From Kordiimonadales bacterium (lineage in GTDB: Bacteria > Pseudomonadota > Alphaproteobacteria > Sphingomonadales > Kordiimonadaceae), in NCBI GenBank assembly GCA_015485385.1, contig WFTS01000136.1, positions 1 to 64,000 on the forward strand: a DNA stretch of 64,000 nucleotides, read 5' to 3'. Below the pieces are notes generated by a model that did no database searches, was not told the DNA's origin, and saw only the letters and a program-made list of their open reading frames with translations. Numbering within the stretch: the stretch's first letter is position 1; every line of letters starts with the position of its first letter. Positions 1 to 64,000 of the stretch are shown here, one piece after another. The position numbers and the translations under genes are program-made.

Positions 1-1
1 A

Positions 2-340
2 TCAATGGCGCCTCTAAATACATTCGCTTGGGCGCGAATGGCGAGCGCGAATATTCTGTTGGGGGAGGACCATTTTGGGGAGGCTTTGAAGGCGTGGCGC
101 ACATCGGTTGCAACGGCTCGGTTTGAACCCTTTTTGCTGATACAGCGCGTTCATATCGGCACCATTTTATATCGGCAGATGACCCCGAAAGACATTGACC
201 TTCTAAAGGACCAATTTCAGATGACCGTTCGTTGGAACCGTGGGAAGTTGCGGACCTATGCCCGAAAAAACCAGTTAATCCCTTGGATGATCTTTTTGGC
301 CAATGGCGATGACGAAACGGTCAAGTTTTTCCAAAATTAA
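2..340 (+). CDS. C-terminal fragment of an unrecognised protein, truncated by window start
   Basis: The frame is open to the left edge (the codon before the first ATG is TCA), so this is the 3' part of a longer gene ending with TAA at 338-340. About 112 residues are visible. The first half reads like helical-hairpin (TPR-like) sequence, with alternating small and aromatic residues around WARMASANILLGEDHFGEAL and a second helix pair ending at QFQMTVRWNRGKL. I infer a TPR-like helical protein of the kind often linked to envelope or polysaccharide functions in Alphaproteobacteria, but the fold is only suggested by residue pattern. The gene is followed by a 17-bp tandem repeat and a convergent tRNA-Ala. 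No catalytic motif is visible. Confidence 0.55.
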   Translation, partial: SMAPLNTFAWARMASANILLGEDHFGEALKAWRTSVATARFEPFLLIQRVHIGTILYRQMTPKDIDLLKDQFQMTVRWNRGKLRTYARKNQLIPWMIFLANGDDETVKFFQN

Positions 341-420
341 TATAATCTGTAAGATATGTCCATTTATGGACAAGTCTCCGGCAGGGCAAGCCCATGTCTG
401 ACGGCCTAAAGTGGTTCGCC

Positions 421-488
421 ATTCGCCCCAGAGCCGTATTCGCCCCAGAGCCGTATTCGGACTGATTCAGCATTCGGGGTATGGGCTG
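421..488. repeat. 17-bp tandem repeat, about 4 units
   Basis: Units at 421-437 and 438-454 are identical (ATTCGCCCCAGAGCCGT). Units at 455-471 and 472-488 keep the leading ATTCG but have diverged. The array lies between the first gene and tRNA-Ala. No coding role is visible. Confidence 0.85.
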
Positions 489-503
489 GCTTTTAAGAAA
501 ATA

Positions 504-579
504 TGGTGGAGCCGAGGGGGCTCGAACCCCTGACCTCTACACTGCCAGTGTAGCGCTCTCCCAGCTGAGCTACGGCCCC
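504..579 (-). tRNA. tRNA-Ala (anticodon GGC)
   Basis: On the minus strand a 76-nt cloverleaf starts GGGGCCG and ends CGGCTCC followed by an encoded CCA. The acceptor pairs over 7 bp with one G-U. The D-arm is AGCTCAGCTGGGAGAGC, the anticodon stem CTACA/TGTAG closes the loop CTGGCAG with anticodon GGC, and the T-arm contains GGTTCGAGCCC. It reads GCC/GCU alanine codons. It is a single-copy stand-alone tRNA here, not part of an rRNA operon. Confidence 0.97.
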
Positions 580-687
580 ACTTAAAACTGGTGCATGAAG
601 GATAGCACCAGGCCATTGTGCGGATACTGGATTTTCCGCTATAGGTTGGGCGCATTTACCCCCAACCGGTTTTTATCCTGCCAACCA

Positions 688-717
688 CCGTATAAAACCG
701 TACAAAACCGCGCAAAT
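688..717. repeat. 10-bp tandem repeat, 3 units
   Basis: Units CCGTATAAAA (688-697), CCGTACAAAA (698-707) and CCGCGCAAAT (708-717) run head to tail in the gap between tRNA-Ala and the TIGR02300 gene. Confidence 0.75.
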
Positions 718-756
718 ATGAAAACAGCTGGCTAACGCGGCCGTTCCGGCCTTGGT

Positions 757-1071
757 TTATACTTCGTCTTTGGTCAGGCTGGTATCAACGATCGCCGCCA
801 CTTCTGTGTCGTCATCATCGTCAAGACTAATAACAACGTCTGCGTCGGTATCTAGATCAATATCGTCCGCATCATCATCGGTATCATCATTGCTTTTTAC
901 GGGGTCTTCTTTTACCGCAGCAACGATAGGCTGTTTGGTCTTTAAAATTGGCTCTGGCTTAAAGTCCACGCCGCACGCTACGCACACGCATGGATCACTA
1001 TTGCCAAGGTCATAAAAGCGTTCGCCGCATTTTGGGCAGGTACGCTTTGTGCCCCATTCGGGTTTTACCAC
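757..1071 (-). CDS. TIGR02300 (FYDLN acid) family zinc-ribbon protein
   Basis: A 104-residue protein starting MVKPEWGTKRTCPKCGERF. Two CxxC pairs (CPKC and CVAC) frame the diagnostic FYDL segment, predicting a small zinc ribbon; the rest is a highly acidic Asp-rich tail. This matches the alphaproteobacterial FYDLN acid family, whose function is unknown. I chose the GTG at 1071 because AAGGAG lies just upstream and family members begin close to KPEWGTKR; an in-frame GTG at 1095 would add 8 residues and place the AAGGAG inside the coding region. It is divergent from aroA, the usual neighbour in this class. Confidence 0.9.
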   Translation of the reverse strand: MVKPEWGTKRTCPKCGERFYDLGNSDPCVCVACGVDFKPEPILKTKQPIVAAVKEDPVKSNDDTDDDADDIDLDTDADVVISLDDDDDTEVAAIVDTSLTKDEV

Positions 1072-1190
1072 GTCTCTCTCCTTGATATTGGACACGCTTT
1101 AAAGCTAAGAATTGGCGCATGAATTGCCACGATAGTGCGCGGCTGTCAAAGCATAAGTTAACTCACCGCTTTTAATTCGGAAATTTTATT

Positions 1191-2540
1191 GTGCCAAGTC
1201 TTGTTTCACACCCTAAGTCTGCCCTGATCGGCAGCGCCCAAATCCCCGGTGATAAATCTATTTCTCACCGGGCCTTAATGCTGTCGGCGCTCGCTGTTGG
1301 CAAAAGCCGTATATCGGGTTTGCTGGAGGGCGAAGATGTTCTGGCAACGGCATCGGCTATGCGGCTTATGGGGGCAACCTTAGACCAGCTTGGTGACGGC
1401 AATTGGCAGGTGCAAGGTGTGGGTGTTGGCGGATTAACCACGCCAGATGATATAATGGATATGGGAAATTCGGGCACATCCACGCGGCTGTTGATGGGGT
1501 TGATCGCAAGTCATGATATCACGGTAACACTGACAGGGGATGCCAGTTTGCGTGGGCGCCCGATGCGCCGGGTAACCGATCCTCTTAGCAAAATGGGCGC
1601 TAGTTTTGAGGCCCGTGACGGGGCATATCTGCCGCTGACAATAAAGGGAACCTCTATGCCCTTGCCGCTGGATTACACGCCGCCAATGGCCAGTGCACAA
1701 GTGAAATCTGCCCTATTGCTCGCGGGGCTGAACACTTCGGGTATCACCCGCGTGCGGGAAAAAACCGCGACTCGGGATCATACTGAGCGCATGCTTTCGG
1801 CTATGGGGGCTGATATTCATGTGGAAGATCAGGACGACGAGCGGGTGATTAGCCTTGTGGGCCAGCCTGAATTGAAGCCAATTACCCTCGATGTACCGGG
1901 CGATATTTCGTCCAGTGCCTTTTTGATGGTTGCCGCAAGCCTTGTTCCAAATTCGGATGTGATGTTGAAACGTGTGGGCATGAACCCCCTTCGCACCGGC
2001 ATTATCGGCGCACTTAGGGCGATGGGCGCTGACATTCGTTTGCTAAATGAACGCGATTTAGGCGGTGAACCAGTGGCAGACATCCGGGTCTGCGGAAGCC
2101 AGCTACAAGCCGTCACCAGTTTACCTGTAGACCCCTCAACCATGATCGATGAATTTCCGGTGCTATTTTGTGCGGCAGCCACGGCCAAAGGCACCAGCCG
2201 TTTCACCGGGCTTTCGGAACTGCGCGTGAAAGAAAGCGACCGATTGTCGGTGATGGCAGCAGGACTAAAAGCAAACGGAGTTGACGTAACCGAATTTGAA
2301 GACGGCCTTGAGATCAAAGGGTTTGCTGGCCCTGTTCCGGGCGGCGGTACCGTGGAAACCTTCCTTGATCACCGCATCGCCATGGCGTTTGCGGTATTAG
2401 GCCAGATGGCGGATGCACCGATCACCATAGAGGACGCAAGCCCGATACAAACCAGCTTCCCAAGTTTCATCAATTTAATGAAAGCGCTGGGGGCAGGGTT
2501 GGAACTGGTTGATGAAACAGGCACAGTGCATAAAGCATAA
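1191..2540 (+). CDS. aroA: 3-phosphoshikimate 1-carboxyvinyltransferase (EPSP synthase)
   Basis: Joins shikimate-3-phosphate and phosphoenolpyruvate in aromatic amino acid synthesis, in the cytosol. At 449 residues it is full length. Visible motifs are PGDKSISHRALM (about 19-30), GNSGTSTRLL (92-101), RPMRRV, MASAQVKSALLLAGL, ELRVKESDR and FLDHRIAMAF. Overall it is closest in wording to the long Agrobacterium CP4-like enzymes, but Gly95 sits where CP4 has the alanine linked to glyphosate tolerance (E. coli Gly96), so I infer a glyphosate-sensitive site. The start is a GTG with only a weak upstream purine run. It begins the run aroA-cmk-rpsA-ihfB conserved in Alphaproteobacteria. Confidence 0.97.
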   Translation: MPSLVSHPKSALIGSAQIPGDKSISHRALMLSALAVGKSRISGLLEGEDVLATASAMRLMGATLDQLGDGNWQVQGVGVGGLTTPDDIMDMGNSGTSTRLLMGLIASHDITVTLTGDASLRGRPMRRVTDPLSKMGASFEARDGAYLPLTIKGTSMPLPLDYTPPMASAQVKSALLLAGLNTSGITRVREKTATRDHTERMLSAMGADIHVEDQDDERVISLVGQPELKPITLDVPGDISSSAFLMVAASLVPNSDVMLKRVGMNPLRTGIIGALRAMGADIRLLNERDLGGEPVADIRVCGSQLQAVTSLPVDPSTMIDEFPVLFCAAATAKGTSRFTGLSELRVKESDRLSVMAAGLKANGVDVTEFEDGLEIKGFAGPVPGGGTVETFLDHRIAMAFAVLGQMADAPITIEDASPIQTSFPSFINLMKALGAGLELVDETGTVHKA

Positions 2541-2632
2541 GGCGTGCGTTTGCTGGGTGGGTATGGTCAAATAAGCGCTGGTTATTCGGGTTTTCAGGCA
2601 CGGCTTGAATGAAAGTAAGAAAGTGATTCGGT

Positions 2633-3286
2633 GTGATTGTTGCGATTGATGGCCCGGCGGCGGCGGGAAAAGGTACACTTGCCAAGCGCTTAGCCGAAAA
2701 ATTTGGTTTTGCATATTTGGATACTGGTACTTTGTACCGAGGGGTTGCTCTTGCCTTACTAAAAGCGGGGCATGACCCATCTGACGAGGCCGCTGCTGCA
2801 CAGGCATCTGCACATTTTGATTTGGCACTGACCCATGATCCAGACTTGCGCACAGAGGCCATAGGTGCCGCAGCATCAATCGTTGCAGCAATGCCTGAGG
2901 TTCGGTCTAACTTGTTGAAATTTCAAAGAGAATTTGCGTCTTGCCCCCCGGGAGGTGCGGCAGGGGCTGTCTTGGATGGCCGCGATATAGGTACCGTTGT
3001 TTGCCCCAAAGCAGACCTGAAACTTTATGTTACAGCCTCCCCTGAGGAACGTGCCCGGCGCCGTACGTCGGAATTGCAAGAGCGCGGAATAGACGCGGAT
3101 TATAGCGCTATTCTTGCCGATGTTAAGGCTCGGGATGAGCGCGATATGAACCGGCAAGAGGCCCCCTTGAAGCCCGCGAAAGATGCGCTCTTGCTTGATA
3201 CGACAATATTGGATATAGACGCCGTGTTTTTACGAGCGATTCGATTTGTCGAGGCTGCGGCGAGCGCCGACACCAAAGCAAATTAA
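2633..3286 (+). CDS. cmk: (d)CMP kinase
   Basis: Phosphorylates CMP and dCMP to the diphosphates using ATP. The N-terminus MIVAIDGPAAAGKGTLAKRL contains the P-loop GPAAAGKGT; LDTGTLYRG and LDGRDIGTVVCPKADLKLY are standard family motifs, followed by the lid region RARRRTSELQERG. At 217 residues it has the usual bacterial length. The start is GTG at 2633; no strong ribosome-binding site is visible, and the 92-bp gap from aroA suggests the genes share a transcript. It precedes rpsA, a pairing kept across Proteobacteria. Confidence 0.96.
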   Translation: MIVAIDGPAAAGKGTLAKRLAEKFGFAYLDTGTLYRGVALALLKAGHDPSDEAAAAQASAHFDLALTHDPDLRTEAIGAAASIVAAMPEVRSNLLKFQREFASCPPGGAAGAVLDGRDIGTVVCPKADLKLYVTASPEERARRRTSELQERGIDADYSAILADVKARDERDMNRQEAPLKPAKDALLLDTTILDIDAVFLRAIRFVEAAASADTKAN

Positions 3287-3492
3287 AGTTAGCTCCAATA
3301 TCCGAAGATGCTGCATGAGCTGCCGATTGTTTCTGAGTTTCAGAAATAACGTGGTTTCTTTCGTGTCGATATCAGAGGCTTTCGAACGTCAGAAAACGCT
3401 GGGATGGTCCTATCGTTAAACCCGTTTGAAAGAAGACCGCCGGATCCAACCGGCTGGCATGGAAATAAATGATACTTGAAAGGAAGACATGA
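3287..3492 (+). promoter_or_regulatory. rpsA upstream region with two small hairpins
   Basis: The gap contains a perfect 7-bp hairpin TTTCTGA-gtt-TCAGAAA (3330-3346) and a GCCGG/CCGGC hairpin (3439-3454) just upstream of the rpsA ribosome-binding site (GAAAGGAAG, about 3477-3485). Ribosomal protein leaders are often autoregulated, but I recognise no known S1 leader motif. The -10/-35 elements are not clear. Confidence 0.35.
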
Positions 3493-5193
3493 ATGTCTGA
3501 CATGGCAACAATGCCAAGCCTCTCTGATTTTGAGGCAATGCTAAATGAAACTATCCCTGCTGAAGGCGGCTTTGAAGGCCGCGTAGTGAAGGGTACCGTT
3601 GTTTCTCTCGAGAATGATTTCGCGATTATTGACATCGGACTAAAAGCTGAGGGCCGTGTGCCTCTCAAAGAATTTTCAGCTCCTGGCCAGCCGGCTGAGC
3701 TTGCTGTTGGTGACACTGTTGAAGTTTTTGTTGACCGTATTGAAAACGCGCTCGGCGAAGCCATTCTGTCCCGCGACAAAGCCCGCCGCGAAGAAGCTTG
3801 GACTGAACTAGAAAAAGCGTTTGAAGGCGATGCCCGAGTAACTGGCGTTATCTTTGGCCGTGTTAAGGGCGGCTTCACGGTTGACCTTAACGGCGCTGTG
3901 GCGTTCCTGCCTGGTTCTCAGGTTGATATCCGTCCAATCCGCGACGTAACACCTTTGATGAACATCGAGCAGCCGTTTATGATTCTGAAAATGGATCGCC
4001 GTAGGGGCAATATTGTTGTCTCTCGCAGGTCTATCCTTGAAGAGGATCGTCAGGAACAGCGCGCTGAACTTCTGGGCAAGCTGAAAGAAGGCGATGCGGT
4101 TGACGGCGTTGTTAAAAACATCACCGATTACGGCGCCTTTGTTGATCTTGGCGGCATTGACGGTTTGTTGCACGTCACCGACATGAGCTGGCGCCGTGTG
4201 AACCATCCTTCAGAAGTGCTCGGCATTGGCGAGACCGTGAAGGTACAAGTGGTTCGTATCAATCCTGAAACACAGCGTATCAGCCTTGGCATGAAGCAGC
4301 TTGCAGAAGACCCATGGGCTGGCATCGAAGCCAACTATGTGGTTGGTACCAAGTTCAAGGGCGTTGTCACCAACATCACCGATTATGGTGCTTTTGTTGA
4401 GCTGGAAGCCGGTGTTGAAGGTTTGGTCCATGTGAGCGAAATGAGCTGGGTGAAGAAAAACATCCACCCGGGCAAAATCGTTTCCACGTCACAAGAAGTA
4501 GAAGTGATGGTTCTGGAAGTGGATCAGGCAAAGCGCCGCATTTCACTTGGTCTTAAACAGTGTGGCGACAATCCTTGGGATGCGTTTGCTGACAAGTTCC
4601 CATCCGGTACAGAGATTGAAGGTGAAGTGAAAAACATCACCGAGTTTGGCTTGTTCATTGGTCTTGACGGCGACGTTGATGGCATGGTGCATCTGTCAGA
4701 TATCTCATGGGATCGTGGCGGCGAAGAAGCCCTTGCTGAATATAAAAAGGGCGACATGGTGAAAGCCGTTGTTCTTGATGTCGATACGCAAAAAGAGCGC
4801 ATCAGCCTTGGTATTAAGCAACTTGGTGGTGATCCATTCAAGGAAGCATCTTCCAAAAAACGCGGCGAGCATGTGACCGGCGTTGTTAAGGTTGTGAATG
4901 AAAACGGCATCGAAGTTGAAGTGGGTGATACAGGCATGACGTCCTTTATCCGCCGCTCTGACTTGGCGCGCGATCGCGGTGATCAGCGTCCAGAGCGCTT
5001 TAATGTTGGCGACAAGATCGATGCAATGGTCACCGGCGTGGATAAATCCAGCCGCCGTGTGAACCTGTCGATCAAAGCGCTTGAGATGGCTGAAGAAAAA
5101 GCGGCCGTTGAGCAATATGGCTCTGCTGATAGCGGTGCAAGCCTTGGGGATATCCTTGGTGCAGCGCTTGAGAAAGCCAAAGACGACAAATAA
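3493..5193 (+). CDS. rpsA: 30S ribosomal protein S1
   Basis: A 566-residue protein made of six S1 (OB-fold) repeats; the central and C-terminal ones are easily seen from recurring GEVKNITEFGLFIGL, ITDYGAFVDLGG and HVSEMSW segments. It binds mRNA on the 30S platform and helps unfold leaders. The length matches the E. coli protein (557). The ATG at 3493 has a good ribosome-binding site (GGAAG). The codon use is strongly biased, as expected for a highly expressed gene. It is followed by a strong intrinsic terminator. Confidence 0.98.
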   Translation: MSDMATMPSLSDFEAMLNETIPAEGGFEGRVVKGTVVSLENDFAIIDIGLKAEGRVPLKEFSAPGQPAELAVGDTVEVFVDRIENALGEAILSRDKARREEAWTELEKAFEGDARVTGVIFGRVKGGFTVDLNGAVAFLPGSQVDIRPIRDVTPLMNIEQPFMILKMDRRRGNIVVSRRSILEEDRQEQRAELLGKLKEGDAVDGVVKNITDYGAFVDLGGIDGLLHVTDMSWRRVNHPSEVLGIGETVKVQVVRINPETQRISLGMKQLAEDPWAGIEANYVVGTKFKGVVTNITDYGAFVELEAGVEGLVHVSEMSWVKKNIHPGKIVSTSQEVEVMVLEVDQAKRRISLGLKQCGDNPWDAFADKFPSGTEIEGEVKNITEFGLFIGLDGDVDGMVHLSDISWDRGGEEALAEYKKGDMVKAVVLDVDTQKERISLGIKQLGGDPFKEASSKKRGEHVTGVVKVVNENGIEVEVGDTGMTSFIRRSDLARDRGDQRPERFNVGDKIDAMVTGVDKSSRRVNLSIKALEMAEEKAAVEQYGSADSGASLGDILGAALEKAKDDK

Positions 5194-5232
5194 AGGCTTG
5201 ATCGCAAAATGTGATTTCGCATTAAAAATTAA

Positions 5233-5266
5233 AAAAGGTCGCTCCGTTCGGGGCGGCCTTTTTCTT
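5233..5266 (+). terminator. Rho-independent terminator after rpsA
   Basis: Stem AAGGTCGCTCC / GGGGCGGCCTT with a GTTC loop, followed by a run of T. It begins about 40 nt after the rpsA stop and separates rpsA from ihfB. Confidence 0.9.
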
Positions 5267-5398
5267 GAGGTTTGGCCGCGCATTTTATGCTAAGTTTCAT
5301 ACTAAAGGGGCCTTATGGTGCCCGATATCTGTAAAGATTAACGAATTCCTAATGTAATTTATATAAAAAGCCTTTCTTTTGAACGACTTACTTGACGC

Positions 5399-5426
5399 GG
5401 CGCGTTTCAAGTGGCACGCTTCAAAT
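5399..5426. repeat. 14-bp imperfect tandem duplication upstream of ihfB
   Basis: GGCGCGTTTCAAGT (5399-5412) is followed directly by GGCACGCTTCAAAT (5413-5426), 11 of 14 positions identical. It may overlap the ihfB promoter region. Confidence 0.55.
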
Positions 5427-5487
5427 AACACCGGTGGGCAAAACGTTTTTGAGTGTTACGATAGGATGTATCCCGGGGAGGACGTAA

Positions 5488-5766
5488 ATGATCAAATCTG
5501 AGTTGATTACAAAAATTGCTGACGCCAATCCTGACTTGTATTACCGGGATGTGGAACGCATTGTTTCTAAAATTTTTGATGAAATCACCGGCGCTTTGGC
5601 GCGCGGAGACCGGGTGGAACTCAGGGGTTTTGGCGCTTTTTCAGTGAAAACGCGGCTTGCCAGAACAGGCCGAAACCCTCGCACGGGTGAAACCGTAGAT
5701 GTGGCTGAAAAGAAGGTCCCATATTTTAAAACTGGTAAAGACCTGCGTGAGCGTCTGAACAGTTAG
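5488..5766 (+). CDS. ihfB: Integration host factor subunit beta
   Basis: A 92-residue HU/IHF-family DNA-bending protein. The start [15 protein letters not shown], the [20 protein letters not shown] beta-arm with the intercalating proline tip, and the [13 protein letters not shown] tail fit IHF-beta rather than HU. It pairs with IHF-alpha (elsewhere) to bend DNA at replication, recombination and sigma-54 promoters. The ATG has GGGGAGGAC upstream. The position after rpsA is the conserved proteobacterial location of ihfB. Confidence 0.96.
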
Positions 5767-5816
5767 GGCGCGCCTGTAACGTTTGTTTCCCCCTCTTTTT
5801 TGGCAGCCTTCAGCAA

Positions 5817-6200
5817 ATGGCCAAATCTTTATTCAAAGTGATTCGCCGCCTGATCTGGGTATTGATCGGGCTGTTTTTGGTGTTTTTCGCAGTTCATAAT
5901 CGTGGGGCGGTCGAAATTTCCTTCGATCCTATCGCGGGGCGCTATTTGCTACCGGTTTGGTGGATATTGTTCGCGGGTATTTTTATCGGAATTTTTGTCT
6001 CGGCAGCGGTCACCAGTTGGCTGCGACTAGAGGGCTTTGCCAAGCGCCGCAAGGCTGAACGCAGGGCTGTTTATCTGGACGAGCAGATGGCCTTGATGGC
6101 CGAAGACGCGCACCAGGGCAAGGCGCAGAGGGCGCACAAAGCCGCGTCTGATACCGCTTCAGAGCCCGGTTCCGGCTCCGCCCTTGCCAAACCCAAGTAA
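5817..6200 (+). CDS. LapA-domain (DUF1049) inner-membrane protein
   Basis: A 127-residue protein with two membrane segments: about residues 12-24 (VLIGLFLVFFAVH) and 45-66 (VWWILFAGIFIGIFVSAAVTSW), separated by a short loop with the family-typical HNRGAVEISFDP. A basic segment (KRRKAERRAVYLD) and an Ala/Ser-rich tail follow. The fold matches the LapA domain, which in E. coli works with LapB in controlling lipopolysaccharide synthesis. Whether this orthologue does so is inference. It lies 50 bp after ihfB and 41 bp before pyrF, likely one operon. Confidence 0.85.
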   Translation: MAKSLFKVIRRLIWVLIGLFLVFFAVHNRGAVEISFDPIAGRYLLPVWWILFAGIFIGIFVSAAVTSWLRLEGFAKRRKAERRAVYLDEQMALMAEDAHQGKAQRAHKAASDTASEPGSGSALAKPK

Positions 6201-6241
6201 GGCAGGTTAAACCGCAGCAAGCTTTCTTAGAAAAGACAAAA

Positions 6242-7009
6242 ATGATGACCGGACCTGACGAAAATATGCCTCAAAATCCGCCCAAAAACATAACCGACAA
6301 TCCCATCTACTGTGCGCTGGATACGGTGGATGCTGTAGAAGCGGTGGCGTTGGCAAAATCACTTAAAGGCGCGGTTGGCGGGGTGAAATTGGGGTTGGAA
6401 TTTTTCTCGGCCAACGGCGCGGATGGGTTTCAAAGGGTTGCGGCCACTGGCATGCCAATTTTCCTTGATTTGAAGTTTCACGACATCCCGAACACCGTAG
6501 CGGGCGCCATCAGTGCGGTCATGCCGCTTGTCCCAAAAATCCTTACAATTCATACACTTGGCGGTCCAGATATGATGTGCCGAGCCGTAGAAATCGCTTC
6601 GATTGAGGCAGAAAAACAGGGGGTTGCACGCCCCTGTGTTGCCGGTGTGACAATCCTCACCAGCATGGATGATACCGATTTGGCGGCCATTGGGGTCCAA
6701 AATACAGTGGCGGATCAAGTCACCCGGCTGGCTAAATTGGCGCATTTCTGCGGGCTTGACGGCATGGTTTGCAGCCCCAAAGAGATCGCCTTGGCCCGCG
6801 CCGCTACGAACCCCGATTTCAAATTGATTGTGCCTGGCATTCGGCCAGAGGGCAGCGCGGCAGGCGACCAAAAGCGGGTGATGACCCCCCTTGAAGCCAC
6901 CAGTGCTGGCGCTGATATATTGGTCATAGGCCGCCCGATAACAAAAGCCCCTGACCCGGCTGCCGCCGCCAGAAAAATAGCAGAAAATCTAGCTATTTCA
7001 ACGAATTAA
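6242..7009 (+). CDS. pyrF: Orotidine 5'-phosphate decarboxylase
   Basis: Converts OMP to UMP, the last step of pyrimidine synthesis. The TIM-barrel signature FLDLKFHDIPNTVAGA carries the catalytic Lys-Asp network (D-x-K-x-x-D), the C-terminal VPGIRPEG and DILVIGRPIT phosphate-binding strands are intact, and the start region YCALDTVDAVEA matches type-1 enzymes. At 255 residues it is about 15-20 longer than typical because of a polar N-terminal extension; ATG codons at 6242, 6245 and 6269 are all possible starts. Confidence 0.95.
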   Translation: MMTGPDENMPQNPPKNITDNPIYCALDTVDAVEAVALAKSLKGAVGGVKLGLEFFSANGADGFQRVAATGMPIFLDLKFHDIPNTVAGAISAVMPLVPKILTIHTLGGPDMMCRAVEIASIEAEKQGVARPCVAGVTILTSMDDTDLAAIGVQNTVADQVTRLAKLAHFCGLDGMVCSPKEIALARAATNPDFKLIVPGIRPEGSAAGDQKRVMTPLEATSAGADILVIGRPITKAPDPAAAARKIAENLAISTN

Positions 7010-7183
7010 AGCTGCCCCTTTCCCACTGCTTCAGGGGGTTTTATGTGGGTTTTTTATCCGCCTTTATCCTATGAACGCCTTTGGTTTTGCCGCTGCCAAT
7101 AGGCTCTGCCAGACGCCTTAAAGGGGAAGAAACCTCCAGAGACGGCCCCTCGCGGCCAAGAGTTCGCTGGCTGTTCGGCCTTA
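7010..7183 (+). other. First part of the pyrF to 5'-nucleotidase gap, possible terminator
   Basis: The stretch 7010-7552 (543 bp) has no convincing gene. Just after pyrF, CCCAC (7022-7026) and GTGGG (7045-7049) can pair and are followed by TTTTTT, and an overlapping CCCCT/AGGGG pairing is possible; this may be the pyrF terminator, but the loop is long. The rest holds the TGTGACA motifs and the 18-bp array described separately. Confidence 0.4.
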
Positions 7184-7285
7184 TGTGACAAACAGTTTGG
7201 CGGAAAACCCCAAAAAAATGACAGCCACACAGGCTTTGCGGGCAATAGTGTCACACATCTGACTGTGACACGCGTTTTGTGACAC
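7184..7285. promoter_or_regulatory. Cluster of TGTGACA motifs, possible operator
   Basis: TGTGACA occurs at 7184-7190, 7264-7270 and 7278-7284 on the plus strand and as TGTCACA at 7249-7255. The pair 7248-7255 (GTGTCACA) and 7264-7271 (TGTGACAC) is a perfect 8-bp dyad with an 8-nt spacer, and the copy at 7278 repeats 14 bp later. TGTGA half-sites are typical of Crp-family regulators, but the spacing is not the classic one. It lies about 270 bp upstream of the 5'-nucleotidase start. Confidence 0.5.
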
Positions 7286-7429
7286 GTGTGCAACCTAATT
7301 TTTGCGGTTTTTATCCCTCTTTTAAAGCGTGTTTTTTGTGCGAAAAATGAACAAAGCGTTTTAGGCAAAAGGCCTCTGCTTGCAGGCAAGGCACAGATGC
7401 GTGTAGCCTCAGCGAGACATAGAGCAAAA

Positions 7430-7537
7430 TGTGAAAATTATGCCCGCAACGAACCCGATGCTCGAAACGAACCTGATGCCCGAAACGAAATTCATGTCTG
7501 ATACGAAATTCATCCCCAAGATGAAGCCCATGCCTGA
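7430..7537. repeat. 18-bp degenerate tandem repeat, 5-6 units
   Basis: Units run 7448-7465, 7466-7483, 7484-7501, 7502-7519 and 7520-7537, with a weaker copy before 7448. The core is AACGAAccTGATGCCCGA. Read on either strand it gives a repetitive peptide (ARNEPD on the plus strand), but no ribosome-binding site or coding bias supports translation. The array stops just short of the 5'-nucleotidase ribosome-binding region (AAGG at 7541-7544). Confidence 0.8.
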
Positions 7538-7552
7538 AACAAGGATACTAAA

Positions 7553-9118
7553 ATGAAAACCCTGCCCCGGATTGTGACTGTATTTTTTCTTGCGCTTGGC
7601 GCAGCGCTTGTGCCGTCTGTTGGTGTGGTGGCGGCCGATAAAACCGTAACCCTCTTGTTCACCAATGATGTGGAAAGCGCATATGATCCGATCCCGGCAC
7701 ATTGGCGCGACGATATGGATATGATCGGCGGCATCGCGGAGATGACCACCCTTATTCGCTCTTACCGCAAAACCGAACCCAATGTGTTCTTGTTTGATGC
7801 AGGGGATATTTTTACCGGATCTTTAGCAAAAGAAACCAAGGGCGCGCTGGCTTTCGAGCTGATGACAACCATGGGCTATGATGCAATGGGCATTGGGAAT
7901 CACGAATTTGAATATGGCGTTGAAATTTTTGCTTGGGCGAAAAACCGAGCGCCGTTTCCTGTGCTGGGTGCCAATATGTTTTACCGGGGTACTGACCATC
8001 CGTTTGCCCAAGCGCACGCTATTATCGAACGCGGCGGCATAAGGATCGGCGTGATCGGCATTATGGGCCGGGACGCGGTTAGTGCGATCATTCCGTCAAA
8101 TATCGCAGCCCTTGATGTGCGGGACGAGGCCGCAGCGGTCCAGAAATCAGTAGATGCAATTCGGGATGATGTTGATCTTATTGTCTTGTTGACCCACGAA
8201 GGCAAAACCGCACCAATGCAAACTGACGCTGAAAGTGACCCGCGTCTGCAGCGTGATATTGATGCCGATATCCGCCTTGCCGGGGCTGTGAAAGGGGTTG
8301 ATATATTGCTGGCGGGTCACGCGGATGCGGGAACGCTTGCGCCCGTGGTCCACCCCAAAACGGGCACGCTGATTATGCAAACCTATGGGCAAGCAACGCA
8401 TTTGGGCTATTTGCAACTGGTGCTGGACGACACCACAGGCCGCATAAAATCTTATGACGGCACGTTGGTGCCGATAAATGCTGCCTCTTTAAAGCCAGAC
8501 CCTCTGATTGCGGCTAAATTGGCCAAATATCGCGCCCGTTTTCCAAAGCTGTTTGAAAAAGTTGGCACGTCGGGGGCTTTTATGGCGCGGAAATATATTG
8601 AAGAATCAGATGTGGGCAATCTGTTTGCCGATGTAATCCGCGAGGCCGCAGGCACACAGCTTTCTTTCATTCATGCGGGCAGTCTCAGGAAGGACATCCC
8701 AAAAGGGGATCTAACACGGGCTGACCTTTTAGACGTATATCCTTTTGTGGACGCTGTGATGCGTTTCACCATAACGGGTGCTCAGTTGCGCGATATTTTA
8801 GAGCAGTCCCTAAGCCAAGAGCGCGGCTTGATGCAGATATCGGGCTTTACCACTGGGTATGATTACACCCGGCCCCTAGGCCAGCGGTTGGTGTTCATGC
8901 GCTATGAAGGGCGGGACATTAAACCCGAGGACAGTTTTACAGCGGCAGCGCCCGGATTTTTGGCAGAAGGCGGCGACCTGTTCACCATGTTTGCTGAAAG
9001 CGGAAAGCAAACCCGCGTGGGAACGGTTGCGGATATTATCACTGCCTATTTCGCGCGCGGAGACATTGTTTTGCCGCCCAAGCAAGGCAGGCAGCTAGAT
9101 AAAGCAGCCGCCAAGTGA
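7553..9118 (+). CDS. Secreted 5'-nucleotidase / metallophosphatase family protein
   Basis: A 521-residue UshA-like protein: signal peptide (about 1-28, ending GVVAA), metallophosphatase domain, then a 5'-nucleotidase C-terminal domain with the substrate-binding stretch FLAEGGDLF. Metal-site motifs are FTNDVES (D39), AGDIFTG (D85), GNHEFE (N116, H117), LLTHEG and LAGHAD. Residue 41 is Glu where UshA-type enzymes have a metal-binding His (D-x-H), a real departure. The likely role is periplasmic hydrolysis of nucleotides or sugar nucleotides for phosphate and nucleoside scavenging. It sits alone, behind a long gap with repeats and an operator-like dyad, and ends in a hairpin. Confidence 0.88.
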   Translation: MKTLPRIVTVFFLALGAALVPSVGVVAADKTVTLLFTNDVESAYDPIPAHWRDDMDMIGGIAEMTTLIRSYRKTEPNVFLFDAGDIFTGSLAKETKGALAFELMTTMGYDAMGIGNHEFEYGVEIFAWAKNRAPFPVLGANMFYRGTDHPFAQAHAIIERGGIRIGVIGIMGRDAVSAIIPSNIAALDVRDEAAAVQKSVDAIRDDVDLIVLLTHEGKTAPMQTDAESDPRLQRDIDADIRLAGAVKGVDILLAGHADAGTLAPVVHPKTGTLIMQTYGQATHLGYLQLVLDDTTGRIKSYDGTLVPINAASLKPDPLIAAKLAKYRARFPKLFEKVGTSGAFMARKYIEESDVGNLFADVIREAAGTQLSFIHAGSLRKDIPKGDLTRADLLDVYPFVDAVMRFTITGAQLRDILEQSLSQERGLMQISGFTTGYDYTRPLGQRLVFMRYEGRDIKPEDSFTAAAPGFLAEGGDLFTMFAESGKQTRVGTVADIITAYFARGDIVLPPKQGRQLDKAAAK

Positions 9119-9129
9119 ATAAGAAGGGG

Positions 9130-9162
9130 GCTTAGCCTCGGCACACTATAGTGCTTCTAAGC
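9130..9162 (+). terminator. Hairpin after the 5'-nucleotidase gene
   Basis: GCTTAG-cctcg-GCAC-actata-GTGC-tt-CTAAGC forms a two-part stem 11 nt after the stop codon. The T-rich CTCTTTT comes about 10 nt later, so the terminator call is moderate. Confidence 0.5.
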
Positions 9163-9174
9163 ATAAAGGCCCTC

Positions 9175-9340
9175 TTTTGTGATCCCCCCTTTGTGAGCTC
9201 CCCTTGTGATCAGGGCGGGGGCGACGGCGCCCCGTCAGCTTTGCGCCTGCGCCCCGTCAGCTCCCCCCGTCAGCTTTCAGGGGAAGCCTCAGCCAGCTTT
9301 CAGGCGAAACCTACGCGGCGCTTGAGCGCCACTTGAGTAA
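9175..9340. repeat. Dispersed intergenic element, copy A
   Basis: This GC-rich stretch shares three blocks in the same order with 23731-23894: a 5' block TTTGTGATCCCCCC, a middle block with GTGATCAG and GCGCCCCG, and a 3' block TTTCAGGCGAAACCTA followed by GCGGCGCTTGAGCGCC and CTTGAGTA. The 3' block contains a small hairpin GGCGC-ttga-GCGCC whose stem survives in the other copy through a G-U change. Internally CCCGTCAGCT repeats three times. It lies between convergent genes. Confidence 0.8.
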
Positions 9341-9358
9341 CGCCCGCTTGGAAAGACG

Positions 9359-10156
9359 TTAGTTTGCTAATATCTGTGGATTGGCCGTATTTTCTTGTGG
9401 CGCTTGGGCGGGGTTTAGAAGTTGGTTCCAAGCTGCAAGATCGCCATTGGAGAGCGAGGCTTTTTGTTTTAACTTTCTGGCGTCAAGCACGGTCATTACG
9501 CCGCGACCAACTTGGCAAACCCCTTCTTTTTGAAGGCCCCTTAAAATTCGGTTCATATGGACTTTCGACGTGCCGACGAGATCAGCTAATATTTCCTGTG
9601 TAACCGAAATGGACACACTATAAGGCCGTAAGTCGCCATATAAAGAGAGGCTGATTATGATAAATTCACGGCATAAGCGCTCTTCGGCGCTATTATGGGT
9701 TAATTCGTAACATTTTCTGGAAAGCCGCCACAACACACGGGCGGTTACGGCTTGAAAATATTTAAAAAAAGCGTCTTCACGGCGGACATACTGCGTGAAT
9801 ATATCCATATCAATAGAACACAGGGTTACCTCCCCCATGGCACGCACTTTATAGTTAATGTTTTTGTCAAAAAACGCTGGAAATCCTAGTATTTTACCCG
9901 AATTATAAAGGCCGCCTATCGTGCGGTCACCCTTTTCATTGGTCCGGAAAGTAAAGGCCCAGCCTTTGTGAATGTGAGAAATTCTGTCACTGCCAGCGAC
10001 TGTGTTCAGCAGGTGGTTGGGCGCCAATTTATGCTGATGTATGGTGAGGCGGGGGCCGGGCATGCGAACGTTATTGGGGAAGACACAGCCCAAAGCATCA
10101 TCATGATGCGAGCATAACTTGCACAGTTTCGTCAAAGATATCTTCCCATTTAACAA
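9359..10156 (-). CDS. Crp/Fnr-family regulator with an FNR-type cysteine cluster
   Basis: A 265-residue protein: an N-terminal segment with C12-x2-C15-x8-C24, a cyclic-nucleotide-fold domain (about 35-150) with C113 at the position of the fourth FNR ligand, and a winged HTH near 180-225 (VTQEILADLVGTSKVHMNRI). The four cysteines suggest an oxygen-labile [4Fe-4S] cluster, as in FNR and FnrL, although the x8 spacing is slightly long. The recognition helix has SKVHMNR, not the FNR-type ETxSR, so its DNA site probably differs from TTGAT-N4-ATCAA. The start is TTG at 10156 with GAGG upstream; starting at the next ATG (MPGPRL) would delete the cysteine cluster. It is divergent from the STAS gene. 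Confidence 0.88.
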   Translation of the reverse strand: MLNGKISLTKLCKLCSHHDDALGCVFPNNVRMPGPRLTIHQHKLAPNHLLNTVAGSDRISHIHKGWAFTFRTNEKGDRTIGGLYNSGKILGFPAFFDKNINYKVRAMGEVTLCSIDMDIFTQYVRREDAFFKYFQAVTARVLWRLSRKCYELTHNSAEERLCREFIIISLSLYGDLRPYSVSISVTQEILADLVGTSKVHMNRILRGLQKEGVCQVGRGVMTVLDARKLKQKASLSNGDLAAWNQLLNPAQAPQENTANPQILAN

Positions 10157-10201
10157 GGCGCCTCACACGCACCTATACTTGTACCTATTCAATATTAGGC
10201 C

Positions 10202-10216
10202 TGTTAACTCATAACA
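10202..10216. promoter_or_regulatory. Dyad TGTTA-N5-TAACA upstream of the Crp-family gene
   Basis: TGTTA (10202-10206) and TAACA (10212-10216) are a perfect dyad with a 5-nt spacer, about 46 bp upstream of the TTG start of the regulator. The size and symmetry suit a homodimeric regulator, possibly autoregulation. A second dyad CCTA-N8-TAGG lies immediately closer to the gene. Confidence 0.45.
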
Positions 10217-10320
10217 AAACCCCAAAAAGTTAATCTATGTTATTAATAAAGTGAACTATAGCGCCTGTATTTGACTGTAGCGGTTATTTTCTAAAGGGTA
10301 AACAACCTCAGATATAGACG

Positions 10321-10374
10321 AAATACTACAAGAGTTTATATGGCTTAAGCATGATTTATAATAGCGTAGTATTT
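10321..10374. repeat. 9-bp inverted repeat AAATACTAC / GTAGTATTT
   Basis: Perfect inverted repeat, arms at 10321-10329 and 10366-10374, separated by 36 AT-rich bases, in the middle of the divergent region. It could be a looped operator or a weak hairpin. Confidence 0.5.
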
Positions 10375-10466
10375 TCAAAGCAGTAATAGTTTGTTTGTCT
10401 TTATATATATCATGAAATAGTCAACTTGAGGTTAACATAGGTTAGTAAATAAGATGTATAAGTTGC

Positions 10467-10663
10467 CCCTCGCCAAGCAAGACAAGAGGGTGTTACACTT
10501 TACCTAAGGACAGTTTTCCCTTGGGGGTCTTTTGAATTACCGGATGTGAGCGGTAATATTCAATTTTTCAAAAACCTAGGTCTCGGAAAATTCGGGGGGA
10601 TTTTCGCGGTAAGGCTGGTGGCTAACGCCTTCAGTCTTACCGTGCGTAATTTTTAAAAATTAC
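10467..10663 (+). ncRNA. Structured 5' leader of the STAS gene, candidate cis-regulatory RNA
   Basis: Six successive hairpins can be drawn by eye: CCCTC/GAGGG (10467-10490); CCTAAGG/CCTTGGG (10503-10525); ATTACCG/CGGTAAT (10536-10557); GAAAAT/ATTTTC (10586-10605); CGGTAAG...CTTACCG with inner CTG/CAG and GGC/GCC pairs (10607-10642); and the perfect 18-nt palindrome GTAATTTTTAAAAATTAC (10646-10663). The last one directly abuts the Shine-Dalgarno AGGAGG (10664-10669). Arms of the third and fifth hairpins can swap partners (ATTACCG with CGGTAAG, CGGTAAT with CTTACCG), giving alternative folds. It matches no riboswitch core I know. Confidence 0.55.
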
Positions 10664-10676
10664 AGGAGGCGGAAAT

Positions 10677-11162
10677 ATGAATTATCAAATTCAAAAAGAA
10701 GGGGAAACCCTAATGCAGGCCAGTGAATTCGACGGTGAATTCGACGGTGAATTTACCATGGAAAACTGTATGGGCAGTGATCTGAAAGTTCAGGTTACCG
10801 GGGATTTGAATTTTGGCGATCACGGCGAATGGCGTGAAATGTTTGAATATATTTTGGCGATGAAACCGCAGAAGATCAGCTTGGACCTGACAGATCTGGT
10901 TGCGTTTGATTCTGCGGCGCTTGGGCTGATTTTAATTTTTCATGCCAAAGCCGTAAATGAAAAAATAAAATTTGAGATTATTCAGCCTGAGACAGGGTTT
11001 TTGCGACATGCTTTAGGCTGTACGGATATCATCTGTCCTACCGGCGTTCGTTGTAACCCCGCAGCCTGCCATCCAAACCGCATGTATCCCGGGCAGATTA
11101 TTGATACCCCAGCCAAGCTTGAAGATTGGGAAGGGGTTTTCGGGTTTCTTCAGGTGAATTGA
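10677..11162 (+). CDS. STAS-domain (anti-anti-sigma-like) protein with a cysteine-rich tail
   Basis: 161 residues. Residues 36-114 form a STAS domain: strand LKVQVTGDLNF, then ISLDLTDLVAFDSAALGLI, where S79 sits at the phosphorylated serine position of SpoIIAA-like proteins. A tail follows with C115, C120, C126, C131 and H132, then a polar end. Such domains relay signals by binding anti-sigma kinases or act as parts of signalling complexes; the cysteines could hold zinc or an Fe-S cluster, or sense redox. No partner kinase or sigma factor is adjacent. The start at 10677 has a perfect AGGAGG. The first 27 residues include a duplicated EFDG encoded by a DNA duplication. Orthologues are unknown to me. 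Confidence 0.75.
   Translation: MNYQIQKEGETLMQASEFDGEFDGEFTMENCMGSDLKVQVTGDLNFGDHGEWREMFEYILAMKPQKISLDLTDLVAFDSAALGLILIFHAKAVNEKIKFEIIQPETGFLRHALGCTDIICPTGVRCNPAACHPNRMYPGQIIDTPAKLEDWEGVFGFLQVN
10725..10757. repeat. In-frame 12-bp duplication in the STAS gene
   Basis: GAATTCGACGGT at 10725-10736 is repeated exactly at 10737-10748 and begins a third time (GAATTTACC). It encodes EFDG-EFDG-EFT in the linker before the STAS domain. Confidence 0.9.
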
Positions 11163-11171
11163 AAATCCTTA

Positions 11172-11232
11172 TAGATGTGAGCCTCATACATATGAGCCCC
11201 ATATTTATGAGATTATATTATGAGACTATAAA
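11172..11232. repeat. Degenerate 13-17 bp tandem repeat after the STAS gene
   Basis: Four variants of ATGTGAGCCTCATAC / ATATGAGCCCCATATTT / ATGAGATTATATT / ATGAGACTATAAA run head to tail, starting 9 bp after the stop codon. The gap lies between convergent genes. Confidence 0.6.
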
Positions 11233-11274
11233 AGACACGTGGGACTGCGGGGTTTGCTTTGCAGTTCTGCGCCT

Positions 11275-11694
11275 TTAAGAAACCGGCTCTAGCAGGTCTT
11301 TGTTCATCAGCTTGGCCTCAAAGGCTTGGAGGTCTTGCTCCAAGTCATGAATAAGCTCCAATTCAAACTTGCGGTCTGCAAGCGTGCGTGACAGCGGTTG
11401 ATGCGCGCCGTTTTGGGTTTTTAACTTTACTTCTAAAAGCAGGTTTTTGGCGTCTAAAATATCGTGGGCGATGGACGGCCTGTTTAATTCGAATAAGGTT
11501 GTTAGTTTGTTTTGGGCTTCGTCGCTTTGTGTAACATCTGCGCTTTGTACGCGGGCAAGCGTTTCCATTTTATCGAAGGCGGCCCGTATTTTACTGACCT
11601 TCAGTTCCAGCGCAGCCTCTAATTGGCCCACTTTACTTTCTTCAGAAATACGTTTTGTCGAATCCCGAAGAGTGTTTTCAAATCCAAAATGCAT
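11275..11694 (-). CDS. Hypothetical helical/coiled-coil protein
   Basis: 139 residues, no signal peptide and no membrane segment. It is almost entirely charged helix with heptad-like spacing (for example SKVGQLEAALELKVSKIRAA and FELELIHDLEQDLQAFEAKL). The ATG at 11694 has GGAGG 9 nt upstream, so translation is well supported. I do not recognise the family. It is convergent with the STAS gene and divergent from the LysR gene, so it could be the LysR target; that is inference from position only. Confidence 0.7.
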   Translation of the reverse strand: MHFGFENTLRDSTKRISEESKVGQLEAALELKVSKIRAAFDKMETLARVQSADVTQSDEAQNKLTTLFELNRPSIAHDILDAKNLLLEVKLKTQNGAHQPLSRTLADRKFELELIHDLEQDLQAFEAKLMNKDLLEPVS

Positions 11695-11820
11695 AGCGTG
11701 CCTCCAATGTGTTTTTCACCATGGATCAAACGTAAGCCCTAAATAATATTTTAAAAGCGAATATATTTGATATATAATATCGAATATTTAGATTTAAAAT
11801 AGGATTTGGAGGGCAAACGC

Positions 11821-12708
11821 GTGGATATTACGCAAGCCAAAACCTTTTTAACCATTGTTGAACAGCGCAATTTTAACCGAGCCGCAGAGAAGCTGTTTGT
11901 GACCCAGTCTACCGTAAGTGCGCGGGTGAAAACGCTGGAAAACGAGCTTGGTTGCACATTGTTTGTGCGCAATAAGGCAGGCGTAACCTTAACGAGCGCG
12001 GCGAAGCGGTTTGAAAAACATGCTCAATCCATTGTGCAACTGTGGAACCACGCCCGGCGTGAGATTGCAGCGGGTGAAAAGATCGACCAATCGATCACTA
12101 TTGGTGCGCGCTTTGGTCTGTGGGAACCCCTTTTGCTGGATTGGTTGCCTGCTTTGAAAGACAAATTTCCGCGCGCGATGATTGGTGCTCGCATTGGAAC
12201 AGCCGATTCGCTGATCCAGCAAATGCACAGCGGGGCGATGGATGTGTGTTTGGTATATGCGCCGTTTAGCAATCCGGGCCTACGGGTTATAAAATTGTTT
12301 GATGAGCAGTTTATTCTGCTGTCCAGTAAAGAGACAAAGCCAGATTTAGGCGTGACCCATTTGCCGTCCACCAGTGCGCTGCCAGACGATTATATATATG
12401 TCGATTGGGGCAATGAATTTGCCCGGCAACATGCGCTTTTATACCCGAATTATACCGGCAGCCTGTTATCGGCTAATTTGGGCGCGTTGGCGCAGGCTTT
12501 GATTATCAGCACACAAGGCGCAGGATACCTGCCACTGCGAACGGCTGCCGAGGCTATGGCGCACGGTGACTTGCACAGGCTAGTGGATGCACCCTCCATC
12601 ACGCTGCCGGTTTATATGGTGTATAGCGAACTGATGGAGGCCGACACGCTGGCCTATATCCAAACAAGCCTAACCGAGCGCTGCGGCGATTTTAGCGGTG
12701 GTCTTTAA
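11821..12708 (+). CDS. LysR-family transcriptional regulator
   Basis: 295 residues. The N-terminal winged HTH (about 1-60) reads DITQAKTFLTIVEQRNFNRAAEKLFVTQSTVSARVKTLE, the classic LysR pattern; the remainder is a periplasmic-binding-like effector domain. The GTG at 11821 is chosen because GGAGGG lies 9 nt upstream and the protein then begins right at the HTH; an in-frame TTG at 11806 would bury that site. The divergent neighbour (small helical protein) is a natural candidate target, with a 126-bp AT-rich gap between them. The effector is not predictable. Confidence 0.92.
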   Translation: MDITQAKTFLTIVEQRNFNRAAEKLFVTQSTVSARVKTLENELGCTLFVRNKAGVTLTSAAKRFEKHAQSIVQLWNHARREIAAGEKIDQSITIGARFGLWEPLLLDWLPALKDKFPRAMIGARIGTADSLIQQMHSGAMDVCLVYAPFSNPGLRVIKLFDEQFILLSSKETKPDLGVTHLPSTSALPDDYIYVDWGNEFARQHALLYPNYTGSLLSANLGALAQALIISTQGAGYLPLRTAAEAMAHGDLHRLVDAPSITLPVYMVYSELMEADTLAYIQTSLTERCGDFSGGL

Positions 12709-12793
12709 AGGGGGATTAAAGCGGTTATCAGGCAGTGAAAGCGTGCGATTTTCGGCCCTAGTATAAAGAAGCCCTTCAGGCGTATAGATTAGC

Positions 12794-12822
12794 TTGCAAA
12801 GCGCAGAACTACGCTGTATACA
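12794..12822 (+). promoter_or_regulatory. Promoter of rpmI-rplT
   Basis: TTGCAA (12794-12799), a 17-nt spacer, and TATACA (12817-12822), about 85 nt upstream of rpmI. The match to a housekeeping promoter is good, and infC, often first in this operon, is absent, so rpmI needs its own promoter here. Confidence 0.65.
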
Positions 12823-12908
12823 CCCCCATTCGCAGAATCGTCCGGCTGAGGTAATGGGCTGCCGTGGTGATTCTTAACAGACACTCTTTACTTATGTGAG
12901 GACTGAAA

Positions 12909-13106
12909 ATGCCCAAGATGAAGACAAAATCGAGCGTTAAAAAGCGCTTCAAGTTAACCGCCACTGGTAAAGTGCGCGCCACCCAAGCTGGTAAACAGCA
13001 CGGTATGATCAAGCGCACCAACAAGCAAATCCGCGACCTGCGTGGCACCACAATCCTCAAGGACTGTGACGCCCGTATCGTTAAAAAGTTTATGCCCTAC
13101 GGCTAA
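12909..13106 (+). CDS. rpmI: 50S ribosomal protein L35
   Basis: 65 residues, strongly basic: [20 protein letters not shown], then [20 protein letters not shown]. It is standard L35 by length and wording. The ATG at 12909 follows GTGAGGACTGAAA. It lies 44 bp before rplT in the usual rpmI-rplT-pheST order. Confidence 0.97.
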
Positions 13107-13150
13107 GGCCGCTACCCGCATACCAATTTTCAGGATTTAGGAGAAATATC

Positions 13151-13510
13151 ATGGCTCGTGTTAAACGCGGTGTAGTATCGCACGCTCGTCACAAGAAGGT
13201 ACTCGAAGAAGCCAAAGGCTATCGGGGCCGCCGTAAGAATACCATTAAAGTTGCTCGTCAGGCTGTTGAAAAAGCAGGCCAGTATGCATACCGCGACCGC
13301 AAGGCCAAGAAGCGCACCTTCCGCGCCCTTTGGATCCAGCGCATTAACGCGGGTTCACGCGCGCTGGGCTTGCCGTACGGCCAGTTTATGCACGGGCTGA
13401 GCCTCGCAGGCGTTGAATTAGACCGTAAAGTCCTAAGTGACCTTGCTGTCCACGAACAAGCCGCTTTTGCAAGCTTAGTAGAACAGGCCAAGGCCGCTCT
13501 AGCTAAGTAA
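13151..13510 (+). CDS. rplT: 50S ribosomal protein L20
   Basis: 119 residues: [40 protein letters not shown] and [13 protein letters not shown] are hallmark L20 sequences. It is an early-assembly 23S rRNA-binding protein; in other bacteria it represses its own operon. The ribosome-binding site GGAGAAAT precedes the ATG. A hairpin terminator follows before pheS. Confidence 0.98.
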
Positions 13511-13565
13511 GCTCGGTTTATTTTAAACCAAAGCTGGGTCACGGACGTGACCAATGTTATTTAGA

Positions 13566-13604
13566 GGGGCCTTCGCCGGTTTGGCGGGGTCCCTTTTCTT
13601 ATTT
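13566..13604 (+). terminator. Terminator or attenuator between rplT and pheS
   Basis: Outer stem GGGGCC/GGTCCC (13566-13571, 13588-13593) and inner stem CGCC/GGCG, followed by TTTTCTTATTTT. It could end the ribosomal transcript or act as an attenuator for pheST; no leader peptide rich in Phe codons is visible in front of it. Confidence 0.8.
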
Positions 13605-13642
13605 TAACGCAATATATTTTTGATTTGGTGAACGGAAAATCC

Positions 13643-14722
13643 ATGCAGGACCAAATTTCATCCCTTCGGAGCATTATCGAGGACGAGGTAGGCGCAGCAA
13701 ATGATCTTGCTGCTCTTGAGGCCGTTCGCGTTGCGACTTTGGGCAAAAAAGGCAGTGTCTCAGGCTTGATGAAAGGCCTCGGCGGCATGAGCCCTGACGA
13801 ACGCAAAACCATGGGGCCCCTCCTGAATGCGCTCAAGGGCGAGGTCGCAACTCTGATCGCCGCGCGCAAGGCTGTTTTGGAGGATGCGGCTTTAGACGCG
13901 CGTCTGAAAACCGAACGCCTAGACATTACATTGCCGGTTTTGGACCATCCAAGCGGTAGTGTTCATCCTATCAGCCAAGTGATGGACGAAATTGCTGAAA
14001 TTTTTGCGGGCCTTGGGTTTGATGTGGCCGAAGGGCCAGATTTGGAAAGCGATTTCCATAATTTTACCGCGCTCAATATCCCGCCTGAGCATCCTGCGCG
14101 CCAAGATCATGATACTTTCTACCTAGCCCCGGATGCGAACGGGGACCGTAAGGTTCTTAGGACCCACACCAGCCCGGTGCAAATCCGCACAATGATGTCA
14201 AAAGAGCCGCCGATCCGCATTATCGCGCCCGGCCGCACATACCGTAGCGACTCGGATGCGACTCATACGCCGATGTTCCATCAGGTTGAAGGTTTGGTGA
14301 TCGACAAGGATACGCATTTGGGCCACTTGAAGGGCACTTTGGAAGCCTTCCTCAAGGCCTTCTTTGAGGTGGACGCTGTGACCCTGCGTTTGCGCCCAAG
14401 TTATTTCCCTTTCACGGAACCATCGATGGAAGTGGATGTGCAGTGCAGCTTTGATGGCGGTATGGTGAAAATCGGGGACGGCAACGACTGGCTTGAGATT
14501 TTGGGCTCTGGCATGGTCAATACCAAAGTCTTGGAGGCCTGCGATCTTGATCCAACCGTTTATCAGGGTTTCGCTTTTGGTTGCGGTATCGACCGCTTGG
14601 CGATGCTGAAATACGGCATGAATGACCTGCGCGCTTTCTTTGATGCCGACCTCAACTGGCTTAGGCATTACGGCTTTAGGGCGCTTGATTTGCCGACAAT
14701 CGCAGGGGGGCTCAGCCGATGA
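13643..14722 (+). CDS. pheS: Phenylalanine-tRNA ligase alpha subunit
   Basis: 359 residues. An N-terminal coiled-coil (tRNA-binding) region is followed by the class II catalytic core: motif 2 around ITAPGR-like [25 protein letters not shown], motif 3 [17 protein letters not shown] near the C-terminus, and [14 protein letters not shown] for phenylalanine binding. Forms an alpha2-beta2 enzyme with PheT. The ATG at 13643 gives [15 protein letters not shown] and GTG codons upstream have no better ribosome-binding site. The stop overlaps the pheT start by 4 bp. Confidence 0.97.
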
Positions 14723-17115
14723 AATTCTCGCTAAATTGGCTCAAGGATTATCTGGAAACAGAGGCAAGTCTTGAGGAAATTCTGGTGAAGCTGAATGCGA
14801 TCGGCCTTGAGGTTGACAGCGTTACCAACCCCGCGGATGCTTTGGCACCCTTCACAGTGGCTGAGGTTTTGTCTGCTGAAAAGCACCCGGACGCCGACAA
14901 GTTGAAAGTGTGCCGTGTCTCGGACGGCAGCGAAGAAATGCAGATTGTTTGCGGGGCGCCCAATGCGCGCGCGGGCATTAAAGTGGTGTTGGGCCGTCCG
15001 GGCGATTATGTGCCGGGCCTCGACGTAACTTTGAAAAAGGCAAAGATTCGCGGTGTCGCATCGAACGGCATGATGTGCTCGGCCAAGGAACTTGAGCTGG
15101 GCGACGACCATGACGGCATTATTGAACTGCCAGCCGACGCGCCTGTGGGCCTGAGCTATGTTGAGTATGCGGGTGCCGACAATCCGGTGATTGATATTGA
15201 AATCACCCCCAACCGGCAGGACTGCCTTGGTGTTTACGGCATCGCCCGCGATTTGGCGGCGGCGGGGCTTGGCACCTTGAAAGCGCTGAATGTGCCGAAG
15301 GTTGACGGCAGCTTTGACAGCGACGTGTTAGTTTCTATTGATCTGGATGATGACCATGCCAGCGCCTGCACGCAGTTTCTGGGGCGCAAGGTCACGGGTG
15401 TTAAGAACGGGCCTAGCCCGCAGTGGTTACAAGACCGCTTGAAGGAAATTGGCCAGCGTCCGATCTCGGCTTTGGTGGATATAACCAATTATATCACCCA
15501 TGATTTGGGGCGGCCTTTGCATGTGTATGACGCCGGGAAATTGACCGGCAATCTGCTGGTACGCATGGCGGATGAGGGCGAAACCTTCACCGCGCTTGAC
15601 GATAAAAACTATACCGCTACAGGCGAAGAATGTGTGATCGCAGACGATGCAGGCATCCAAGGCTTTGGCGGCGTTATTGGCGGGCTGGAGACAGCTTGTG
15701 ACGAAGCGACCACCGACGTGGTCCTTGAAGCTGCCTTATTTGACCCAGTGCGCACAGCCTTTACAGGCCGCGACCACGGGCTGATCACCGATGCACGCTA
15801 TCGGTTCGAGCGCGGCGTTGACCCTTTGTTTATTCGCGACGGTATGGAAATCGCCAGCCAGATGATCCTTGATCTCTGCGGCGGCGAAGCCAGCCGTGTT
15901 TTTGAAGCGGGTGCGGATACTGTGTGGGACCGCACCGTGCCGTTCCGGTCTGAGCGCGTGATGACATTGGGCGGTGTTGACCTAGCTGCCAGCGAAAGCA
16001 TTGCGATCTTGGAAAAGCTTGGTTTCACCGTCGAGGGTGATGATCCTTACACCGTCAGTGTGCCGTCTTGGCGCTGTGATATTGTCGGCGAGCCTGATCT
16101 GGTTGAGGAAATACTGCGTATCCACGGCTATGATAATATTCCGTCTGTGGCGCTGCCGGCAACCAATCATAAGGCTGGCACGACGTTAAGCCCGCGCCAA
16201 AAACGCGCCCGCACCACCAAACGCCGCCTTGCAAGCGTTGGGATGCACGAGGCCGTTACATGGTCTTTCATGAAGCGTGAGCAAGCCCTGCTGTTTGGCG
16301 GTGGCGGTGATGATTTGGTGGTCTCTAACCCTATTTCCAGCGAACTAGACTGTATGCGTCCGTCTATTCTGCCAAACTTGATGCAGGCGGCTCAGCGCAA
16401 CAAAGATCGGGGCGCAAATGGTGTTGCTTTGTTCGAGGTTGGGCCGGTTTATCTGGACGACACAGAAAAAGGCCAGCTTCTGGTTGCGGCAGGTTTGCGC
16501 GCAGGTGTGAGCGAGCGTCATTGGCAGCGCCCTTCGGCTGCTGTGAGTGTATTTGATGCCAAACGCGATGCCCTTGCTGCGTTAGAGGCGGCAGGTGCTC
16601 CGGTTGGCAATGTGCAGGTCTTTACCGAATCAGCGGATCATTATCATCCGGGACGGTCAGGAAGTTTGCGGCTTGGTCCGAAGAATATCCTTGCTGTGTT
16701 TGGGGAATTGCATCCAAAAACTTTAAAAGCCATGGATGTGGATGCCCCCATGGTGGGTTTTGAAGTTTACCTAGACCGTATTCCTGCCAAGCGCGGTAAA
16801 TCAGCCGCCAAATCGGCGCTTTTTGTCTCTAAACTGCAATCGGTTGAACGTGACTTTGCCTTCTTGATGGATGCAGACAAACCCGCCGCCAATCTGATTC
16901 GCGCCGTTAAAGGCGCAGATAAAGACCATATTGTCGGCGTGAATGTGTTCGATGTTTATGCTGGCAAGGGTGTGCCAGAGGGTCAGACCTCTATTGCCGT
17001 ATCTGTTAGCCTTGAACCAAAGGGTGAAACCTTCTCTGACAAAGACATCGAAGCCATATCAACACGGATTATAGCCGCTGCTGAAAAGGCTGTTGGGGCG
17101 GTACTGCGCGCATAA
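14719..17115 (+). CDS. pheT: Phenylalanine-tRNA ligase beta subunit
   Basis: 798 residues, full length. Order of domains: N-terminal ([13 protein letters not shown]), OB-fold tRNA-binding domain (about 45-150, [14 protein letters not shown]), B3/B4 editing domain, B5, and a C-terminal anticodon-binding FDX-ACB domain from about 700 ([15 protein letters not shown]). Translational coupling to pheS comes from the ATGA overlap, which suits equal subunit output. Nothing is missing or fused. Confidence 0.97.
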
Positions 17116-17150
17116 AAAACAACAATTATGTGTCTTAGATAGAAAAATAT

Positions 17151-17183
17151 ACCGAACAGGGCTTGAATTACCCCCTGTTCGGT
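17151..17183 (+). terminator. Perfect 11-bp inverted repeat after pheT
   Basis: ACCGAACAGGG (17151-17161) and CCCTGTTCGGT (17173-17183) pair with an 11-nt loop, 36 nt after the pheT stop. There is no T-run behind it, so it may be a transcript-end stabiliser or part of the next gene's 5' region instead of a classical terminator. Confidence 0.5.
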
Positions 17184-17251
17184 CTCCATAATGTCGCCGG
17201 GGCGGCGTGCGGATGGGTATTCGCGCTTTAGGTTTGTGTGGAATTTGGGAC

Positions 17252-18253
17252 GTGGCAGTAAAAAAAGCGACCGGTAAAAAGAAAGAACCAAAGGTTGGTC
17301 TTGGCCTTCGGTTGAAGGCGTGGTGGGAAGGCTATGATACGGATGATATCAAAAAGCGCCTCAAGGACCGCGCGCCAGAAGATGTAGCCGAACCCGAACC
17401 CGAGAAGGAAAAGGGGCCAGCGGAAGAGGTTTCGGTTGAAAATCTTGATCCGTGGAACAAGGAAACGGTTGATATTGCTCAGTATATCTGGGGCAAGGGC
17501 TTCTGCGGCCCGGGTGGGCCGGACTATGTCATCTCTCTGTCTAAATTATTGGCCCTAAGCCCTGAGATGTCGATGCTACAAATCGGTGCCGGACTTGGTG
17601 GGCCAGCGCGGGTGCTGGTAGACCGGTTCGGTGTTTGGATCACCGGCTTTGACACATCAGAAATGCTGGTTGAAAAAGGCCGCAAGCTTTCCAAAATGGC
17701 GGGGCTAGAGAAGAAGGTCGTGCTGGAACAGTATGATCTTGATGAATTTGATGGCTTTTCACGCAAATTTGACCGGGCGATCTCGAAGGAAGCGCTGTTT
17801 ACCATTCAAGATAAAGCCGGCATGATCGGGCATATCGAAGATAAATTGAAGCCGGGTGGGTTATTTTTAATGACCGAATATGTGCTGGGCAGTGACGCGG
17901 TTCTGGGCAAAGACAGCTATAAAGAATGGCTTGTTGGTGAACGCAGTCACCCATATCCGGTATTGTCAGACGACTTAATTGAGATGCTGAAGGCAAACCG
18001 TATGCAGGTGCGCGTGTCTGAAGATATTTCCCGCCAATATATTGAAATGATCAATCAGGCATGGGCCGGTGCGGACCAGATCGCAACCAAACTGGCCCAG
18101 CGCGAGGACGGCGCACAGATGATCCAAACCTTGATGCGCGAAGCTGAATTTTGGACACGGCGCAAAAAGCTATTAGAATCAGGGGATCTGATGTTGTGGC
18201 GTATCGTTGCGAACAAAAAATCTGGTGGCCCGGGCATGATGTCAGATTGGTAA
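17252..18253 (+). CDS. Class I SAM-dependent methyltransferase
   Basis: About 333 residues. A basic and acidic N-terminal arm (KKATGKKKEP, then EPEPEKEKGPAEE) precedes a Rossmann methyltransferase domain: motif I MLQIGAGLGGPARVL, the acidic strand-2 end TGFDTSEML, then VVLEQYDLDEF and LKPGGLFLMTEYV. The wording is like the UbiE/Coq5-type or phosphoethanolamine-type small-molecule enzymes, but the substrate cannot be named. The start is uncertain: the GTG at 17252 gives MAVKKATG; an ATG at 17213 and a GTG at 17207 are in frame. Its stop codon begins a 16-bp tandem array. Confidence 0.82.
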   Translation: MAVKKATGKKKEPKVGLGLRLKAWWEGYDTDDIKKRLKDRAPEDVAEPEPEKEKGPAEEVSVENLDPWNKETVDIAQYIWGKGFCGPGGPDYVISLSKLLALSPEMSMLQIGAGLGGPARVLVDRFGVWITGFDTSEMLVEKGRKLSKMAGLEKKVVLEQYDLDEFDGFSRKFDRAISKEALFTIQDKAGMIGHIEDKLKPGGLFLMTEYVLGSDAVLGKDSYKEWLVGERSHPYPVLSDDLIEMLKANRMQVRVSEDISRQYIEMINQAWAGADQIATKLAQREDGAQMIQTLMREAEFWTRRKKLLESGDLMLWRIVANKKSGGPGMMSDW

Positions 18254-18331
18254 AATACGCGTGTTGCCAAAATAGCATGTCGCCAAAATAGCGTATCGCC
18301 AAAATAACGCGTTACCAGAATAAACATGGCC
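18252..18331. repeat. 16-bp tandem repeat, 5 units, starting at a stop codon
   Basis: Units 18252-18268, 18269-18284, 18285-18300, 18301-18316 and 18317-18331; the consensus is AAAATAGCRTRTCGCC. The first unit starts inside the methyltransferase TAA. It ends just before the bidirectional terminator. Confidence 0.85.
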
Positions 18332-18344
18332 ATCCACCAAAATG

Positions 18345-18371
18345 AAAACCCGTCTTTTAAGGTGGGTTTTT
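18345..18371. terminator. Bidirectional terminator between methyltransferase and exporter genes
   Basis: AAAACCC (18345-18351) pairs with GGGTTTT (18364-18370) and is flanked by T-rich sequence on both strands (TTTTTCTTT on plus, CATTTT on minus). The genes on either side converge. Confidence 0.75.
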
Positions 18372-18394
18372 CTTTATTCGCGTGCTTTTGTTGT

Positions 18395-19333
18395 TTAAGT
18401 GCCTTTGGTTTTCTTCTGCACGGTCGGGTGCGCGGCCGTTCCGGGTTTTGCCGATCCTTTGCGTGCCAGCGCAACGCCGCCAAAAATCAGGGCTGCCCCG
18501 ACCAAATGCCCAATCCCAAGGGCCTCAGCAAAGAGCCACCAAGCCAAGAGCGCAGAGACAACCGGCTGGATCAGCAAGCTCACGGATCCAAGGGCCGCTG
18601 GCACATGGGCTAGGCCGTAGATAATCAGGCTTTGTCCCATCACATGGGTGAACCAGCCAAGCCCGATAAGCGGCAACCAGTTGACGGCAGCGGCTGGCAT
18701 GAAGGCCCCGTCTTCTAAAAGTGCAACCGGAAGCAAGAACACGGCTGTTGTTAATGCTGACCCAAACATCACCATAGGTGTCGTGAAACGCCCGCGCACT
18801 CGGGCTGCAAAAATAATATAACCCGCATAGGCAACCGCTGTGGCGATGCCAAGCATGTCTCCCACCAGATAATCGGGGTTGATACTGGCATTTTGTCCCA
18901 CCAAGGCCACCGCCCCCATGACCGCGAAGGCGAGACCTAAGATAAAGGTACGGCTAAAGCGTTGATGGAAAAACAAGAAGCCCGCAAGGGCTGTGAAAAT
19001 GGTCGCCATATTGGCAAGCAAGGTGGCGTTGGCAACGGTGGTTTTTGCAACTGCCCAGTGCCACAGGAACAGGTCTGTTGCAAACCAAAAGCCAACCGTT
19101 AACGCAGCAAGGGCCATGGGCCATAGCGGCTGTGTGCGTATTTGAACCCGGCTTTTATTATCAAGCCGAAGCCAAAGAAATAGCAAAGGCAGCGCCAGTG
19201 TTACGCGCCAAAAAGCGGCGGCTGTGGGGCTAACATCTGAAAAGCGCATGAAAATAGCAGCCGTACCAATAGCAACCGCCCCCGCGATCACAGCGGCGAA
19301 GCCTTTGGTGAAATTTTCTGTGCTTGTGTTCAT
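18395..19333 (-). CDS. EamA-family (DMT superfamily) membrane transporter
   Basis: 312 residues with ten predicted hydrophobic segments arranged as two five-helix EamA repeats. The first repeat has VAIGTAAIFMRFSDVSPTAAAFWR and the second TAVAYAGYIIFAARVRGR, both typical openings. Such proteins export metabolites or amino acids; the substrate is unknown. I used the ATG at 19333 (MNTSTENF); a GTG at 19345 is in frame. It is divergent from acsA, with about 196 bp between. Confidence 0.9.
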   Translation of the reverse strand: MNTSTENFTKGFAAVIAGAVAIGTAAIFMRFSDVSPTAAAFWRVTLALPLLFLWLRLDNKSRVQIRTQPLWPMALAALTVGFWFATDLFLWHWAVAKTTVANATLLANMATIFTALAGFLFFHQRFSRTFILGLAFAVMGAVALVGQNASINPDYLVGDMLGIATAVAYAGYIIFAARVRGRFTTPMVMFGSALTTAVFLLPVALLEDGAFMPAAAVNWLPLIGLGWFTHVMGQSLIIYGLAHVPAALGSVSLLIQPVVSALLAWWLFAEALGIGHLVGAALIFGGVALARKGSAKPGTAAHPTVQKKTKGT

Positions 19334-19529
19334 AAATAGGACCACTTGCTAGAGAGAATAAATCCGCGAGTATCATGCCGCCGCGACCGCTACAAGCTTG
19401 GACGTGGGAAATGTTTCTAACGCAAACATTAGGAAAGCTTGGCAAATGAGGCCCCGCACATGCGTACAATACTTGCACCCGCCCCGCCAAAGCGGCATGA
19501 TCTGCGCGAACCATAATAGGGAGTACGCC

Positions 19530-21467
19530 ATGAGCGAGAATTTGATTTTTCCTGTGACCAAAGAAGCCCTTGAGGGCACCCACTGTACTAAGGCGCAGTA
19601 TAACGAGCGCTACCAGCGCTCGGTCACAGATCCGGACGGTTTTTGGCGCGATGAAGCCAAGCGTATTGATTGGATGACCCCTTTCACAAAGGTGAAAAAC
19701 ACCAGCTTTACCGGCGATATTTCGATCAAATGGTTTGAAGACGGCACGCTGAATGCCAGCGTAAACTGTATAGACCGCCATTTGCCAGAGAAGGCGGATG
19801 TTACCGCCTTGATATGGGAAGGCGACGACCCATCCGAGAGCAAGAACATCACATACGCTGACCTTCACAGGGAAGTATCAAAGTTTGGCAATGTACTGCG
19901 CGCTGAGGGTGTTCAAAAGGGTGACAGGGTTACCCTTTATATGCCAATGATCCCCGAGGCTGTTTACGCCATGCTGGCGTGTGCGCGTATTGGAGCTGTG
20001 CATTCTGTGGTCTTTGGGGGATTTTCACCCGAAGCGCTCGCGGGACGTATTTTAAACTGCAAATCAGACTATGTGATCACCGCTGACGAGGGCCTGCGCG
20101 GGGCAAAGCCGATCCCTTTGAAGGCCAATGTGGACAAAGCGCTAGAGCAGTGCCCCAATGTTAAATCCGTGATTATGGTTAAGCGCACCGGCAGCGATGT
20201 GGTCTTTTGTGAAGGCCGCGACGTTTGGTACCATGAAGCTGCCGCAAAGGTTTCAGCCGACTGCGAGCCTGAAGAAATGAACGCCGAAGACCCGCTGTTT
20301 ATCCTTTATACCTCTGGCTCGACAGGGCAGCCCAAAGGTGTTTTGCACACAACGGGCGGATATATGGTCTGGGTATCCATGACGCATGACTATGTTTTTG
20401 ATTACCGTGACGGCGAGGTTTATTGGTGTACGGCGGATGTGGGGTGGGTGACAGGGCACAGCTATATTGTTTATGGGCCTTTGGCGAACGGCGCTACCAG
20501 CCTTGTTTTTGAAGGCGTACCAACCTACCCGGATGCCGGACGGTTTTGGCAAGTGTGCGAAAAGCATAAGGTCAATATTTTCTATACCGCCCCTACAGCC
20601 TTGCGCGCCCTGATGCGTGTGGGGGATGGCCCTGTCAAAGCGCATGATCTTTCTAGCCTTCGCCTGCTTGGCAGCGTGGGGGAACCCATCAATCCCGAAG
20701 CGTGGCTTTGGTATCACCGTGTTGTGGGCGAGGAACGCTGCCCGATAGTGGACACATGGTGGCAAACCGAAACTGGCGGCGTGATGATATCGCCCTTGCC
20801 GGGTGCAACGGATTTGAAACCCGGATCAGCCACACGCCCGATGTTTGGCGTTAAGCTGGAAATCGCGGATCATGAGGGCAAGTTTAAACAGGGCGCGGCA
20901 ACGGGGAATTTGGTGATTACCGATAGTTGGCCCGGGCAGGCACGCACACTATACGGCGATCACAAGCGCTTTAAAGACACATATTTTTCAACCTTTGAAG
21001 GCCAGTATTTTACGGGCGATGGCTGTCGGCGTGACGAAGATGGATATTATTGGATTACTGGTCGGGTGGATGATGTGATCAATGTGTCGGGCCATAGAAT
21101 GGGAACGGCTGAGGTCGAATCGGCGCTTGTGTCGCATGAGGGCGTGTCTGAGGCTGCCGTTGTTGGCTATCCGCACGACATTAAGGGCCAAGGCATATAT
21201 GCGTATGTTACCCCGCCAGAGGGTGTGGCTGCTACTGAAGAATTACGCGCTGATTTGGTGAAATGGGTGCGAAAAGAAATCGGACCGATTGCAGCGCCTG
21301 ATCAGATCCAGTTTGCACCGGGGCTGCCAAAAACCCGGTCAGGCAAGATCATGCGCCGAATTCTTAGGAAAATTGCCGAAAATGATTATGGCTCTTTGGG
21401 CGATACCTCAACTCTTGCTGATCCAAGCGTGGTGGATGATCTGATTAAAAATCGCAGAAACCGCTAA
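19530..21467 (+). CDS. acsA: Acetyl-CoA synthetase (acetate-CoA ligase)
   Basis: 645 residues. It activates acetate to acetyl-AMP and then acetyl-CoA. Motifs of the AMP-forming family are complete: [49 protein letters not shown], and the C-terminal [16 protein letters not shown] with the catalytic lysine that is usually controlled by acetylation. The ATG at 19530 has AGGGAG upstream and yields the normal family length; the open frame extends 44 codons upstream, but without a ribosome-binding site. It is followed 10 bp later by a GST gene. Confidence 0.97.
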
Positions 21468-21477
21468 GGCCCGGGGT

Positions 21478-22137
21478 ATGATAACGCTCTATTCTGCGGC
21501 AACACCTAATGGCTATAAGGCCTCGATCACGCTTGAGGAAATGGGGCTGGATTACCGTCTAAAGCATATGGATTTGGGGGCGCTTGAGCAGAAACAAAGC
21601 TGGTATTTGGATATATGCCCCAATGGCCGTATCCCGGCGATTGTCGATCACGAAATGGATGATTTCGCGGTGTTCGAATCAGGAGCGATATTACAGTATC
21701 TGGCAGAAAAAACTGGCCAGCTAACGGGCGGTGATATGAAAAGCCGTTCGGTTGTGAACCAGTGGCTGATGTTTCAAATGGGCGGCTTGGGGCCTATGCA
21801 AGGACAGGCGCATGTTTTCCACCGCTATTTCCCCGAACGCATCCAAAGCGTGACCGAGCGTTACCAGAGAGAAACCCGGCGACTGTATGAAGTCTTAGAC
21901 ATTCGGCTACAGCATAGGGCTTTTTTGGCTGGCGATACATACAGCATTGCAGACATCGCGCATTTTGCGTGGGTGCGGTCATATGATTGGGCAGGTGTGC
22001 CGCTTGACGGCTTAGAGGCGCTCCAAAGCTGGCATGACCTGATTGCCGCACGCCCTGCGGTTAAGCGCGGACTGTTGCAACCGCCGCGCTCAGCGGATGC
22101 GGATAAAACCGTTAAAGCCGGGCAGAAGATGATTTAG
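21478..22137 (+). CDS. Glutathione S-transferase, Ure2p/YfcG-like
   Basis: 219 residues: thioredoxin-fold N-domain ([20 protein letters not shown], then [10 protein letters not shown] and the glutathione-binding [15 protein letters not shown]), and an all-helical C-domain with [19 protein letters not shown]. The NGYKASI and NGRIPAI wording puts it in the Nu/Ure2p-like group, some of which are disulfide-bond reductases. The gene starts 10 bp after acsA and is probably cotranscribed. Its stop codon overlaps the start of a 21-bp tandem repeat. Confidence 0.9.
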
Positions 22138-22191
22138 GATATGTTCCCATAACTATAGGATACGTTCCCATAACTACAAGCCCCATAACTA
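22137..22191. repeat. 21-bp tandem repeat, 2.6 units, starting at a stop codon
   Basis: GGATATGTTCCCATAACTATA (22137-22157) and GGATACGTTCCCATAACTACA (22158-22178) differ at two positions; a partial AGCCCCATAACTA follows. The array begins at the last base of the GST stop codon. Confidence 0.88.
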
Positions 22192-22252
22192 AACGTCAGG
22201 ACACCTTACGGTCTAAAGCTAGGCTCGTTTTTGGGGTTTGCCCTTTCACACT

Positions 22253-22879
22253 TTAAAACCAGTTTTTGGCGGCGATAGCCTCCACCGCCTTTTGCCAGTT
22301 TCCGGCTTCTGTGTGGCCTGATTTTTTGCGGGGTTTGAGGCTATGGTCCCCGTCTGGTGCCCAGTGAATATCCCATGCACTTGGCAGCGTCAGCTTTTCA
22401 AGCAGGTCCACACCGCCGAAGGTGTCGCGCGTCCCTTGCACCAAAAGCGTCGGTGCGGTGATGGCGCTAAGGTGGGCTGTGCGCTCCGTTAGCTTTTCAG
22501 GTTTGCCCGGCGGGTGAAATGGGTATCCCAACAGCACAAGACCATCTGCGGCCTCGGGTGTTTCAGCCATAATTAAGCTGGCCATGCGGCCCCCCATTGA
22601 TTTGCCGCCGATAATCAGCGGTGTGCTGCGCCCAACTGCCTTTATGACGTTATGAAAATGTGCAAGCAGCTTGGGGGCTCGGTCCGGTGGTCGGCGACGC
22701 CCCGTCTCCTTGCGGAGCGCCATATAGGGGAAATCAAACAGGATGGCTTGAAAGCCGTGTGCTGCAAGGCCTGTTGCGAAGGCTTGCATATAGGCACTAT
22801 CGCTGCCCGCGCCGGCCCCGTGAGCCAGTAGTATGCGCCCGCGATCAGGGGTGCCAACGGATGTGAAATTTTCTGCCAT
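22253..22879 (-). CDS. Alpha/beta hydrolase of the KANL3/Tex30-like family
   Basis: 208 residues. An alpha/beta-hydrolase core with the oxyanion strand ILLAHGAGAGSDSAYM, nucleophile elbow IGGKSMGGRMAS (Ser in G-x-S-x-G), acid loop LVQGTRDTFGG and C-terminal histidine in WAPDGDHSLKP. LFDFPYM and the compact size match the bacterial Tex30/KANL3-type domain, often described as dienelactone-hydrolase-like; the substrate is unknown. Start ATG at 22879. It converges with the GST gene. Confidence 0.85.
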   Translation of the reverse strand: MAENFTSVGTPDRGRILLAHGAGAGSDSAYMQAFATGLAAHGFQAILFDFPYMALRKETGRRRPPDRAPKLLAHFHNVIKAVGRSTPLIIGGKSMGGRMASLIMAETPEAADGLVLLGYPFHPPGKPEKLTERTAHLSAITAPTLLVQGTRDTFGGVDLLEKLTLPSAWDIHWAPDGDHSLKPRKKSGHTEAGNWQKAVEAIAAKNWF

Positions 22880-23020
22880 ATTGACCCTATTTGCGACATA
22901 TTTATGATGGATGAAATACCATGGTTTAGTAAAATATTGTGCACGGTATCAAACCAAAGTTAGGGGGCTTGCTCGTTATCCATGCTTTCAACAGGGTAAA
23001 TCTAATGCTACTACAATCCT

Positions 23021-23713
23021 ATGGTTAAATCGGAGTTGTCGTTGGTGCCGTCCATTTCAAATGTGTTTGCGCTGTTGGTGCTGCTGCTTATTGCGGCATG
23101 TGCCCCTACGGGCCAGATGCCAACATCGGCAACGGCTCTTGTGGGCACAAAAGCGATCATCAAATACAGCAATTATGAGTTGGTGGCTGAGGTTACTGAT
23201 GTGACCGATAAATTGGTAACGACTGAATTTACCAATTGGGATGGTGATCTGATTTTCACGCGTACAGAATATCGTGGTTTGTTCCCCATTAGTGGGTCTG
23301 AGCATGGCGGTGGCCAGTGGGAACTGGATTTTGATGAAGCCCAGCTTGAGGCATTATTCCCACTACAAAAGGGCAATAGCGTCCAATTTACAGCCAATTT
23401 CAAGGATATTGAAAAAGGGGCAAGTTATGACATTGGTGTTCAGCTTGAGGTGTTGGGTGAAAAATTAATTGATCTTCCTGCTGGCAAGCGCAAGGTGGTG
23501 GTTGTGGAACTGAATCACCAGACACGGCGCGGAAACCACATAAAAAATGTCACGGAATATATATATTATGATCCAGACTATTCGATGGTTTTGAAAAAAG
23601 TTACACGCGAGCGGGGCGGGCAATCTTTCTGGCGGGTGATCAGTGTAGAGCGCCCGGGCAACGCCAATCCAATTCCCAACCGGCAGCGCCGGTCTGGCAC
23701 GGTGATGATATAG
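23021..23713 (+). CDS. Putative lipoprotein of unknown function
   Basis: 230 residues. The N-terminus has a hydrophobic stretch NVFALLVLLLIAAC with a lipobox ending at C27, so the mature protein is expected to be lipid-anchored and start CAPTGQMP. The mature part is beta-rich with no motif I recognise; YIYYDPDYSMVLKKV resembles strands of DUF-type envelope proteins. A GTG at 23045 could be the start instead and would still leave the lipobox. It is followed by copy B of the dispersed repeat. Confidence 0.72.
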   Translation: MVKSELSLVPSISNVFALLVLLLIAACAPTGQMPTSATALVGTKAIIKYSNYELVAEVTDVTDKLVTTEFTNWDGDLIFTRTEYRGLFPISGSEHGGGQWELDFDEAQLEALFPLQKGNSVQFTANFKDIEKGASYDIGVQLEVLGEKLIDLPAGKRKVVVVELNHQTRRGNHIKNVTEYIYYDPDYSMVLKKVTRERGGQSFWRVISVERPGNANPIPNRQRRSGTVMI

Positions 23714-23730
23714 TGATTTCAACCATAATT

Positions 23731-23894
23731 CCTTTGTGATCCCCCCATTTGTGATCAGAGCAGAGGCGACTGCGCCCCGCCACCAGATCCCCTTGCCTCA
23801 GGCAAAGCCTCGCTAGCTCCCGAGAAAGCCCCCGTCAGCGCCCCCTTCAGCTCTCAGGCGAAGCCTATACGGCGTTTGAGCGCCTCTTGAGTAG
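23731..23894. repeat. Dispersed intergenic element, copy B
   Basis: Shares with 9175-9340, in the same order and orientation, TTTGTGATCCCCCC, GTGATCAG, GCGCCCCG, CCCGTCAGC, CTCAGGCGAAGCCTA, CGGCGTTTGAGCGCC and CTTGAGTA. The hairpin GGCGT-ttga-GCGCC keeps its pairing by a G-U. It also lies between two convergent genes. Confidence 0.8.
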
Positions 23895-23958
23895 AACTCA
23901 GTTGATAAAGACTATCGTATCCCCCGCTTGTCCGGTTGGGCTTATAAAGATTTTATTG

Positions 23959-24348
23959 CTACAGGCTAAAAAGCCCATCCCCGCGCCGCTCGAAAGCTAT
24001 AGGCCTTAAATACTCGCCCTTGCACGGCCCTGTCACACATTTGCCACTTGTTTGATCGAACAAGGCCCCGTGTGTGCGGCATATTAAATAGGTTCCGTCC
24101 AAATTTAGAAATTTATCCCCCGCCATATTAAGAGGCGTGCCAGCGTGGGGGCAGCGATTTTCAAATATGCTGATCTGATCCCCAACCCTTTGGACAAAAA
24201 TATTGGTTCGCTGATCGCCATTTTTATAAAGAATATCCAGCCCACCGTGTGGTGGCAGGTCGCTTATTTTTACCAGTAAGCTGCCTGCGGGAGGCCCGGC
24301 AGGCCTTGATGAAAGCCGCAGGGGGCTAGGAGCTTTGTGCTGGGACAT
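23959..24348 (-). CDS. Rieske [2Fe-2S] ferredoxin-like protein
   Basis: 129 residues. The two Rieske ligand pairs are present: RCPHAGTPL (C-x-H) and ICRTHGALFD (C-x2-H), separated by 20 residues, within a small beta-barrel. There is no oxygenase catalytic domain and no membrane anchor, so it is a stand-alone ferredoxin-like domain similar to NirD or BphF electron carriers. It follows the YciI gene by 21 bp on the same strand, suggesting cotranscription in the tsaD-gpsA-yciI run. Its redox partner is unknown. Confidence 0.88.
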   Translation of the reverse strand: MSQHKAPSPLRLSSRPAGPPAGSLLVKISDLPPHGGLDILYKNGDQRTNIFVQRVGDQISIFENRCPHAGTPLNMAGDKFLNLDGTYLICRTHGALFDQTSGKCVTGPCKGEYLRPIAFERRGDGLFSL

Positions 24349-24369
24349 ATTGTTTCAGGCTTGCTAGAG

Positions 24370-24669
24370 CTATTCAGAGGGTATCCAGTCACCGATAACG
24401 CCTTTCCAGTGGCGGATTTCCACGCTTTTAAACAGGCCAGCGGTGGTGTAGGGGTCATTATCTGCGAACAGTTGCACAGCGGCTTCGCTTGCAGCGTCCA
24501 GAACGATTAAACTGCCAATAGGCTTGGGGTCTGTACCCGGCGACAGGATTGGCCCCGCGAACTTCAGCCTTTCACCCGCGCCTTTGATATAATCCAAATG
24601 CGCGGTACGGGTTTTCATACGCAGATCAAGGCTGTCGGCTTTGTCGTGGGTTAAAATCATAAATAGCAT
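24370..24669 (-). CDS. YciI-family protein
   Basis: 99 residues, ferredoxin-like fold. MLFMILTHDKADSLDLRM, RTAHLDYIKG (the conserved His near residue 24), FAGPILSP, GSLIVLDAASEAAVQLF and DPYTTAGLF are typical of the YCII domain. Family members are thought to be small metabolite-binding or hydrolase-like proteins; no reaction is established. It lies 42 bp downstream of gpsA and is probably in its operon. Confidence 0.92.
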   Translation of the reverse strand: MLFMILTHDKADSLDLRMKTRTAHLDYIKGAGERLKFAGPILSPGTDPKPIGSLIVLDAASEAAVQLFADNDPYTTAGLFKSVEIRHWKGVIGDWIPSE

Positions 24670-24711
24670 GGGGTTCTCCTAAGAGTTTCAAGGTCAGGAC
24701 GTCTCATTCGC

Positions 24712-25704
24712 TCAGGACTTCTCAGTCGTGAAGGGTCGGGCCAAAAGTTGGGTCGTGACAGCCCGGACATCCTGACCTTCCTTGAGGATTTTGTAAACCG
24801 CAGCGGTGATTGGCATTTCCAGCCCTTTTTCACATGCGATTTTATGGACAATATCAACTGTATGCGCGCCTTCTGCGACCGAATTACGCTCGGCCATAAT
24901 ATCCTTAAAGCTGCGGCCTTCGCCAATGGCTTTCCCAAGCGACATATTGCGGGACTGAGTGCTAGAGCATGTCAGGATCAAATCGCCAAGGCCAGAAAGG
25001 CCCATCAAGGTTTCGGTTTCCGCGCCGTAAAGGCTACCAAATCGGGCGATTTCGGCAAGGCCCCGTGTAATAACTGCAGCGCGTGCATTTTCGCCAATAC
25101 CAAGCCCGGCGACGATGCCAGTTGCAATCGCAAGCACGTTCTTTACCGCCCCGCCAATCTGTGCCCCGACAATGTCGCTGTTATAATAGGGCCGCATGGT
25201 CGCGTGGCCAAGCGCCTTAACCAAGCGGTCCCCGATGTCTTTATCAGTCGAGGCCAGCGTGAGAGCACAAGGCAGACCGCGCGCTACTTCTGCGGCGAAA
25301 GTGGGGCCTGATAGAACCGCGACAGGATTATCGGGCATGGTTTCCAAAAGCACATCGCTTAAAAGCTTGCCGGTTGAGACTTCAATACCCTTCGAGCAGA
25401 TCACAACAGGCACACCGGGGCGAATATGGGCGGCTAGATCGGCTGACATGCTGCGCAGATGCTGTGCTGGGCTGACAATTAATATAGCGTCAGATCCCGC
25501 TAGGTCTGATAAATTGTTGGTGGCCTTTAAGGTCTCATCCAGCGTGATGCCGGGTAGAAATACAGTGTTTTCATGCGCCATGTTAACGGCGACCACCACA
25601 TCGCTTTCACGCGCCCAAAGGATAGTGTCGCGCCCGGCCTTTACCGCCGCCGCTGCCAACGCCGTACCCCATGCGCCTGCTCCCAAAACCCCAATTTTTT
25701 GCAC
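24712..25704 (-). CDS. gpsA: Glycerol-3-phosphate dehydrogenase [NAD(P)+]
   Basis: 330 residues. It reduces dihydroxyacetone phosphate to glycerol-3-phosphate for phospholipid synthesis. The Rossmann motif is IGVLGAGAWGTALA; FLPGITLDETLKATNNLSD, AVLSGPTFAAEVARGLP, GAVKNVLAIATGIVAGLGIGENARAA (catalytic Lys) and GLSGLGDLILTCSS complete the family pattern. The GTG start at 25704 has AAGGAG upstream. It is 55 bp downstream of tsaD, a common alphaproteobacterial pairing. Confidence 0.97.
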   Translation of the reverse strand: MQKIGVLGAGAWGTALAAAAVKAGRDTILWARESDVVVAVNMAHENTVFLPGITLDETLKATNNLSDLAGSDAILIVSPAQHLRSMSADLAAHIRPGVPVVICSKGIEVSTGKLLSDVLLETMPDNPVAVLSGPTFAAEVARGLPCALTLASTDKDIGDRLVKALGHATMRPYYNSDIVGAQIGGAVKNVLAIATGIVAGLGIGENARAAVITRGLAEIARFGSLYGAETETLMGLSGLGDLILTCSSTQSRNMSLGKAIGEGRSFKDIMAERNSVAEGAHTVDIVHKIACEKGLEMPITAAVYKILKEGQDVRAVTTQLLARPFTTEKS

Positions 25705-25759
25705 AGATAGTCTCCTTTGGATGTCAGCTTGCCTTTAAGCGTGTATGCGCGCAAGGCTC

Positions 25760-26899
25760 TTATGATTTTGCACCTTTTTTGCCCTTACCCACAAGTGCCG
25801 CCGCATCACTGTCAAGCGGCCAGCGGGCACGCGGGCTTGTGTCCTTGTCGTCAATGTCAGGGTCGGCGATAAAACGTTCCAGCCCGGCCCATGCGATCAT
25901 CGCGCCGTTATCGGTGCAAAGACCGGGCGGCGGCGCATGGAAGGTAAAATTTTCTTCCTCTGCGGCTTTGGTAATGTCTCTGCGCAAATATGCGTTGGCT
26001 GCAACCCCGCCAGCAACCACTAGGGGCAAAGGGCCATCACCTGCCGTCTCGCGGAACAGGGCCATTGCGCGTTTCAGCCGGTTTACCAGACAGATAGAAA
26101 CGGTTTTTTGGAACGAGGCACATATATCGGCGCGGTCATCAGGATATAAGGCTCCGCGCTCAGCCGCGCAGGCCTCAGCGGTTCGGCGGACCGCCGTCTT
26201 CAGGCCTGAGAATGAAAAATCACAGCCGGGCTTGTTTAAAAGGGGTTTTGGCAGTTTGAAGCGGTCTTCGTCGCCCTGAAGGGCAGCCTTTTCCACCGAT
26301 GGACCACCAGGATATGAAAGCCCAAGCAGTTTTGCGGTTTTGTCAAAAGCTTCGCCGACGGCATCATCGATGGTGGTGCCAAGCCTGCGGTAGCGGCCTA
26401 CGCCCTGTACCGACAAAAGCTGGCAATGACCGCCTGACACTAAAAGCAGCAAATAGGGAAAGGGGATATGATTTGATAAGCGTGCGGTTAGCGCGTGCCC
26501 CTCTAGGTGATTGACAGATATAAAAGGCTTCCCGGCCGCGCGCGCCAAAGCCTTTGCAGTCATCACCCCAACCATCAAGCCGCCAACAAGCCCCGGACCG
26601 GTGGTAGCAGCAACAGCGTCTATGTCCTTCAGGCCCATGTGACAATCCCCTAGAACACCTTCAAGCAGATGATCCAAATTGGAAATATGCTGGCGCGCGG
26701 CAATCTCAGGCACCACTCCGCCGTAGGCTGCATGATCCTCTACCTGTGATAAGATCCGGTGCGCCAATATTTGCTTATCGGCGCTGACAACAGCGGCGGC
26801 GGTTTCGTCGCAACTGGTCTCGATGCCCAAAACAAAAGGCCGCTTGGGCGTCTTCTGGTTTTGAGGCTTTATTGTCAGGCTCTCCAGCGGGGTTGGCAT
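25760..26899 (-). CDS. tsaD: tRNA N6-adenosine threonylcarbamoyltransferase
   Basis: 379 residues. It transfers the threonylcarbamoyl group to A37 of tRNAs reading ANN codons, with TsaB and TsaE. ASKHA fold motifs: [16 protein letters not shown], metal-binding SVNHLEGH (H-x3-H), [37 protein letters not shown]. It has a short lead of about 20 polar residues. It is divergent from hemC with 103 bp between, as is typical in this class. Confidence 0.97.
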
Positions 26900-27002
26900 A
26901 AAAAAATTCCGTCTTTAGGCTTGGGCCGTTAACCTTATGCCCATATAAGGATGATTGTAGGAGTGATTTTTACGCTCCGCCATACCATTTGGAGGCACTG
27001 GC

Positions 27003-27962
27003 TTGCAACAAGTGATCAAAATAGGGACACGCGGTAGTCCGCTTGCGCTAGCGCAGGCGCATGACGTGAAAGCAAAATTGCTTGCGGCGCACGCCGATCT
27101 CTCAGACGCCTCAATAGAAATTGTTGTGATCAAAACATCAGGGGACCGTATCCTTGATCGCCATTTGATGAATGCGGGCGGCAAAGGCTTGTTCACCAAA
27201 GAAATTGAAGACGCCTTGCTTATGGGCTTGATTGACTGTGCTGTGCATTCTTCAAAGGATATGCCGACTAAATTGCCCGATGGGCTGTGTCTGACGGTTT
27301 TTTTGCCGCGTGAAGATCCGCGTGATGCTTTTATTAGCAGTAAGTTTGCGCACTTTGAGGACCTGCCCAAAGGGGCAATTCTTGGCACGGCGTCTTTAAG
27401 ACGGCGGGCGCAAGCCCTTAGGCTGCGGCCAGACCTTAAAGTCATTACCTTTCGTGGTAATGTACAATCAAGGCTGCGCAAGCTGGCTGACGGGGAGGCA
27501 GACGCGACCTTCTTGGCGCTTGCAGGCCTGAATAGGTTGGCAATGGCGAAGGCCGCTACTGAGAAATTGCCGCTTGATGATTTTCTACCTGCTCCGGCTC
27601 AAGGGGCTGTTACTGTAGAAATTCGCGAAGGGGATGCCGCTATGCAAACAAGGCTCGCGCCGCTGCACTGTTTAAACACAGCGATTGAGGTAACGGCAGA
27701 GCGCGCTTTTTTGGCGGCGCTTGATGGGTCATGTCGCACGCCTATTGCGGCCCATGCTGCGGTGCAGGGGAATGCCCTTATGATGCACGCGCAACTTTTT
27801 TCGCTTGATGGTACAGAAATGTACGAACGCCAAGATAGTACCGAGCCAGATTTAAAAGCGGCTTCCTTAATGGGCGCGTCGATCGGTGCGGATATTCGCA
27901 CAGAAGCCGGGCCCGATTTTTTTGTTAGATTAGCAACCCAGATAGAGGCTGAAATCGCATGA
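27003..27962 (+). CDS. hemC: Hydroxymethylbilane synthase (porphobilinogen deaminase)
   Basis: 319 residues. It polymerises four porphobilinogens. IKIGTRGSPLALAQA, IKTSGDRI, HSSKDMPT, GTASLRRRAQ and RGNVQSRLRKL give the active site; LDGSCRTPI holds the cysteine for the dipyrromethane cofactor. The start is TTG at 27003 because GGAGG lies 7 nt upstream (26991-26995). The hemC stop overlaps the hemD start (ATGA), so the two are translationally coupled. Confidence 0.97.
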   Translation: MQQVIKIGTRGSPLALAQAHDVKAKLLAAHADLSDASIEIVVIKTSGDRILDRHLMNAGGKGLFTKEIEDALLMGLIDCAVHSSKDMPTKLPDGLCLTVFLPREDPRDAFISSKFAHFEDLPKGAILGTASLRRRAQALRLRPDLKVITFRGNVQSRLRKLADGEADATFLALAGLNRLAMAKAATEKLPLDDFLPAPAQGAVTVEIREGDAAMQTRLAPLHCLNTAIEVTAERAFLAALDGSCRTPIAAHAAVQGNALMMHAQLFSLDGTEMYERQDSTEPDLKAASLMGASIGADIRTEAGPDFFVRLATQIEAEIA

Positions 27963-28657
27963 AAACTATTTTGATCACACGCCCGAATACTGAGGCACGG
28001 CCCACAGGCGATAAGCTGGAAATGATGGGGCACCGGGCGGTTTATGCTCCGATGCTGAATATTGTGCCGGTGTCGTTTGAGATTCCAGAGGAAACCCGCA
28101 GTTTGGTGCTTACCAGTAAAAATGGGGCTCGTTTTGGTCTTGCGAACATCAACCAAAAAGCGCGTCCAATTTTTGCGGTAGGGGAGCAAACGGCGGCGGT
28201 TGCGCGTGATATGGGCTTTACAAATATTACCGTAGGGCCGGGCACCGCGCGCAAACTTGTACCGCTATTGCTGGAATGTGGTGATACGGTAAAGCGAGAT
28301 TATGCCCATCTGTGCGGGAATGAAATTGCTTATAATATCAGCGACGTTCTCCGAGATCAGGGCGTTGATGCTGTCAATACGATCACCTACCAAACGACCG
28401 CGAACAGAAATTTCTCTCCGGCGGTCGCAGAAGCGCTTGAAAGAGGAGAAATTGACGCTGTGCTCTTTTATTCTCCGCGCACTGCCACCATCTTTGAGGA
28501 AGCGATCTCGGAAAACGGCGAACATAGCTGGCTCAATAAACTGGATGCATATTGTTTGTCACCGAGAGTTTCTAGCGAGTTGCTTGGACCGTGGCGCAGT
28601 GTACAGCATGCTGTTTTGCCGACGGAAAAGGCGCTCTTTCGTCTGTTGAAGGATTAG
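27959..28657 (+). CDS. hemD: Uroporphyrinogen-III synthase
   Basis: 232 residues. It cyclises hydroxymethylbilane to uroporphyrinogen III. The family is poorly conserved, but ILITRPNTEARPTGDKLEMMGH at the start, SLVLTSKNGARFGL, IFAVGEQTAAVARDMGF and VLFYSPRTATIFEE fit the two-lobed HemD fold. The overlap with hemC and position before mic60-hemY support the call. Confidence 0.92.
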   Translation: MKTILITRPNTEARPTGDKLEMMGHRAVYAPMLNIVPVSFEIPEETRSLVLTSKNGARFGLANINQKARPIFAVGEQTAAVARDMGFTNITVGPGTARKLVPLLLECGDTVKRDYAHLCGNEIAYNISDVLRDQGVDAVNTITYQTTANRNFSPAVAEALERGEIDAVLFYSPRTATIFEEAISENGEHSWLNKLDAYCLSPRVSSELLGPWRSVQHAVLPTEKALFRLLKD

Positions 28658-28679
28658 ACAGCAAAATAAGGATATCGGG

Positions 28680-29951
28680 GTGAGCGATCAAGGCGGTGAT
28701 AAAAGTCAGAAAGTGGCTGGGGGCGATATTAAAGCCGAAGACGATGATATTATTGATGCAGAAGTGGTGCATGAAGAGGCCCATACAGATACGGACGCAA
28801 AAACACAGGCCGAGCCTTCGCCCACTGAAAGTGTAATGAAAACTGTAAAAAATGCTCCTCCCAAGAAAGCTGGAAAAGGAGGCTGGATTGCCGCTGGATT
28901 GCTGGCTGCATTTATGGGCGGCGTATACAGTTCGCCCTATTTTGAGGCCGGGCTTATCACGCTTGGACTGCGGAGCGCCCCGTCACTGACCGCCCCTTCT
29001 GGGGCCGATGACACCTTTGACGCGGCCCCCTTGAAAGCCGAGATTGCTAACTTGAAAGCCGCTGCTGCGCGCCATCAGGAAATTTTGGCGCAACAACAGG
29101 ATGCGCTTAAAGCAGATCAGGCGTCCTTAACCCAATTGCGCGAAGATATTGCTTTGCTTGCGGGGGTGCAAAATCCAGCCGGGGCGATCACCGGCGGCGC
29201 GGAACTTGCGGCGCTTAAAACCGAAATTACGCGCCTAAGTGATGATTTGGCGCGGCTTTCAACCCTGAACAATGAAGCAGACCCTGCGGTTTCTCAGATG
29301 AAAGGCGCGCTTGCGCTTGCTCGGGCGGAAACTGCTCAATTGAAGGAACGCCTGAAGGCAATTGAGGCCTCGCTCCGGCTTGTGAAAGCGGGTGCGCTTG
29401 AGGCTTCTCCGCGCGGTCGGCTGGTCCTATCGTTAAGCCGGATGAAAGACCGTGCTATGGCCGGACTGCCCTTCGCTGCGGATGTAACGGGCCTGCGCGC
29501 CGACATTTCCAAACTGCCCGCCCTAGACCAGCAGATGATGGGCAAAGCCTTGGCGGTTTTAGAAAGCGCGGGTGCTGGTATTCAGCCCTATGCGGCTTTG
29601 GTGCGTGATTTCGATCCGAGCGTTGCGGCGGCTGTTCGAGCAGGGCAAAAAGCGGACGGAAATTTCTTAACGACACTTTTCACGTCGCGGCGAACCGATG
29701 CCGGTGCTGTTGGAGACGACGCAGTGATCAATAAGGCAGAGCGTCTATTGTTGGCGCGGGACGTTGCTGGCGCGCTTGACGTTTTGGATAGCCTGAAGGG
29801 GGCTGTTCGCGAAGCCTTGGCTCCGTGGCTTGAGGCCGCAAAAACGCATGTTGCCGTTCTTCAAGCTTTTGATCAGCTCACCAAAGCTGCGGCAGTGGCG
29901 GGGGGTATGGACAAGGCATCGACATCCAAAGTCGTCGGAGACGATCAGTGA
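28680..29951 (+). CDS. Bacterial Mic60 (mitofilin) homologue
   Basis: 423 residues: a disordered acidic N-terminus, one membrane helix at about 69-86 (WIAAGLLAAFMGGVYSS), a long coiled coil about 110-240 (AEIANLKAAAARHQEILAQ onward) and a C-terminal mitofilin signature from LSLSRMKDRAMAGLPFAADV. This is the layout of alphaproteobacterial Mic60, which shapes inner-membrane invaginations and interacts with outer-membrane partners. Its known linkage to hem genes holds here: 22 bp after hemD and overlapping hemY by 4 bp (GTGA). The GTG start at 28680 has AAGGAT upstream. Confidence 0.9.
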   Translation: MSDQGGDKSQKVAGGDIKAEDDDIIDAEVVHEEAHTDTDAKTQAEPSPTESVMKTVKNAPPKKAGKGGWIAAGLLAAFMGGVYSSPYFEAGLITLGLRSAPSLTAPSGADDTFDAAPLKAEIANLKAAAARHQEILAQQQDALKADQASLTQLREDIALLAGVQNPAGAITGGAELAALKTEITRLSDDLARLSTLNNEADPAVSQMKGALALARAETAQLKERLKAIEASLRLVKAGALEASPRGRLVLSLSRMKDRAMAGLPFAADVTGLRADISKLPALDQQMMGKALAVLESAGAGIQPYAALVRDFDPSVAAAVRAGQKADGNFLTTLFTSRRTDAGAVGDDAVINKAERLLLARDVAGALDVLDSLKGAVREALAPWLEAAKTHVAVLQAFDQLTKAAAVAGGMDKASTSKVVGDDQ

Positions 29952-31291
29952 TTCGAATTTTTCTCTGGTTTGGGCTGTTTTTTGTTGTGGCGTACGGTGC
30001 CGTATTGCTTGCGGATAATCCAGGTGATGTGATCATTGATTTCCGTGGGATTCGGTTTTATTCCAGCTTTGCTGATCTTGCACTGGTGGGGTTTCTCTTG
30101 ATGCTGTTGGCGTCTGCTACTGTGTGGTTTGCGGGCTGGATTCGCCGCGACATGCCTATTTTGGGCACCAATAGCGAGATAAAACGTCAAGCTCGCGGTC
30201 TGAAAATGCTCAATCAGTCCCTTGTTGCTCTTTCAGCCGGGGATCATAAATTGGCGGCGCGCCTTGTGGGGCAAGCTGAGGTTTTATTGCCGCCCCAGCC
30301 CATGGTGCATTTGATTGCTGCCGAGGCCGCGCAGCGCGGCGGCGATCATGCGAGTGCGGCGAAACGCTATGCCATGCTGGAAGAAATGACGGAAGGTCGG
30401 TTGCTTGGGCTGCGCGGTTTGCTGTCTGAAGCCAAGCGCACAGGCCGCGACAGCGAAGCCTTGCGGCTTGCACGCGCGGCCTTTGAAGAAAACCGCAAAA
30501 GCCCTTGGGTGTTGAATACTTTGTTTGCGCTTGAAGTGGCTGCTGGCAACTGGCCAGAGGCAGAGGCTGCGCTTGCCAAAGTGTTGCGTGAAGGATTGCT
30601 GGATAAAGACACAGGCGCTCGACACCAAGGCGCGCTGGCCTATGCCGAAGCAGCTGAGATGGCACTGAAAGGTGATAAAGCCGGAGCGCGCAAAGGCTAT
30701 AAGCGGTCGCTTGCCCTGCGCCCTGGCTTTACCCCTGCGACGGTAGCGCTTGCTCGGTTGGATCTTTCTGAAGGCCATAAAAAACGTGCTCTCAAGCTGG
30801 TGACAGAAGCATGGCAGGCTGAGCCTCACCCCAGTCTTGCGCAGATATTTAAAGATTTAGATGTGGGCGAATCGAAAGCTGATTGGCTAAAGCGGGTGCG
30901 AACGCTTATTGCAAAATGCCCTGATCATCCGGGCTCGATGCTGCTTTTGGTGGATGCTCTGATGGATGCGGCGGAGTATGCAGCCGCAAAACCGGTGCTG
31001 GATAAATTGATCCTTGAGGCCCCAACACGACAGGCGTGGCAATATAGGTTGGCACTCGCGCATGTCTTGAAAGAAGACCCGGACCCCATTGAGGCAGCCT
31101 TAGCCCACGCTGAGGACGGCGCCTTGTGGCAGTGTGATGACTGTGGCCACAAGCCTGTTGGTTGGTCGCCCCTGTGCCCACACTGTGATAGTTTTGATAC
31201 CATTCGGTGGCGTCAAAAAGTCTCGCTGATTTCTTCAGCAGATGCCTTTAAGCCCGACAGCACCATTGCGCTGATTTCAGAAGCTGTTTAA
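29948..31291 (+). CDS. hemY: HemY-domain TPR membrane protein with C-terminal zinc ribbon
   Basis: 447 residues: two membrane helices in the HemY N-terminal domain (about 4-23 and 38-60), then TPR-like helices (ALEVAAGNWPEAEAALAKVL and similar), and a C-terminal rubredoxin-like ribbon QCDDCGHKPVGWSPLCPHC with two CxxC pairs. The ribbon resembles that of LapB/YciM, which uses it to regulate protein turnover in lipopolysaccharide synthesis; the parallel is by architecture. This is the proteobacterial HemY family of unclear role in haem synthesis, not the Bacillus protoporphyrinogen oxidase of the same name. The GTG start overlaps mic60. Confidence 0.88.
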   Translation: MIRIFLWFGLFFVVAYGAVLLADNPGDVIIDFRGIRFYSSFADLALVGFLLMLLASATVWFAGWIRRDMPILGTNSEIKRQARGLKMLNQSLVALSAGDHKLAARLVGQAEVLLPPQPMVHLIAAEAAQRGGDHASAAKRYAMLEEMTEGRLLGLRGLLSEAKRTGRDSEALRLARAAFEENRKSPWVLNTLFALEVAAGNWPEAEAALAKVLREGLLDKDTGARHQGALAYAEAAEMALKGDKAGARKGYKRSLALRPGFTPATVALARLDLSEGHKKRALKLVTEAWQAEPHPSLAQIFKDLDVGESKADWLKRVRTLIAKCPDHPGSMLLLVDALMDAAEYAAAKPVLDKLILEAPTRQAWQYRLALAHVLKEDPDPIEAALAHAEDGALWQCDDCGHKPVGWSPLCPHCDSFDTIRWRQKVSLISSADAFKPDSTIALISEAV

Positions 31292-31318
31292 ATTGACGCT
31301 GATGATGAGACATCATAA

Positions 31319-31394
31319 GCCGCTTTAGCTCAGTTGGTAGAGCACGTCATTCGTAATGACGGGGTCGTGGGTTCAAATCCCGCAAGCGGCACCA
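31319..31394 (+). tRNA. tRNA-Thr (anticodon CGT)
   Basis: 76-nt cloverleaf: acceptor GCCGCTT pairs with AAGCGGC, CCA is encoded, D-arm TAGCTCAGTTGGTAGAGCA, anticodon stem CGTCA/TGACG with loop TTCGTAA (anticodon CGT, reads ACG), T-arm CGTGGGTTCAAATCCCG. It lies 27 bp after hemY; a T-run follows the CCA. Confidence 0.97.
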
Positions 31395-31440
31395 TTTTTT
31401 GAAATTTTTAATCTTTTGCGTATAGTATCCTTGGTGGTAG

Positions 31441-31475
31441 CCACAAACAGCAGGAGTTCCCTCTCGCTTTTGTGG
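31441..31475. other. Hairpin downstream of tRNA-Thr
   Basis: CCACAAA (31441-31447) and TTTGTGG (31469-31475) pair perfectly, with a possible inner GGAG/CTCT stem. A nine-base echo of the tRNA 3' end (AAGCGGCAC) occurs about 150 bp downstream of the tRNA. No gene is evident in the 204-bp gap to the PAS gene. Confidence 0.35.
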
Positions 31476-31598
31476 GGGGTGACGATATTTTATGGTAAAG
31501 GTGGTTTATGATGAACCGCCGGGGTGCGTGTCTATGTAAGCGGCACGAATAATTAGAAATGCGCTCATTTTAAATGGGCGTTGGAAGAGGGTCTGCCC

Positions 31599-32090
31599 GT
31601 GGAACACAGTAATTTAGTCGAAAATTTTACAATCGATGATTTGCCGGGCCCCAAGCTGAAAGCCATCTATCAATATTGGCTTGATAAGGGCGGCTGTGAC
31701 CATATTCCAACCCGCGCTGACCTTAGCCCCACCGAAATGGCAAAATTTCTGTCTCACATCAGCCTTGTGGATGTAGAGCATGAGACCGGACGCTATAAGT
31801 TTCGCTTGATCGGTACAGAATCTGTGCGGGCCATCGGGTTTGACCCCACAGGGAAATATCTTGATGAATTCGACCTGTTGAAGCAGCACCTTGGCCCCCG
31901 TTATGATTGGCTTGTAGAACATAAGCGCCCCTATATTGTCGCAGATAAGCTCAAATGGTCGGATAAATCCTTTCTCGATTTTTTCTCCATCGGCTTGCCG
32001 CTTACCACTGACGGCAAGAATGTGGATATCTTGATGTATGGATCTCTGTACACAATGCCAAAAGACCGCGACCAAATTTCTATCTTATAG
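31599..32090 (+). CDS. PAS_5-family (PF07310-like) protein
   Basis: About 163 residues, a single domain. The family pattern is clear: AIYQYWLDKGG near the N-terminus, IPTRADLSPTEMAKFLSHISLVDVE, YKFRLIGTESV, FDPTGKYLDEF and a C-terminal strand DILMYGSLYT. PAS_5 proteins are abundant in Alphaproteobacteria and presumably sense a ligand or redox state, with no output domain attached. The GTG at 31599 is preferred because AAGAGGG lies upstream; a TTG at 31581 is in frame. Confidence 0.85.
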   Translation: MEHSNLVENFTIDDLPGPKLKAIYQYWLDKGGCDHIPTRADLSPTEMAKFLSHISLVDVEHETGRYKFRLIGTESVRAIGFDPTGKYLDEFDLLKQHLGPRYDWLVEHKRPYIVADKLKWSDKSFLDFFSIGLPLTTDGKNVDILMYGSLYTMPKDRDQISIL

Positions 32091-32155
32091 CGTTTCGCGG
32101 TTTCCTCGCTTTTTAGACATGGCTTTGGATGTGCCTGCCGCGCCTTTTGGCCGCA

Positions 32156-32176
32156 GCCCTCTTGAAATATGAGGGC
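32156..32176 (+). other. Hairpin upstream of the U32 gene
   Basis: GCCCTC (32156-32161) and GAGGGC (32171-32176) form a perfect 6-bp stem with an AT-rich loop, about 65 bp after the PAS gene stop. There is no T-run, so it is not a clear terminator. Confidence 0.35.
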
Positions 32177-32238
32177 AAAGGGCGTAGATAGCCGCCGGTG
32201 ATCAGCCTCGCTATGGCGGGGCCCGTGCGAGATATGAT

Positions 32239-33900
32239 ATGGAAATTCCTCAAAAAAAGTCAGAGCTTTTGATGCCAGCGGGCAGTTTGGAAAAACTGAA
32301 GGCCGCTATTTTATACGGTGCTGATGCAGTTTATTTGGGGACGCCTGATATGTCGCTGCGCACCAAATCGGCCTTTTCGCTTGAGGATGTGGTGGCAGGC
32401 ATTGATTTTGCCCACCGCTTTGGGAAGCGCGTATATCTGACGCTCAATTTATTTTCCCACAATAAAGACATCACCAAACTGCCGCAGTATTTGGAAACTG
32501 TGCGCCGGGTAAAACCCGATGCCTTGATTGTTGCTGACCCGGGCGTCTTTATGTTTGTACGCGAGCACGCGCCTGAACTGGAACTGCATATTTCAACACA
32601 GGCCAATGTTTGCTCGCACCATTCGGTGAAATTTTGGCAAGGTTTGGGCGCTAAATTGGTGGTGCTGGGGCGCGAGGTTTCCTACGAGGAACTGAAAGAA
32701 ATACGCGAGGCTTGCCCCGATATAAAACTAGAGGCTTTTGTCCACGGCTCGATGTGCATGACCTATTCAGGGCGCTGTATGCTGTCTAATTTCATGGCGG
32801 AACGCGGGGCAAACCAAGGGGCTTGCGCTAACAGTTGCCGCTGGAAATACAAGCTGCATATGGGCTTAAAAGACGGCACGGTTAAAGAATTGAACCTGAC
32901 AGAAGAAAATCTGGAACTGTTCGAGTTTTTTATAGAAGAAGGCTACCGCCCTGGCGATATGCTTCCCATTGAAGAAGATCAGCGCGGCACCTATATTCTC
33001 AACTCAAAAGACCTTTGCATCATGCCCAAGCTGGATGATCTGCTGTCAATTGGTATTGATAGCCTCAAGGTCGAAGGGCGCGGGAAAAGTGCCTATTATG
33101 TTGCTCTTGTCGCTCGCGCCTACCGCATGGCCATTGATGATTGGTACCGCGACCCATCGGATTGGAATGCCGACACATATATGAAAGAATTATCCACTGT
33201 CCCAAGCCGTGGTTATACGCTGGCTTTCCATGAGGGGCGCTTAACCAATTATGCACACGGATTTGAAGAAACCTATACGCTGGCCGATTATGAATATGCA
33301 GGCATGATTGAGGCCGTTGCTGAAGACCATTTTATTATCCGAGTGAAAAACAAACTGGTGGCGGGTGATGTGTTGGAATTTGTATCCCCATTGCGAAAAG
33401 ATATTATGCTCTTGCGGCTGTATGACTTTGAAAATGCTGAAAATGGCAAGATCGTTCAAGAGGTCCACGCGGGTGCAACACCCTTGATCCGGGTGGCTTT
33501 CAGCCTGTTTGATCAAGAGGCCGATAAGACCTTGCGGCAAGATTTCCCCGCCATGACCATTCTTCGCAAAGAAAAAGCACTAACCCAAGATCAGTGGGAC
33601 CGCCTGAAATTAGATGCGGAAAGCCAGAGGCTAGAACTGGGCAAGGGTAAGGTTGCGCGCTACGAGGAGAAACGTAGCACACTGCAGGCATCGCTAGATG
33701 ACCGTGACAGTGAACGCACGCTGAAAACCCCACGCCGGGGCACAGAGGGCTGCTGTGGTAAAGGCTGTAATGGCTGCCTGATGTTCTGGCATGACCCACT
33801 GTATGCCAAGGCGCGCACGCTTTTGGCGCAGAAGAAACAGGGCCAACTTCTTGACAAGAAAATGACCGACGCAGAACTGGACGCGGCAATAGAGGCATAA
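32239..33900 (+). CDS. U32-family peptidase-like protein (TrhP/YegQ-related)
   Basis: 553 residues. The U32 core opens LLMPAGSLEKLKAAILYGADAVYLG and carries the Fe-S cysteine set SMCMTYSGRCMLSNF ... GACANSCRW. A lid-like region with KVEGRGKSAYYVALV follows. About 100 extra C-terminal residues end in CCGKGCNGCLMFWHDPLYA, a second cysteine cluster not present in the roughly 450-residue E. coli TrhP. E. coli TrhP makes 5-hydroxyuridine at tRNA position 34 from prephenate; the location next to trhO supports a tRNA-modification role rather than proteolysis, by inference. Confidence 0.85.
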   Translation: MEIPQKKSELLMPAGSLEKLKAAILYGADAVYLGTPDMSLRTKSAFSLEDVVAGIDFAHRFGKRVYLTLNLFSHNKDITKLPQYLETVRRVKPDALIVADPGVFMFVREHAPELELHISTQANVCSHHSVKFWQGLGAKLVVLGREVSYEELKEIREACPDIKLEAFVHGSMCMTYSGRCMLSNFMAERGANQGACANSCRWKYKLHMGLKDGTVKELNLTEENLELFEFFIEEGYRPGDMLPIEEDQRGTYILNSKDLCIMPKLDDLLSIGIDSLKVEGRGKSAYYVALVARAYRMAIDDWYRDPSDWNADTYMKELSTVPSRGYTLAFHEGRLTNYAHGFEETYTLADYEYAGMIEAVAEDHFIIRVKNKLVAGDVLEFVSPLRKDIMLLRLYDFENAENGKIVQEVHAGATPLIRVAFSLFDQEADKTLRQDFPAMTILRKEKALTQDQWDRLKLDAESQRLELGKGKVARYEEKRSTLQASLDDRDSERTLKTPRRGTEGCCGKGCNGCLMFWHDPLYAKARTLLAQKKQGQLLDKKMTDAELDAAIEA

Positions 33901-34001
33901 TAGGAAGGCTTTTGGGGCGGCCCACTATTTGGTTTCCTTGATATTTCAAGTGTGCAGCGTTATGTAAGCCCACACCTTGAAACTCCGGTTAGGACCACCG
34001 T

Positions 34002-35006
34002 ATGGCTGAATTTCTTGTAGCGGCTCTCTATAAATTTGTGCGTCTAGCGCACTATAAAGACCTGCAAGCTCCTTTGTTGACGCTTTGTGAAAAGGGCGGA
34101 GTAAAAGGCACACTTTTGCTGGCTGAGGAGGGGATCAACGGCACGGTTGCCGGGCCAGAAAACGGCGTGCGCGCATTGCTTGCATACCTAGAGGAGAGCC
34201 CTGACTTTGCTGGGCTGGTTCACAAGGAAAGCTGGGCGTCCGAGATGCCGTTTTTAAGGATGAAAGTCCGGCTGAAAAAAGAGATTGTCACAATGGGCGT
34301 GCCGGGTACGGACCCCAACCATATTGTTGGAACCTATGTAAAGCCGGCTGATTGGAATGCCTTGATTAGTGATCCGGATGTGGTTCTGGTGGATACAAGA
34401 AATGACTATGAGGTCGGCATTGGCACCTTTAAAGGCGCGGTGGACCCTAAGACCACAACATTTCGCGAATTTCCCGCTTGGGAGGCTGAAAATGCCGATA
34501 TGCTGCGCGCCAAGAAGAAGGTCGCTATGTTTTGCACTGGGGGAATTCGCTGTGAAAAATCAACCGCCTTTATGAAAGCACAAGGCTATGAGGACGTGTA
34601 TCACCTTGATGGCGGCATTTTAAAGTATTTAGAAGAAATCCCGGCTGAGGAAAGCTTGTGGCAAGGCGAATGTTTTGTTTTTGATAGCCGGATATCGGTT
34701 GGCCACGGCCTTAAGGAAGGTCCGTACGATCAATGTTACGGCTGCCGTTGGCCGATCACCGAAGACGACAAAAAATCCCCAAAATATGAGCGCGGTGTAA
34801 GCTGTCCCCGCTGTTTTGACGACCTCTCGGACGAGAAAAAAGCACGCTCAAAAGAACGCCAAAAGCAAATTGAGCTTGCTCAGAGGCGGGGCCAAGACCA
34901 TATGGCCATTGATATGCTGCAAGTGCGCAGTGAGGCCGCGAAAAAGAAAGCTGCCCAGCGCGACACTGACCGGGCTGCCAGTGGTGCGGAGACACCAAAG
35001 ACTTAA
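34002..35006 (+). CDS. trhO: tRNA uridine(34) hydroxylase, rhodanese family
   Basis: 334 residues: N-terminal UPF0176 domain ([14 protein letters not shown]), rhodanese domain with the active-site loop [10 protein letters not shown], and a C-terminal cysteine-rich tail ([12 protein letters not shown]). TrhO (formerly YceA) hydroxylates U34 of tRNAs with O2 as oxidant. A charged, likely disordered extension (about 275-334) follows. It begins 101 bp after the U32 gene, so the O2-dependent enzyme and a relative of the prephenate-dependent enzyme are neighbours. Confidence 0.93.
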
Positions 35007-35133
35007 CGCCCGGCATATTGCGGTGGCCATTTATTCCTCGCATGCCCTGGGCCTTATTGCCTGAAGCCTTGCCAAATCTTCCCCAGGTTAGTATCGCTGA
35101 TAGAGGGTTGGGACATTCGGGGGCGTAGGCTGC

Positions 35134-35913
35134 ATGCAGGTCAATTTTTTAATCGCTGGTATGCAAAAGGGCGGCACAACCGCTCTGGATAGGTTTTTGC
35201 GCGCTCATGATGACCTCTGTTTGCCTTGCCGTAAGGAGGTTCATTTTTTCGATGATGAAAAGGTAAACTGGTCAGCCCCGGACTATAGCCAGTACCATGA
35301 TTTTTACCCAGAAAAGAAAGACAATCAGACACAGAATGCCGCCCGCTTGGTGGGGGATATAACCCCGATTTATAGCTACTGGGCCCCGTGCGCGGAACGT
35401 ATTAAAGCCTATAATCCACAGATGAAAATTATCCTGTGCCTGCGCGATCCTGTAGAACGGGCCTATTCGCACTGGGAAATGGAAGTGTCCCGCAAGGCTG
35501 AGCGGCTAAAATTCAGGGCGGCGATTAGAGAAGGCCGAGACCGCATCGCAAAAAGTAACAATACACAGCACGGGTGTCACAGGGTTTTCAGCTATGTGGA
35601 ACGCGGCTTTTATGCTCTGCAGATCAAACGGTTACGCGCGTATTTTCCGCATCATCAATTCTTATATTTGGAAAACCGGAACATGAAAGAGGATCTGCCC
35701 GGTACGCTTGATCAAATTTGTGATTTTTTGGGGGTCAAGAGATTTGGTATATATCCAGCCAATGAAACTATATTGCCAACAAGAAAACGCCTTGATTTGG
35801 GCCAGATCAAGGCTGAGGATGCGGCTTATTTAGCTGGTCTATATAATAATGATACACGGGAAACGGCTCGGTTAACGGGTTTGGATTTATCGCACTATCA
35901 AAGCTGGACTTAG
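35134..35913 (+). CDS. PAPS-dependent sulfotransferase family protein
   Basis: 259 residues. The 5'-phosphosulfate loop IAGMQKGGTTALDRFL opens the protein and the 3'-phosphate motif is LRDPVERAYSHWEME; KEVHFFDD and a C-terminal LGVKRFG match the heparan-sulfate/NodH-like sulfotransferase group. The acceptor cannot be predicted; in bacteria such enzymes sulfate glycans or lipids. It stands alone, with no glycan genes nearby. Its stop codon lies inside a 14-bp tandem duplication. Confidence 0.88.
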   Translation: MQVNFLIAGMQKGGTTALDRFLRAHDDLCLPCRKEVHFFDDEKVNWSAPDYSQYHDFYPEKKDNQTQNAARLVGDITPIYSYWAPCAERIKAYNPQMKIILCLRDPVERAYSHWEMEVSRKAERLKFRAAIREGRDRIAKSNNTQHGCHRVFSYVERGFYALQIKRLRAYFPHHQFLYLENRNMKEDLPGTLDQICDFLGVKRFGIYPANETILPTRKRLDLGQIKAEDAAYLAGLYNNDTRETARLTGLDLSHYQSWT

Positions 35914-35937
35914 CCTGCATACTTTAGCCTGCATGCT
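35910..35937. repeat. 14-bp tandem duplication at the sulfotransferase stop codon
   Basis: TTAGCCTGCATACT (35910-35923) is followed by TTAGCCTGCATGCT (35924-35937), one mismatch. The TAG stop of the sulfotransferase is part of the first unit. Confidence 0.85.
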
Positions 35938-35942
35938 CCTGA

Positions 35943-35979
35943 AGCGGTGTAAAAGCGTTTGAATTGGGACCGCTCTTTT
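35943..35979 (+). terminator. Possible terminator between sulfotransferase and suf operon
   Basis: AGCGGT (35943-35948) and ACCGCT (35969-35974) can pair around a 20-nt loop and are followed by CTTTTAAA. The long loop makes it a weak candidate; it could serve both convergent transcripts. Confidence 0.4.
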
Positions 35980-36304
35980 AAACGTGGAAACTTTCGCCGC
36001 AACCGCAACGGCCTTTTTCGTTGGGATTGGTAAATTTAAACCCGGTTGAAAATGTGCTGTCTTCCCAGTCCATTTGGGTGCCTAGCAAGAACAAGAGGGA
36101 TTTCCGGTCAACAAACACTTTCACACCCTTGTCTTCCACCAGCTCTAGCTCTGGATCTGGCTGCGTGACATAATCGACCGTATAACCAAGGCCAGAACAG
36201 CCGTGAGTTTCTGTTCCCAGCTTTATGCCAATGGCGTCGTTTTTTTTAGCAAGAATGCCGCGAATATGATCTGCGGCTTTGTCGGTGATTTGAATGACTG
36301 ACAT
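35978..36304 (-). CDS. sufA: A-type Fe-S carrier (SufA/IscA family)
   Basis: 108 residues. The HesB/IscA fold carries the three conserved cysteines: HGCSGLGY and the C-terminal RCGCGESF. It accepts clusters from the SufBCD scaffold and passes them to apo-proteins. It is the last gene of the suf operon, 27 bp downstream of sufT. The length and motif spacing are normal. Confidence 0.93.
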   Translation of the reverse strand: MSVIQITDKAADHIRGILAKKNDAIGIKLGTETHGCSGLGYTVDYVTQPDPELELVEDKGVKVFVDRKSLLFLLGTQMDWEDSTFSTGFKFTNPNEKGRCGCGESFHV

Positions 36305-36331
36305 TATAGTATTCCTTAGAGAAACCTCAAT

Positions 36332-36886
36332 TTACAGCAGGCCCAGCTCAAGCCGAGCTTCGTCTGACATCATGTTCATATCCCATGCCGGTTCCCAAAC
36401 GAGCGCAACCTCAGCGGATGTCACGCCGGGAACACTGCGGGCTTTCAACTCCACTTCACCGGGCATACTTTCAGCAACCGGGCAATGAGGTGTGGTCAGT
36501 GTCATGCGAATATGAACTGAAAAATCCTCGGCCACATCTACATCATAAATCAAACCAAGTTCATAAATATTCACCGGTATTTCCGGGTCATAAATTTCTT
36601 GCAAAGCGGCGACAACGCTTGCCTGAAGGGCCTCTGGGCTTTCGGGAACAGTGCTGTCTGCGTGCGTACTAGAGGTGTCGCTGCCCGCCGTATTGATAGC
36701 CTCTTCTAAAGACGTCTCGCTGGCTGGCTTGCCGCTTTGATCAAGGAATTTATTGAGGAAATAGCCTCCCTCTTGCGGGCTCACAGTTGGGCGCGCCCCC
36801 TTTTTGGGTAGGTTTTCTTCTGGATAGGTTTCCTCGTTAGGGGAGGAAACGTTTAAAATGTCGCGTGGGGGTTTATTATCCATCAT
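36332..36886 (-). CDS. sufT: SufT-type Fe-S assembly protein (DUF59/MIP18)
   Basis: 184 residues. The C-terminal hundred form a DUF59 domain: IYDPEIPVNIYELGLIY and MTLTTPHCPVAESMPGEV with the conserved cysteine, then VWEPAWDMNMMSDEARLELG. The first 85 residues are an extra Ser/Thr/Glu/Pro-rich, probably disordered arm. SufT helps mature Fe-S proteins, mostly at high demand. The start overlaps the sufS stop by 4 bp (ATGA), giving translational coupling. Confidence 0.92.
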   Translation of the reverse strand: MMDNKPPRDILNVSSPNEETYPEENLPKKGARPTVSPQEGGYFLNKFLDQSGKPASETSLEEAINTAGSDTSSTHADSTVPESPEALQASVVAALQEIYDPEIPVNIYELGLIYDVDVAEDFSVHIRMTLTTPHCPVAESMPGEVELKARSVPGVTSAEVALVWEPAWDMNMMSDEARLELGLL

Positions 36887-38142
36887 CCAAAGATGTCCAA
36901 TACCTTTTTCAGACCATCAACCAGCCGGTCGATGTCGTCTGTGTCGTTATACATACCAAAGCTGGCGCGCACGGTGCCGGGCACGCCGAAATGATCCATG
37001 ATCGGTTGGGCACAGTGATGTCCTGCACGCACAGCGATACCCTGCCGGTCTAAAATGGTGCCAATATCATGTGGGTGCGCTTGGTTCATCACAAAACTAA
37101 TCAACGCCCCTTTTTGTGGTGCTGTGCCGATAATGCGGATGCTGTTGAAGGCCGATAGGCGCTCTGTAGCATAGCTAAGAAGCTTGGCTTCGTGTGCGGC
37201 GATTTTATCAAGGCCGATGTCAGTGATAAATTTCAGGGCGCTATTCATGGCAATACCGCCTGCAATATTGGGGGTGCCGGCTTCAAACTTATAGGGCAGG
37301 TCATTGTAGGTGGTTTTTTCAAACGAGACGGTTGAGATCATGTCCCCGCCGCCTTGCCACGGCGGCATGGCGTCTAGTAACGCCTCTTTGCCGTATATCA
37401 CGCCGATCCCCGTTGGGCCGTAGGCTTTATGGGCAGAAAAGGCATAAAAATCGGCATTGAGATCTTGCACATCTATTTTGAGGTGAGGCGCGGCTTGGCA
37501 GCCATCCACCAACGCCAAGGCCCCGGCGCTGTGTGCGAGCCGAATAATTTCTTTTGCTGGTGTCAAGGTGCCGATTGAATTGGAGATATGGGCAAAAGCC
37601 ACCATTTTGGTGCGGCTTGATAAAAGCGTTTTGTAGGCTGCCATATCCAGTGCGCCGTCCTCTAAAACGGGGACCACCTTTATCAGGGCGCCTTTTTCTT
37701 CGGCGATCATTTGCCACGGCACTATGTTGGAATGATGCTCTAGATAGGTCAGAATTATTTCATCACCGGGTTTCAAATTGGCGCGCCCCCACGTCTGAGC
37801 AACCAAATTTATACCTTCAGTGGCTCCGCGTACAAAAATGCACTCTTTTTGGTGTTTGGCGTTGAGGAAGCAACGCACCGTTTCGCGTGTGGCCTCATAG
37901 GCTTCGGTTGCATCTTGGCTGAATTTATACACCCCTCTGTGGATGTTAGCGTAATAGCCTTCATAAAGTGCTTTCTCAGCCTCGATGACCGTGTGGGGCT
38001 TTTGCGCGCTTGCAGCACTATCTAGAAACACCAGCGGCTTTGAATAGACGCTCTGGGATAGGATCGGAAAGGCTGCGCGTACCGCGGCCACATCCAGGGA
38101 AAAATTTTCCCGTGTCGGGTTTATGGAAACAGTCTCATTCAT
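36883..38142 (-). CDS. sufS: Cysteine desulfurase SufS
   Basis: 419 residues, fold-type I PLP enzyme, group II. The PLP lysine lies in FYAFSAHKAYGPTGIGVIYG and the persulfide-forming cysteine in VRAGHHCAQP; RASFGMYNDTDDIDRLV is the usual tail. It supplies sulfur to SufBCD; no sufE is next to it, so its partner must be elsewhere or replaced. It starts 62 bp after sufD, with a short polar leader before LDVAAVRAAFPILSQ. Confidence 0.96.
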   Translation of the reverse strand: MNETVSINPTRENFSLDVAAVRAAFPILSQSVYSKPLVFLDSAASAQKPHTVIEAEKALYEGYYANIHRGVYKFSQDATEAYEATRETVRCFLNAKHQKECIFVRGATEGINLVAQTWGRANLKPGDEIILTYLEHHSNIVPWQMIAEEKGALIKVVPVLEDGALDMAAYKTLLSSRTKMVAFAHISNSIGTLTPAKEIIRLAHSAGALALVDGCQAAPHLKIDVQDLNADFYAFSAHKAYGPTGIGVIYGKEALLDAMPPWQGGGDMISTVSFEKTTYNDLPYKFEAGTPNIAGGIAMNSALKFITDIGLDKIAAHEAKLLSYATERLSAFNSIRIIGTAPQKGALISFVMNQAHPHDIGTILDRQGIAVRAGHHCAQPIMDHFGVPGTVRASFGMYNDTDDIDRLVDGLKKVLDIFG

Positions 38143-38204
38143 CGCAAATTTTAGTGTCCGTTCGTCATTGTCATTGCCGCAGTTAAACTTTTAGGCCTTC
38201 GATA

Positions 38205-39485
38205 TTAGGCCTTTGGGGTTGCGGTACGTGTGAGCATCCAAGTTGCTATGCGACCAGAAAGCGCCTCTTTGATATCATCAAACTCAATTTTTTCCAGTGC
38301 TTCAGCAGTGAAGGCCGCCACCAGCATTTGGCGAGCAGTTTCGGGATCAATGCCTCGACTGGTCAGATAGAAAATCGCCTTGTCATCTAATTGGCCAACC
38401 GTGGCCCCATGACTGCATTTGACATCATCTGCGAGAATTTCAAGCTCTGGTTTGGCATTTGCCTCAGCGGTTTTATCAAAAATAAGGGCTTTGAAGCTTT
38501 GGTCGGCAAGTGTGCGCTGCGCGTCCTTGGCGACAGTTATCTTGCCCTGAAAGGATGTTTTGCCGTGGCTGTCAGCTACGGTTCTAAACACTTGGTCGCT
38601 GCTTGAATGTGGCGCAATATGGCTGATGTGGACATGCATGTCGTGGCTTTGACCGGACCCCGCTAGCGCAACGCCGTTCACTATTGCCTTGGCACCGTCC
38701 ACCAAAATGCGCACTTCAGCATCAAAGCGAGACATTTTCCCGCCGAGCGCCACATTGGTGCAGATATATTCTGAGCCACCGTCCAAGTTAATATAAGATT
38801 TGGCTGTATGCACAGCGTTTGCACCATCTTCTTGCACACGAATATGACGCAGTTTTGCCCCTTCAGTAACGCGCGCCTGCAAAACACTGTTGGTCCAATA
38901 TGCGCTATCGTCGCCAATAAAGCGCTCAATGACCGAAACGGCAGCATATTCCCCTAGTTCCACCACATGGCGTACATGCGCCGCTTGATTACTGGCATCG
39001 CTCATCACATGTACAATTTCGATTGGGTCATCAATTTCAACACCCGCTGGAACCGACAAAACAAGTCCGTCACGAAGCATGGCAGTGTTCAGGCATGATA
39101 CCGCGTCTGTGCCAGTGATCAGTTCGTTCACCCTATATTCGTTAGACATAAAATGATTGGCAAGAGGCCGGATAGAAATTGCCTGCCACAGATCGCCGAG
39201 ATCGCTGAGATCCTCACTGTAACGGCCATTGATAAAGACAAAACGAGCGGCAGTTTCGCCAAGCATGTCAGGCAGTTCGGGCTTTGCTGCATGGTCCACC
39301 AGCCCATAGGCTTGCTTGTGAAATTGGCGCATATCGCTGTAGCGCCAATCTTCAGATTTTTTTGTTGGAAAACCCTGAGCTTCAAAGTTTGAAAAGGCTT
39401 TTTCGCGCAGTTGATCCGCCCCCGGGATTGTGCCGTGCAGACCCAAAGACTGGGACTTATATCCTGAAATCACTTGCTCATTCAC
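38205..39485 (-). CDS. sufD: Fe-S assembly scaffold protein SufD
   Basis: 426 residues. The right-handed beta-helix core shared with SufB has the C-terminal pattern DDVKCSHGATVGQLDDKAIFYLTSRG and ARQMLVAAFTAEAL. The N-terminal helical region includes TKKSEDWRYSDM. It pairs with SufB in the SufB-SufC2-SufD scaffold. The GTG start at 39485 has GAGGAG upstream. Confidence 0.95.
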   Translation of the reverse strand: MNEQVISGYKSQSLGLHGTIPGADQLREKAFSNFEAQGFPTKKSEDWRYSDMRQFHKQAYGLVDHAAKPELPDMLGETAARFVFINGRYSEDLSDLGDLWQAISIRPLANHFMSNEYRVNELITGTDAVSCLNTAMLRDGLVLSVPAGVEIDDPIEIVHVMSDASNQAAHVRHVVELGEYAAVSVIERFIGDDSAYWTNSVLQARVTEGAKLRHIRVQEDGANAVHTAKSYINLDGGSEYICTNVALGGKMSRFDAEVRILVDGAKAIVNGVALAGSGQSHDMHVHISHIAPHSSSDQVFRTVADSHGKTSFQGKITVAKDAQRTLADQSFKALIFDKTAEANAKPELEILADDVKCSHGATVGQLDDKAIFYLTSRGIDPETARQMLVAAFTAEALEKIEFDDIKEALSGRIATWMLTRTATPKA

Positions 39486-39565
39486 CGGTTTTTCTCCTCA
39501 AGAAAATGAAAAATCCCCCGATTTTTGTATGGATGCCTTGCGTTTGGTATGACCTTGGTGTGCCA

Positions 39566-40303
39566 TCAAACAACGCTTGCATAGCCTTTTTCTTCAAGCT
39601 CGATGGCTAGCTCTTTGCCACCGGATTTCACTATTTTACCATCAATCATTATATGGACAAAATCAGGCTGCACATAATCAAGCAAGCGCTGATAGTGGGT
39701 GATAAGCAAAATTGATGTATCGTCTCGGCGCTGCGCATTAATGCCCTCAGAGACAATCCTTAGCGCGTCAATATCAAGGCCTGAATCTGTTTCGTCCAGA
39801 ACGGCCAGCTTAGGATCCAAAAGCGCCATTTGAAGCATTTCATTGCGTTTTTTCTCACCGCCCGAAAAACCCACATTAACAAACCGTTTCAGCATGTCGG
39901 GGTTCATGTCCAGAGCCTTTGCCTTGGCACGCACCAGCTTCATAAAGTCAGCGGCTGTCATGGCCTCAAGCCCGTTATATTTGCGCACGCCATTTAAAGC
40001 CGTCCGCATAAAATTTAGGTTTGATACACCGGGAATTTCAACCGGATACTGAAAGCCTAAGAATATGCCTTCGCCGACACGTTCGTGAGGTTCGAAATCC
40101 AGCAAGTTTTTGCCCTGATATGTGATCGTACCTTCGGTGACTGTGTAATCATCCCGTCCGGCAATTGTGTTGGCAAGTGTGGATTTTCCAGCGCCGTTCA
40201 ACCCCATGATTGCGTGTGTTTCGCCGGGCTTGATCTCAAGAGTGAGACCTTTGATAATTTCCGTGCCGCCCACTTGGACATGTAAATCTTTGATTTTAAG
40301 CAT
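39566..40303 (-). CDS. sufC: Fe-S assembly ATPase SufC
   Basis: 245 residues, ABC-ATPase: Walker A GLNGAGKSTLANTI, signature FSGGEKKRNEMLQ, Walker B KLAVLDETDSGLDIDAL. It drives conformational change of SufBD during cluster assembly and is cytosolic. The signature SGGEKKRNE is diagnostic of SufC rather than a transporter ATPase. Confidence 0.98.
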   Translation of the reverse strand: MLKIKDLHVQVGGTEIIKGLTLEIKPGETHAIMGLNGAGKSTLANTIAGRDDYTVTEGTITYQGKNLLDFEPHERVGEGIFLGFQYPVEIPGVSNLNFMRTALNGVRKYNGLEAMTAADFMKLVRAKAKALDMNPDMLKRFVNVGFSGGEKKRNEMLQMALLDPKLAVLDETDSGLDIDALRIVSEGINAQRRDDTSILLITHYQRLLDYVQPDFVHIMIDGKIVKSGGKELAIELEEKGYASVV

Positions 40304-40325
40304 TTTTATTTATGTCTTTATTAAG

Positions 40326-40343
40326 GACGTTATCAAGAACGTC
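40326..40343 (-). other. Inverted repeat in the sufB-sufC gap
   Basis: GACGTT (40326-40331) and AACGTC (40338-40343) form a perfect 6-bp dyad with a 6-nt loop in the 56-bp gap between sufB and sufC. As RNA it would be a hairpin inside the operon transcript, perhaps a processing or stabilising site. Confidence 0.45.
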
Positions 40344-40359
40344 TTGTCTAAACAGGGTT

Positions 40360-41829
40360 TTAACCAACACTACCTTCAAGGGATATGCCGAGTAGCTTTT
40401 GGGCCTCGACGGCAAATTCCATTGGCAAGTGTTGCATAACTTCTTTGCAAAAACCGTTAACGATCATCGCAACAGCTTCTTCTTCATCCAAACCGCGTGC
40501 GCGGCAATAAAATAGCTGGTCGTCTGATATTTTAGAGGTTGTTGCTTCATGTTCGATTTGCGCGCTGGGGTTTCTGACCTCAATATAAGGCACAGTATGC
40601 GCCCCCGATGTGCTAGAGACCAAAAGCGAGTCGCATTGGGTATAATTTCGGACATTGTCTGCGCCCGAGAGAACCTTAACGAGGCCTCGGTATGTATTAT
40701 GGGATTTGCCCGCAGATATTCCCTTTGAAATAATGGTTGAGCTGGTATTTTTGCCCATATGGATCATTTTGGTGCCGGTATCGGCCTGCTGGTAATTATT
40801 GGTCACAGCGACAGAGTAAAATTCCCCCACAGAATTATCGCCCGCTAAGATACAGCTGGGATACTTCCATGTTACGGCTGAGCCGGTTTCTACTTGTGTC
40901 CAACTGACCTTAGAATTATCGCCTTTCAAAAGCGCACGCTTGGTAACAAAATTATAGATGCCACCCTTGCCGTCTTTGTCACCGGGATACCAGTTTTGCA
41001 CGGTGGAATATTTAATTTCCGCATTCTCTAGCGTAATCAGCTCTACCACGGCGGCATGAAGCTGGTTTTCATCGCGCATCGGGGCGGTGCAGCCTTCAAG
41101 ATAGGATACGTATGACCCTTCTTCCGCGATGATAAGTGTGCGTTCAAACTGGCCGGTATTTTCCGTATTGATACGGAAATAAGTTGATAATTCCATCGGG
41201 CAGCGCACCCCCTTCGGGATGTAAACAAAGGTGCCGTCCGTGTAGACCGCACAGTTCAGGGCGGCGAAATAATTGTCGCGCTGCGGCACGACTGTGCCGA
41301 GATATTTTTTTACCAGATCGGGATATTCTTTCACGGCTTCAGAGATCGACATGAAAATCACACCGGCTTTTGAAAGCTCTTCGCGGAAGGTGGTTGCAAC
41401 AGAAACGCTGTCGAACACGGCGTCCACTGCCACTTTTGCTGCGCCCTCAACACCCGCGAGCACTTCTTGCTCTCTTAGCGGAATACCAAGCTTTTCATAC
41501 ATGCGCAAAATTTCCGGATCGACCTCATCAAGGCTTTTGGGCTTGTTTTGGCTTTTGGGCGCGGCGTAAAAATATATGTCGTTATAGTCGATCTTTGGAT
41601 AGTTCAGCTTGGCCCAGTTGGGCTCCTCCATTTTCAACCATGCACGGTAGGCTTTTAGGCGCCAATCCAACATCCAGCTTGGCTCGTCTTTTTTGGCAGA
41701 GATAAAGCGAATCACATCTTCCGACAGGCCTTTGGGCGCCATATCCATATCAACGTCGGTACTGAAACCGTACTTATAGTCGCCGGACATATCCTCGACT
41801 TGTTGTTTTGTCTTTGCAGTTGCGGCCAC
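40360..41829 (-). CDS. sufB: Fe-S assembly scaffold protein SufB
   Basis: 489 residues, first structural gene of the operon. [23 protein letters not shown] opens the protein; the beta-helix region contains [20 protein letters not shown] and ending [25 protein letters not shown] with the functionally important His and Cys. It holds the nascent cluster with SufC and SufD. The GTG start at 41829 has AAGGAG 8 nt upstream. It lies 65 bp downstream of the Rrf2 regulator. Confidence 0.97.
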
Positions 41830-41894
41830 TTTAATGGCTCCTTCAGTATGATCTTCTGCTGGTAGTAAGTATTTGTTTGGCGGCTTTTTTTATT

Positions 41895-42365
41895 TTAATC
41901 GGGTGCAGCGGTTGTTAGTTGAGGCGGCTTGCTTTCTTGACGCATGACATGGCCCCCAACTGAGGGTTTCGCAATTTCCCGCAGGCTTACATTTTCAAGC
42001 GCACCGCGTACTGTTCTGCTGATCAAGGGCCAGCGAGGCCGCAAGGAGCAAATATCATCCAGCCCGCAGTCACAGGCTTTGTTGGTTTCACTGCAAGCCG
42101 TTAACGCGATAGGGCCTTCAATAGCCTCTATAATATCAGCGACTGAAATATCATCTGCCGAGCGTGACAGCGCAAAGCCCCCTTTGATGCCCCGGTGTGA
42201 TTTCAAAAGGTCATCCCGCCCCAAAAGGTTTAGAATTTTGGAAACTGTCGGCAAGGGGATGCAGGTATTGGTAGCAAGCTCATGTGCACTTGTGCGTGTT
42301 TCCGCATGTGACATTTCGCACATTAAAATAACCGCATAATCTGCTAGGTTTGATAGACGGATCAT
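41895..42365 (-). CDS. Rrf2-family regulator of the suf operon
   Basis: 156 residues. The Rrf2 winged HTH (MIRLSNLADYAVILMCEMSH, then CIPLPTVSKILNLLGRDDLL and SHRGIKGGFAL) is followed by cysteines TACSETNKACDCGLDDIC, able to bind an Fe-S cluster. It is the first gene of the suf operon, as expected for the TIGR02944-type SUF regulators; IscR- and RirA-like proteins are close relatives. It probably represses the operon when clusters are sufficient. A dyad with TGA-N9-TCA lies 39 bp upstream. Confidence 0.93.
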   Translation of the reverse strand: MIRLSNLADYAVILMCEMSHAETRTSAHELATNTCIPLPTVSKILNLLGRDDLLKSHRGIKGGFALSRSADDISVADIIEAIEGPIALTACSETNKACDCGLDDICSLRPRWPLISRTVRGALENVSLREIAKPSVGGHVMRQESKPPQLTTAAPD

Positions 42366-42403
42366 CGTATTCTCACCTTTGGCTCGCCGCTTAGATTAAT
42401 ATG

Positions 42404-42418
42404 TGACCAATATAGTCA
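42404..42418. promoter_or_regulatory. Iron-Rhodo-box-like operator (TGA-N9-TCA) upstream of the suf operon
   Basis: TGACCAATATAGTCA: TGAC and GTCA are inverted around a 7-nt AT-rich centre. It fits the TGA-N9-TCA box described for RirA/IscR-type regulators in Alphaproteobacteria. It lies 39 bp before the Rrf2 start and about 150 bp before the divergent E1-alpha gene. Confidence 0.6.
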
Positions 42419-42568
42419 TGTTTATATATGAAATGCGCGTGCAGCGAGTCAACTCTATTGCGCGCCTTATGGCCCATTTCCGCAAAAAATTATAGCATTT
42501 TCTTACTAGCGGACGCCCCAAACAGCCTTTAAAACAATAGTAGCCGCAATCTGGATTGAAGCCAATTT

Positions 42569-43483
42569 ATGAATACTCTGCTCTCCTTATATAAAGAAGC
42601 CAGCTTTATCCGGGCCTTTGAACTGCATATTGCGGTGGCATCAGAGGCAGGTCACGTTCCGGGGCTGGTCCATCTTTGTAGCGGAGCCGAACTTGTGGAA
42701 GTGGCAATTTGCCGCAGTTTAACGGGGCCGCGCGATCAAGTCACCGGCTCGCACCGCAGCCACGGCCTTGCTCTTGCGATGGGCGCCGACCCGGTAGCGG
42801 TTGCGGCTGAAATTTTAGGCCGCAAGGGAGGCTTGTCCAAAGGGCGTGGTGGCACACAGCATCTGATTGCGCCTGAACGGGGCTTTCTTGCCAGTAATGG
42901 TATTGTCGGTGCGCAAGTGCCAGTGGCGGCTGGGGCAGCTTTGACTGCGAAATTGATGGCTGCTGGCGGTATTGCTGCCACGTTTTTTGGGGACGGGGCT
43001 GCCAATCAGGGAGCTGTTCTGGAAACCATGAATTTGGCGGTCTCCCTTAACTTACCTCTGCTGTTTGTCATGGAAAACAATGGGCTTGGTCAATCTACGA
43101 GCGCGGATTATGCCAGCGGCGGGGCTGATTTATGCGCGCGCGCGGCAGCTTTTGGGATGAAGGCTGAGCGGATGGACGGCTACAAAGGCGCACGGGCTAT
43201 AAAGCAATCGGCTGAGATAATAGATTATGTCCGAATGTCTGGAAAGCCTGCGTTTATAGAAGCAAACGTGCCGCGTCTGTCGGGGCATTATTTCGGCGAG
43301 AAAGCGGATTATTTAGCGCATCATGAGGCGGATGACCCCCTAGAGGATTTGGCGGAAAGCCTAGATTCTGGTGTGGCGGAACGTGTGCGTCTTGAGGCAG
43401 AGCAGGCAGCACATGACGCCGTGTCTGATGCGCTAAACATGGGCGAAGCAGCGCCAGAGAAAAGCGCGGAGGTGGTCTTATGA
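42569..43483 (+). CDS. 2-oxoacid dehydrogenase E1 component, alpha subunit
   Basis: 304 residues. Thiamine diphosphate-binding: the GDG...NN motif is FFGDGAANQGAVLETMN...MENNG, and TGSHRSHGLALAMGAD carries the active-site histidines. The size and the C-terminal RLSGHYFGEKADY resemble acetoin dehydrogenase or short pyruvate dehydrogenase alpha subunits, but the substrate is not certain. Its stop overlaps the beta gene start by 4 bp. No E2 or E3 gene is found in the window. Confidence 0.9.
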   Translation: MNTLLSLYKEASFIRAFELHIAVASEAGHVPGLVHLCSGAELVEVAICRSLTGPRDQVTGSHRSHGLALAMGADPVAVAAEILGRKGGLSKGRGGTQHLIAPERGFLASNGIVGAQVPVAAGAALTAKLMAAGGIAATFFGDGAANQGAVLETMNLAVSLNLPLLFVMENNGLGQSTSADYASGGADLCARAAAFGMKAERMDGYKGARAIKQSAEIIDYVRMSGKPAFIEANVPRLSGHYFGEKADYLAHHEADDPLEDLAESLDSGVAERVRLEAEQAAHDAVSDALNMGEAAPEKSAEVVL

Positions 43484-44499
43484 GCGAGAAAACACCTCTC
43501 CAAATGACTATTGCCCAAGCCCTAAACAGAGCGCATCACCAGATTTTAGAGGCTGAGCCGCGTGCGATTGTTATTGGTGAAGATATTGTCGGCGGTGCGG
43601 GGTTGGACGGTAAAGAATTAGGCGGTGTGTTTGGGGTTACAGCAGGGCTGGCCTCGCGCTTTGGCACATCCCGTGTGATCGATACACCGATCTCGGAAAC
43701 TGCTTTTGTTGGTATGGGACTTGGGGCTGCTATGACAGGCTTGAAGCCCATTGTCGAAGTGATGTTCTGTGATTTTATTGGCGTGTGTTTTGACCAGATA
43801 TTAAATCAGGCAGCCAAGGCTCGCTATTTGTCGGGCGGCCGAATTGATGTGCCACTTGTGATTCGCACCACTATGGGCGCGGGCGATGGGTCAGCGGCCA
43901 TGCACAGCCAGTCGCTGCACGGTCTTTTAGCAAGCGTGCCGGGGCTATCGGTGGTCTGTGCCTCTACGCCATCAGACGCGGCGGGGCTTTTAAAATCCGC
44001 TCTCGCAGCACCAGACCCGGTGATTATGCTGGACCATAAAGGCCTTTACGGCATGATCGGTGACGTGGAGGCGGACTTGCCTGCGGTGCCGATAGGGCGT
44101 GGTCGGCTGGTACTCAAAGGCAGCGATATAACCCTCGTTGCGATCGGGGAAATGTTGGTCCGGGCCACAAAGGCCGCCGCACAACTTGCAGAACGCGGGG
44201 TCAGTGTAGAGATCATTGATCCGCGCAGTATTCAGCCATTAGACACCGATATGATTTTAACAAGTCTTGAGAAAACCAAACGGCTTTTGGTGGTGGACGA
44301 AGGCCCTTCATATGGTGGCTTTGCCGATAGGGTGATCGCTGTTGCTGCGTGTGACGGATATTCAGCGCTTAGCGCGGCGCCGCAGAAATTAACCCCGCCG
44401 CATACTCCTGTGCCGTATGGCCGTCTGCTTGAGGCCGCGTGGCTTCCAAGCTCTGAGGCGATAGTCAGCAAAATAGACGAGATGATGTATGAAGAATAA
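43480..44499 (+). CDS. 2-oxoacid dehydrogenase E1 component, beta subunit
   Basis: 339 residues. Transketolase-like pyrimidine-binding domain (QMTIAQALNRAHHQIL, IGEDIVGGAGLDGKELGGVFG, TPISETAFVGMGLGAAMTG) and C-terminal domain (VSVEIIDPRSIQPLDTDMI). With the alpha subunit it forms an alpha2-beta2 E1. It overlaps the alpha gene by 4 bp, and the following cytochrome gene by 11 bp, so all three are likely made together. Confidence 0.92.
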   Translation: MSEKTPLQMTIAQALNRAHHQILEAEPRAIVIGEDIVGGAGLDGKELGGVFGVTAGLASRFGTSRVIDTPISETAFVGMGLGAAMTGLKPIVEVMFCDFIGVCFDQILNQAAKARYLSGGRIDVPLVIRTTMGAGDGSAAMHSQSLHGLLASVPGLSVVCASTPSDAAGLLKSALAAPDPVIMLDHKGLYGMIGDVEADLPAVPIGRGRLVLKGSDITLVAIGEMLVRATKAAAQLAERGVSVEIIDPRSIQPLDTDMILTSLEKTKRLLVVDEGPSYGGFADRVIAVAACDGYSALSAAPQKLTPPHTPVPYGRLLEAAWLPSSEAIVSKIDEMMYEE

Positions 44500-45175
44500 C
44501 GCCCCTGAAACTTCGCATGCTGTCAAGGTTTGGGATGCGCCAACGCGTTTGTTTCACTGGGTGTTGGTGATTTTGGTGGCGTTGTCTGCCTATTCGGCAT
44601 TTCAGGATAAATTTGGCATTTACGCAGACATTCATCTTTGGTCGGGATACGGAGTTTTAACGCTGGTGGGGTGGCGTTTGATATGGGGCTTGATCGGCAG
44701 CGACAGTGCGCGCTTTAGCCATTTTATCAAAGGCCCTGTGGCAACGATTTCTTACGCTAAGACGGCATTTAAAAAAGCGCCTTATCGCTGGGTTGGGCAT
44801 AACCCAATGGGGGCTGTGTCGGTTGTGGCGATGTTGGTTTTGCTGGCGGTACAAGCAAGCCTTGGGTTGTTTGCAACCGACGACATGTTTTTCGCTGGCC
44901 CGCTTTCAGATACAGTAAGTGGCAGCCTTGCCGGTGATATTACCGGCCTGCATGAGCTTACAGGCTTTACCCTGTTTGGCCTTATAGCGCTGCATGTGCT
45001 GGTGATTGCCTTTATGGCTATTCGGCGGCGCAGCAATTTGCTGCTGCCAATGATCACTGGCTGGAAAAAAGATGCTCCCGCAGAGGCCTTGCCGCCCCGT
45101 CTGCGCTCCCCGCTTTTGGCTTTTGTTGTGCTGTTAGCGGTTGGTGCGGCCCTATATTTTTATATTTTCCGGTAA
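44489..45175 (+). CDS. Cytochrome b561-type membrane protein
   Basis: 228 residues with five hydrophobic segments, the last at the very C-terminus. VKVWDAPTRLFHWVLVILVAL is the hallmark opening of the cytochrome b/b6 (NapC/hydrogenase-type, COG3658) family; candidate haem ligands are in RLFHW, DIHLWSGYG, LHELTGF and LHVLVI. It would pass electrons between soluble donors and the quinone pool. Its start lies inside the 3' end of the E1-beta gene (11-bp overlap), an unusual partner for an E1. It converges with ubiB, 9 bp away. Confidence 0.88.
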   Translation: MKNNAPETSHAVKVWDAPTRLFHWVLVILVALSAYSAFQDKFGIYADIHLWSGYGVLTLVGWRLIWGLIGSDSARFSHFIKGPVATISYAKTAFKKAPYRWVGHNPMGAVSVVAMLVLLAVQASLGLFATDDMFFAGPLSDTVSGSLAGDITGLHELTGFTLFGLIALHVLVIAFMAIRRRSNLLLPMITGWKKDAPAEALPPRLRSPLLAFVVLLAVGAALYFYIFR

Positions 45176-45184
45176 GGCAAGGCG

Positions 45185-46726
45185 TTAAAGCGCAAGTATT
45201 TTTAAAATCAGCGCCCCAACCACCAAACCAAGTGCAAACGGCCATAGGTTTGAGCCCGCGGCTTGGGGTGACCCTTGCTGTTGTAGGGCTGGCTGCGGGG
45301 CAGGCTGAGGGTCGGGCTCATTTGCCGTCCAGCGGTCAATCAACGTAGGAAGGCGTTCCAAAAGGCGCGGAATTTGGTTGATGGCTTCGGCAAGCCGCAC
45401 TTCGGGGGACAGATTCTCCCTAATCCAGTGCTCAATCACGGGTTCGCTCAGTTTCCACATATTGGCTTGCGGGTTCAGATGCAAAGCCATGCCTTCAGCC
45501 ATCACCATGGTGCGCTGTAACAGTAAAAGCTGTGGCTGGGTTTGCATATTGAAGCGTTCAGTGGTGGCAAAAAGCTGTGCCAATAATTTGCCCGCAGAGA
45601 CCTCTTCTATGGGCAGGTCCATGATAGGGTCAGCAATAGCGCGAAGGGCTTGGGCAAATTCTTCCAAATTGGCGCCCTTTGGGACATAACCTGCATCAAA
45701 ATGCACTTGGGCTACACGCATGTAATCCCGGCGGATAAAGCCGTACAATATTTCCGCAAGAAAGCGGCGTTCTAATTTTGTAAGCCGTCCCATGATGCCA
45801 AAATCAACAGCAACGATCATGCCGTCAGACTGCACAATCAGGTTGCCTTGGTGCAAATCGGCATGAAAATAGCCGTCCCTCAGGGCTTGGGTGAGGAAAA
45901 TTTGCACCACGGTTTCACCAAGTTTTGGCAGATCGTGCCCGGCTTGGATGAGTGCGGTTTTATCGGCAAAGCGAATACCGTCGATCCATTCCAGCGTTAA
46001 AATACGCGGGGCTGTTAGGTTCCATACCACTTCCGGCACCCGGTAGCGGCTCTCTCCGGCCATATTGTCGCCCAGTTCGGCCGCAGCCGCCGCTTCGTTT
46101 TGAAGGTTCATTTCCTGCAAGGCGGTTTCGCGCACTTTATCAACGATCTTCAAGAGGCGTAAACGGCGAGCTTCGGTGCTGTGACGTTCTGCGATGGCCG
46201 ATAACCAATCAAACAGCGCGAGATCCCGCAGGAAGCGTTTTTCGATGCCGGGCCGCAATATTTTAACTGCCACAGTTTGGCCGTCGGTTGTGACAGCCTT
46301 GTGCACCTGTGCAATTGAAGCTGCTGCAATTGCGGCCCCATCAAAGGCGCTAAAATGATCCTCTAATACTCCGCCAAGTTGGGCTTCGATGGTGGCTTTG
46401 GCTTGTGCAGCCGGGAACGGGGGCAGGCTGTCTTGCAGCGTCAGCAACCCTTCAGCGATTGGGCGACCAACCAAATCAGGGCGGGTCGCTAGCGTTTGAC
46501 CAAGCTTGATATAAGCAGGCCCCATGGCAGCGAGTGCAAGCGCGAGGCGCTTTCCGTCTGCTTTTGGTAATTTTATCCGGCGCGGGATATAAAAAGTGAA
46601 GGCACGCAAAAGACGCGGAGCCCAGCTTGGAATATCTTCGATATTTTCCAGCGCCCGGATCGCCCCAAATCGCCTAAGGCCCACGGCCAGCATAAACAGT
46701 TGGCTAAGATGTTTGATAAATCCCAT
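45185..46726 (-). CDS. ubiB: Ubiquinone biosynthesis ATPase/regulatory protein UbiB
   Basis: 513 residues, atypical kinase (ABC1/ADCK) family. Visible motifs: KxGQ-type AYIKLGQTLATRPDLVG, Ala-rich loop IAAASIAQVHKAV, catalytic lysine TVAVKILRPG, FHADLHQGNLIV and VDFGIMG. Two C-terminal hydrophobic helices (WPFALGLVVGALILKIL at the end) anchor it in the membrane. It is needed for coenzyme Q synthesis. It begins 5 bp after ubiE, an operon conserved in Alphaproteobacteria. Confidence 0.96.
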   Translation of the reverse strand: MGFIKHLSQLFMLAVGLRRFGAIRALENIEDIPSWAPRLLRAFTFYIPRRIKLPKADGKRLALALAAMGPAYIKLGQTLATRPDLVGRPIAEGLLTLQDSLPPFPAAQAKATIEAQLGGVLEDHFSAFDGAAIAAASIAQVHKAVTTDGQTVAVKILRPGIEKRFLRDLALFDWLSAIAERHSTEARRLRLLKIVDKVRETALQEMNLQNEAAAAAELGDNMAGESRYRVPEVVWNLTAPRILTLEWIDGIRFADKTALIQAGHDLPKLGETVVQIFLTQALRDGYFHADLHQGNLIVQSDGMIVAVDFGIMGRLTKLERRFLAEILYGFIRRDYMRVAQVHFDAGYVPKGANLEEFAQALRAIADPIMDLPIEEVSAGKLLAQLFATTERFNMQTQPQLLLLQRTMVMAEGMALHLNPQANMWKLSEPVIEHWIRENLSPEVRLAEAINQIPRLLERLPTLIDRWTANEPDPQPAPQPALQQQGSPQAAGSNLWPFALGLVVGALILKILAL

Positions 46727-46731
46727 CCGAA

Positions 46732-47535
46732 TTATATCCGTGTGCCGTTATGAATTGCAACAAAGCCCGCTGTCATTGTGCGGTGGCTGACACGAGAAAA
46801 GCCGGCTGTTTTGATCATGGTTTCGAATTTGGCTGGCGTTGGGAATCGGCGAATCGATTCGGCGAGATATTGGTAACTGTCCCGGTCATTCGCAATCAGC
46901 TCTCCCATTTTGGGCATGACATTATAACTATAAGCGTCATAGCCTTTTTGCAGGATCGGCACGACAGTGGGGCTAAATTCTAGGCACAGAAACTTTCCGC
47001 CCGGTTTTAATACCCGGTAGGCTTCTGTAAGCGCCTCATCAATCCGGGTTACGTTCCTGATTCCGAAGGCGATAGTATAGGCATCCATAGACTTGTCAGG
47101 AAAGGGTAAGTGCATCGCATCGCCGCAGATAAAATCTGCTCGGGCATCATAACCAGCTTGGATAGCGCGCCTTTGTCCCACGCGCAGCATTTCTGCATTG
47201 ATATCACAGATGGTTACATGGCCGTCAGGGCAGGCATCAAGAAAGCGAAAGCCGATATCCCCTGTGCCGCCCGCCATATCCAAAAGCTTCATGTCGGGGC
47301 GTGGATTAAGGCTATCGATTAAGGAGTTTTTCCATGACCGGTGGATACCGACAGTCATGACATCATTCATCAAATCATATTGCCCAGCAACGCTATCAAA
47401 AACGCCTTTCACCATGCTTGCCTTTTCGCTTTCTTTCACAGTTTGAAAGCCAAAATGCGTGGTGGCACTTTTTTGATCAGGTGTCTGATTTATATCGTGT
47501 TTAGCGCTTGACATATAAGCCTGTAACCTTGTCAT
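46732..47535 (-). CDS. ubiE: Demethylmenaquinol/ubiquinone methyltransferase UbiE
   Basis: 267 residues. C-methyltransferase of ubiquinone synthesis. ATTHFGFQTVKESEKASMV and FDSVAGQYDLMNDVMTVGIHRSWK are the family signature, with motif I LDMAGGTGDIGFRF and post-motif AFGIRNVTRIDEAL. The start could instead be the ATG at 47514 (MSSAKHDIN), which has a closer AGG. It is divergent from mutM. Confidence 0.96.
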   Translation of the reverse strand: MTRLQAYMSSAKHDINQTPDQKSATTHFGFQTVKESEKASMVKGVFDSVAGQYDLMNDVMTVGIHRSWKNSLIDSLNPRPDMKLLDMAGGTGDIGFRFLDACPDGHVTICDINAEMLRVGQRRAIQAGYDARADFICGDAMHLPFPDKSMDAYTIAFGIRNVTRIDEALTEAYRVLKPGGKFLCLEFSPTVVPILQKGYDAYSYNVMPKMGELIANDRDSYQYLAESIRRFPTPAKFETMIKTAGFSRVSHRTMTAGFVAIHNGTRI

Positions 47536-47623
47536 CTAAGCGAAATTGTTTCGCGGGGGACCATAACCGACACCGCCATATGATACCAGTATCTTTAGCC
47601 AAAGCAGCACAGAGCGCGACAAT

Positions 47624-48457
47624 ATGCCCGAACTTCCCGAAGTAGAAACCGTCCGGCGTGGCTTAGCTCCTGTCTTGGAAGGGGCTGTGATCGCACAAGC
47701 GATTACTCGGCGGGACGGCTTGCGCTTCCCTTTTCCCGCAGATTTTGCACAACGCCTAGAAGGCAACCGCGTCACGGGGCTGAGGCGGCGGTCAAAATAT
47801 ATCTTGATAGACTGTGCAGACGGCTTGGTGGTGATCCTGCATTTGGGCATGTCAGGGCGGGTCACTATATATAAGGACGGTGAAACCCCCTGTATTGGCA
47901 AGCATGACCATGTAAGCCTGATTACCCAAAGGGGTGATCATGTGGTTTATACTGACCCACGCCGGTTTGGCATTATCACTTTCACGGACACGTCAACAAT
48001 GGATGCACATCCTTTGTTGAAAAACATTGGCCCTGAACCTTTGGGCAATGGTTTCAATGGTGCTGTTCTGGATGCAGGGCTATCAGGCAAAAAAGCCTCG
48101 ATCAAAGCCGCTCTTTTGGACCAAAGATTGGTTGCGGGACTTGGGAATATATATGTTTGCGAAATATTGTGGCGTGCGGGTATCAGCCCGACACGGTGTG
48201 CGGGATTGGTTGCGGGTGAAAAAACCGAGGCGCTTGTCCCTATTATTCGCAGTGTTTTAGAAGAAGCCATCAAGGCGGGAGGATCAACTTTGAAAGATTA
48301 TGCCCGCGTTGATGGTGAGCTGGGCTATTTTCAGCATAGTTTTAAAGTCTATGGTCGCGAAGGGGAGGCTTGTTTGACGCCCAAGTGCGGTGGTACGGTA
48401 AAGCGAATCGCGCAATCAGGCCGCTCTAGTTTCTATTGCCCCAAGTGCCAACGCTAA
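47624..48457 (+). CDS. mutM: Formamidopyrimidine-DNA glycosylase
   Basis: 277 residues. It removes 8-oxoguanine and Fapy lesions. The N-terminal [14 protein letters not shown] provides the catalytic Pro2 and Glu3; [11 protein letters not shown] and HLGMSGRV follow; the C-terminal zinc finger reads CLTPKCGG ... FYCPKC. All key residues are present. It is followed by a small secreted protein gene only 20 bp later. Confidence 0.97.
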
Positions 48458-48477
48458 CCGCGACCAGAAGGAACACC

Positions 48478-48846
48478 ATGCGTAAAATATTATTATGGAC
48501 GGTTGCCCTGCTGACAGTTCCGTTGAATGCTCAAGATATTGAGCAAGCTTTTATTGACGGCTTCCCGGACGTGCCGTTGCTTGCGGGTATGCAGGAAATT
48601 GCCGAAGAACGACTCGTTTTTGATACACCTGCCGGCACGGTTGCTCAAAGTGAATTGAAGGGCGAAAAATCCGCCAAAGCCGCGCTTGACCGCTATCAGA
48701 ACGCTTTGCCGACATTTGGTTGGCACTGTGAGCGCAGCACATTGAAACTGGTCTGTTTACTTGATGGTAATAGACTTACGTTCACCAGAAAAACTGCGCC
48801 AAAGAAAAGTGGACGCATCATCTTGCGGCTGGAACCTATTGCATAA
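48478..48846 (+). CDS. Small secreted protein of unknown function
   Basis: 122 residues with a signal peptide (MRKILLWTVALLTVPLNA, cleavage before QD). The mature part contains a cysteine pair (WHCERSTLKLVCLL) and ends RIILRLEPIA. I do not recognise the family by motif, but small exported proteins after mutM are found in this class. ATG at 48478 has AAGGAA upstream; it is probably cotranscribed with mutM. Confidence 0.75.
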   Translation: MRKILLWTVALLTVPLNAQDIEQAFIDGFPDVPLLAGMQEIAEERLVFDTPAGTVAQSELKGEKSAKAALDRYQNALPTFGWHCERSTLKLVCLLDGNRLTFTRKTAPKKSGRIILRLEPIA

Positions 48847-48950
48847 CCAAATATGCTACCTGAAAGGCACATTAAGATAAATTGCTTTGAAATCTTCCAG
48901 ACTCCAAGTATCAAACTGCACTTAAGTCGGACCAAAAAGAAGGCTCTTCC

Positions 48951-49727
48951 ATGACTTTTGAAACGATCTTGCTCGATAAACAAGAAGGGGTAGGACTGAT
49001 CACTTTGAACAGGCCTGAAGCGCTTAATGCGCTGAATGCCAAGCTTTTGAGCGAGCTTTCGGACGTACTGTTGGCCCTTGACGCTGATGATGATATCGGC
49101 GCAGTGGTTATCACTGGCAGCGAGAAAGCCTTTGCTGCGGGGGCTGATATTAAAGAAATGTCCACGCTAAGTTTCGCTGATATTCTTAAAGAAGATCGTT
49201 TTGCCGATATCAATGGTGCGTTCGCGCGCTTGCGCAAACCTGTGATTGCTGCTGTGGCAGGCTATGCCCTCGGGGGCGGTTGCGAAATCGCCATGGCGTG
49301 TGATTTTATCATTGCCGCGGAAAATGCCAAATTCGGCCAGCCTGAGATCAAGCTTGGCGTAATCCCTGGCATTGGTGGTTCTCAGCGCCTCACACGTTTG
49401 GTGGGCAAAGCCAAGGCGATGGATATGATGCTGACGGGCCGCAATATGGATGCGGTCGAAGCTGAACGGGCGGGCCTTATCAGCCGAATCGTACCAACGG
49501 ACGATCTTTTGGACAATGCGATGAAGGTTGCGGCGTCCATTGCTGAACTGTCATCGCCCTCGGTTTATCTTGCGAAAGAAGCCACCAACAGGGCGCTTGA
49601 GACAACACTGGCAGAAGGTTTACTGTTTGAGCGCAGGGCCTTCCATTCTTTGTTTGCGACCGATGACCAAAAGGAAGGCATGAGCGCCTTCATTGAAAAG
49701 CGGCAGCCGCAATTTAAAAACAAGTAG
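48951..49727 (+). CDS. Enoyl-CoA hydratase
   Basis: 258 residues, crotonase superfamily. The oxyanion-hole strands [11 protein letters not shown] and [15 protein letters not shown] and the two catalytic glutamates (in GGGCEIAM and FGQPEIKLG) are in place; [24 protein letters not shown] is typical of short-chain enoyl-CoA hydratases (PaaF/FadB1-like). It hydrates trans-2-enoyl-CoA in fatty acid breakdown. It lies upstream of rpsT, as in many Alphaproteobacteria. Confidence 0.94.
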
Positions 49728-49738
49728 GCAAAGAATTT

Positions 49739-49766
49739 AAAAGCCCGGAATTGTGGCCTTTTTGCC
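49739..49766 (+). terminator. Possible terminator after enoyl-CoA hydratase
   Basis: AAAAGCC and GGCCTTTTT can pair with one bulge around CGGAATTGT, 12 nt after the stop, followed by T. The stem is short. Confidence 0.4.
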
Positions 49767-49768
49767 CC

Positions 49769-49797
49769 TTGACCAATCCTGATTTGGGGTATATAGA
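49769..49797 (+). promoter_or_regulatory. Promoter of rpsT
   Basis: TTGACC (49769-49774), 17-nt spacer, TATAGA (49792-49797). It is followed by a roughly 130-nt leader before the rpsT ATG. Confidence 0.65.
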
Positions 49798-49933
49798 CCG
49801 CACCTCGAAATAGAAATTTCTCGCGGGACCCGCCGTTTGCGGCCGCGGATATACAAACAATGAGTAAAGGGCGAACGTGCCAGCCGTATAAATGCGGAAT
49901 TAAGGCGCACCCCAATGAAGGTTAGAAAAGATT

Positions 49934-50197
49934 ATGGCAAATACACCGCAGGCCAAAAAACGGATCCGTCGCAATGATCGCCGCGCTGAAATCAACAAAT
50001 CACGCGTGAGCCGTATCCGCACATTCGTCCGTAAGGTTGAAGATGCGATCACAGCGGGTGACAAATCTGCTGCTAGCGACGCTCTGAAGGCTGCACAGCC
50101 GGAAATTATGCGCGGCGTAACAAAAGGTGTGATGCACAAGAAAACAGCATCACGAAAAGTTTCTCGGTTGGCTGCGGCTGTTAACGCCATTGCTTAA
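49934..50197 (+). CDS. rpsT: 30S ribosomal protein S20
   Basis: 87 residues, basic, all helical: [20 protein letters not shown] at the start and [20 protein letters not shown] near the end are the standard S20 signatures. It binds 16S rRNA early in assembly. It is followed by an intrinsic terminator and the dnaA region. Confidence 0.98.
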
Positions 50198-50237
50198 CTA
50201 AAAATCCGATTCGCTGCTTAGAGGCGGGTAGAATTTT

Positions 50238-50269
50238 AAAGGCTGCACCATTTTTGGTGTGGCCTTTTT
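50238..50269 (+). terminator. Rho-independent terminator after rpsT
   Basis: AAAGGCTGCACC pairs with GGTGTGGCCTTT around ATTTTT, followed by a T-run. Confidence 0.9.
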
Positions 50270-50798
50270 CATTTTGGCACAGGCTTTTCAGAACAAAGCG
50301 AGCACGAAATTTTGCAAATTTTGCAAGAAAACAACATCTGGTATGCCTCTCCGATTCACGCCATAGGCCGCTATAAAAAATCATCGTCAAGTGATAGATT
50401 CAGTTGCTGGCACATAGGCCCCCATGTATCTTCAATTTCAGAACGCGACGGGACGCTTTGGGCAACCAACCACCTCTTCTATGAGGATCTGTCCAGAAGT
50501 AAGTCAGGCTAGGGAATTACGCTGGGGTTACGCCGTCGCAATTGAATAATATATCGGTTAGAACGCAGACAAAGGCTGTTTCGTTCGCTCCCGCTGGGCG
50601 CTGCAGGGCATGCCTAGGATACTCTCAAGGACTGGCTTGAGGGAACAGATCAAAGACCGCTGAATAACGGCCTAAGGTTTTGAATATATGGGGAAAACTG
50701 ATCAAAATATATTGGTTTAGGCGTGGTTTTTAGGGTCGGGGCGCATACAGAGATAGAGCAAGCCACCGTTTTGAGTGCATATAGGGGCGAAAAGCTCA
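50270..50798. other. Gene-free region between rpsT and dnaA
   Basis: About 530 bp with no convincing gene. A frame running up to 50512 could encode a 66-residue fragment (LQENNIWYASPIHAIGRYK and on), but it lacks a ribosome-binding site and may be a decayed gene. AAATTTTGC is duplicated in tandem at about 50308-50325. No TTATCCACA-type DnaA box is visible, so I find no support for an origin here. The dnaA promoter is presumably within the AT-rich stretch around 50680-50730. Confidence 0.5.
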
Positions 50799-52316
50799 AT
50801 GGCTGACAGGGAGTTTGATAAAATGGGGGGAACCGGGGGCTTTGTGGCTCGGAAGCAGGGTGCGTTTACGCGGTCCGCAGATCAGAAAAATGATCACAAA
50901 AGTGCCGAGCAAGCAACCGTTGGGTCAGCCGCTGGAGCAGGTCTGGCCGCCGGGGATGATGGATCTCCTTGGGTGCGAGTTTGTGATAAATTCAAACATG
51001 AATTTGGCCAACATGCCTATAGCACATGGCTTGGCCAACTTGGTTACGACGGCGTAGATGCGGATACTGTAGAATTAACCGCGCCAACGAAATTTGTGCG
51101 CGACTGGATTCAGCGCAATTATGCCCCGCGTATTCAGGATTTCTTTAGAGCTGATAATCCGCGCATTAAAAATGTGAGCATCCGCTTGTCTGCGCGCAAA
51201 GAAATAAAGCGACCAACCACGGGCCAACTGGGTGCAGTGGCTGCTTCAGGCTCAGCGACAGCAAGGGCTGCCCTGTCTGCTCCGGTTGATGAAGGCAGCG
51301 CACTAGACCCTAAATATACTTTCGACAGCTTTGTCGTTGGTAAATCAAATGAGCTGGCTTACGCCGCCGCCAAACGTATTGCTGAAACCAATGATGTAAC
51401 CTTTAACCCGCTCTTTTTGCACGGCGGGGTTGGCCTTGGTAAAACGCACCTGATGCACGCCATTGCGTGGGAAGCAAAGCGCCACAATCCGTCAAAGCGC
51501 GTGGCGTATATTTCAGCTGAAAAATTCATGTTTGAATTTATAGCAGCGCTTCGGTTTAAGGACACACACGCCTTTAAGCAAAAGTTCCGCACGGTTGACC
51601 TGCTGATGGTTGATGATGTGCAATTTATTGCCAATAAAAATAGCACGCAGGAAGAGTTTTTTCACACCTTCAATGCGCTGGTTGATAACCGCTGTCAGGT
51701 CGTGATCACGGCTGACCGGTCCCCTACTGATCTGGAAGGCATTGAAGACCGTATCGTGTCGCGCCTTGGGTGGGGCTTGGTCGCTGATATTCATCCTACC
51801 GATTATGAACTGCGATTTGGCATTCTCCAATCGAAGGCCGAACAAGTCGAAGGCGTTCTCGTGCCCGTTGAGATACTAGAGTTTCTCGCTCGGCGTATCA
51901 CCTCCAACGTGCGGGAACTTGAGGGTGCCTTGAACCGCGTAATGGCCTACGCCATGCTTGTGGGCCGCCCGATCACTATGGATATGACGCGCGAGGTGCT
52001 GCAAGACTTGATCCGCGCCAATGACCGCAAGTTGACCATCGACGAAATTCAGCGCGCGGTTGCGGATTATTTCAACCTGCGACTTGCTGAAATGCTGTCT
52101 GAGCGTCGCTCGCGCAATATTGCACGCCCACGGCAGATGGCCATGTATCTTGCCAAACAGCTTACCAGCCGAAGCCTGCCTGAGATTGGTCGAAGGTTTG
52201 GAGGGCGTGACCATACGACCGTGATGCATGCTGTGCGCAAAATCGAAGATCTGCGCCGCGATGATAGCCAGATAGACGATGATGTCACTCGGCTTTTGCG
52301 CCACTTGGAAGCGTGA
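50799..52316 (+). CDS. dnaA: Chromosomal replication initiator protein DnaA
   Basis: 505 residues: a low-complexity N-terminal lead of about 45 residues, domain I (WVRVCDKFKHEFGQHAYSTWL), a variable linker, the AAA+ domain with Walker A GGVGLGKTHLMHAI and Walker B LLMVDDVQFI, and the DNA-binding domain IV ending GGRDHTTVMHAVRKIEDL. Start choice: the ATG at 50799 (MADREFDK) has GGGGCG upstream; a GTG at 50775 would add 8 residues. The Gly/Ala-rich lead is unusual for DnaA. It is followed by a terminator and dnaN. Confidence 0.96.
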   Translation: MADREFDKMGGTGGFVARKQGAFTRSADQKNDHKSAEQATVGSAAGAGLAAGDDGSPWVRVCDKFKHEFGQHAYSTWLGQLGYDGVDADTVELTAPTKFVRDWIQRNYAPRIQDFFRADNPRIKNVSIRLSARKEIKRPTTGQLGAVAASGSATARAALSAPVDEGSALDPKYTFDSFVVGKSNELAYAAAKRIAETNDVTFNPLFLHGGVGLGKTHLMHAIAWEAKRHNPSKRVAYISAEKFMFEFIAALRFKDTHAFKQKFRTVDLLMVDDVQFIANKNSTQEEFFHTFNALVDNRCQVVITADRSPTDLEGIEDRIVSRLGWGLVADIHPTDYELRFGILQSKAEQVEGVLVPVEILEFLARRITSNVRELEGALNRVMAYAMLVGRPITMDMTREVLQDLIRANDRKLTIDEIQRAVADYFNLRLAEMLSERRSRNIARPRQMAMYLAKQLTSRSLPEIGRRFGGRDHTTVMHAVRKIEDLRRDDSQIDDDVTRLLRHLEA

Positions 52317-52669
52317 AGACTACACTGAATTTTGACGCGGGCCTGACCTCGGGCTTGCCGCCTTTTCCAGCCTCATGAGGCGCCCTTGAGATAGTTGGGG
52401 GCGACTCGGCAGAAACCTTATCTTTTATCCCCTCAAAAAAAACGCACTTTTTGGCGTTTTTCATTTGGTTTAGCGCGGAAAATCGCTATTGTTCTAGATC
52501 AAGGATTGCTTGCTGATCAGCATCAATTTTATGGGCTTTGAAATGGCGCTTTTGGCATGTTTCAAGAACCGGGTATGCCCCGGTGCCGGGGGGAGGAAAC
52601 CGGGCTCTATAAAGGGCGCTTGATGGGCAGGGGATTAGGAAAAACGCAGTCAGACAAGAAGAAGTATTC
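52317..52669. other. dnaA-dnaN intergenic region
   Basis: 353 bp without a gene, holding the dnaA terminator and presumably the dnaN promoter. No DnaA boxes and no repeats stand out. Confidence 0.5.
52438..52462 (+). terminator. Rho-independent terminator after dnaA
   Basis: AAAAACGC (52438-52445) and GCGTTTTT (52454-52461) form a perfect 8-bp stem with an 8-nt loop, ending in T. It lies 120 nt after the dnaA stop, so dnaN is likely transcribed from its own promoter. Confidence 0.85.
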
Positions 52670-53785
52670 ATGAAAGTTACCATTGAACGGAATAGCCTTC
52701 TCAAGACACTTGGGCATGTGCAATCAGTTGTAGAGCGTCGGAATACTATTCCGATCCTTTCTAACATCATGATGGAAGCGGATGGCGACACGGTTGCCAT
52801 GACAGCGACTGACCTTGATATCGCTATCATCGAATCTACCCCTGCTACGGTATTGCAGCCGGGTGCCACCACTGTGCCGGCGCACACATTGTTTGATATT
52901 GTGCGCAAGCTGCCGGATGGTTCTGAGGTTGAATTGTCCCAGGAAGACAGTGATAGGCTTGTTGTTAAGTCTGGGCGGTCGCGCTTTACACTGACATGCT
53001 TGGACAAAGAAGATTTCCCCGTCATGAGCGAAGGCGACATGCCGCACCGCTTCGATATGGCTTCCGAGGAATTGAAGCGCTTGATCGACAAGGCTCGTTT
53101 CGCGATCTCTACGGAAGAAACCCGCTATTATTTGAACGGTATTTACCTGCATGTGGCCAATTCTGAAGATGGGCCTACCATGCGCGCTGTCGCAACTGAT
53201 GGCCATCGGCTTGCCCAAGTAGAGCAAGAGGTGCCTGAGGGGGCGGCTGGTATGCCGGGTATCATTATACCGCGCAAAGCCGTGGCCGAGGTTCGGAAGT
53301 TGATCGACGAACTGGACGGAACCGTTGGTGTTGCACTTTCTGAAACGAAAATTCGCTTTTCGTTCGGAGGTGCGGTGATCACGTCTAAGCTGATTGACGG
53401 CACGTTCCCTGATTACAGTCGCGTTATCCCTGAAGGCAACGACAAGATGCTTGAAATGGATGTGCGGGTTTTTGCGGAGGCCGTTGATCGGGTTTCAACT
53501 ATTAGCTCTGATAAAACACGCTCTGTGAAACTGGCCTTGGGTGACGATATGCTGACCTTGTCAGTGAATAGCCCAGACAGCGGAACCGCGCGGGAAGAAT
53601 TGGTCGCCGCCTATAGCGCAGACGCCTTTGAGATTGGATTTAACAGTCGGTATCTTTTGGATATTCTGGCGCAGATCGAAGGGGAAACCGTACAGGTGAT
53701 GCTGGCTGATCCGTCTTCTCCAACCATTTTGCGCGATATGCTTGATGACGCTGCGCTGTATGTCTTGATGCCGATGCGGGTTTAG
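52670..53785 (+). CDS. dnaN: DNA polymerase III beta subunit (sliding clamp)
   Basis: 371 residues. MKVTIERNSLLKTLGHVQSV, RNTIPILSNIM, YYLNGIYLHV, AVATDGHRLAQ, LIDGTFPDYSRVIP and the C-terminal YVLMPMRV are standard beta-clamp segments. It has three clamp domains and no insertion. It is separated from recF by 77 bp. Confidence 0.98.
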   Translation: MKVTIERNSLLKTLGHVQSVVERRNTIPILSNIMMEADGDTVAMTATDLDIAIIESTPATVLQPGATTVPAHTLFDIVRKLPDGSEVELSQEDSDRLVVKSGRSRFTLTCLDKEDFPVMSEGDMPHRFDMASEELKRLIDKARFAISTEETRYYLNGIYLHVANSEDGPTMRAVATDGHRLAQVEQEVPEGAAGMPGIIIPRKAVAEVRKLIDELDGTVGVALSETKIRFSFGGAVITSKLIDGTFPDYSRVIPEGNDKMLEMDVRVFAEAVDRVSTISSDKTRSVKLALGDDMLTLSVNSPDSGTAREELVAAYSADAFEIGFNSRYLLDILAQIEGETVQVMLADPSSPTILRDMLDDAALYVLMPMRV

Positions 53786-53862
53786 GGCTCGGGGGCTTAT
53801 TTGCAGCACTGGATTGGCATGAACGCTCGCGGTTGTCCTGATGTTTTCCGTATGGTGGCACG

Positions 53863-57686
<3,824 letters not shown>

Positions 57687-57705
57687 ACGTTAGCGAAGCG
57701 CATAC

Positions 57706-57738
57706 AAAAAGGCGGCCTATAGTGAGCGCCGCCTTTTT
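57706..57738 (+). terminator. Rho-independent terminator after gyrB
   Basis: AAAAAGGCGGC (57706-57716) pairs with GCCGCCTTTTT (57728-57738) around an 11-nt loop. Confidence 0.95.
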
Positions 57739-57821
57739 ACTGATAAAGTTGGATCCAAATAGAAATTACTGTCAGATAAGCGCAGTTGGTAAGGCTATAT
57801 ACCGGCCAAGCGAGATATTGG

Positions 57822-58244
57822 CTAAACGAGGCCAAGTAAGGTTAATCCCAGAACGGATTGACACGCAAACCCCAGCAAATAAAGCGGGGTGCGCAACCAC
57901 GGTAAACCCATCACATAAACACCATAATGACCCACCCTAGCCGCGAAAAATAAGGCCGCAGCTCTTGCTGTTAAGTCTGTCCCGGCATCCAAGGCATTTA
58001 TCGCCACTGCAAAGGTTGCAAAAATCACTAGATTTTCAATAGCGTTGGTGTGAGCCCTGATCGCTTGTTGTGCCCACGGCGCTTTTGTGTCCTCATCATG
58101 GCGTGGGTCACGCAAGGCTGCATAGGGTTTCATCTCATAAATACGTTGTATGATATGGGGCACCCAAAGCATCGAGGTGAACAGCGCTGTTAGGACGGCC
58201 CAATATAATTCGGGGTGTTCGGTGGATAAAAGCGGTGCAGTCAT
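57822..58244 (-). CDS. MAPEG-family membrane protein
   Basis: 140 residues with four hydrophobic segments. WAVLTALFTSMLWVPHIIQRI, AIRAHTNAIENLVIFATFAVAI (with the glutathione-binding-type R-A-x-x-N-x-x-E) and ARVGHYGVYVMGLPWLRTPLY fit the MAPEG group, which in eukaryotes conjugates glutathione; bacterial members are mostly uncharacterised. The ATG at 58244 has AGGGAG upstream; an ATG at 58277 is in frame but poorly placed. It is divergent from an HxlR regulator, its probable controller. Confidence 0.88.
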   Translation of the reverse strand: MTAPLLSTEHPELYWAVLTALFTSMLWVPHIIQRIYEMKPYAALRDPRHDEDTKAPWAQQAIRAHTNAIENLVIFATFAVAINALDAGTDLTARAAALFFAARVGHYGVYVMGLPWLRTPLYLLGFACQSVLGLTLLGLV

Positions 58245-58374
58245 GGATGATCTCCCTTGATATTTGCAATTGATCATCTTGTTCTTTAGGGACTACTGTA
58301 TCAGATGTGAAGTACGCACAAATAACGCAGGTAGTGCATTTATATTCACTAAGGGTAAATTTTGAGGGTTTAAA

Positions 58375-58713
58375 ATGACACGCAAACAACGTCACGAACA
58401 CTATATAAAGTGCCCGGTTGAGGCGACGTTAGACCTTCTTGGCGGCAAGTGGAAAGGTGTGATCCTGTTTCTTTTGATTGACGGTGTAAAACGATTTAAC
58501 CAGATACAAAAGCTGCTGGATAACAAAGTAAGCCAGCGCATGTTAACCAATCAATTGCGCGAAATGGAAGCTGATGGATTGGTCCACCGGAAGGTTTATG
58601 CCCAAGTGCCGCCCAAAGTGGAATATAGCTTGACCGAAAAAGGCCGCTCCCTAGAGCCGGTTTTGGTTGCGATGCGGGACTGGGGCCAGATCAATGTTAT
58701 TGACGCATTGTAA
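58375..58713 (+). CDS. HxlR-family transcriptional regulator
   Basis: 112 residues, winged HTH. KCPVEATLDLLGGKWKGVILFLLIDG is the HxlR opening with its conserved cysteine, followed by RFNQIQKLLDNKVSQRMLTNQLREMEADGLV and VEYSLTEKGRSL. Such regulators commonly respond to reactive electrophiles or redox stress through the N-terminal cysteine and control a divergent gene; the MAPEG gene 130 bp away is the obvious candidate. Confidence 0.93.
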   Translation: MTRKQRHEHYIKCPVEATLDLLGGKWKGVILFLLIDGVKRFNQIQKLLDNKVSQRMLTNQLREMEADGLVHRKVYAQVPPKVEYSLTEKGRSLEPVLVAMRDWGQINVIDAL

Positions 58714-58733
58714 CAAAATCAGAGCGTGAACCC

Positions 58734-59693
58734 TTAATCCCCGCGCACGTCTTCAGGGCTGAAGCTGTAGGTGGTATTACAAAATTGGCAATTCACATCA
58801 ATGCGACCGTCCACTGTTGCATGGTTGATATCATCGTCGGAAAAGCCCTTCAGAGCTGTCAGCAAGTTGTTTCGCGAACAGCGGCACGCATGGACCAAAT
58901 GTTCTGAGGCAAAGACCCGGACGCCATCATCATGATAGAGGCGGTATAAGAGTTGGTCTAAATCCAGTTGTGGATCAAGAAGTTCCTCGGTTTTCACGCT
59001 GCGCATTAAAATAGAGGCCCTGTCCCACTGTTCTTGGGTTTCACGGTCAAGAATGCGTTCGCGGCCTTCTTCGCCGCGTGCCAGATGCTGCACCATAATA
59101 CCACCCGCACGCCAAAATCCAGAGACAGTGTCTTTGTCACAGGCAAGGCGAATTTCAGTTGGTGTCTGCTCGCTGTTGGTGAAATAATTACGGGCAACGT
59201 CTGAAAGGGAGGCGCCTTTTAATTCCACAATACCCTGATAGCGTTCCATTTTGTCACCTTGGTCAATTGTCAGCGCCATATAACCAGATTTAGAGCCAAT
59301 AAGGCCTTCAAAACTTGGGTTTTTACCAAAGGCTGATAGCTTGACGGTATCAATATCGGCGTATCCACGCAGGCGGCCAATCCCGTCAGCGCGGCGCTCA
59401 AAGTCGGCAACCACCATTGGAACCGGACCGCCAGATTTGGTTTGAATTGTGACAATACCATCAAATTTCATGATCGAACCAAGCATGCCCGCGAGCACCA
59501 GCATTTCACCTAAAATGCGTGCAACAGGGTCTGGGTAATCATGGGCTTTCAGTATTTGGTCAACAACAGTGCCGAGCCGAACCGCGCGCCCGCGCACATC
59601 CCCGGCGTCTGTCTGGCCCTCTATTTGAAATGGGCGGACTTCGTTATCACGGCTGTCTGGAGGGTCGGCTACAACGATAGGGGTTTTGTTCAC
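58734..59693 (-). CDS. hslO: Redox-regulated chaperone Hsp33
   Basis: 319 residues. N-terminal chaperone domain (RPFQIEGQTDAGDVRGRAVRLG near the start, EMLVLAGMLGSIMKFDG) and C-terminal zinc switch with C270-x-C272-x29-C302-x2-C305 (CRC and CQFC). The spacing is normal for Hsp33. The start is the GTG at 59693 because AAGGAAGGA lies upstream and the open frame before it overlaps argF by about 100 bp. The stop lies 20 bp from the convergent HxlR gene. Confidence 0.95.
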   Translation of the reverse strand: MNKTPIVVADPPDSRDNEVRPFQIEGQTDAGDVRGRAVRLGTVVDQILKAHDYPDPVARILGEMLVLAGMLGSIMKFDGIVTIQTKSGGPVPMVVADFERRADGIGRLRGYADIDTVKLSAFGKNPSFEGLIGSKSGYMALTIDQGDKMERYQGIVELKGASLSDVARNYFTNSEQTPTEIRLACDKDTVSGFWRAGGIMVQHLARGEEGRERILDRETQEQWDRASILMRSVKTEELLDPQLDLDQLLYRLYHDDGVRVFASEHLVHACRCSRNNLLTALKGFSDDDINHATVDGRIDVNCQFCNTTYSFSPEDVRGD

Positions 59694-59709
59694 AGAAGAC
59701 GGTCCTTCC

Positions 59710-60651
59710 TTAAATTTTACCGAGGCACCAGGCCAGCACGGCTTTTTGGGCATGCAGCCGGTTTTCGGCCTCGTCCCATACCACAGATTGCACACCGTCC
59801 ATGACACTGTTTGTCACCTCCTCGCCTCGGTGAGCAGGTAGGCAGTGCAGGAATATCGCCTCGGGTTTGGCGCGCGCCATTAGGGCGTCATTTACCTGAT
59901 ACGGCGCCAGTGCCTTGATGCGAGCTTCGGTATCTTTGTCACCCATGGAAACCCATGTATCGGTGATAACAGCATCCGCGTTGGCGACAGCCTTATGCAC
60001 ATCGGCTGTCACGGTCACATGGCCGCCCTCTGCTTGTGCCCATGCCAACACGTCTGCTGCAGGAAGGTAGTTTTCAGGGCAAGCAAGAACCAGCTCAAAA
60101 TCAAACCTTACAGCCGCCTCAATAAGCGAAGTTGCCACATTATTACCGTCACCAAGCCAAGCAATTTTACGGCCTGTGACCGGCCCCAGATGGTCTTCGA
60201 TCGTCAGCATGTCAGCCATCAATTGACAGGGGTGTGACCTGTCTGTCAGCGCATTGATCACGGGTACGTCGCTGTTGGCTGCAAGGTCCAGAACAGCAGC
60301 ATGGCTATTGGCCCGGATCATGATTGCGTCTACATAGCGGCTGATCACTTTGGCCGTATCGGCCACGGTTTCACCGCGCCCGAGCTGCATCGTATCACCT
60401 TGCAAAACAACGCTGGAGCCGCCCAACTGCTGCATGGCCATTTCAAAGCTGATGCGCGTGCGCGTTGAAGATTTCTCAAAAATCATCGCCAGAGCATAGC
60501 CTTCAAGGGGAGCGCCTGTATCAACCGCCCCTTTGGGCAACCCGCGCCGGGCCTCTTTCCACAGTTTGGCTGCATCCAAAATATGCCGCAGTAGGCTGGA
60601 CGGTAGATCTTTCAGGTCAAGGAAATGGCAGCGTGATGGGGGGTTGGTCAT
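59710..60651 (-). CDS. argF: Ornithine carbamoyltransferase
   Basis: 313 residues. It makes citrulline from ornithine and carbamoyl phosphate. Motifs: EKSSTRTRISFEMA (carbamoyl phosphate), TDRSHPCQLMADMLT, and FLHCLPAHRGEEV (ornithine, catalytic Cys). The ATG at 60651 (MTNPPSRCHFLDL) lies 10 bp after the argD stop. The frame extends 30 codons further but would overlap argD. hslO follows 16 bp later. Confidence 0.97.
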   Translation of the reverse strand: MTNPPSRCHFLDLKDLPSSLLRHILDAAKLWKEARRGLPKGAVDTGAPLEGYALAMIFEKSSTRTRISFEMAMQQLGGSSVVLQGDTMQLGRGETVADTAKVISRYVDAIMIRANSHAAVLDLAANSDVPVINALTDRSHPCQLMADMLTIEDHLGPVTGRKIAWLGDGNNVATSLIEAAVRFDFELVLACPENYLPAADVLAWAQAEGGHVTVTADVHKAVANADAVITDTWVSMGDKDTEARIKALAPYQVNDALMARAKPEAIFLHCLPAHRGEEVTNSVMDGVQSVVWDEAENRLHAQKAVLAWCLGKI

Positions 60652-60661
60652 TATCTGCTTT

Positions 60662-61849
60662 CTAATCAGCTGCGTTGCTTGCTGCAAAGTCTGTAAGGGC
60701 TGCATCCAAATGCCCAATTGCTTCGTCGATATGGCTTTCATCCAATATCAGCGGAGGCAACATGCGCACAACCATGTCACCGGCAACAGCAGGTAACATG
60801 CCGCGCTTGATCAGGTCACTAACGATATCTCGTGTCGGAATGGATGGGACGCGGATCCCGGCCATAAGGCCTTTGCCGCGCACCTCGGTGATCAGCGCGT
60901 GCTTTTGCATCAAAGCCGCCAGCCGCACATGCAGCATATCGCCCATTTCAACCACATGCGTTAGAAAGCCCGGTGCAAGCATCACGTCTAAAACAGCATT
61001 GCCAACGGCCATCGCCAAAGGATTGCCGCCGTATGTGCTGCCGTGCGTGCCAACAACCATACCCGAGGCTGCGTCTTCAGTTGCCAGACACGCGCCCAGA
61101 GGGAAGCCGCCACCGATGCCCTTGGCACAGGCGACAATGTCCGGTTTTACATCTGCCCATTCGTGGGCAAAAAGTTTTCCGGTCCGGCCCATACCGCACT
61201 GAATTTCATCCAATACTAAAAGGATGCCGTTCTCGTCGCATATCTGACGCAGTTCTTGAAGTTGGGCGTCGGAGAGAGGACGAATGCCGCCTTCTCCTTG
61301 CACCGGCTCTACCATAATGCCGCCAGTTTCAGGACCAATAGCGGCTTTCACAGCGTCCATGTCACCGAACGGCACAACATCAAAACCGTCAGGCAGTGGC
61401 TCGAAGCCTTTGGTGAGCTTTTCCTGACCAGCGGCTGCGATGCCAGCAAGTGTGCGACCATGGAAAGCAGAGGCCATTGTTACCAAACGGTATTTGCCCT
61501 TATTGCCTTTATCATGGTGATATTTGCGCACCATTTTAATGGCGCATTCAATCGATTCGGCACCAGAGTTGGTGAAAAAAACTGTGTCTGCGAAACTGGC
61601 ATCCACCAGTCTTTTTGCAAGGCGCTCCCCCTCAGGGATCCGGTAGGTGTTAGCCGTGTGCCATAATTTCTGGCCCTGATCACACAGCGCCTTCACCAAA
61701 GCTGGATGTGAATGTCCAAGGCACATCACCCCAATGCCCGCATAAAAATCAAGATATTTCCGGCCATCAGTATCAAACATATACATGCCGTCTGCGTGAT
61801 CAAACGCGACAGGCTGGCGGGCGTAGACGGGCATTAATGGTGATATCAC
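60662..61849 (-). CDS. argD: Acetylornithine aminotransferase
   Basis: 395 residues, class III PLP aminotransferase. It converts N-acetylglutamate semialdehyde to acetylornithine. PLP lysine in IVACAKGIGGGFPLGA, with VLDEIQCGMGRTG, FTNSGAESIECAIKM and STYGGNPLAMAV. The GTG at 61849 has GGGAGAG upstream; an ATG five codons later is possible. The pair argD-argF-hslO is a typical alphaproteobacterial operon. Confidence 0.96.
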   Translation of the reverse strand: MISPLMPVYARQPVAFDHADGMYMFDTDGRKYLDFYAGIGVMCLGHSHPALVKALCDQGQKLWHTANTYRIPEGERLAKRLVDASFADTVFFTNSGAESIECAIKMVRKYHHDKGNKGKYRLVTMASAFHGRTLAGIAAAGQEKLTKGFEPLPDGFDVVPFGDMDAVKAAIGPETGGIMVEPVQGEGGIRPLSDAQLQELRQICDENGILLVLDEIQCGMGRTGKLFAHEWADVKPDIVACAKGIGGGFPLGACLATEDAASGMVVGTHGSTYGGNPLAMAVGNAVLDVMLAPGFLTHVVEMGDMLHVRLAALMQKHALITEVRGKGLMAGIRVPSIPTRDIVSDLIKRGMLPAVAGDMVVRMLPPLILDESHIDEAIGHLDAALTDFAASNAAD

Positions 61850-61997
61850 GAAACTCTCTCCCTTATGGGCGGTGCGGGGTGTTTTTTCCGCAACTGATAA
61901 GCATTAAACAGGACCAAAGGATGCCCCCCGCCCTTATGGAAGTCAATGCTTCCAACCTGTTTTTCAGCCGTGTTTGGGTTAGAATTCCTATGGCAAC

Positions 61998-62015
61998 AGC
62001 ATAAGGTTTTATGCT
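61998..62015. other. Hairpin overlapping the permease stop codon
   Basis: AGCATAA (61998-62004) and TTATGCT (62009-62015) are a perfect 7-bp dyad with a 4-nt loop; the permease stop codon is inside the second arm. There is no T-run in the reading direction. Confidence 0.4.
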
Positions 62016-62833
62016 TTAAGCCGGTAGCCTTTTTTAAACACACGGTAGACCACAAGGGTCAGGACTAAATTGATTGTAAGTGTGTAAAGAATGCCAGTTG
62101 AAAGGTTGCTGTCGGCGCGGTCTATAAAGCCATAGCGAAAGCCGTCTATCATATAAAAAAACGGGTTTATGGACGAAAACGTCTGCCACCCATCGCTGAG
62201 GCGCTCGATCGAATAAAATGTCCCACTAAGCAGGCTCAACGGCGCGACGACAAAATTGGTTATGGTGGCACTGTGATCAAATTTTTCGGCCCAGACACCA
62301 GTTAATACCCCCATCAATGACAGCATCAAGCTTGCAGCCAGCCCAAAATAGAGGATGGGCCATATATGATGCACCTGCATGGGGATGCCGGGCATAAAGG
62401 TGAAGGCGGTTGCGACAGACAAGCCCACAACAAGCCCGCGCGTTATGCCGCCGCCGACAAATCCTATGGTTAATTCAAGCGCTGATAAGGGCGGCATCAG
62501 GGTGTCAACGATATTGCCCTGCACTTTTGATATCAGGATCGAACTTGAGGTATTGGCAAAAGCATTTTGCAAGATCGCCATCACAATCAAGCCCGGCGCT
62601 AGAAACTGTGCATAGGGCAAACCAGCAACCACACGGCCATTACCGCCTAGGGCCAATGAAAAAATTACCATGAACAGGATTGTGGTTACAGCCGGGGCTG
62701 CAAGCGTTTGCGCCCAGACCTTCATGAATCGGCGCGACTCGCGTGTGTATAGGGTCCATAATCCAACCCAATTTACAGCCCCGATAGACCGAGTGCCGGG
62801 TTCGGAATAGCTATTTTTAACGTCTGTAGCCAC
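62009..62833 (-). CDS. ABC-2 type transporter permease
   Basis: 274 residues with six hydrophobic segments. VNWVGLWTLYTRESRRFMKVWAQTLAAPAV opens the protein and the last third has FVVAPLSLLSGTFYSIERL, both hallmarks of the YadH/NodJ-like permeases. The matching ATPase gene is not in the window. The GTG at 62833 has AAAGGAG upstream. It is divergent from gcrA. Confidence 0.92.
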   Translation of the reverse strand: MATDVKNSYSEPGTRSIGAVNWVGLWTLYTRESRRFMKVWAQTLAAPAVTTILFMVIFSLALGGNGRVVAGLPYAQFLAPGLIVMAILQNAFANTSSSILISKVQGNIVDTLMPPLSALELTIGFVGGGITRGLVVGLSVATAFTFMPGIPMQVHHIWPILYFGLAASLMLSLMGVLTGVWAEKFDHSATITNFVVAPLSLLSGTFYSIERLSDGWQTFSSINPFFYMIDGFRYGFIDRADSNLSTGILYTLTINLVLTLVVYRVFKKGYRLKA

Positions 62834-62882
62834 AAAACGGCTCCTTTTTGTACCAAGTCCCTACATATGGGGGCATATCAGG

Positions 62883-62948
62883 CCTTGGCAAGAGGCCCCC
62901 GCCAAGGATATAAGCAACATTAACGCGCTCGGCGCGACAGTTTTTTTT
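62883..62948 (+). promoter_or_regulatory. gcrA control region: promoter dyad and terminator-like hairpin
   Basis: TTGGCA (62885-62890) and TATAAG (62909-62914) with an 18-nt spacer form a candidate promoter. A perfect dyad CCTTGGC (62883-62889) / GCCAAGG (62901-62907) covers the -35 and the spacer, as an operator would. Just downstream, CGCGC-tcg-GCGCG (62924-62936) is followed by ACAG and eight T (62941-62948), resembling an intrinsic terminator 25 nt before the start codon. Confidence 0.55.
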
Positions 62949-62972
62949 GATATCTCTTTGAAGGAATAAAAA

Positions 62973-63389
62973 ATGGCATGGACCGAAGACCGAATCGCTA
63001 CCCTGCGCAAGTTATGGGATGACGGCCTGAGTGCGAGCCAAATTGCCAAGGAACTTGGGGAAGGTGTGACCCGGAATGCCGTGATCGGTAAGGCTCACCG
63101 TTTGAGCCTGAAGTCGCGTCCATCACCTGTGAAAACTGACAAAGAAAAGAAAAAAGCTGCACCGAAAAAGGTGGCTAAAAAATCCAGTAAAAAGCTTATT
63201 TCGTTGCTTGATCTGACCGACCGCATGTGTAAATGGCCGATCGGACATCCGGGCGACGATGATTTCCAGTTTTGCGGTAAAAGCTCTGAGCCGGGCATGC
63301 CATACTGTGCAGGCCACTGCGCAGAGGCTTATCAGGCCCAGCCTCCACGCCGGGACCGTAACGCAAAACCTCGCCAGCCAATTTTATAA
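62973..63389 (+). CDS. gcrA: Cell-cycle transcriptional regulator GcrA
   Basis: 138 residues. The N-terminal HTH-like MAWTEDRIATLRKLWDDGLS with QIAKELGEGVTRNAVIGKAHRLSL is diagnostic; the C-terminus binds sigma-70 region 2 in Caulobacter (MCKWPIGHPGDDDFQFCG, then YCAGHC). A lysine-rich linker lies between. GcrA works at promoters with methylated GANTC sites together with CcrM. This gene strongly supports an alphaproteobacterial origin. Ribosome-binding site GAAGGA. Confidence 0.97.
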   Translation: MAWTEDRIATLRKLWDDGLSASQIAKELGEGVTRNAVIGKAHRLSLKSRPSPVKTDKEKKKAAPKKVAKKSSKKLISLLDLTDRMCKWPIGHPGDDDFQFCGKSSEPGMPYCAGHCAEAYQAQPPRRDRNAKPRQPIL

Positions 63390-63553
63390 GCGGCAAAACC
63401 TCAGGTTTTCCTCTTTAAGCCGTGCGCGCTAAACCAAGGTTTGGCGATGCGCGTATGATAAGGCTTGTCCAAATTGGGCATGGCGGTTAGCTTTTATGTG
63501 TGTGCCATAGGCGTCCAGCCTTCGGTGAGGGACTTAATTTTTTGGAGCATGAT

Positions 63554-64000
63554 ATGAAATTTCGCAAACTTTCAGCCCTTCTATTAACAGTCGCGGTCAC
63601 GGGCAGCGCGCTGACAACAGCTGCAGCTTACGGCACGGGCGAACCAGAAAAGCGCTTCCCTGCATCCCAGTACCGCCACGATGTGATGGAACATTTCAGC
63701 TATGGCTTTAAAAAATTAACCATGATCATGAAGGGCCAAGCGGGAAGCAAAGATGATATTGCCGCTATTGCCGCAATTATGGCTGAAGCCTCAACCATGA
63801 CCAAACGCGCCTTTGAAAAGGATACGCGAGGTATGCAAGGCCATACTGAAGCCAAGGCAAAAATATGGGACAATTGGGAAGATTTTGCTGGCCGGTTTGA
63901 TAAGCTGGAAAAGGATGCGGCTGCATTTGCAGCTGTTGCAAAAACGGGGGACATGGCGAAAATAAAGCCAGCTATGGCCGCTGTTGGTAAAAGCTGTAAA
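63554..64000 (+). CDS. Cytochrome c' family protein, truncated by window end
   Basis: 149 residues are visible and the frame runs off the right edge. Signal peptide MKFRKLSALLLTVAVTGSAL, cleavage near AAA. The mature part is a four-helix bundle pattern: YRHDVMEHFSYGFKKLTMIM, then SMTKRAFEKDTRG-like region, KAKIWDNWEDFAGRF and AVGKSCK at the end, just before the expected CxxCH haem site. This fits the cytochrome c' family (NO and CO binding). Ribosome-binding site GGAG precedes the ATG at 63554. The haem motif itself lies outside the window. Confidence 0.85.
   Translation, partial: MKFRKLSALLLTVAVTGSALTTAAAYGTGEPEKRFPASQYRHDVMEHFSYGFKKLTMIMKGQAGSKDDIAAIAAIMAEASTMTKRAFEKDTRGMQGHTEAKAKIWDNWEDFAGRFDKLEKDAAAFAAVAKTGDMAKIKPAMAAVGKSCK

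Follow-up and report, generated by a model that had tools for sequence, protein, structure and literature searches.

A strongly folded coding-strand leader directly upstream of an orphan STAS-domain gene in a Kordiimonadales bacterium

A candidate riboswitch in front of STAS genes has been described from Streptomyces, i.e., the dauA motif (SRC-36-1), for which 57 representatives are reported (PMC11109978). As outlined in the consulted sections of that paper, three stems of the motif meet in a junction that also takes in the putative Shine-Dalgarno (SD) sequence, and the motif is proposed to block ribosome binding (PMC11109978). Judged from these sections it is the closest published case found, and literature searches retrieved neither further work on the dauA motif beyond PMC11109978 nor any work on riboswitches in Kordiimonas. 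The leader examined here spans positions 10467-10676 on the + strand of the window (i.e., the whole stretch of 64,000 nucleotides that was analysed, from a 2.97-Mb genome that is 93% complete in 167 contigs) and lies directly 5′ of a STAS-domain gene (10677-11162, + strand, encoding 161 aa), with the SD sequence AGGAGG at 10664-10669, 7 nt before the ATG. Chains of hairpins before the SD sequence are a feature of the ROSE and fourU RNA thermometers, the ROSE element being marked by UYGCU, and leaders controlled by CsrA/RsmA display GGA motifs at hairpin tops and in the SD sequence.

An earlier, sequence-only reading of this DNA had proposed that six hairpins fill the leader, and all of them are indeed present in the predicted + strand ensemble, with pair probabilities of 0.71–1.0 that mostly exceed 0.85. 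The 5′ half comprises H1 (10467-10490; 5 bp, 14-nt loop; pair probabilities 0.87–0.91), H2 (10503-10525; 7 bp; 0.81–0.92), and H3 (10537-10556; TTACCG-loop-CGGTAA; 0.71–0.96), the last of which has its 6-mer in common with P3 and is the sole terminator-like site in 10150-11300 (1 found vs. 1.2 expected). The 3′ half is best modelled as a four-way junction in which P2 (10586-10605; 8 bp, GGGG loop; 0.94–0.98), P3 (10606-10643; 16 bp, one U/U mismatch, UAAC loop; 0.72–1.0, with 14 of the 16 pairs at 0.99 or more), and P4 (10646-10663; 0.72–1.0) would be closed by P1. This modelled junction is compact, leaving 0–2 unpaired bases from one helix to the next (P1–P4). P1 itself consists of 5 bp, including one G-T pair, between GTCTC (10580-10584) and the SD bases 10666-10670 (probability 0.85–0.86 in the fold of 10463-10760). 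P4 is the 18-nt palindrome GTAATTTTTAAAAATTAC, which was correctly read as touching the ribosome-binding site: it is perfect, abuts AGGAGG and, together with its own 16-nt core, is the sole perfect palindrome of 16, 18, 20, or 22 nt within the 64 kb.

The stability of the 3′ module (10576-10676, + strand) was computed at a minimum free energy (MFE) of –42.9 kcal/mol vs. a shuffle mean of –23.8 (z of –5.80, with 0/200 shuffles as stable), the centroid being identical to the MFE structure, and the whole leader reached a z of –3.59. The 5′ half with H1–H3 (10463-10579) did not fold beyond chance (z of –1.62, with 8/200 shuffles equally stable). On the – strand, the whole leader scored a z of –2.47 and the module –3.79 (–26.3 kcal/mol; 0/200 shuffles), so that folding is beyond chance there as well, as it would be for DNA inverted repeats. 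The module fold is weaker on the – strand because P2 and P3 contain four G-T pairs (i.e., 10592-10599, 10606-10643, 10614-10635, and 10618-10631) that turn into C-A there. Its greater strength on the + strand points to a coding-strand RNA (i.e., an mRNA), with the caveat that the structure had been picked on the + strand, which partly favours that strand.

For calibration, 536 + strand windows of 120 nt across the 64 kb were scored (533 gridded and 3 placed in the leader). The three overlapping module windows (10557, at –5.4, and 10559, at –4.7, both placed; 10561, at –4.7, from the grid) were among the four lowest, and the only other + strand window at or below –4 (11161, at –5.1, the second lowest of the 536) begins at the STAS stop codon. 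On the – strand, 1/533 windows reached –4.6. Among overlapping windows from 13 congener loci, 5/2141 scored –5 or lower and 9/2141 scored –4.6 or lower, at least three of the five lowest being plain long hairpins. Since module-like scores are thus found in approximately 0.2–0.4% of congener windows, the fold is rare, not unique.

Some further strong folds were recorded. In the window, one extends from the 3′-terminal part of rplT into the adjoining intergenic space (13481-13600, – strand; z of –4.1 to –4.9), and a single congener locus (L069) carries very stable hairpins at 781-900, 2401-2520, and 7501-7620 (z of –5.8 to –6.1), the first of which lies behind the nucleotidase match and the second of which overlaps the start of that match. 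Directly behind the STAS stop codon, a 15-bp hairpin with many G-T pairs (11238-11271, + strand) sits where the STAS gene and the gene for a 139-aa protein converge. The fold of 11150-11290 is beyond chance on the + strand only (z of –3.37, vs. –0.92 on the – strand), and the hairpin could possibly form the 3′ end of the STAS transcript.

A strongly folded coding-strand leader is therefore a real feature in front of this orphan STAS gene, and it plausibly functions in cis. The explanation that we prefer, albeit tentatively, is that the STAS mRNA carries a stable, structured 5′ leader whose action is in cis, at the start of translation. Besides the + strand module fold, its G-T pairs, and the P1 probability, this explanation is favoured by the good SD sequence and its spacing, the intact STAS frame, the + strand hairpin behind the stop codon, and the dauA precedent. 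Counting against it are the chance-level SD pairing and ordinary opening cost (see below), the lack of a relative for covariation, the similar scores in congener windows, and the – strand fold. Transcription of the leader, which we infer, might start from promoter-like sites returned by a site scan, which in itself is not evidence of function: one at 10335-10362 (predicted start ca. 10369), one at 10432 with a 19-nt spacer (predicted start ca. 10469, within H1), a weak candidate at 10532 (start ca. 10567), and further weak sites. In the resulting mRNA, P2, P3, and P4 would stack right before the SD sequence, and the weak 5-bp P1, whose relevance we likewise infer, could clamp SD bases and leave the start partly closed. 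Such a start might be opened by some factor or by the ribosome itself, at approximately 3 kcal/mol for the SD sequence alone, and regulated expression could follow from this.

The modelled cost of access to the start does not single this gene out. Opening the SD sequence alone (10664-10670) takes 3.3 kcal/mol and opening the ribosome site (10659-10692) ca. 10 kcal/mol, with a start-region cost of 11.2 kcal/mol when 117 nt of upstream context are included and of 10.3 with 210 nt. This cost is ordinary, ranking 16 against 52 window genes with a median of 9.5 (these being the ORFs in the window that pass a length threshold of 120 aa, with starts guessed by SD score). Moreover, SD pairing is not beyond chance, as 58/300 shuffles of the 5′ flank (10553-10585) pair the SD sequence equally well. 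These two results lend no support to SD sequestration being a selected feature. Since the module is beyond chance but flank shuffles match its SD pairing, the hairpins are non-random and the SD clamp is unproven.

The ordinary opening cost and the chance-level SD pairing also speak for the most serious rival explanation, which has a substantial chance of being right, i.e., that the hairpins are constitutive and sense no signal, and either protect the mRNA 5′ end, serve the ribosome as a standby structure, or are neutral inverted repeats that remain from how the surrounding islet arose and changed. The recurrence of strong folds in congener loci, at –5 or lower, fits that explanation as well, and so does the absence of the islet from the same place in all 13 of these loci. 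Against it stand the exact position of the module at the SD sequence, the compactness of the junction, and the + strand bias of the fold.

The islet in question (9119-12800) holds four genes, i.e., a Crp/Fnr-type gene, the STAS gene, a gene for a 139-aa protein, and lysR, between a nucleotidase gene and rpmI. Its counterpart positions were located via rplT, which was matched in 15 congeners (16/19 genomes, own included) and of which the surrounding stretch was taken for 13/15. All 13 stretches contain rpmI and rplT, with pyrF and/or the nucleotidase gene upstream within the 9–10 kb taken, and the nucleotidase gene is the one matched next to rpmI in 7/13. Neither crp, the STAS gene, nor the 139-aa gene had a match in the 13 stretches, and lysR had only one match, of 30% (L058). 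Because the ca. 3.7-kb block was not found at this place in the 13 congener loci, it looks like an islet of this lineage. Elsewhere in the genus, the Crp/Fnr gene has one relative at an E of 1e-15 or lower (G009, 34%). Compared with a G+C content of 0.51 for the window, that of lysR is 0.52, while crp, the STAS gene, and the 139-aa gene lie at 0.45–0.46. The islet is bordered on its left side by a G+C-rich intergenic stretch (9215-9310) with repeated CCCCGTCAGCT and CAGCTTTCAGG units.

The Crp/Fnr-type gene (9359-10156), which is divergent to the STAS gene, raises the question of whether the palindromes are DNA operators, for instance for this neighbouring regulator. The perfect palindrome at 10646-10663, an inverted repeat GTCAACTTGAGGTTAAC at 10420-10436, two loose TTG-N8-CAA sites (10179 and 10463), and the – strand fold being beyond chance are all in line with operators. 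Crp/Fnr-type regulators have TGTGA-N6-TCACA and TTGA-N6-TCAA as consensus sites, however, and no exact copy of either was present in 10151-10680. Together with the stronger fold on the + strand and the presence of G-T pairs in both P2 and P3, this makes the operator explanation rather unlikely.

We consider a metabolite riboswitch with two mutually exclusive folds to be improbable. Its attraction is a junction architecture that ends on the SD sequence, along with the fact that Streptomyces already offers a candidate riboswitch linked to STAS genes, as far as the consulted sections describe it (PMC11109978). The sequence-only reading had derived the two folds from cross-complementarity between H3 and P3, of which the 6-nt match TTACCG/CGGTAA does exist, but the exclusive folds are unsupported by energy. 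Against an MFE of –76.9 kcal/mol for the unconstrained fold, folds forced to contain one or the other alternative helix reached only –58.8 and –57.9 kcal/mol, and the pair probabilities were ca. 1e-11. With a penalty of 18–19 kcal/mol, such a switch lacks credibility at equilibrium. In the model, opening of P1 alone is a possible change of fold. The same reading recognised no known riboswitch core, and a check against Rfam release 15 agrees, as no family reached its gathering score (three weak rows at the leader being all far under theirs). The lack of an Rfam match and the single known example further count against a riboswitch.

A leader peptide that couples its own translation to that of the STAS gene (GTG at 10546 to TAA at 10656, 36 aa) is very improbable: no stop interrupts the frame between 10462 and 10656, where it ends inside P4 just before the SD sequence, but its codon score is 0.05 per codon vs. 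0.26 for the STAS gene and 0.11 for the Crp/Fnr gene, 117/1000 shuffles score as high, the GTG is not preceded by an SD sequence (by eye), and no NCBIfam match was obtained.

Finally, the least probable explanation is an RNA thermometer in which the SD region melts. The AT-rich palindrome beside the SD sequence speaks for it, but this palindrome has itself as pairing partner rather than the SD sequence, and the modelled mean unpaired fraction of the SD sequence rises by just 0.02–0.11 from 10 to 45 °C over four leader lengths. Specifically, it amounts to 0.36, 0.40, 0.40, 0.39, 0.40, and 0.55 at 10, 20, 30, 37, 45, and 55 °C for 10463-10760, and between 10 and 45 °C it goes from 0.32 to 0.37 for 10369-10760 and from 0.32 to 0.34 for 10560-10700. 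A thermometer is favoured by the steady rise in the fold of 10463-10700 (0.22, 0.33, and 0.45 at 10, 45, and 55 °C, respectively) and by the AUG in the fold of 10369-10760, which goes from 0.16 to 0.39 unpaired between 10 and 45 °C, and it is disfavoured by the shift of only 0.02–0.05 in the SD sequence over that range in the other three folds.

The gene behind the leader was rightly taken to encode a STAS domain with a cysteine-rich tail. Pfam STAS (PF01740) matches residues 36–105 with 26.5 bits vs. a cut-off of 22.6, cysteines occupy residues 115, 120, 126, and 131, the frame is intact, and both the SD sequence and its spacing are good. TIGR00377 (STAS anti-sigma factor antagonist) scored 26.6 bits, below the NCBIfam cut-off of 53.45. 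In an AlphaFold2 model, blocks of residues 31–110 have a pLDDT of 74–89 and residues 119–131 and 133–161 one below 50, the tail being left unresolved. A DSA(A/G)LG-type motif is common to the STAS protein and six aligned relatives. In the STAS protein it reads DSAALG (10908-10925), so that the residue pair which includes the phosphorylated serine in SpoIIAA has an alanine as its second member here. The N-terminal extension includes a short in-frame repeat encoding EFDGEFDGEF (10725-10754), and the tail (11019-11111) carries CPTGVRCNPAAC and a weak LysM-like NRMYPGQIIDTP; the LysM likeness (E of 0.35 to a SafA chain) was set aside as too weak to use.

STAS protein matches at an E of 1e-3 or lower occur in 12/19 genus and 17/29 family genomes (own included). 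None of these genomes yielded a full-length relative, the non-self matches being 27–39% identical and ending by residue 117. Among 296 order genomes only the own genome matched at an E of 1e-8 (1/296), and among 385 class genomes five did at 1e-7, i.e., the own genome and four others at 30–32% identity. None of 36 candidates was confirmed when a genome contig collection was scanned with the STAS protein. A scan with a 7-sequence STAS alignment yielded 161 relatives, 80 of which were kept (24–45% identity): only 6/80 have matches that start before residue 12, and stop codons interrupt every one of the 11/80 alignments that extend past residue 121. Among the loci compared, only those of the own genome carry the tail strings C-x-NPA-x-C and N-x2-YPGQ, and the Cys-containing tail was not found in the relatives compared. 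A sole locus of the 80 (L147) has two or more cysteines behind the match (8 in 230 residues), and raw hits to a loose Cys pattern occurred at other loci as well. In viral contigs, 0/16 and 0/12 STAS candidates were confirmed, and plasmids and phages gave no match.

The leader DNA is present as a single copy in its own genome and had no match in plasmids. Among the matches listed for 40 relatives, the non-self ones cover 15–48 query bases, with a best E of 0.008. A covariance model, built from the single sequence of the leader, returned only the leader itself and its own reverse complement in the own genome, and 7 non-self matches at a per-genome E of 0.05 or lower in the 296 order genomes. The best E of 0.004 is at chance level over so many genomes. 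Of three of these matches that were inspected, two (L050 and L051) resemble coding sequence by eye, and the third (L054) is the P2 match described below. Across 87 STAS-bearing loci (19, L003–L021; four, L044–L047; and 64 of the 80 kept STAS loci, the other 16 being left out as near-duplicates by organism names and match lines only) the model gave one match, at an E of 1.4 and downstream of the STAS match. At L054, in a congener (G012), 16 nt of P2 recur exactly, before what by eye looks like an Mrp-type gene. This 16-mer was rejected as a shared hairpin: with at most one mismatch it is found in 3/50 genomes (own included; exact in 2) vs. 4/50 for the reversed control, and the recurrence is thus taken as chance. 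With no relative of either the leader or the whole gene found in the collections searched, the role of the leader is not readable from its sequence, and the leader stands as a clear case of a strong single-sequence fold whose confirmation needs relatives.

Compared with known systems, the leader differs from the ROSE and fourU thermometers in having neither UYGCU nor UUUU-SD pairing and little modelled temperature response of its SD sequence. Like CsrA/RsmA-controlled leaders, it carries GGA atop H2 and H3 and in the SD sequence. Control by CsrA is nevertheless disfavoured, since no CsrA (PF02599) was found in the own genome, at its 93% completeness, by a search that was positive in 3/14 control genomes. 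The likeness to the dauA motif, drawn by description and not by sequence from the consulted sections of its source, is that the leader precedes a STAS gene and that its modelled multi-stem junction would contain the SD sequence, although SD pairing here is at chance level. Unlike the three-stem dauA motif, the leader is modelled as a four-way junction and is known from one example, in an alphaproteobacterium. A bolder and unlikely proposal is that it represents a new class of translational-control RNA, i.e., a four-way junction with a basal helix holding the SD sequence, unrelated to the dauA motif but performing the same task, which would sense some ligand or protein with a link to the Cys-rich tail of the encoded product. 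If the leader does control translation, STAS genes would be preceded by an SD-containing junction in two cases that seem to be independent, and this would suggest RNA-based dosage of STAS signalling proteins.
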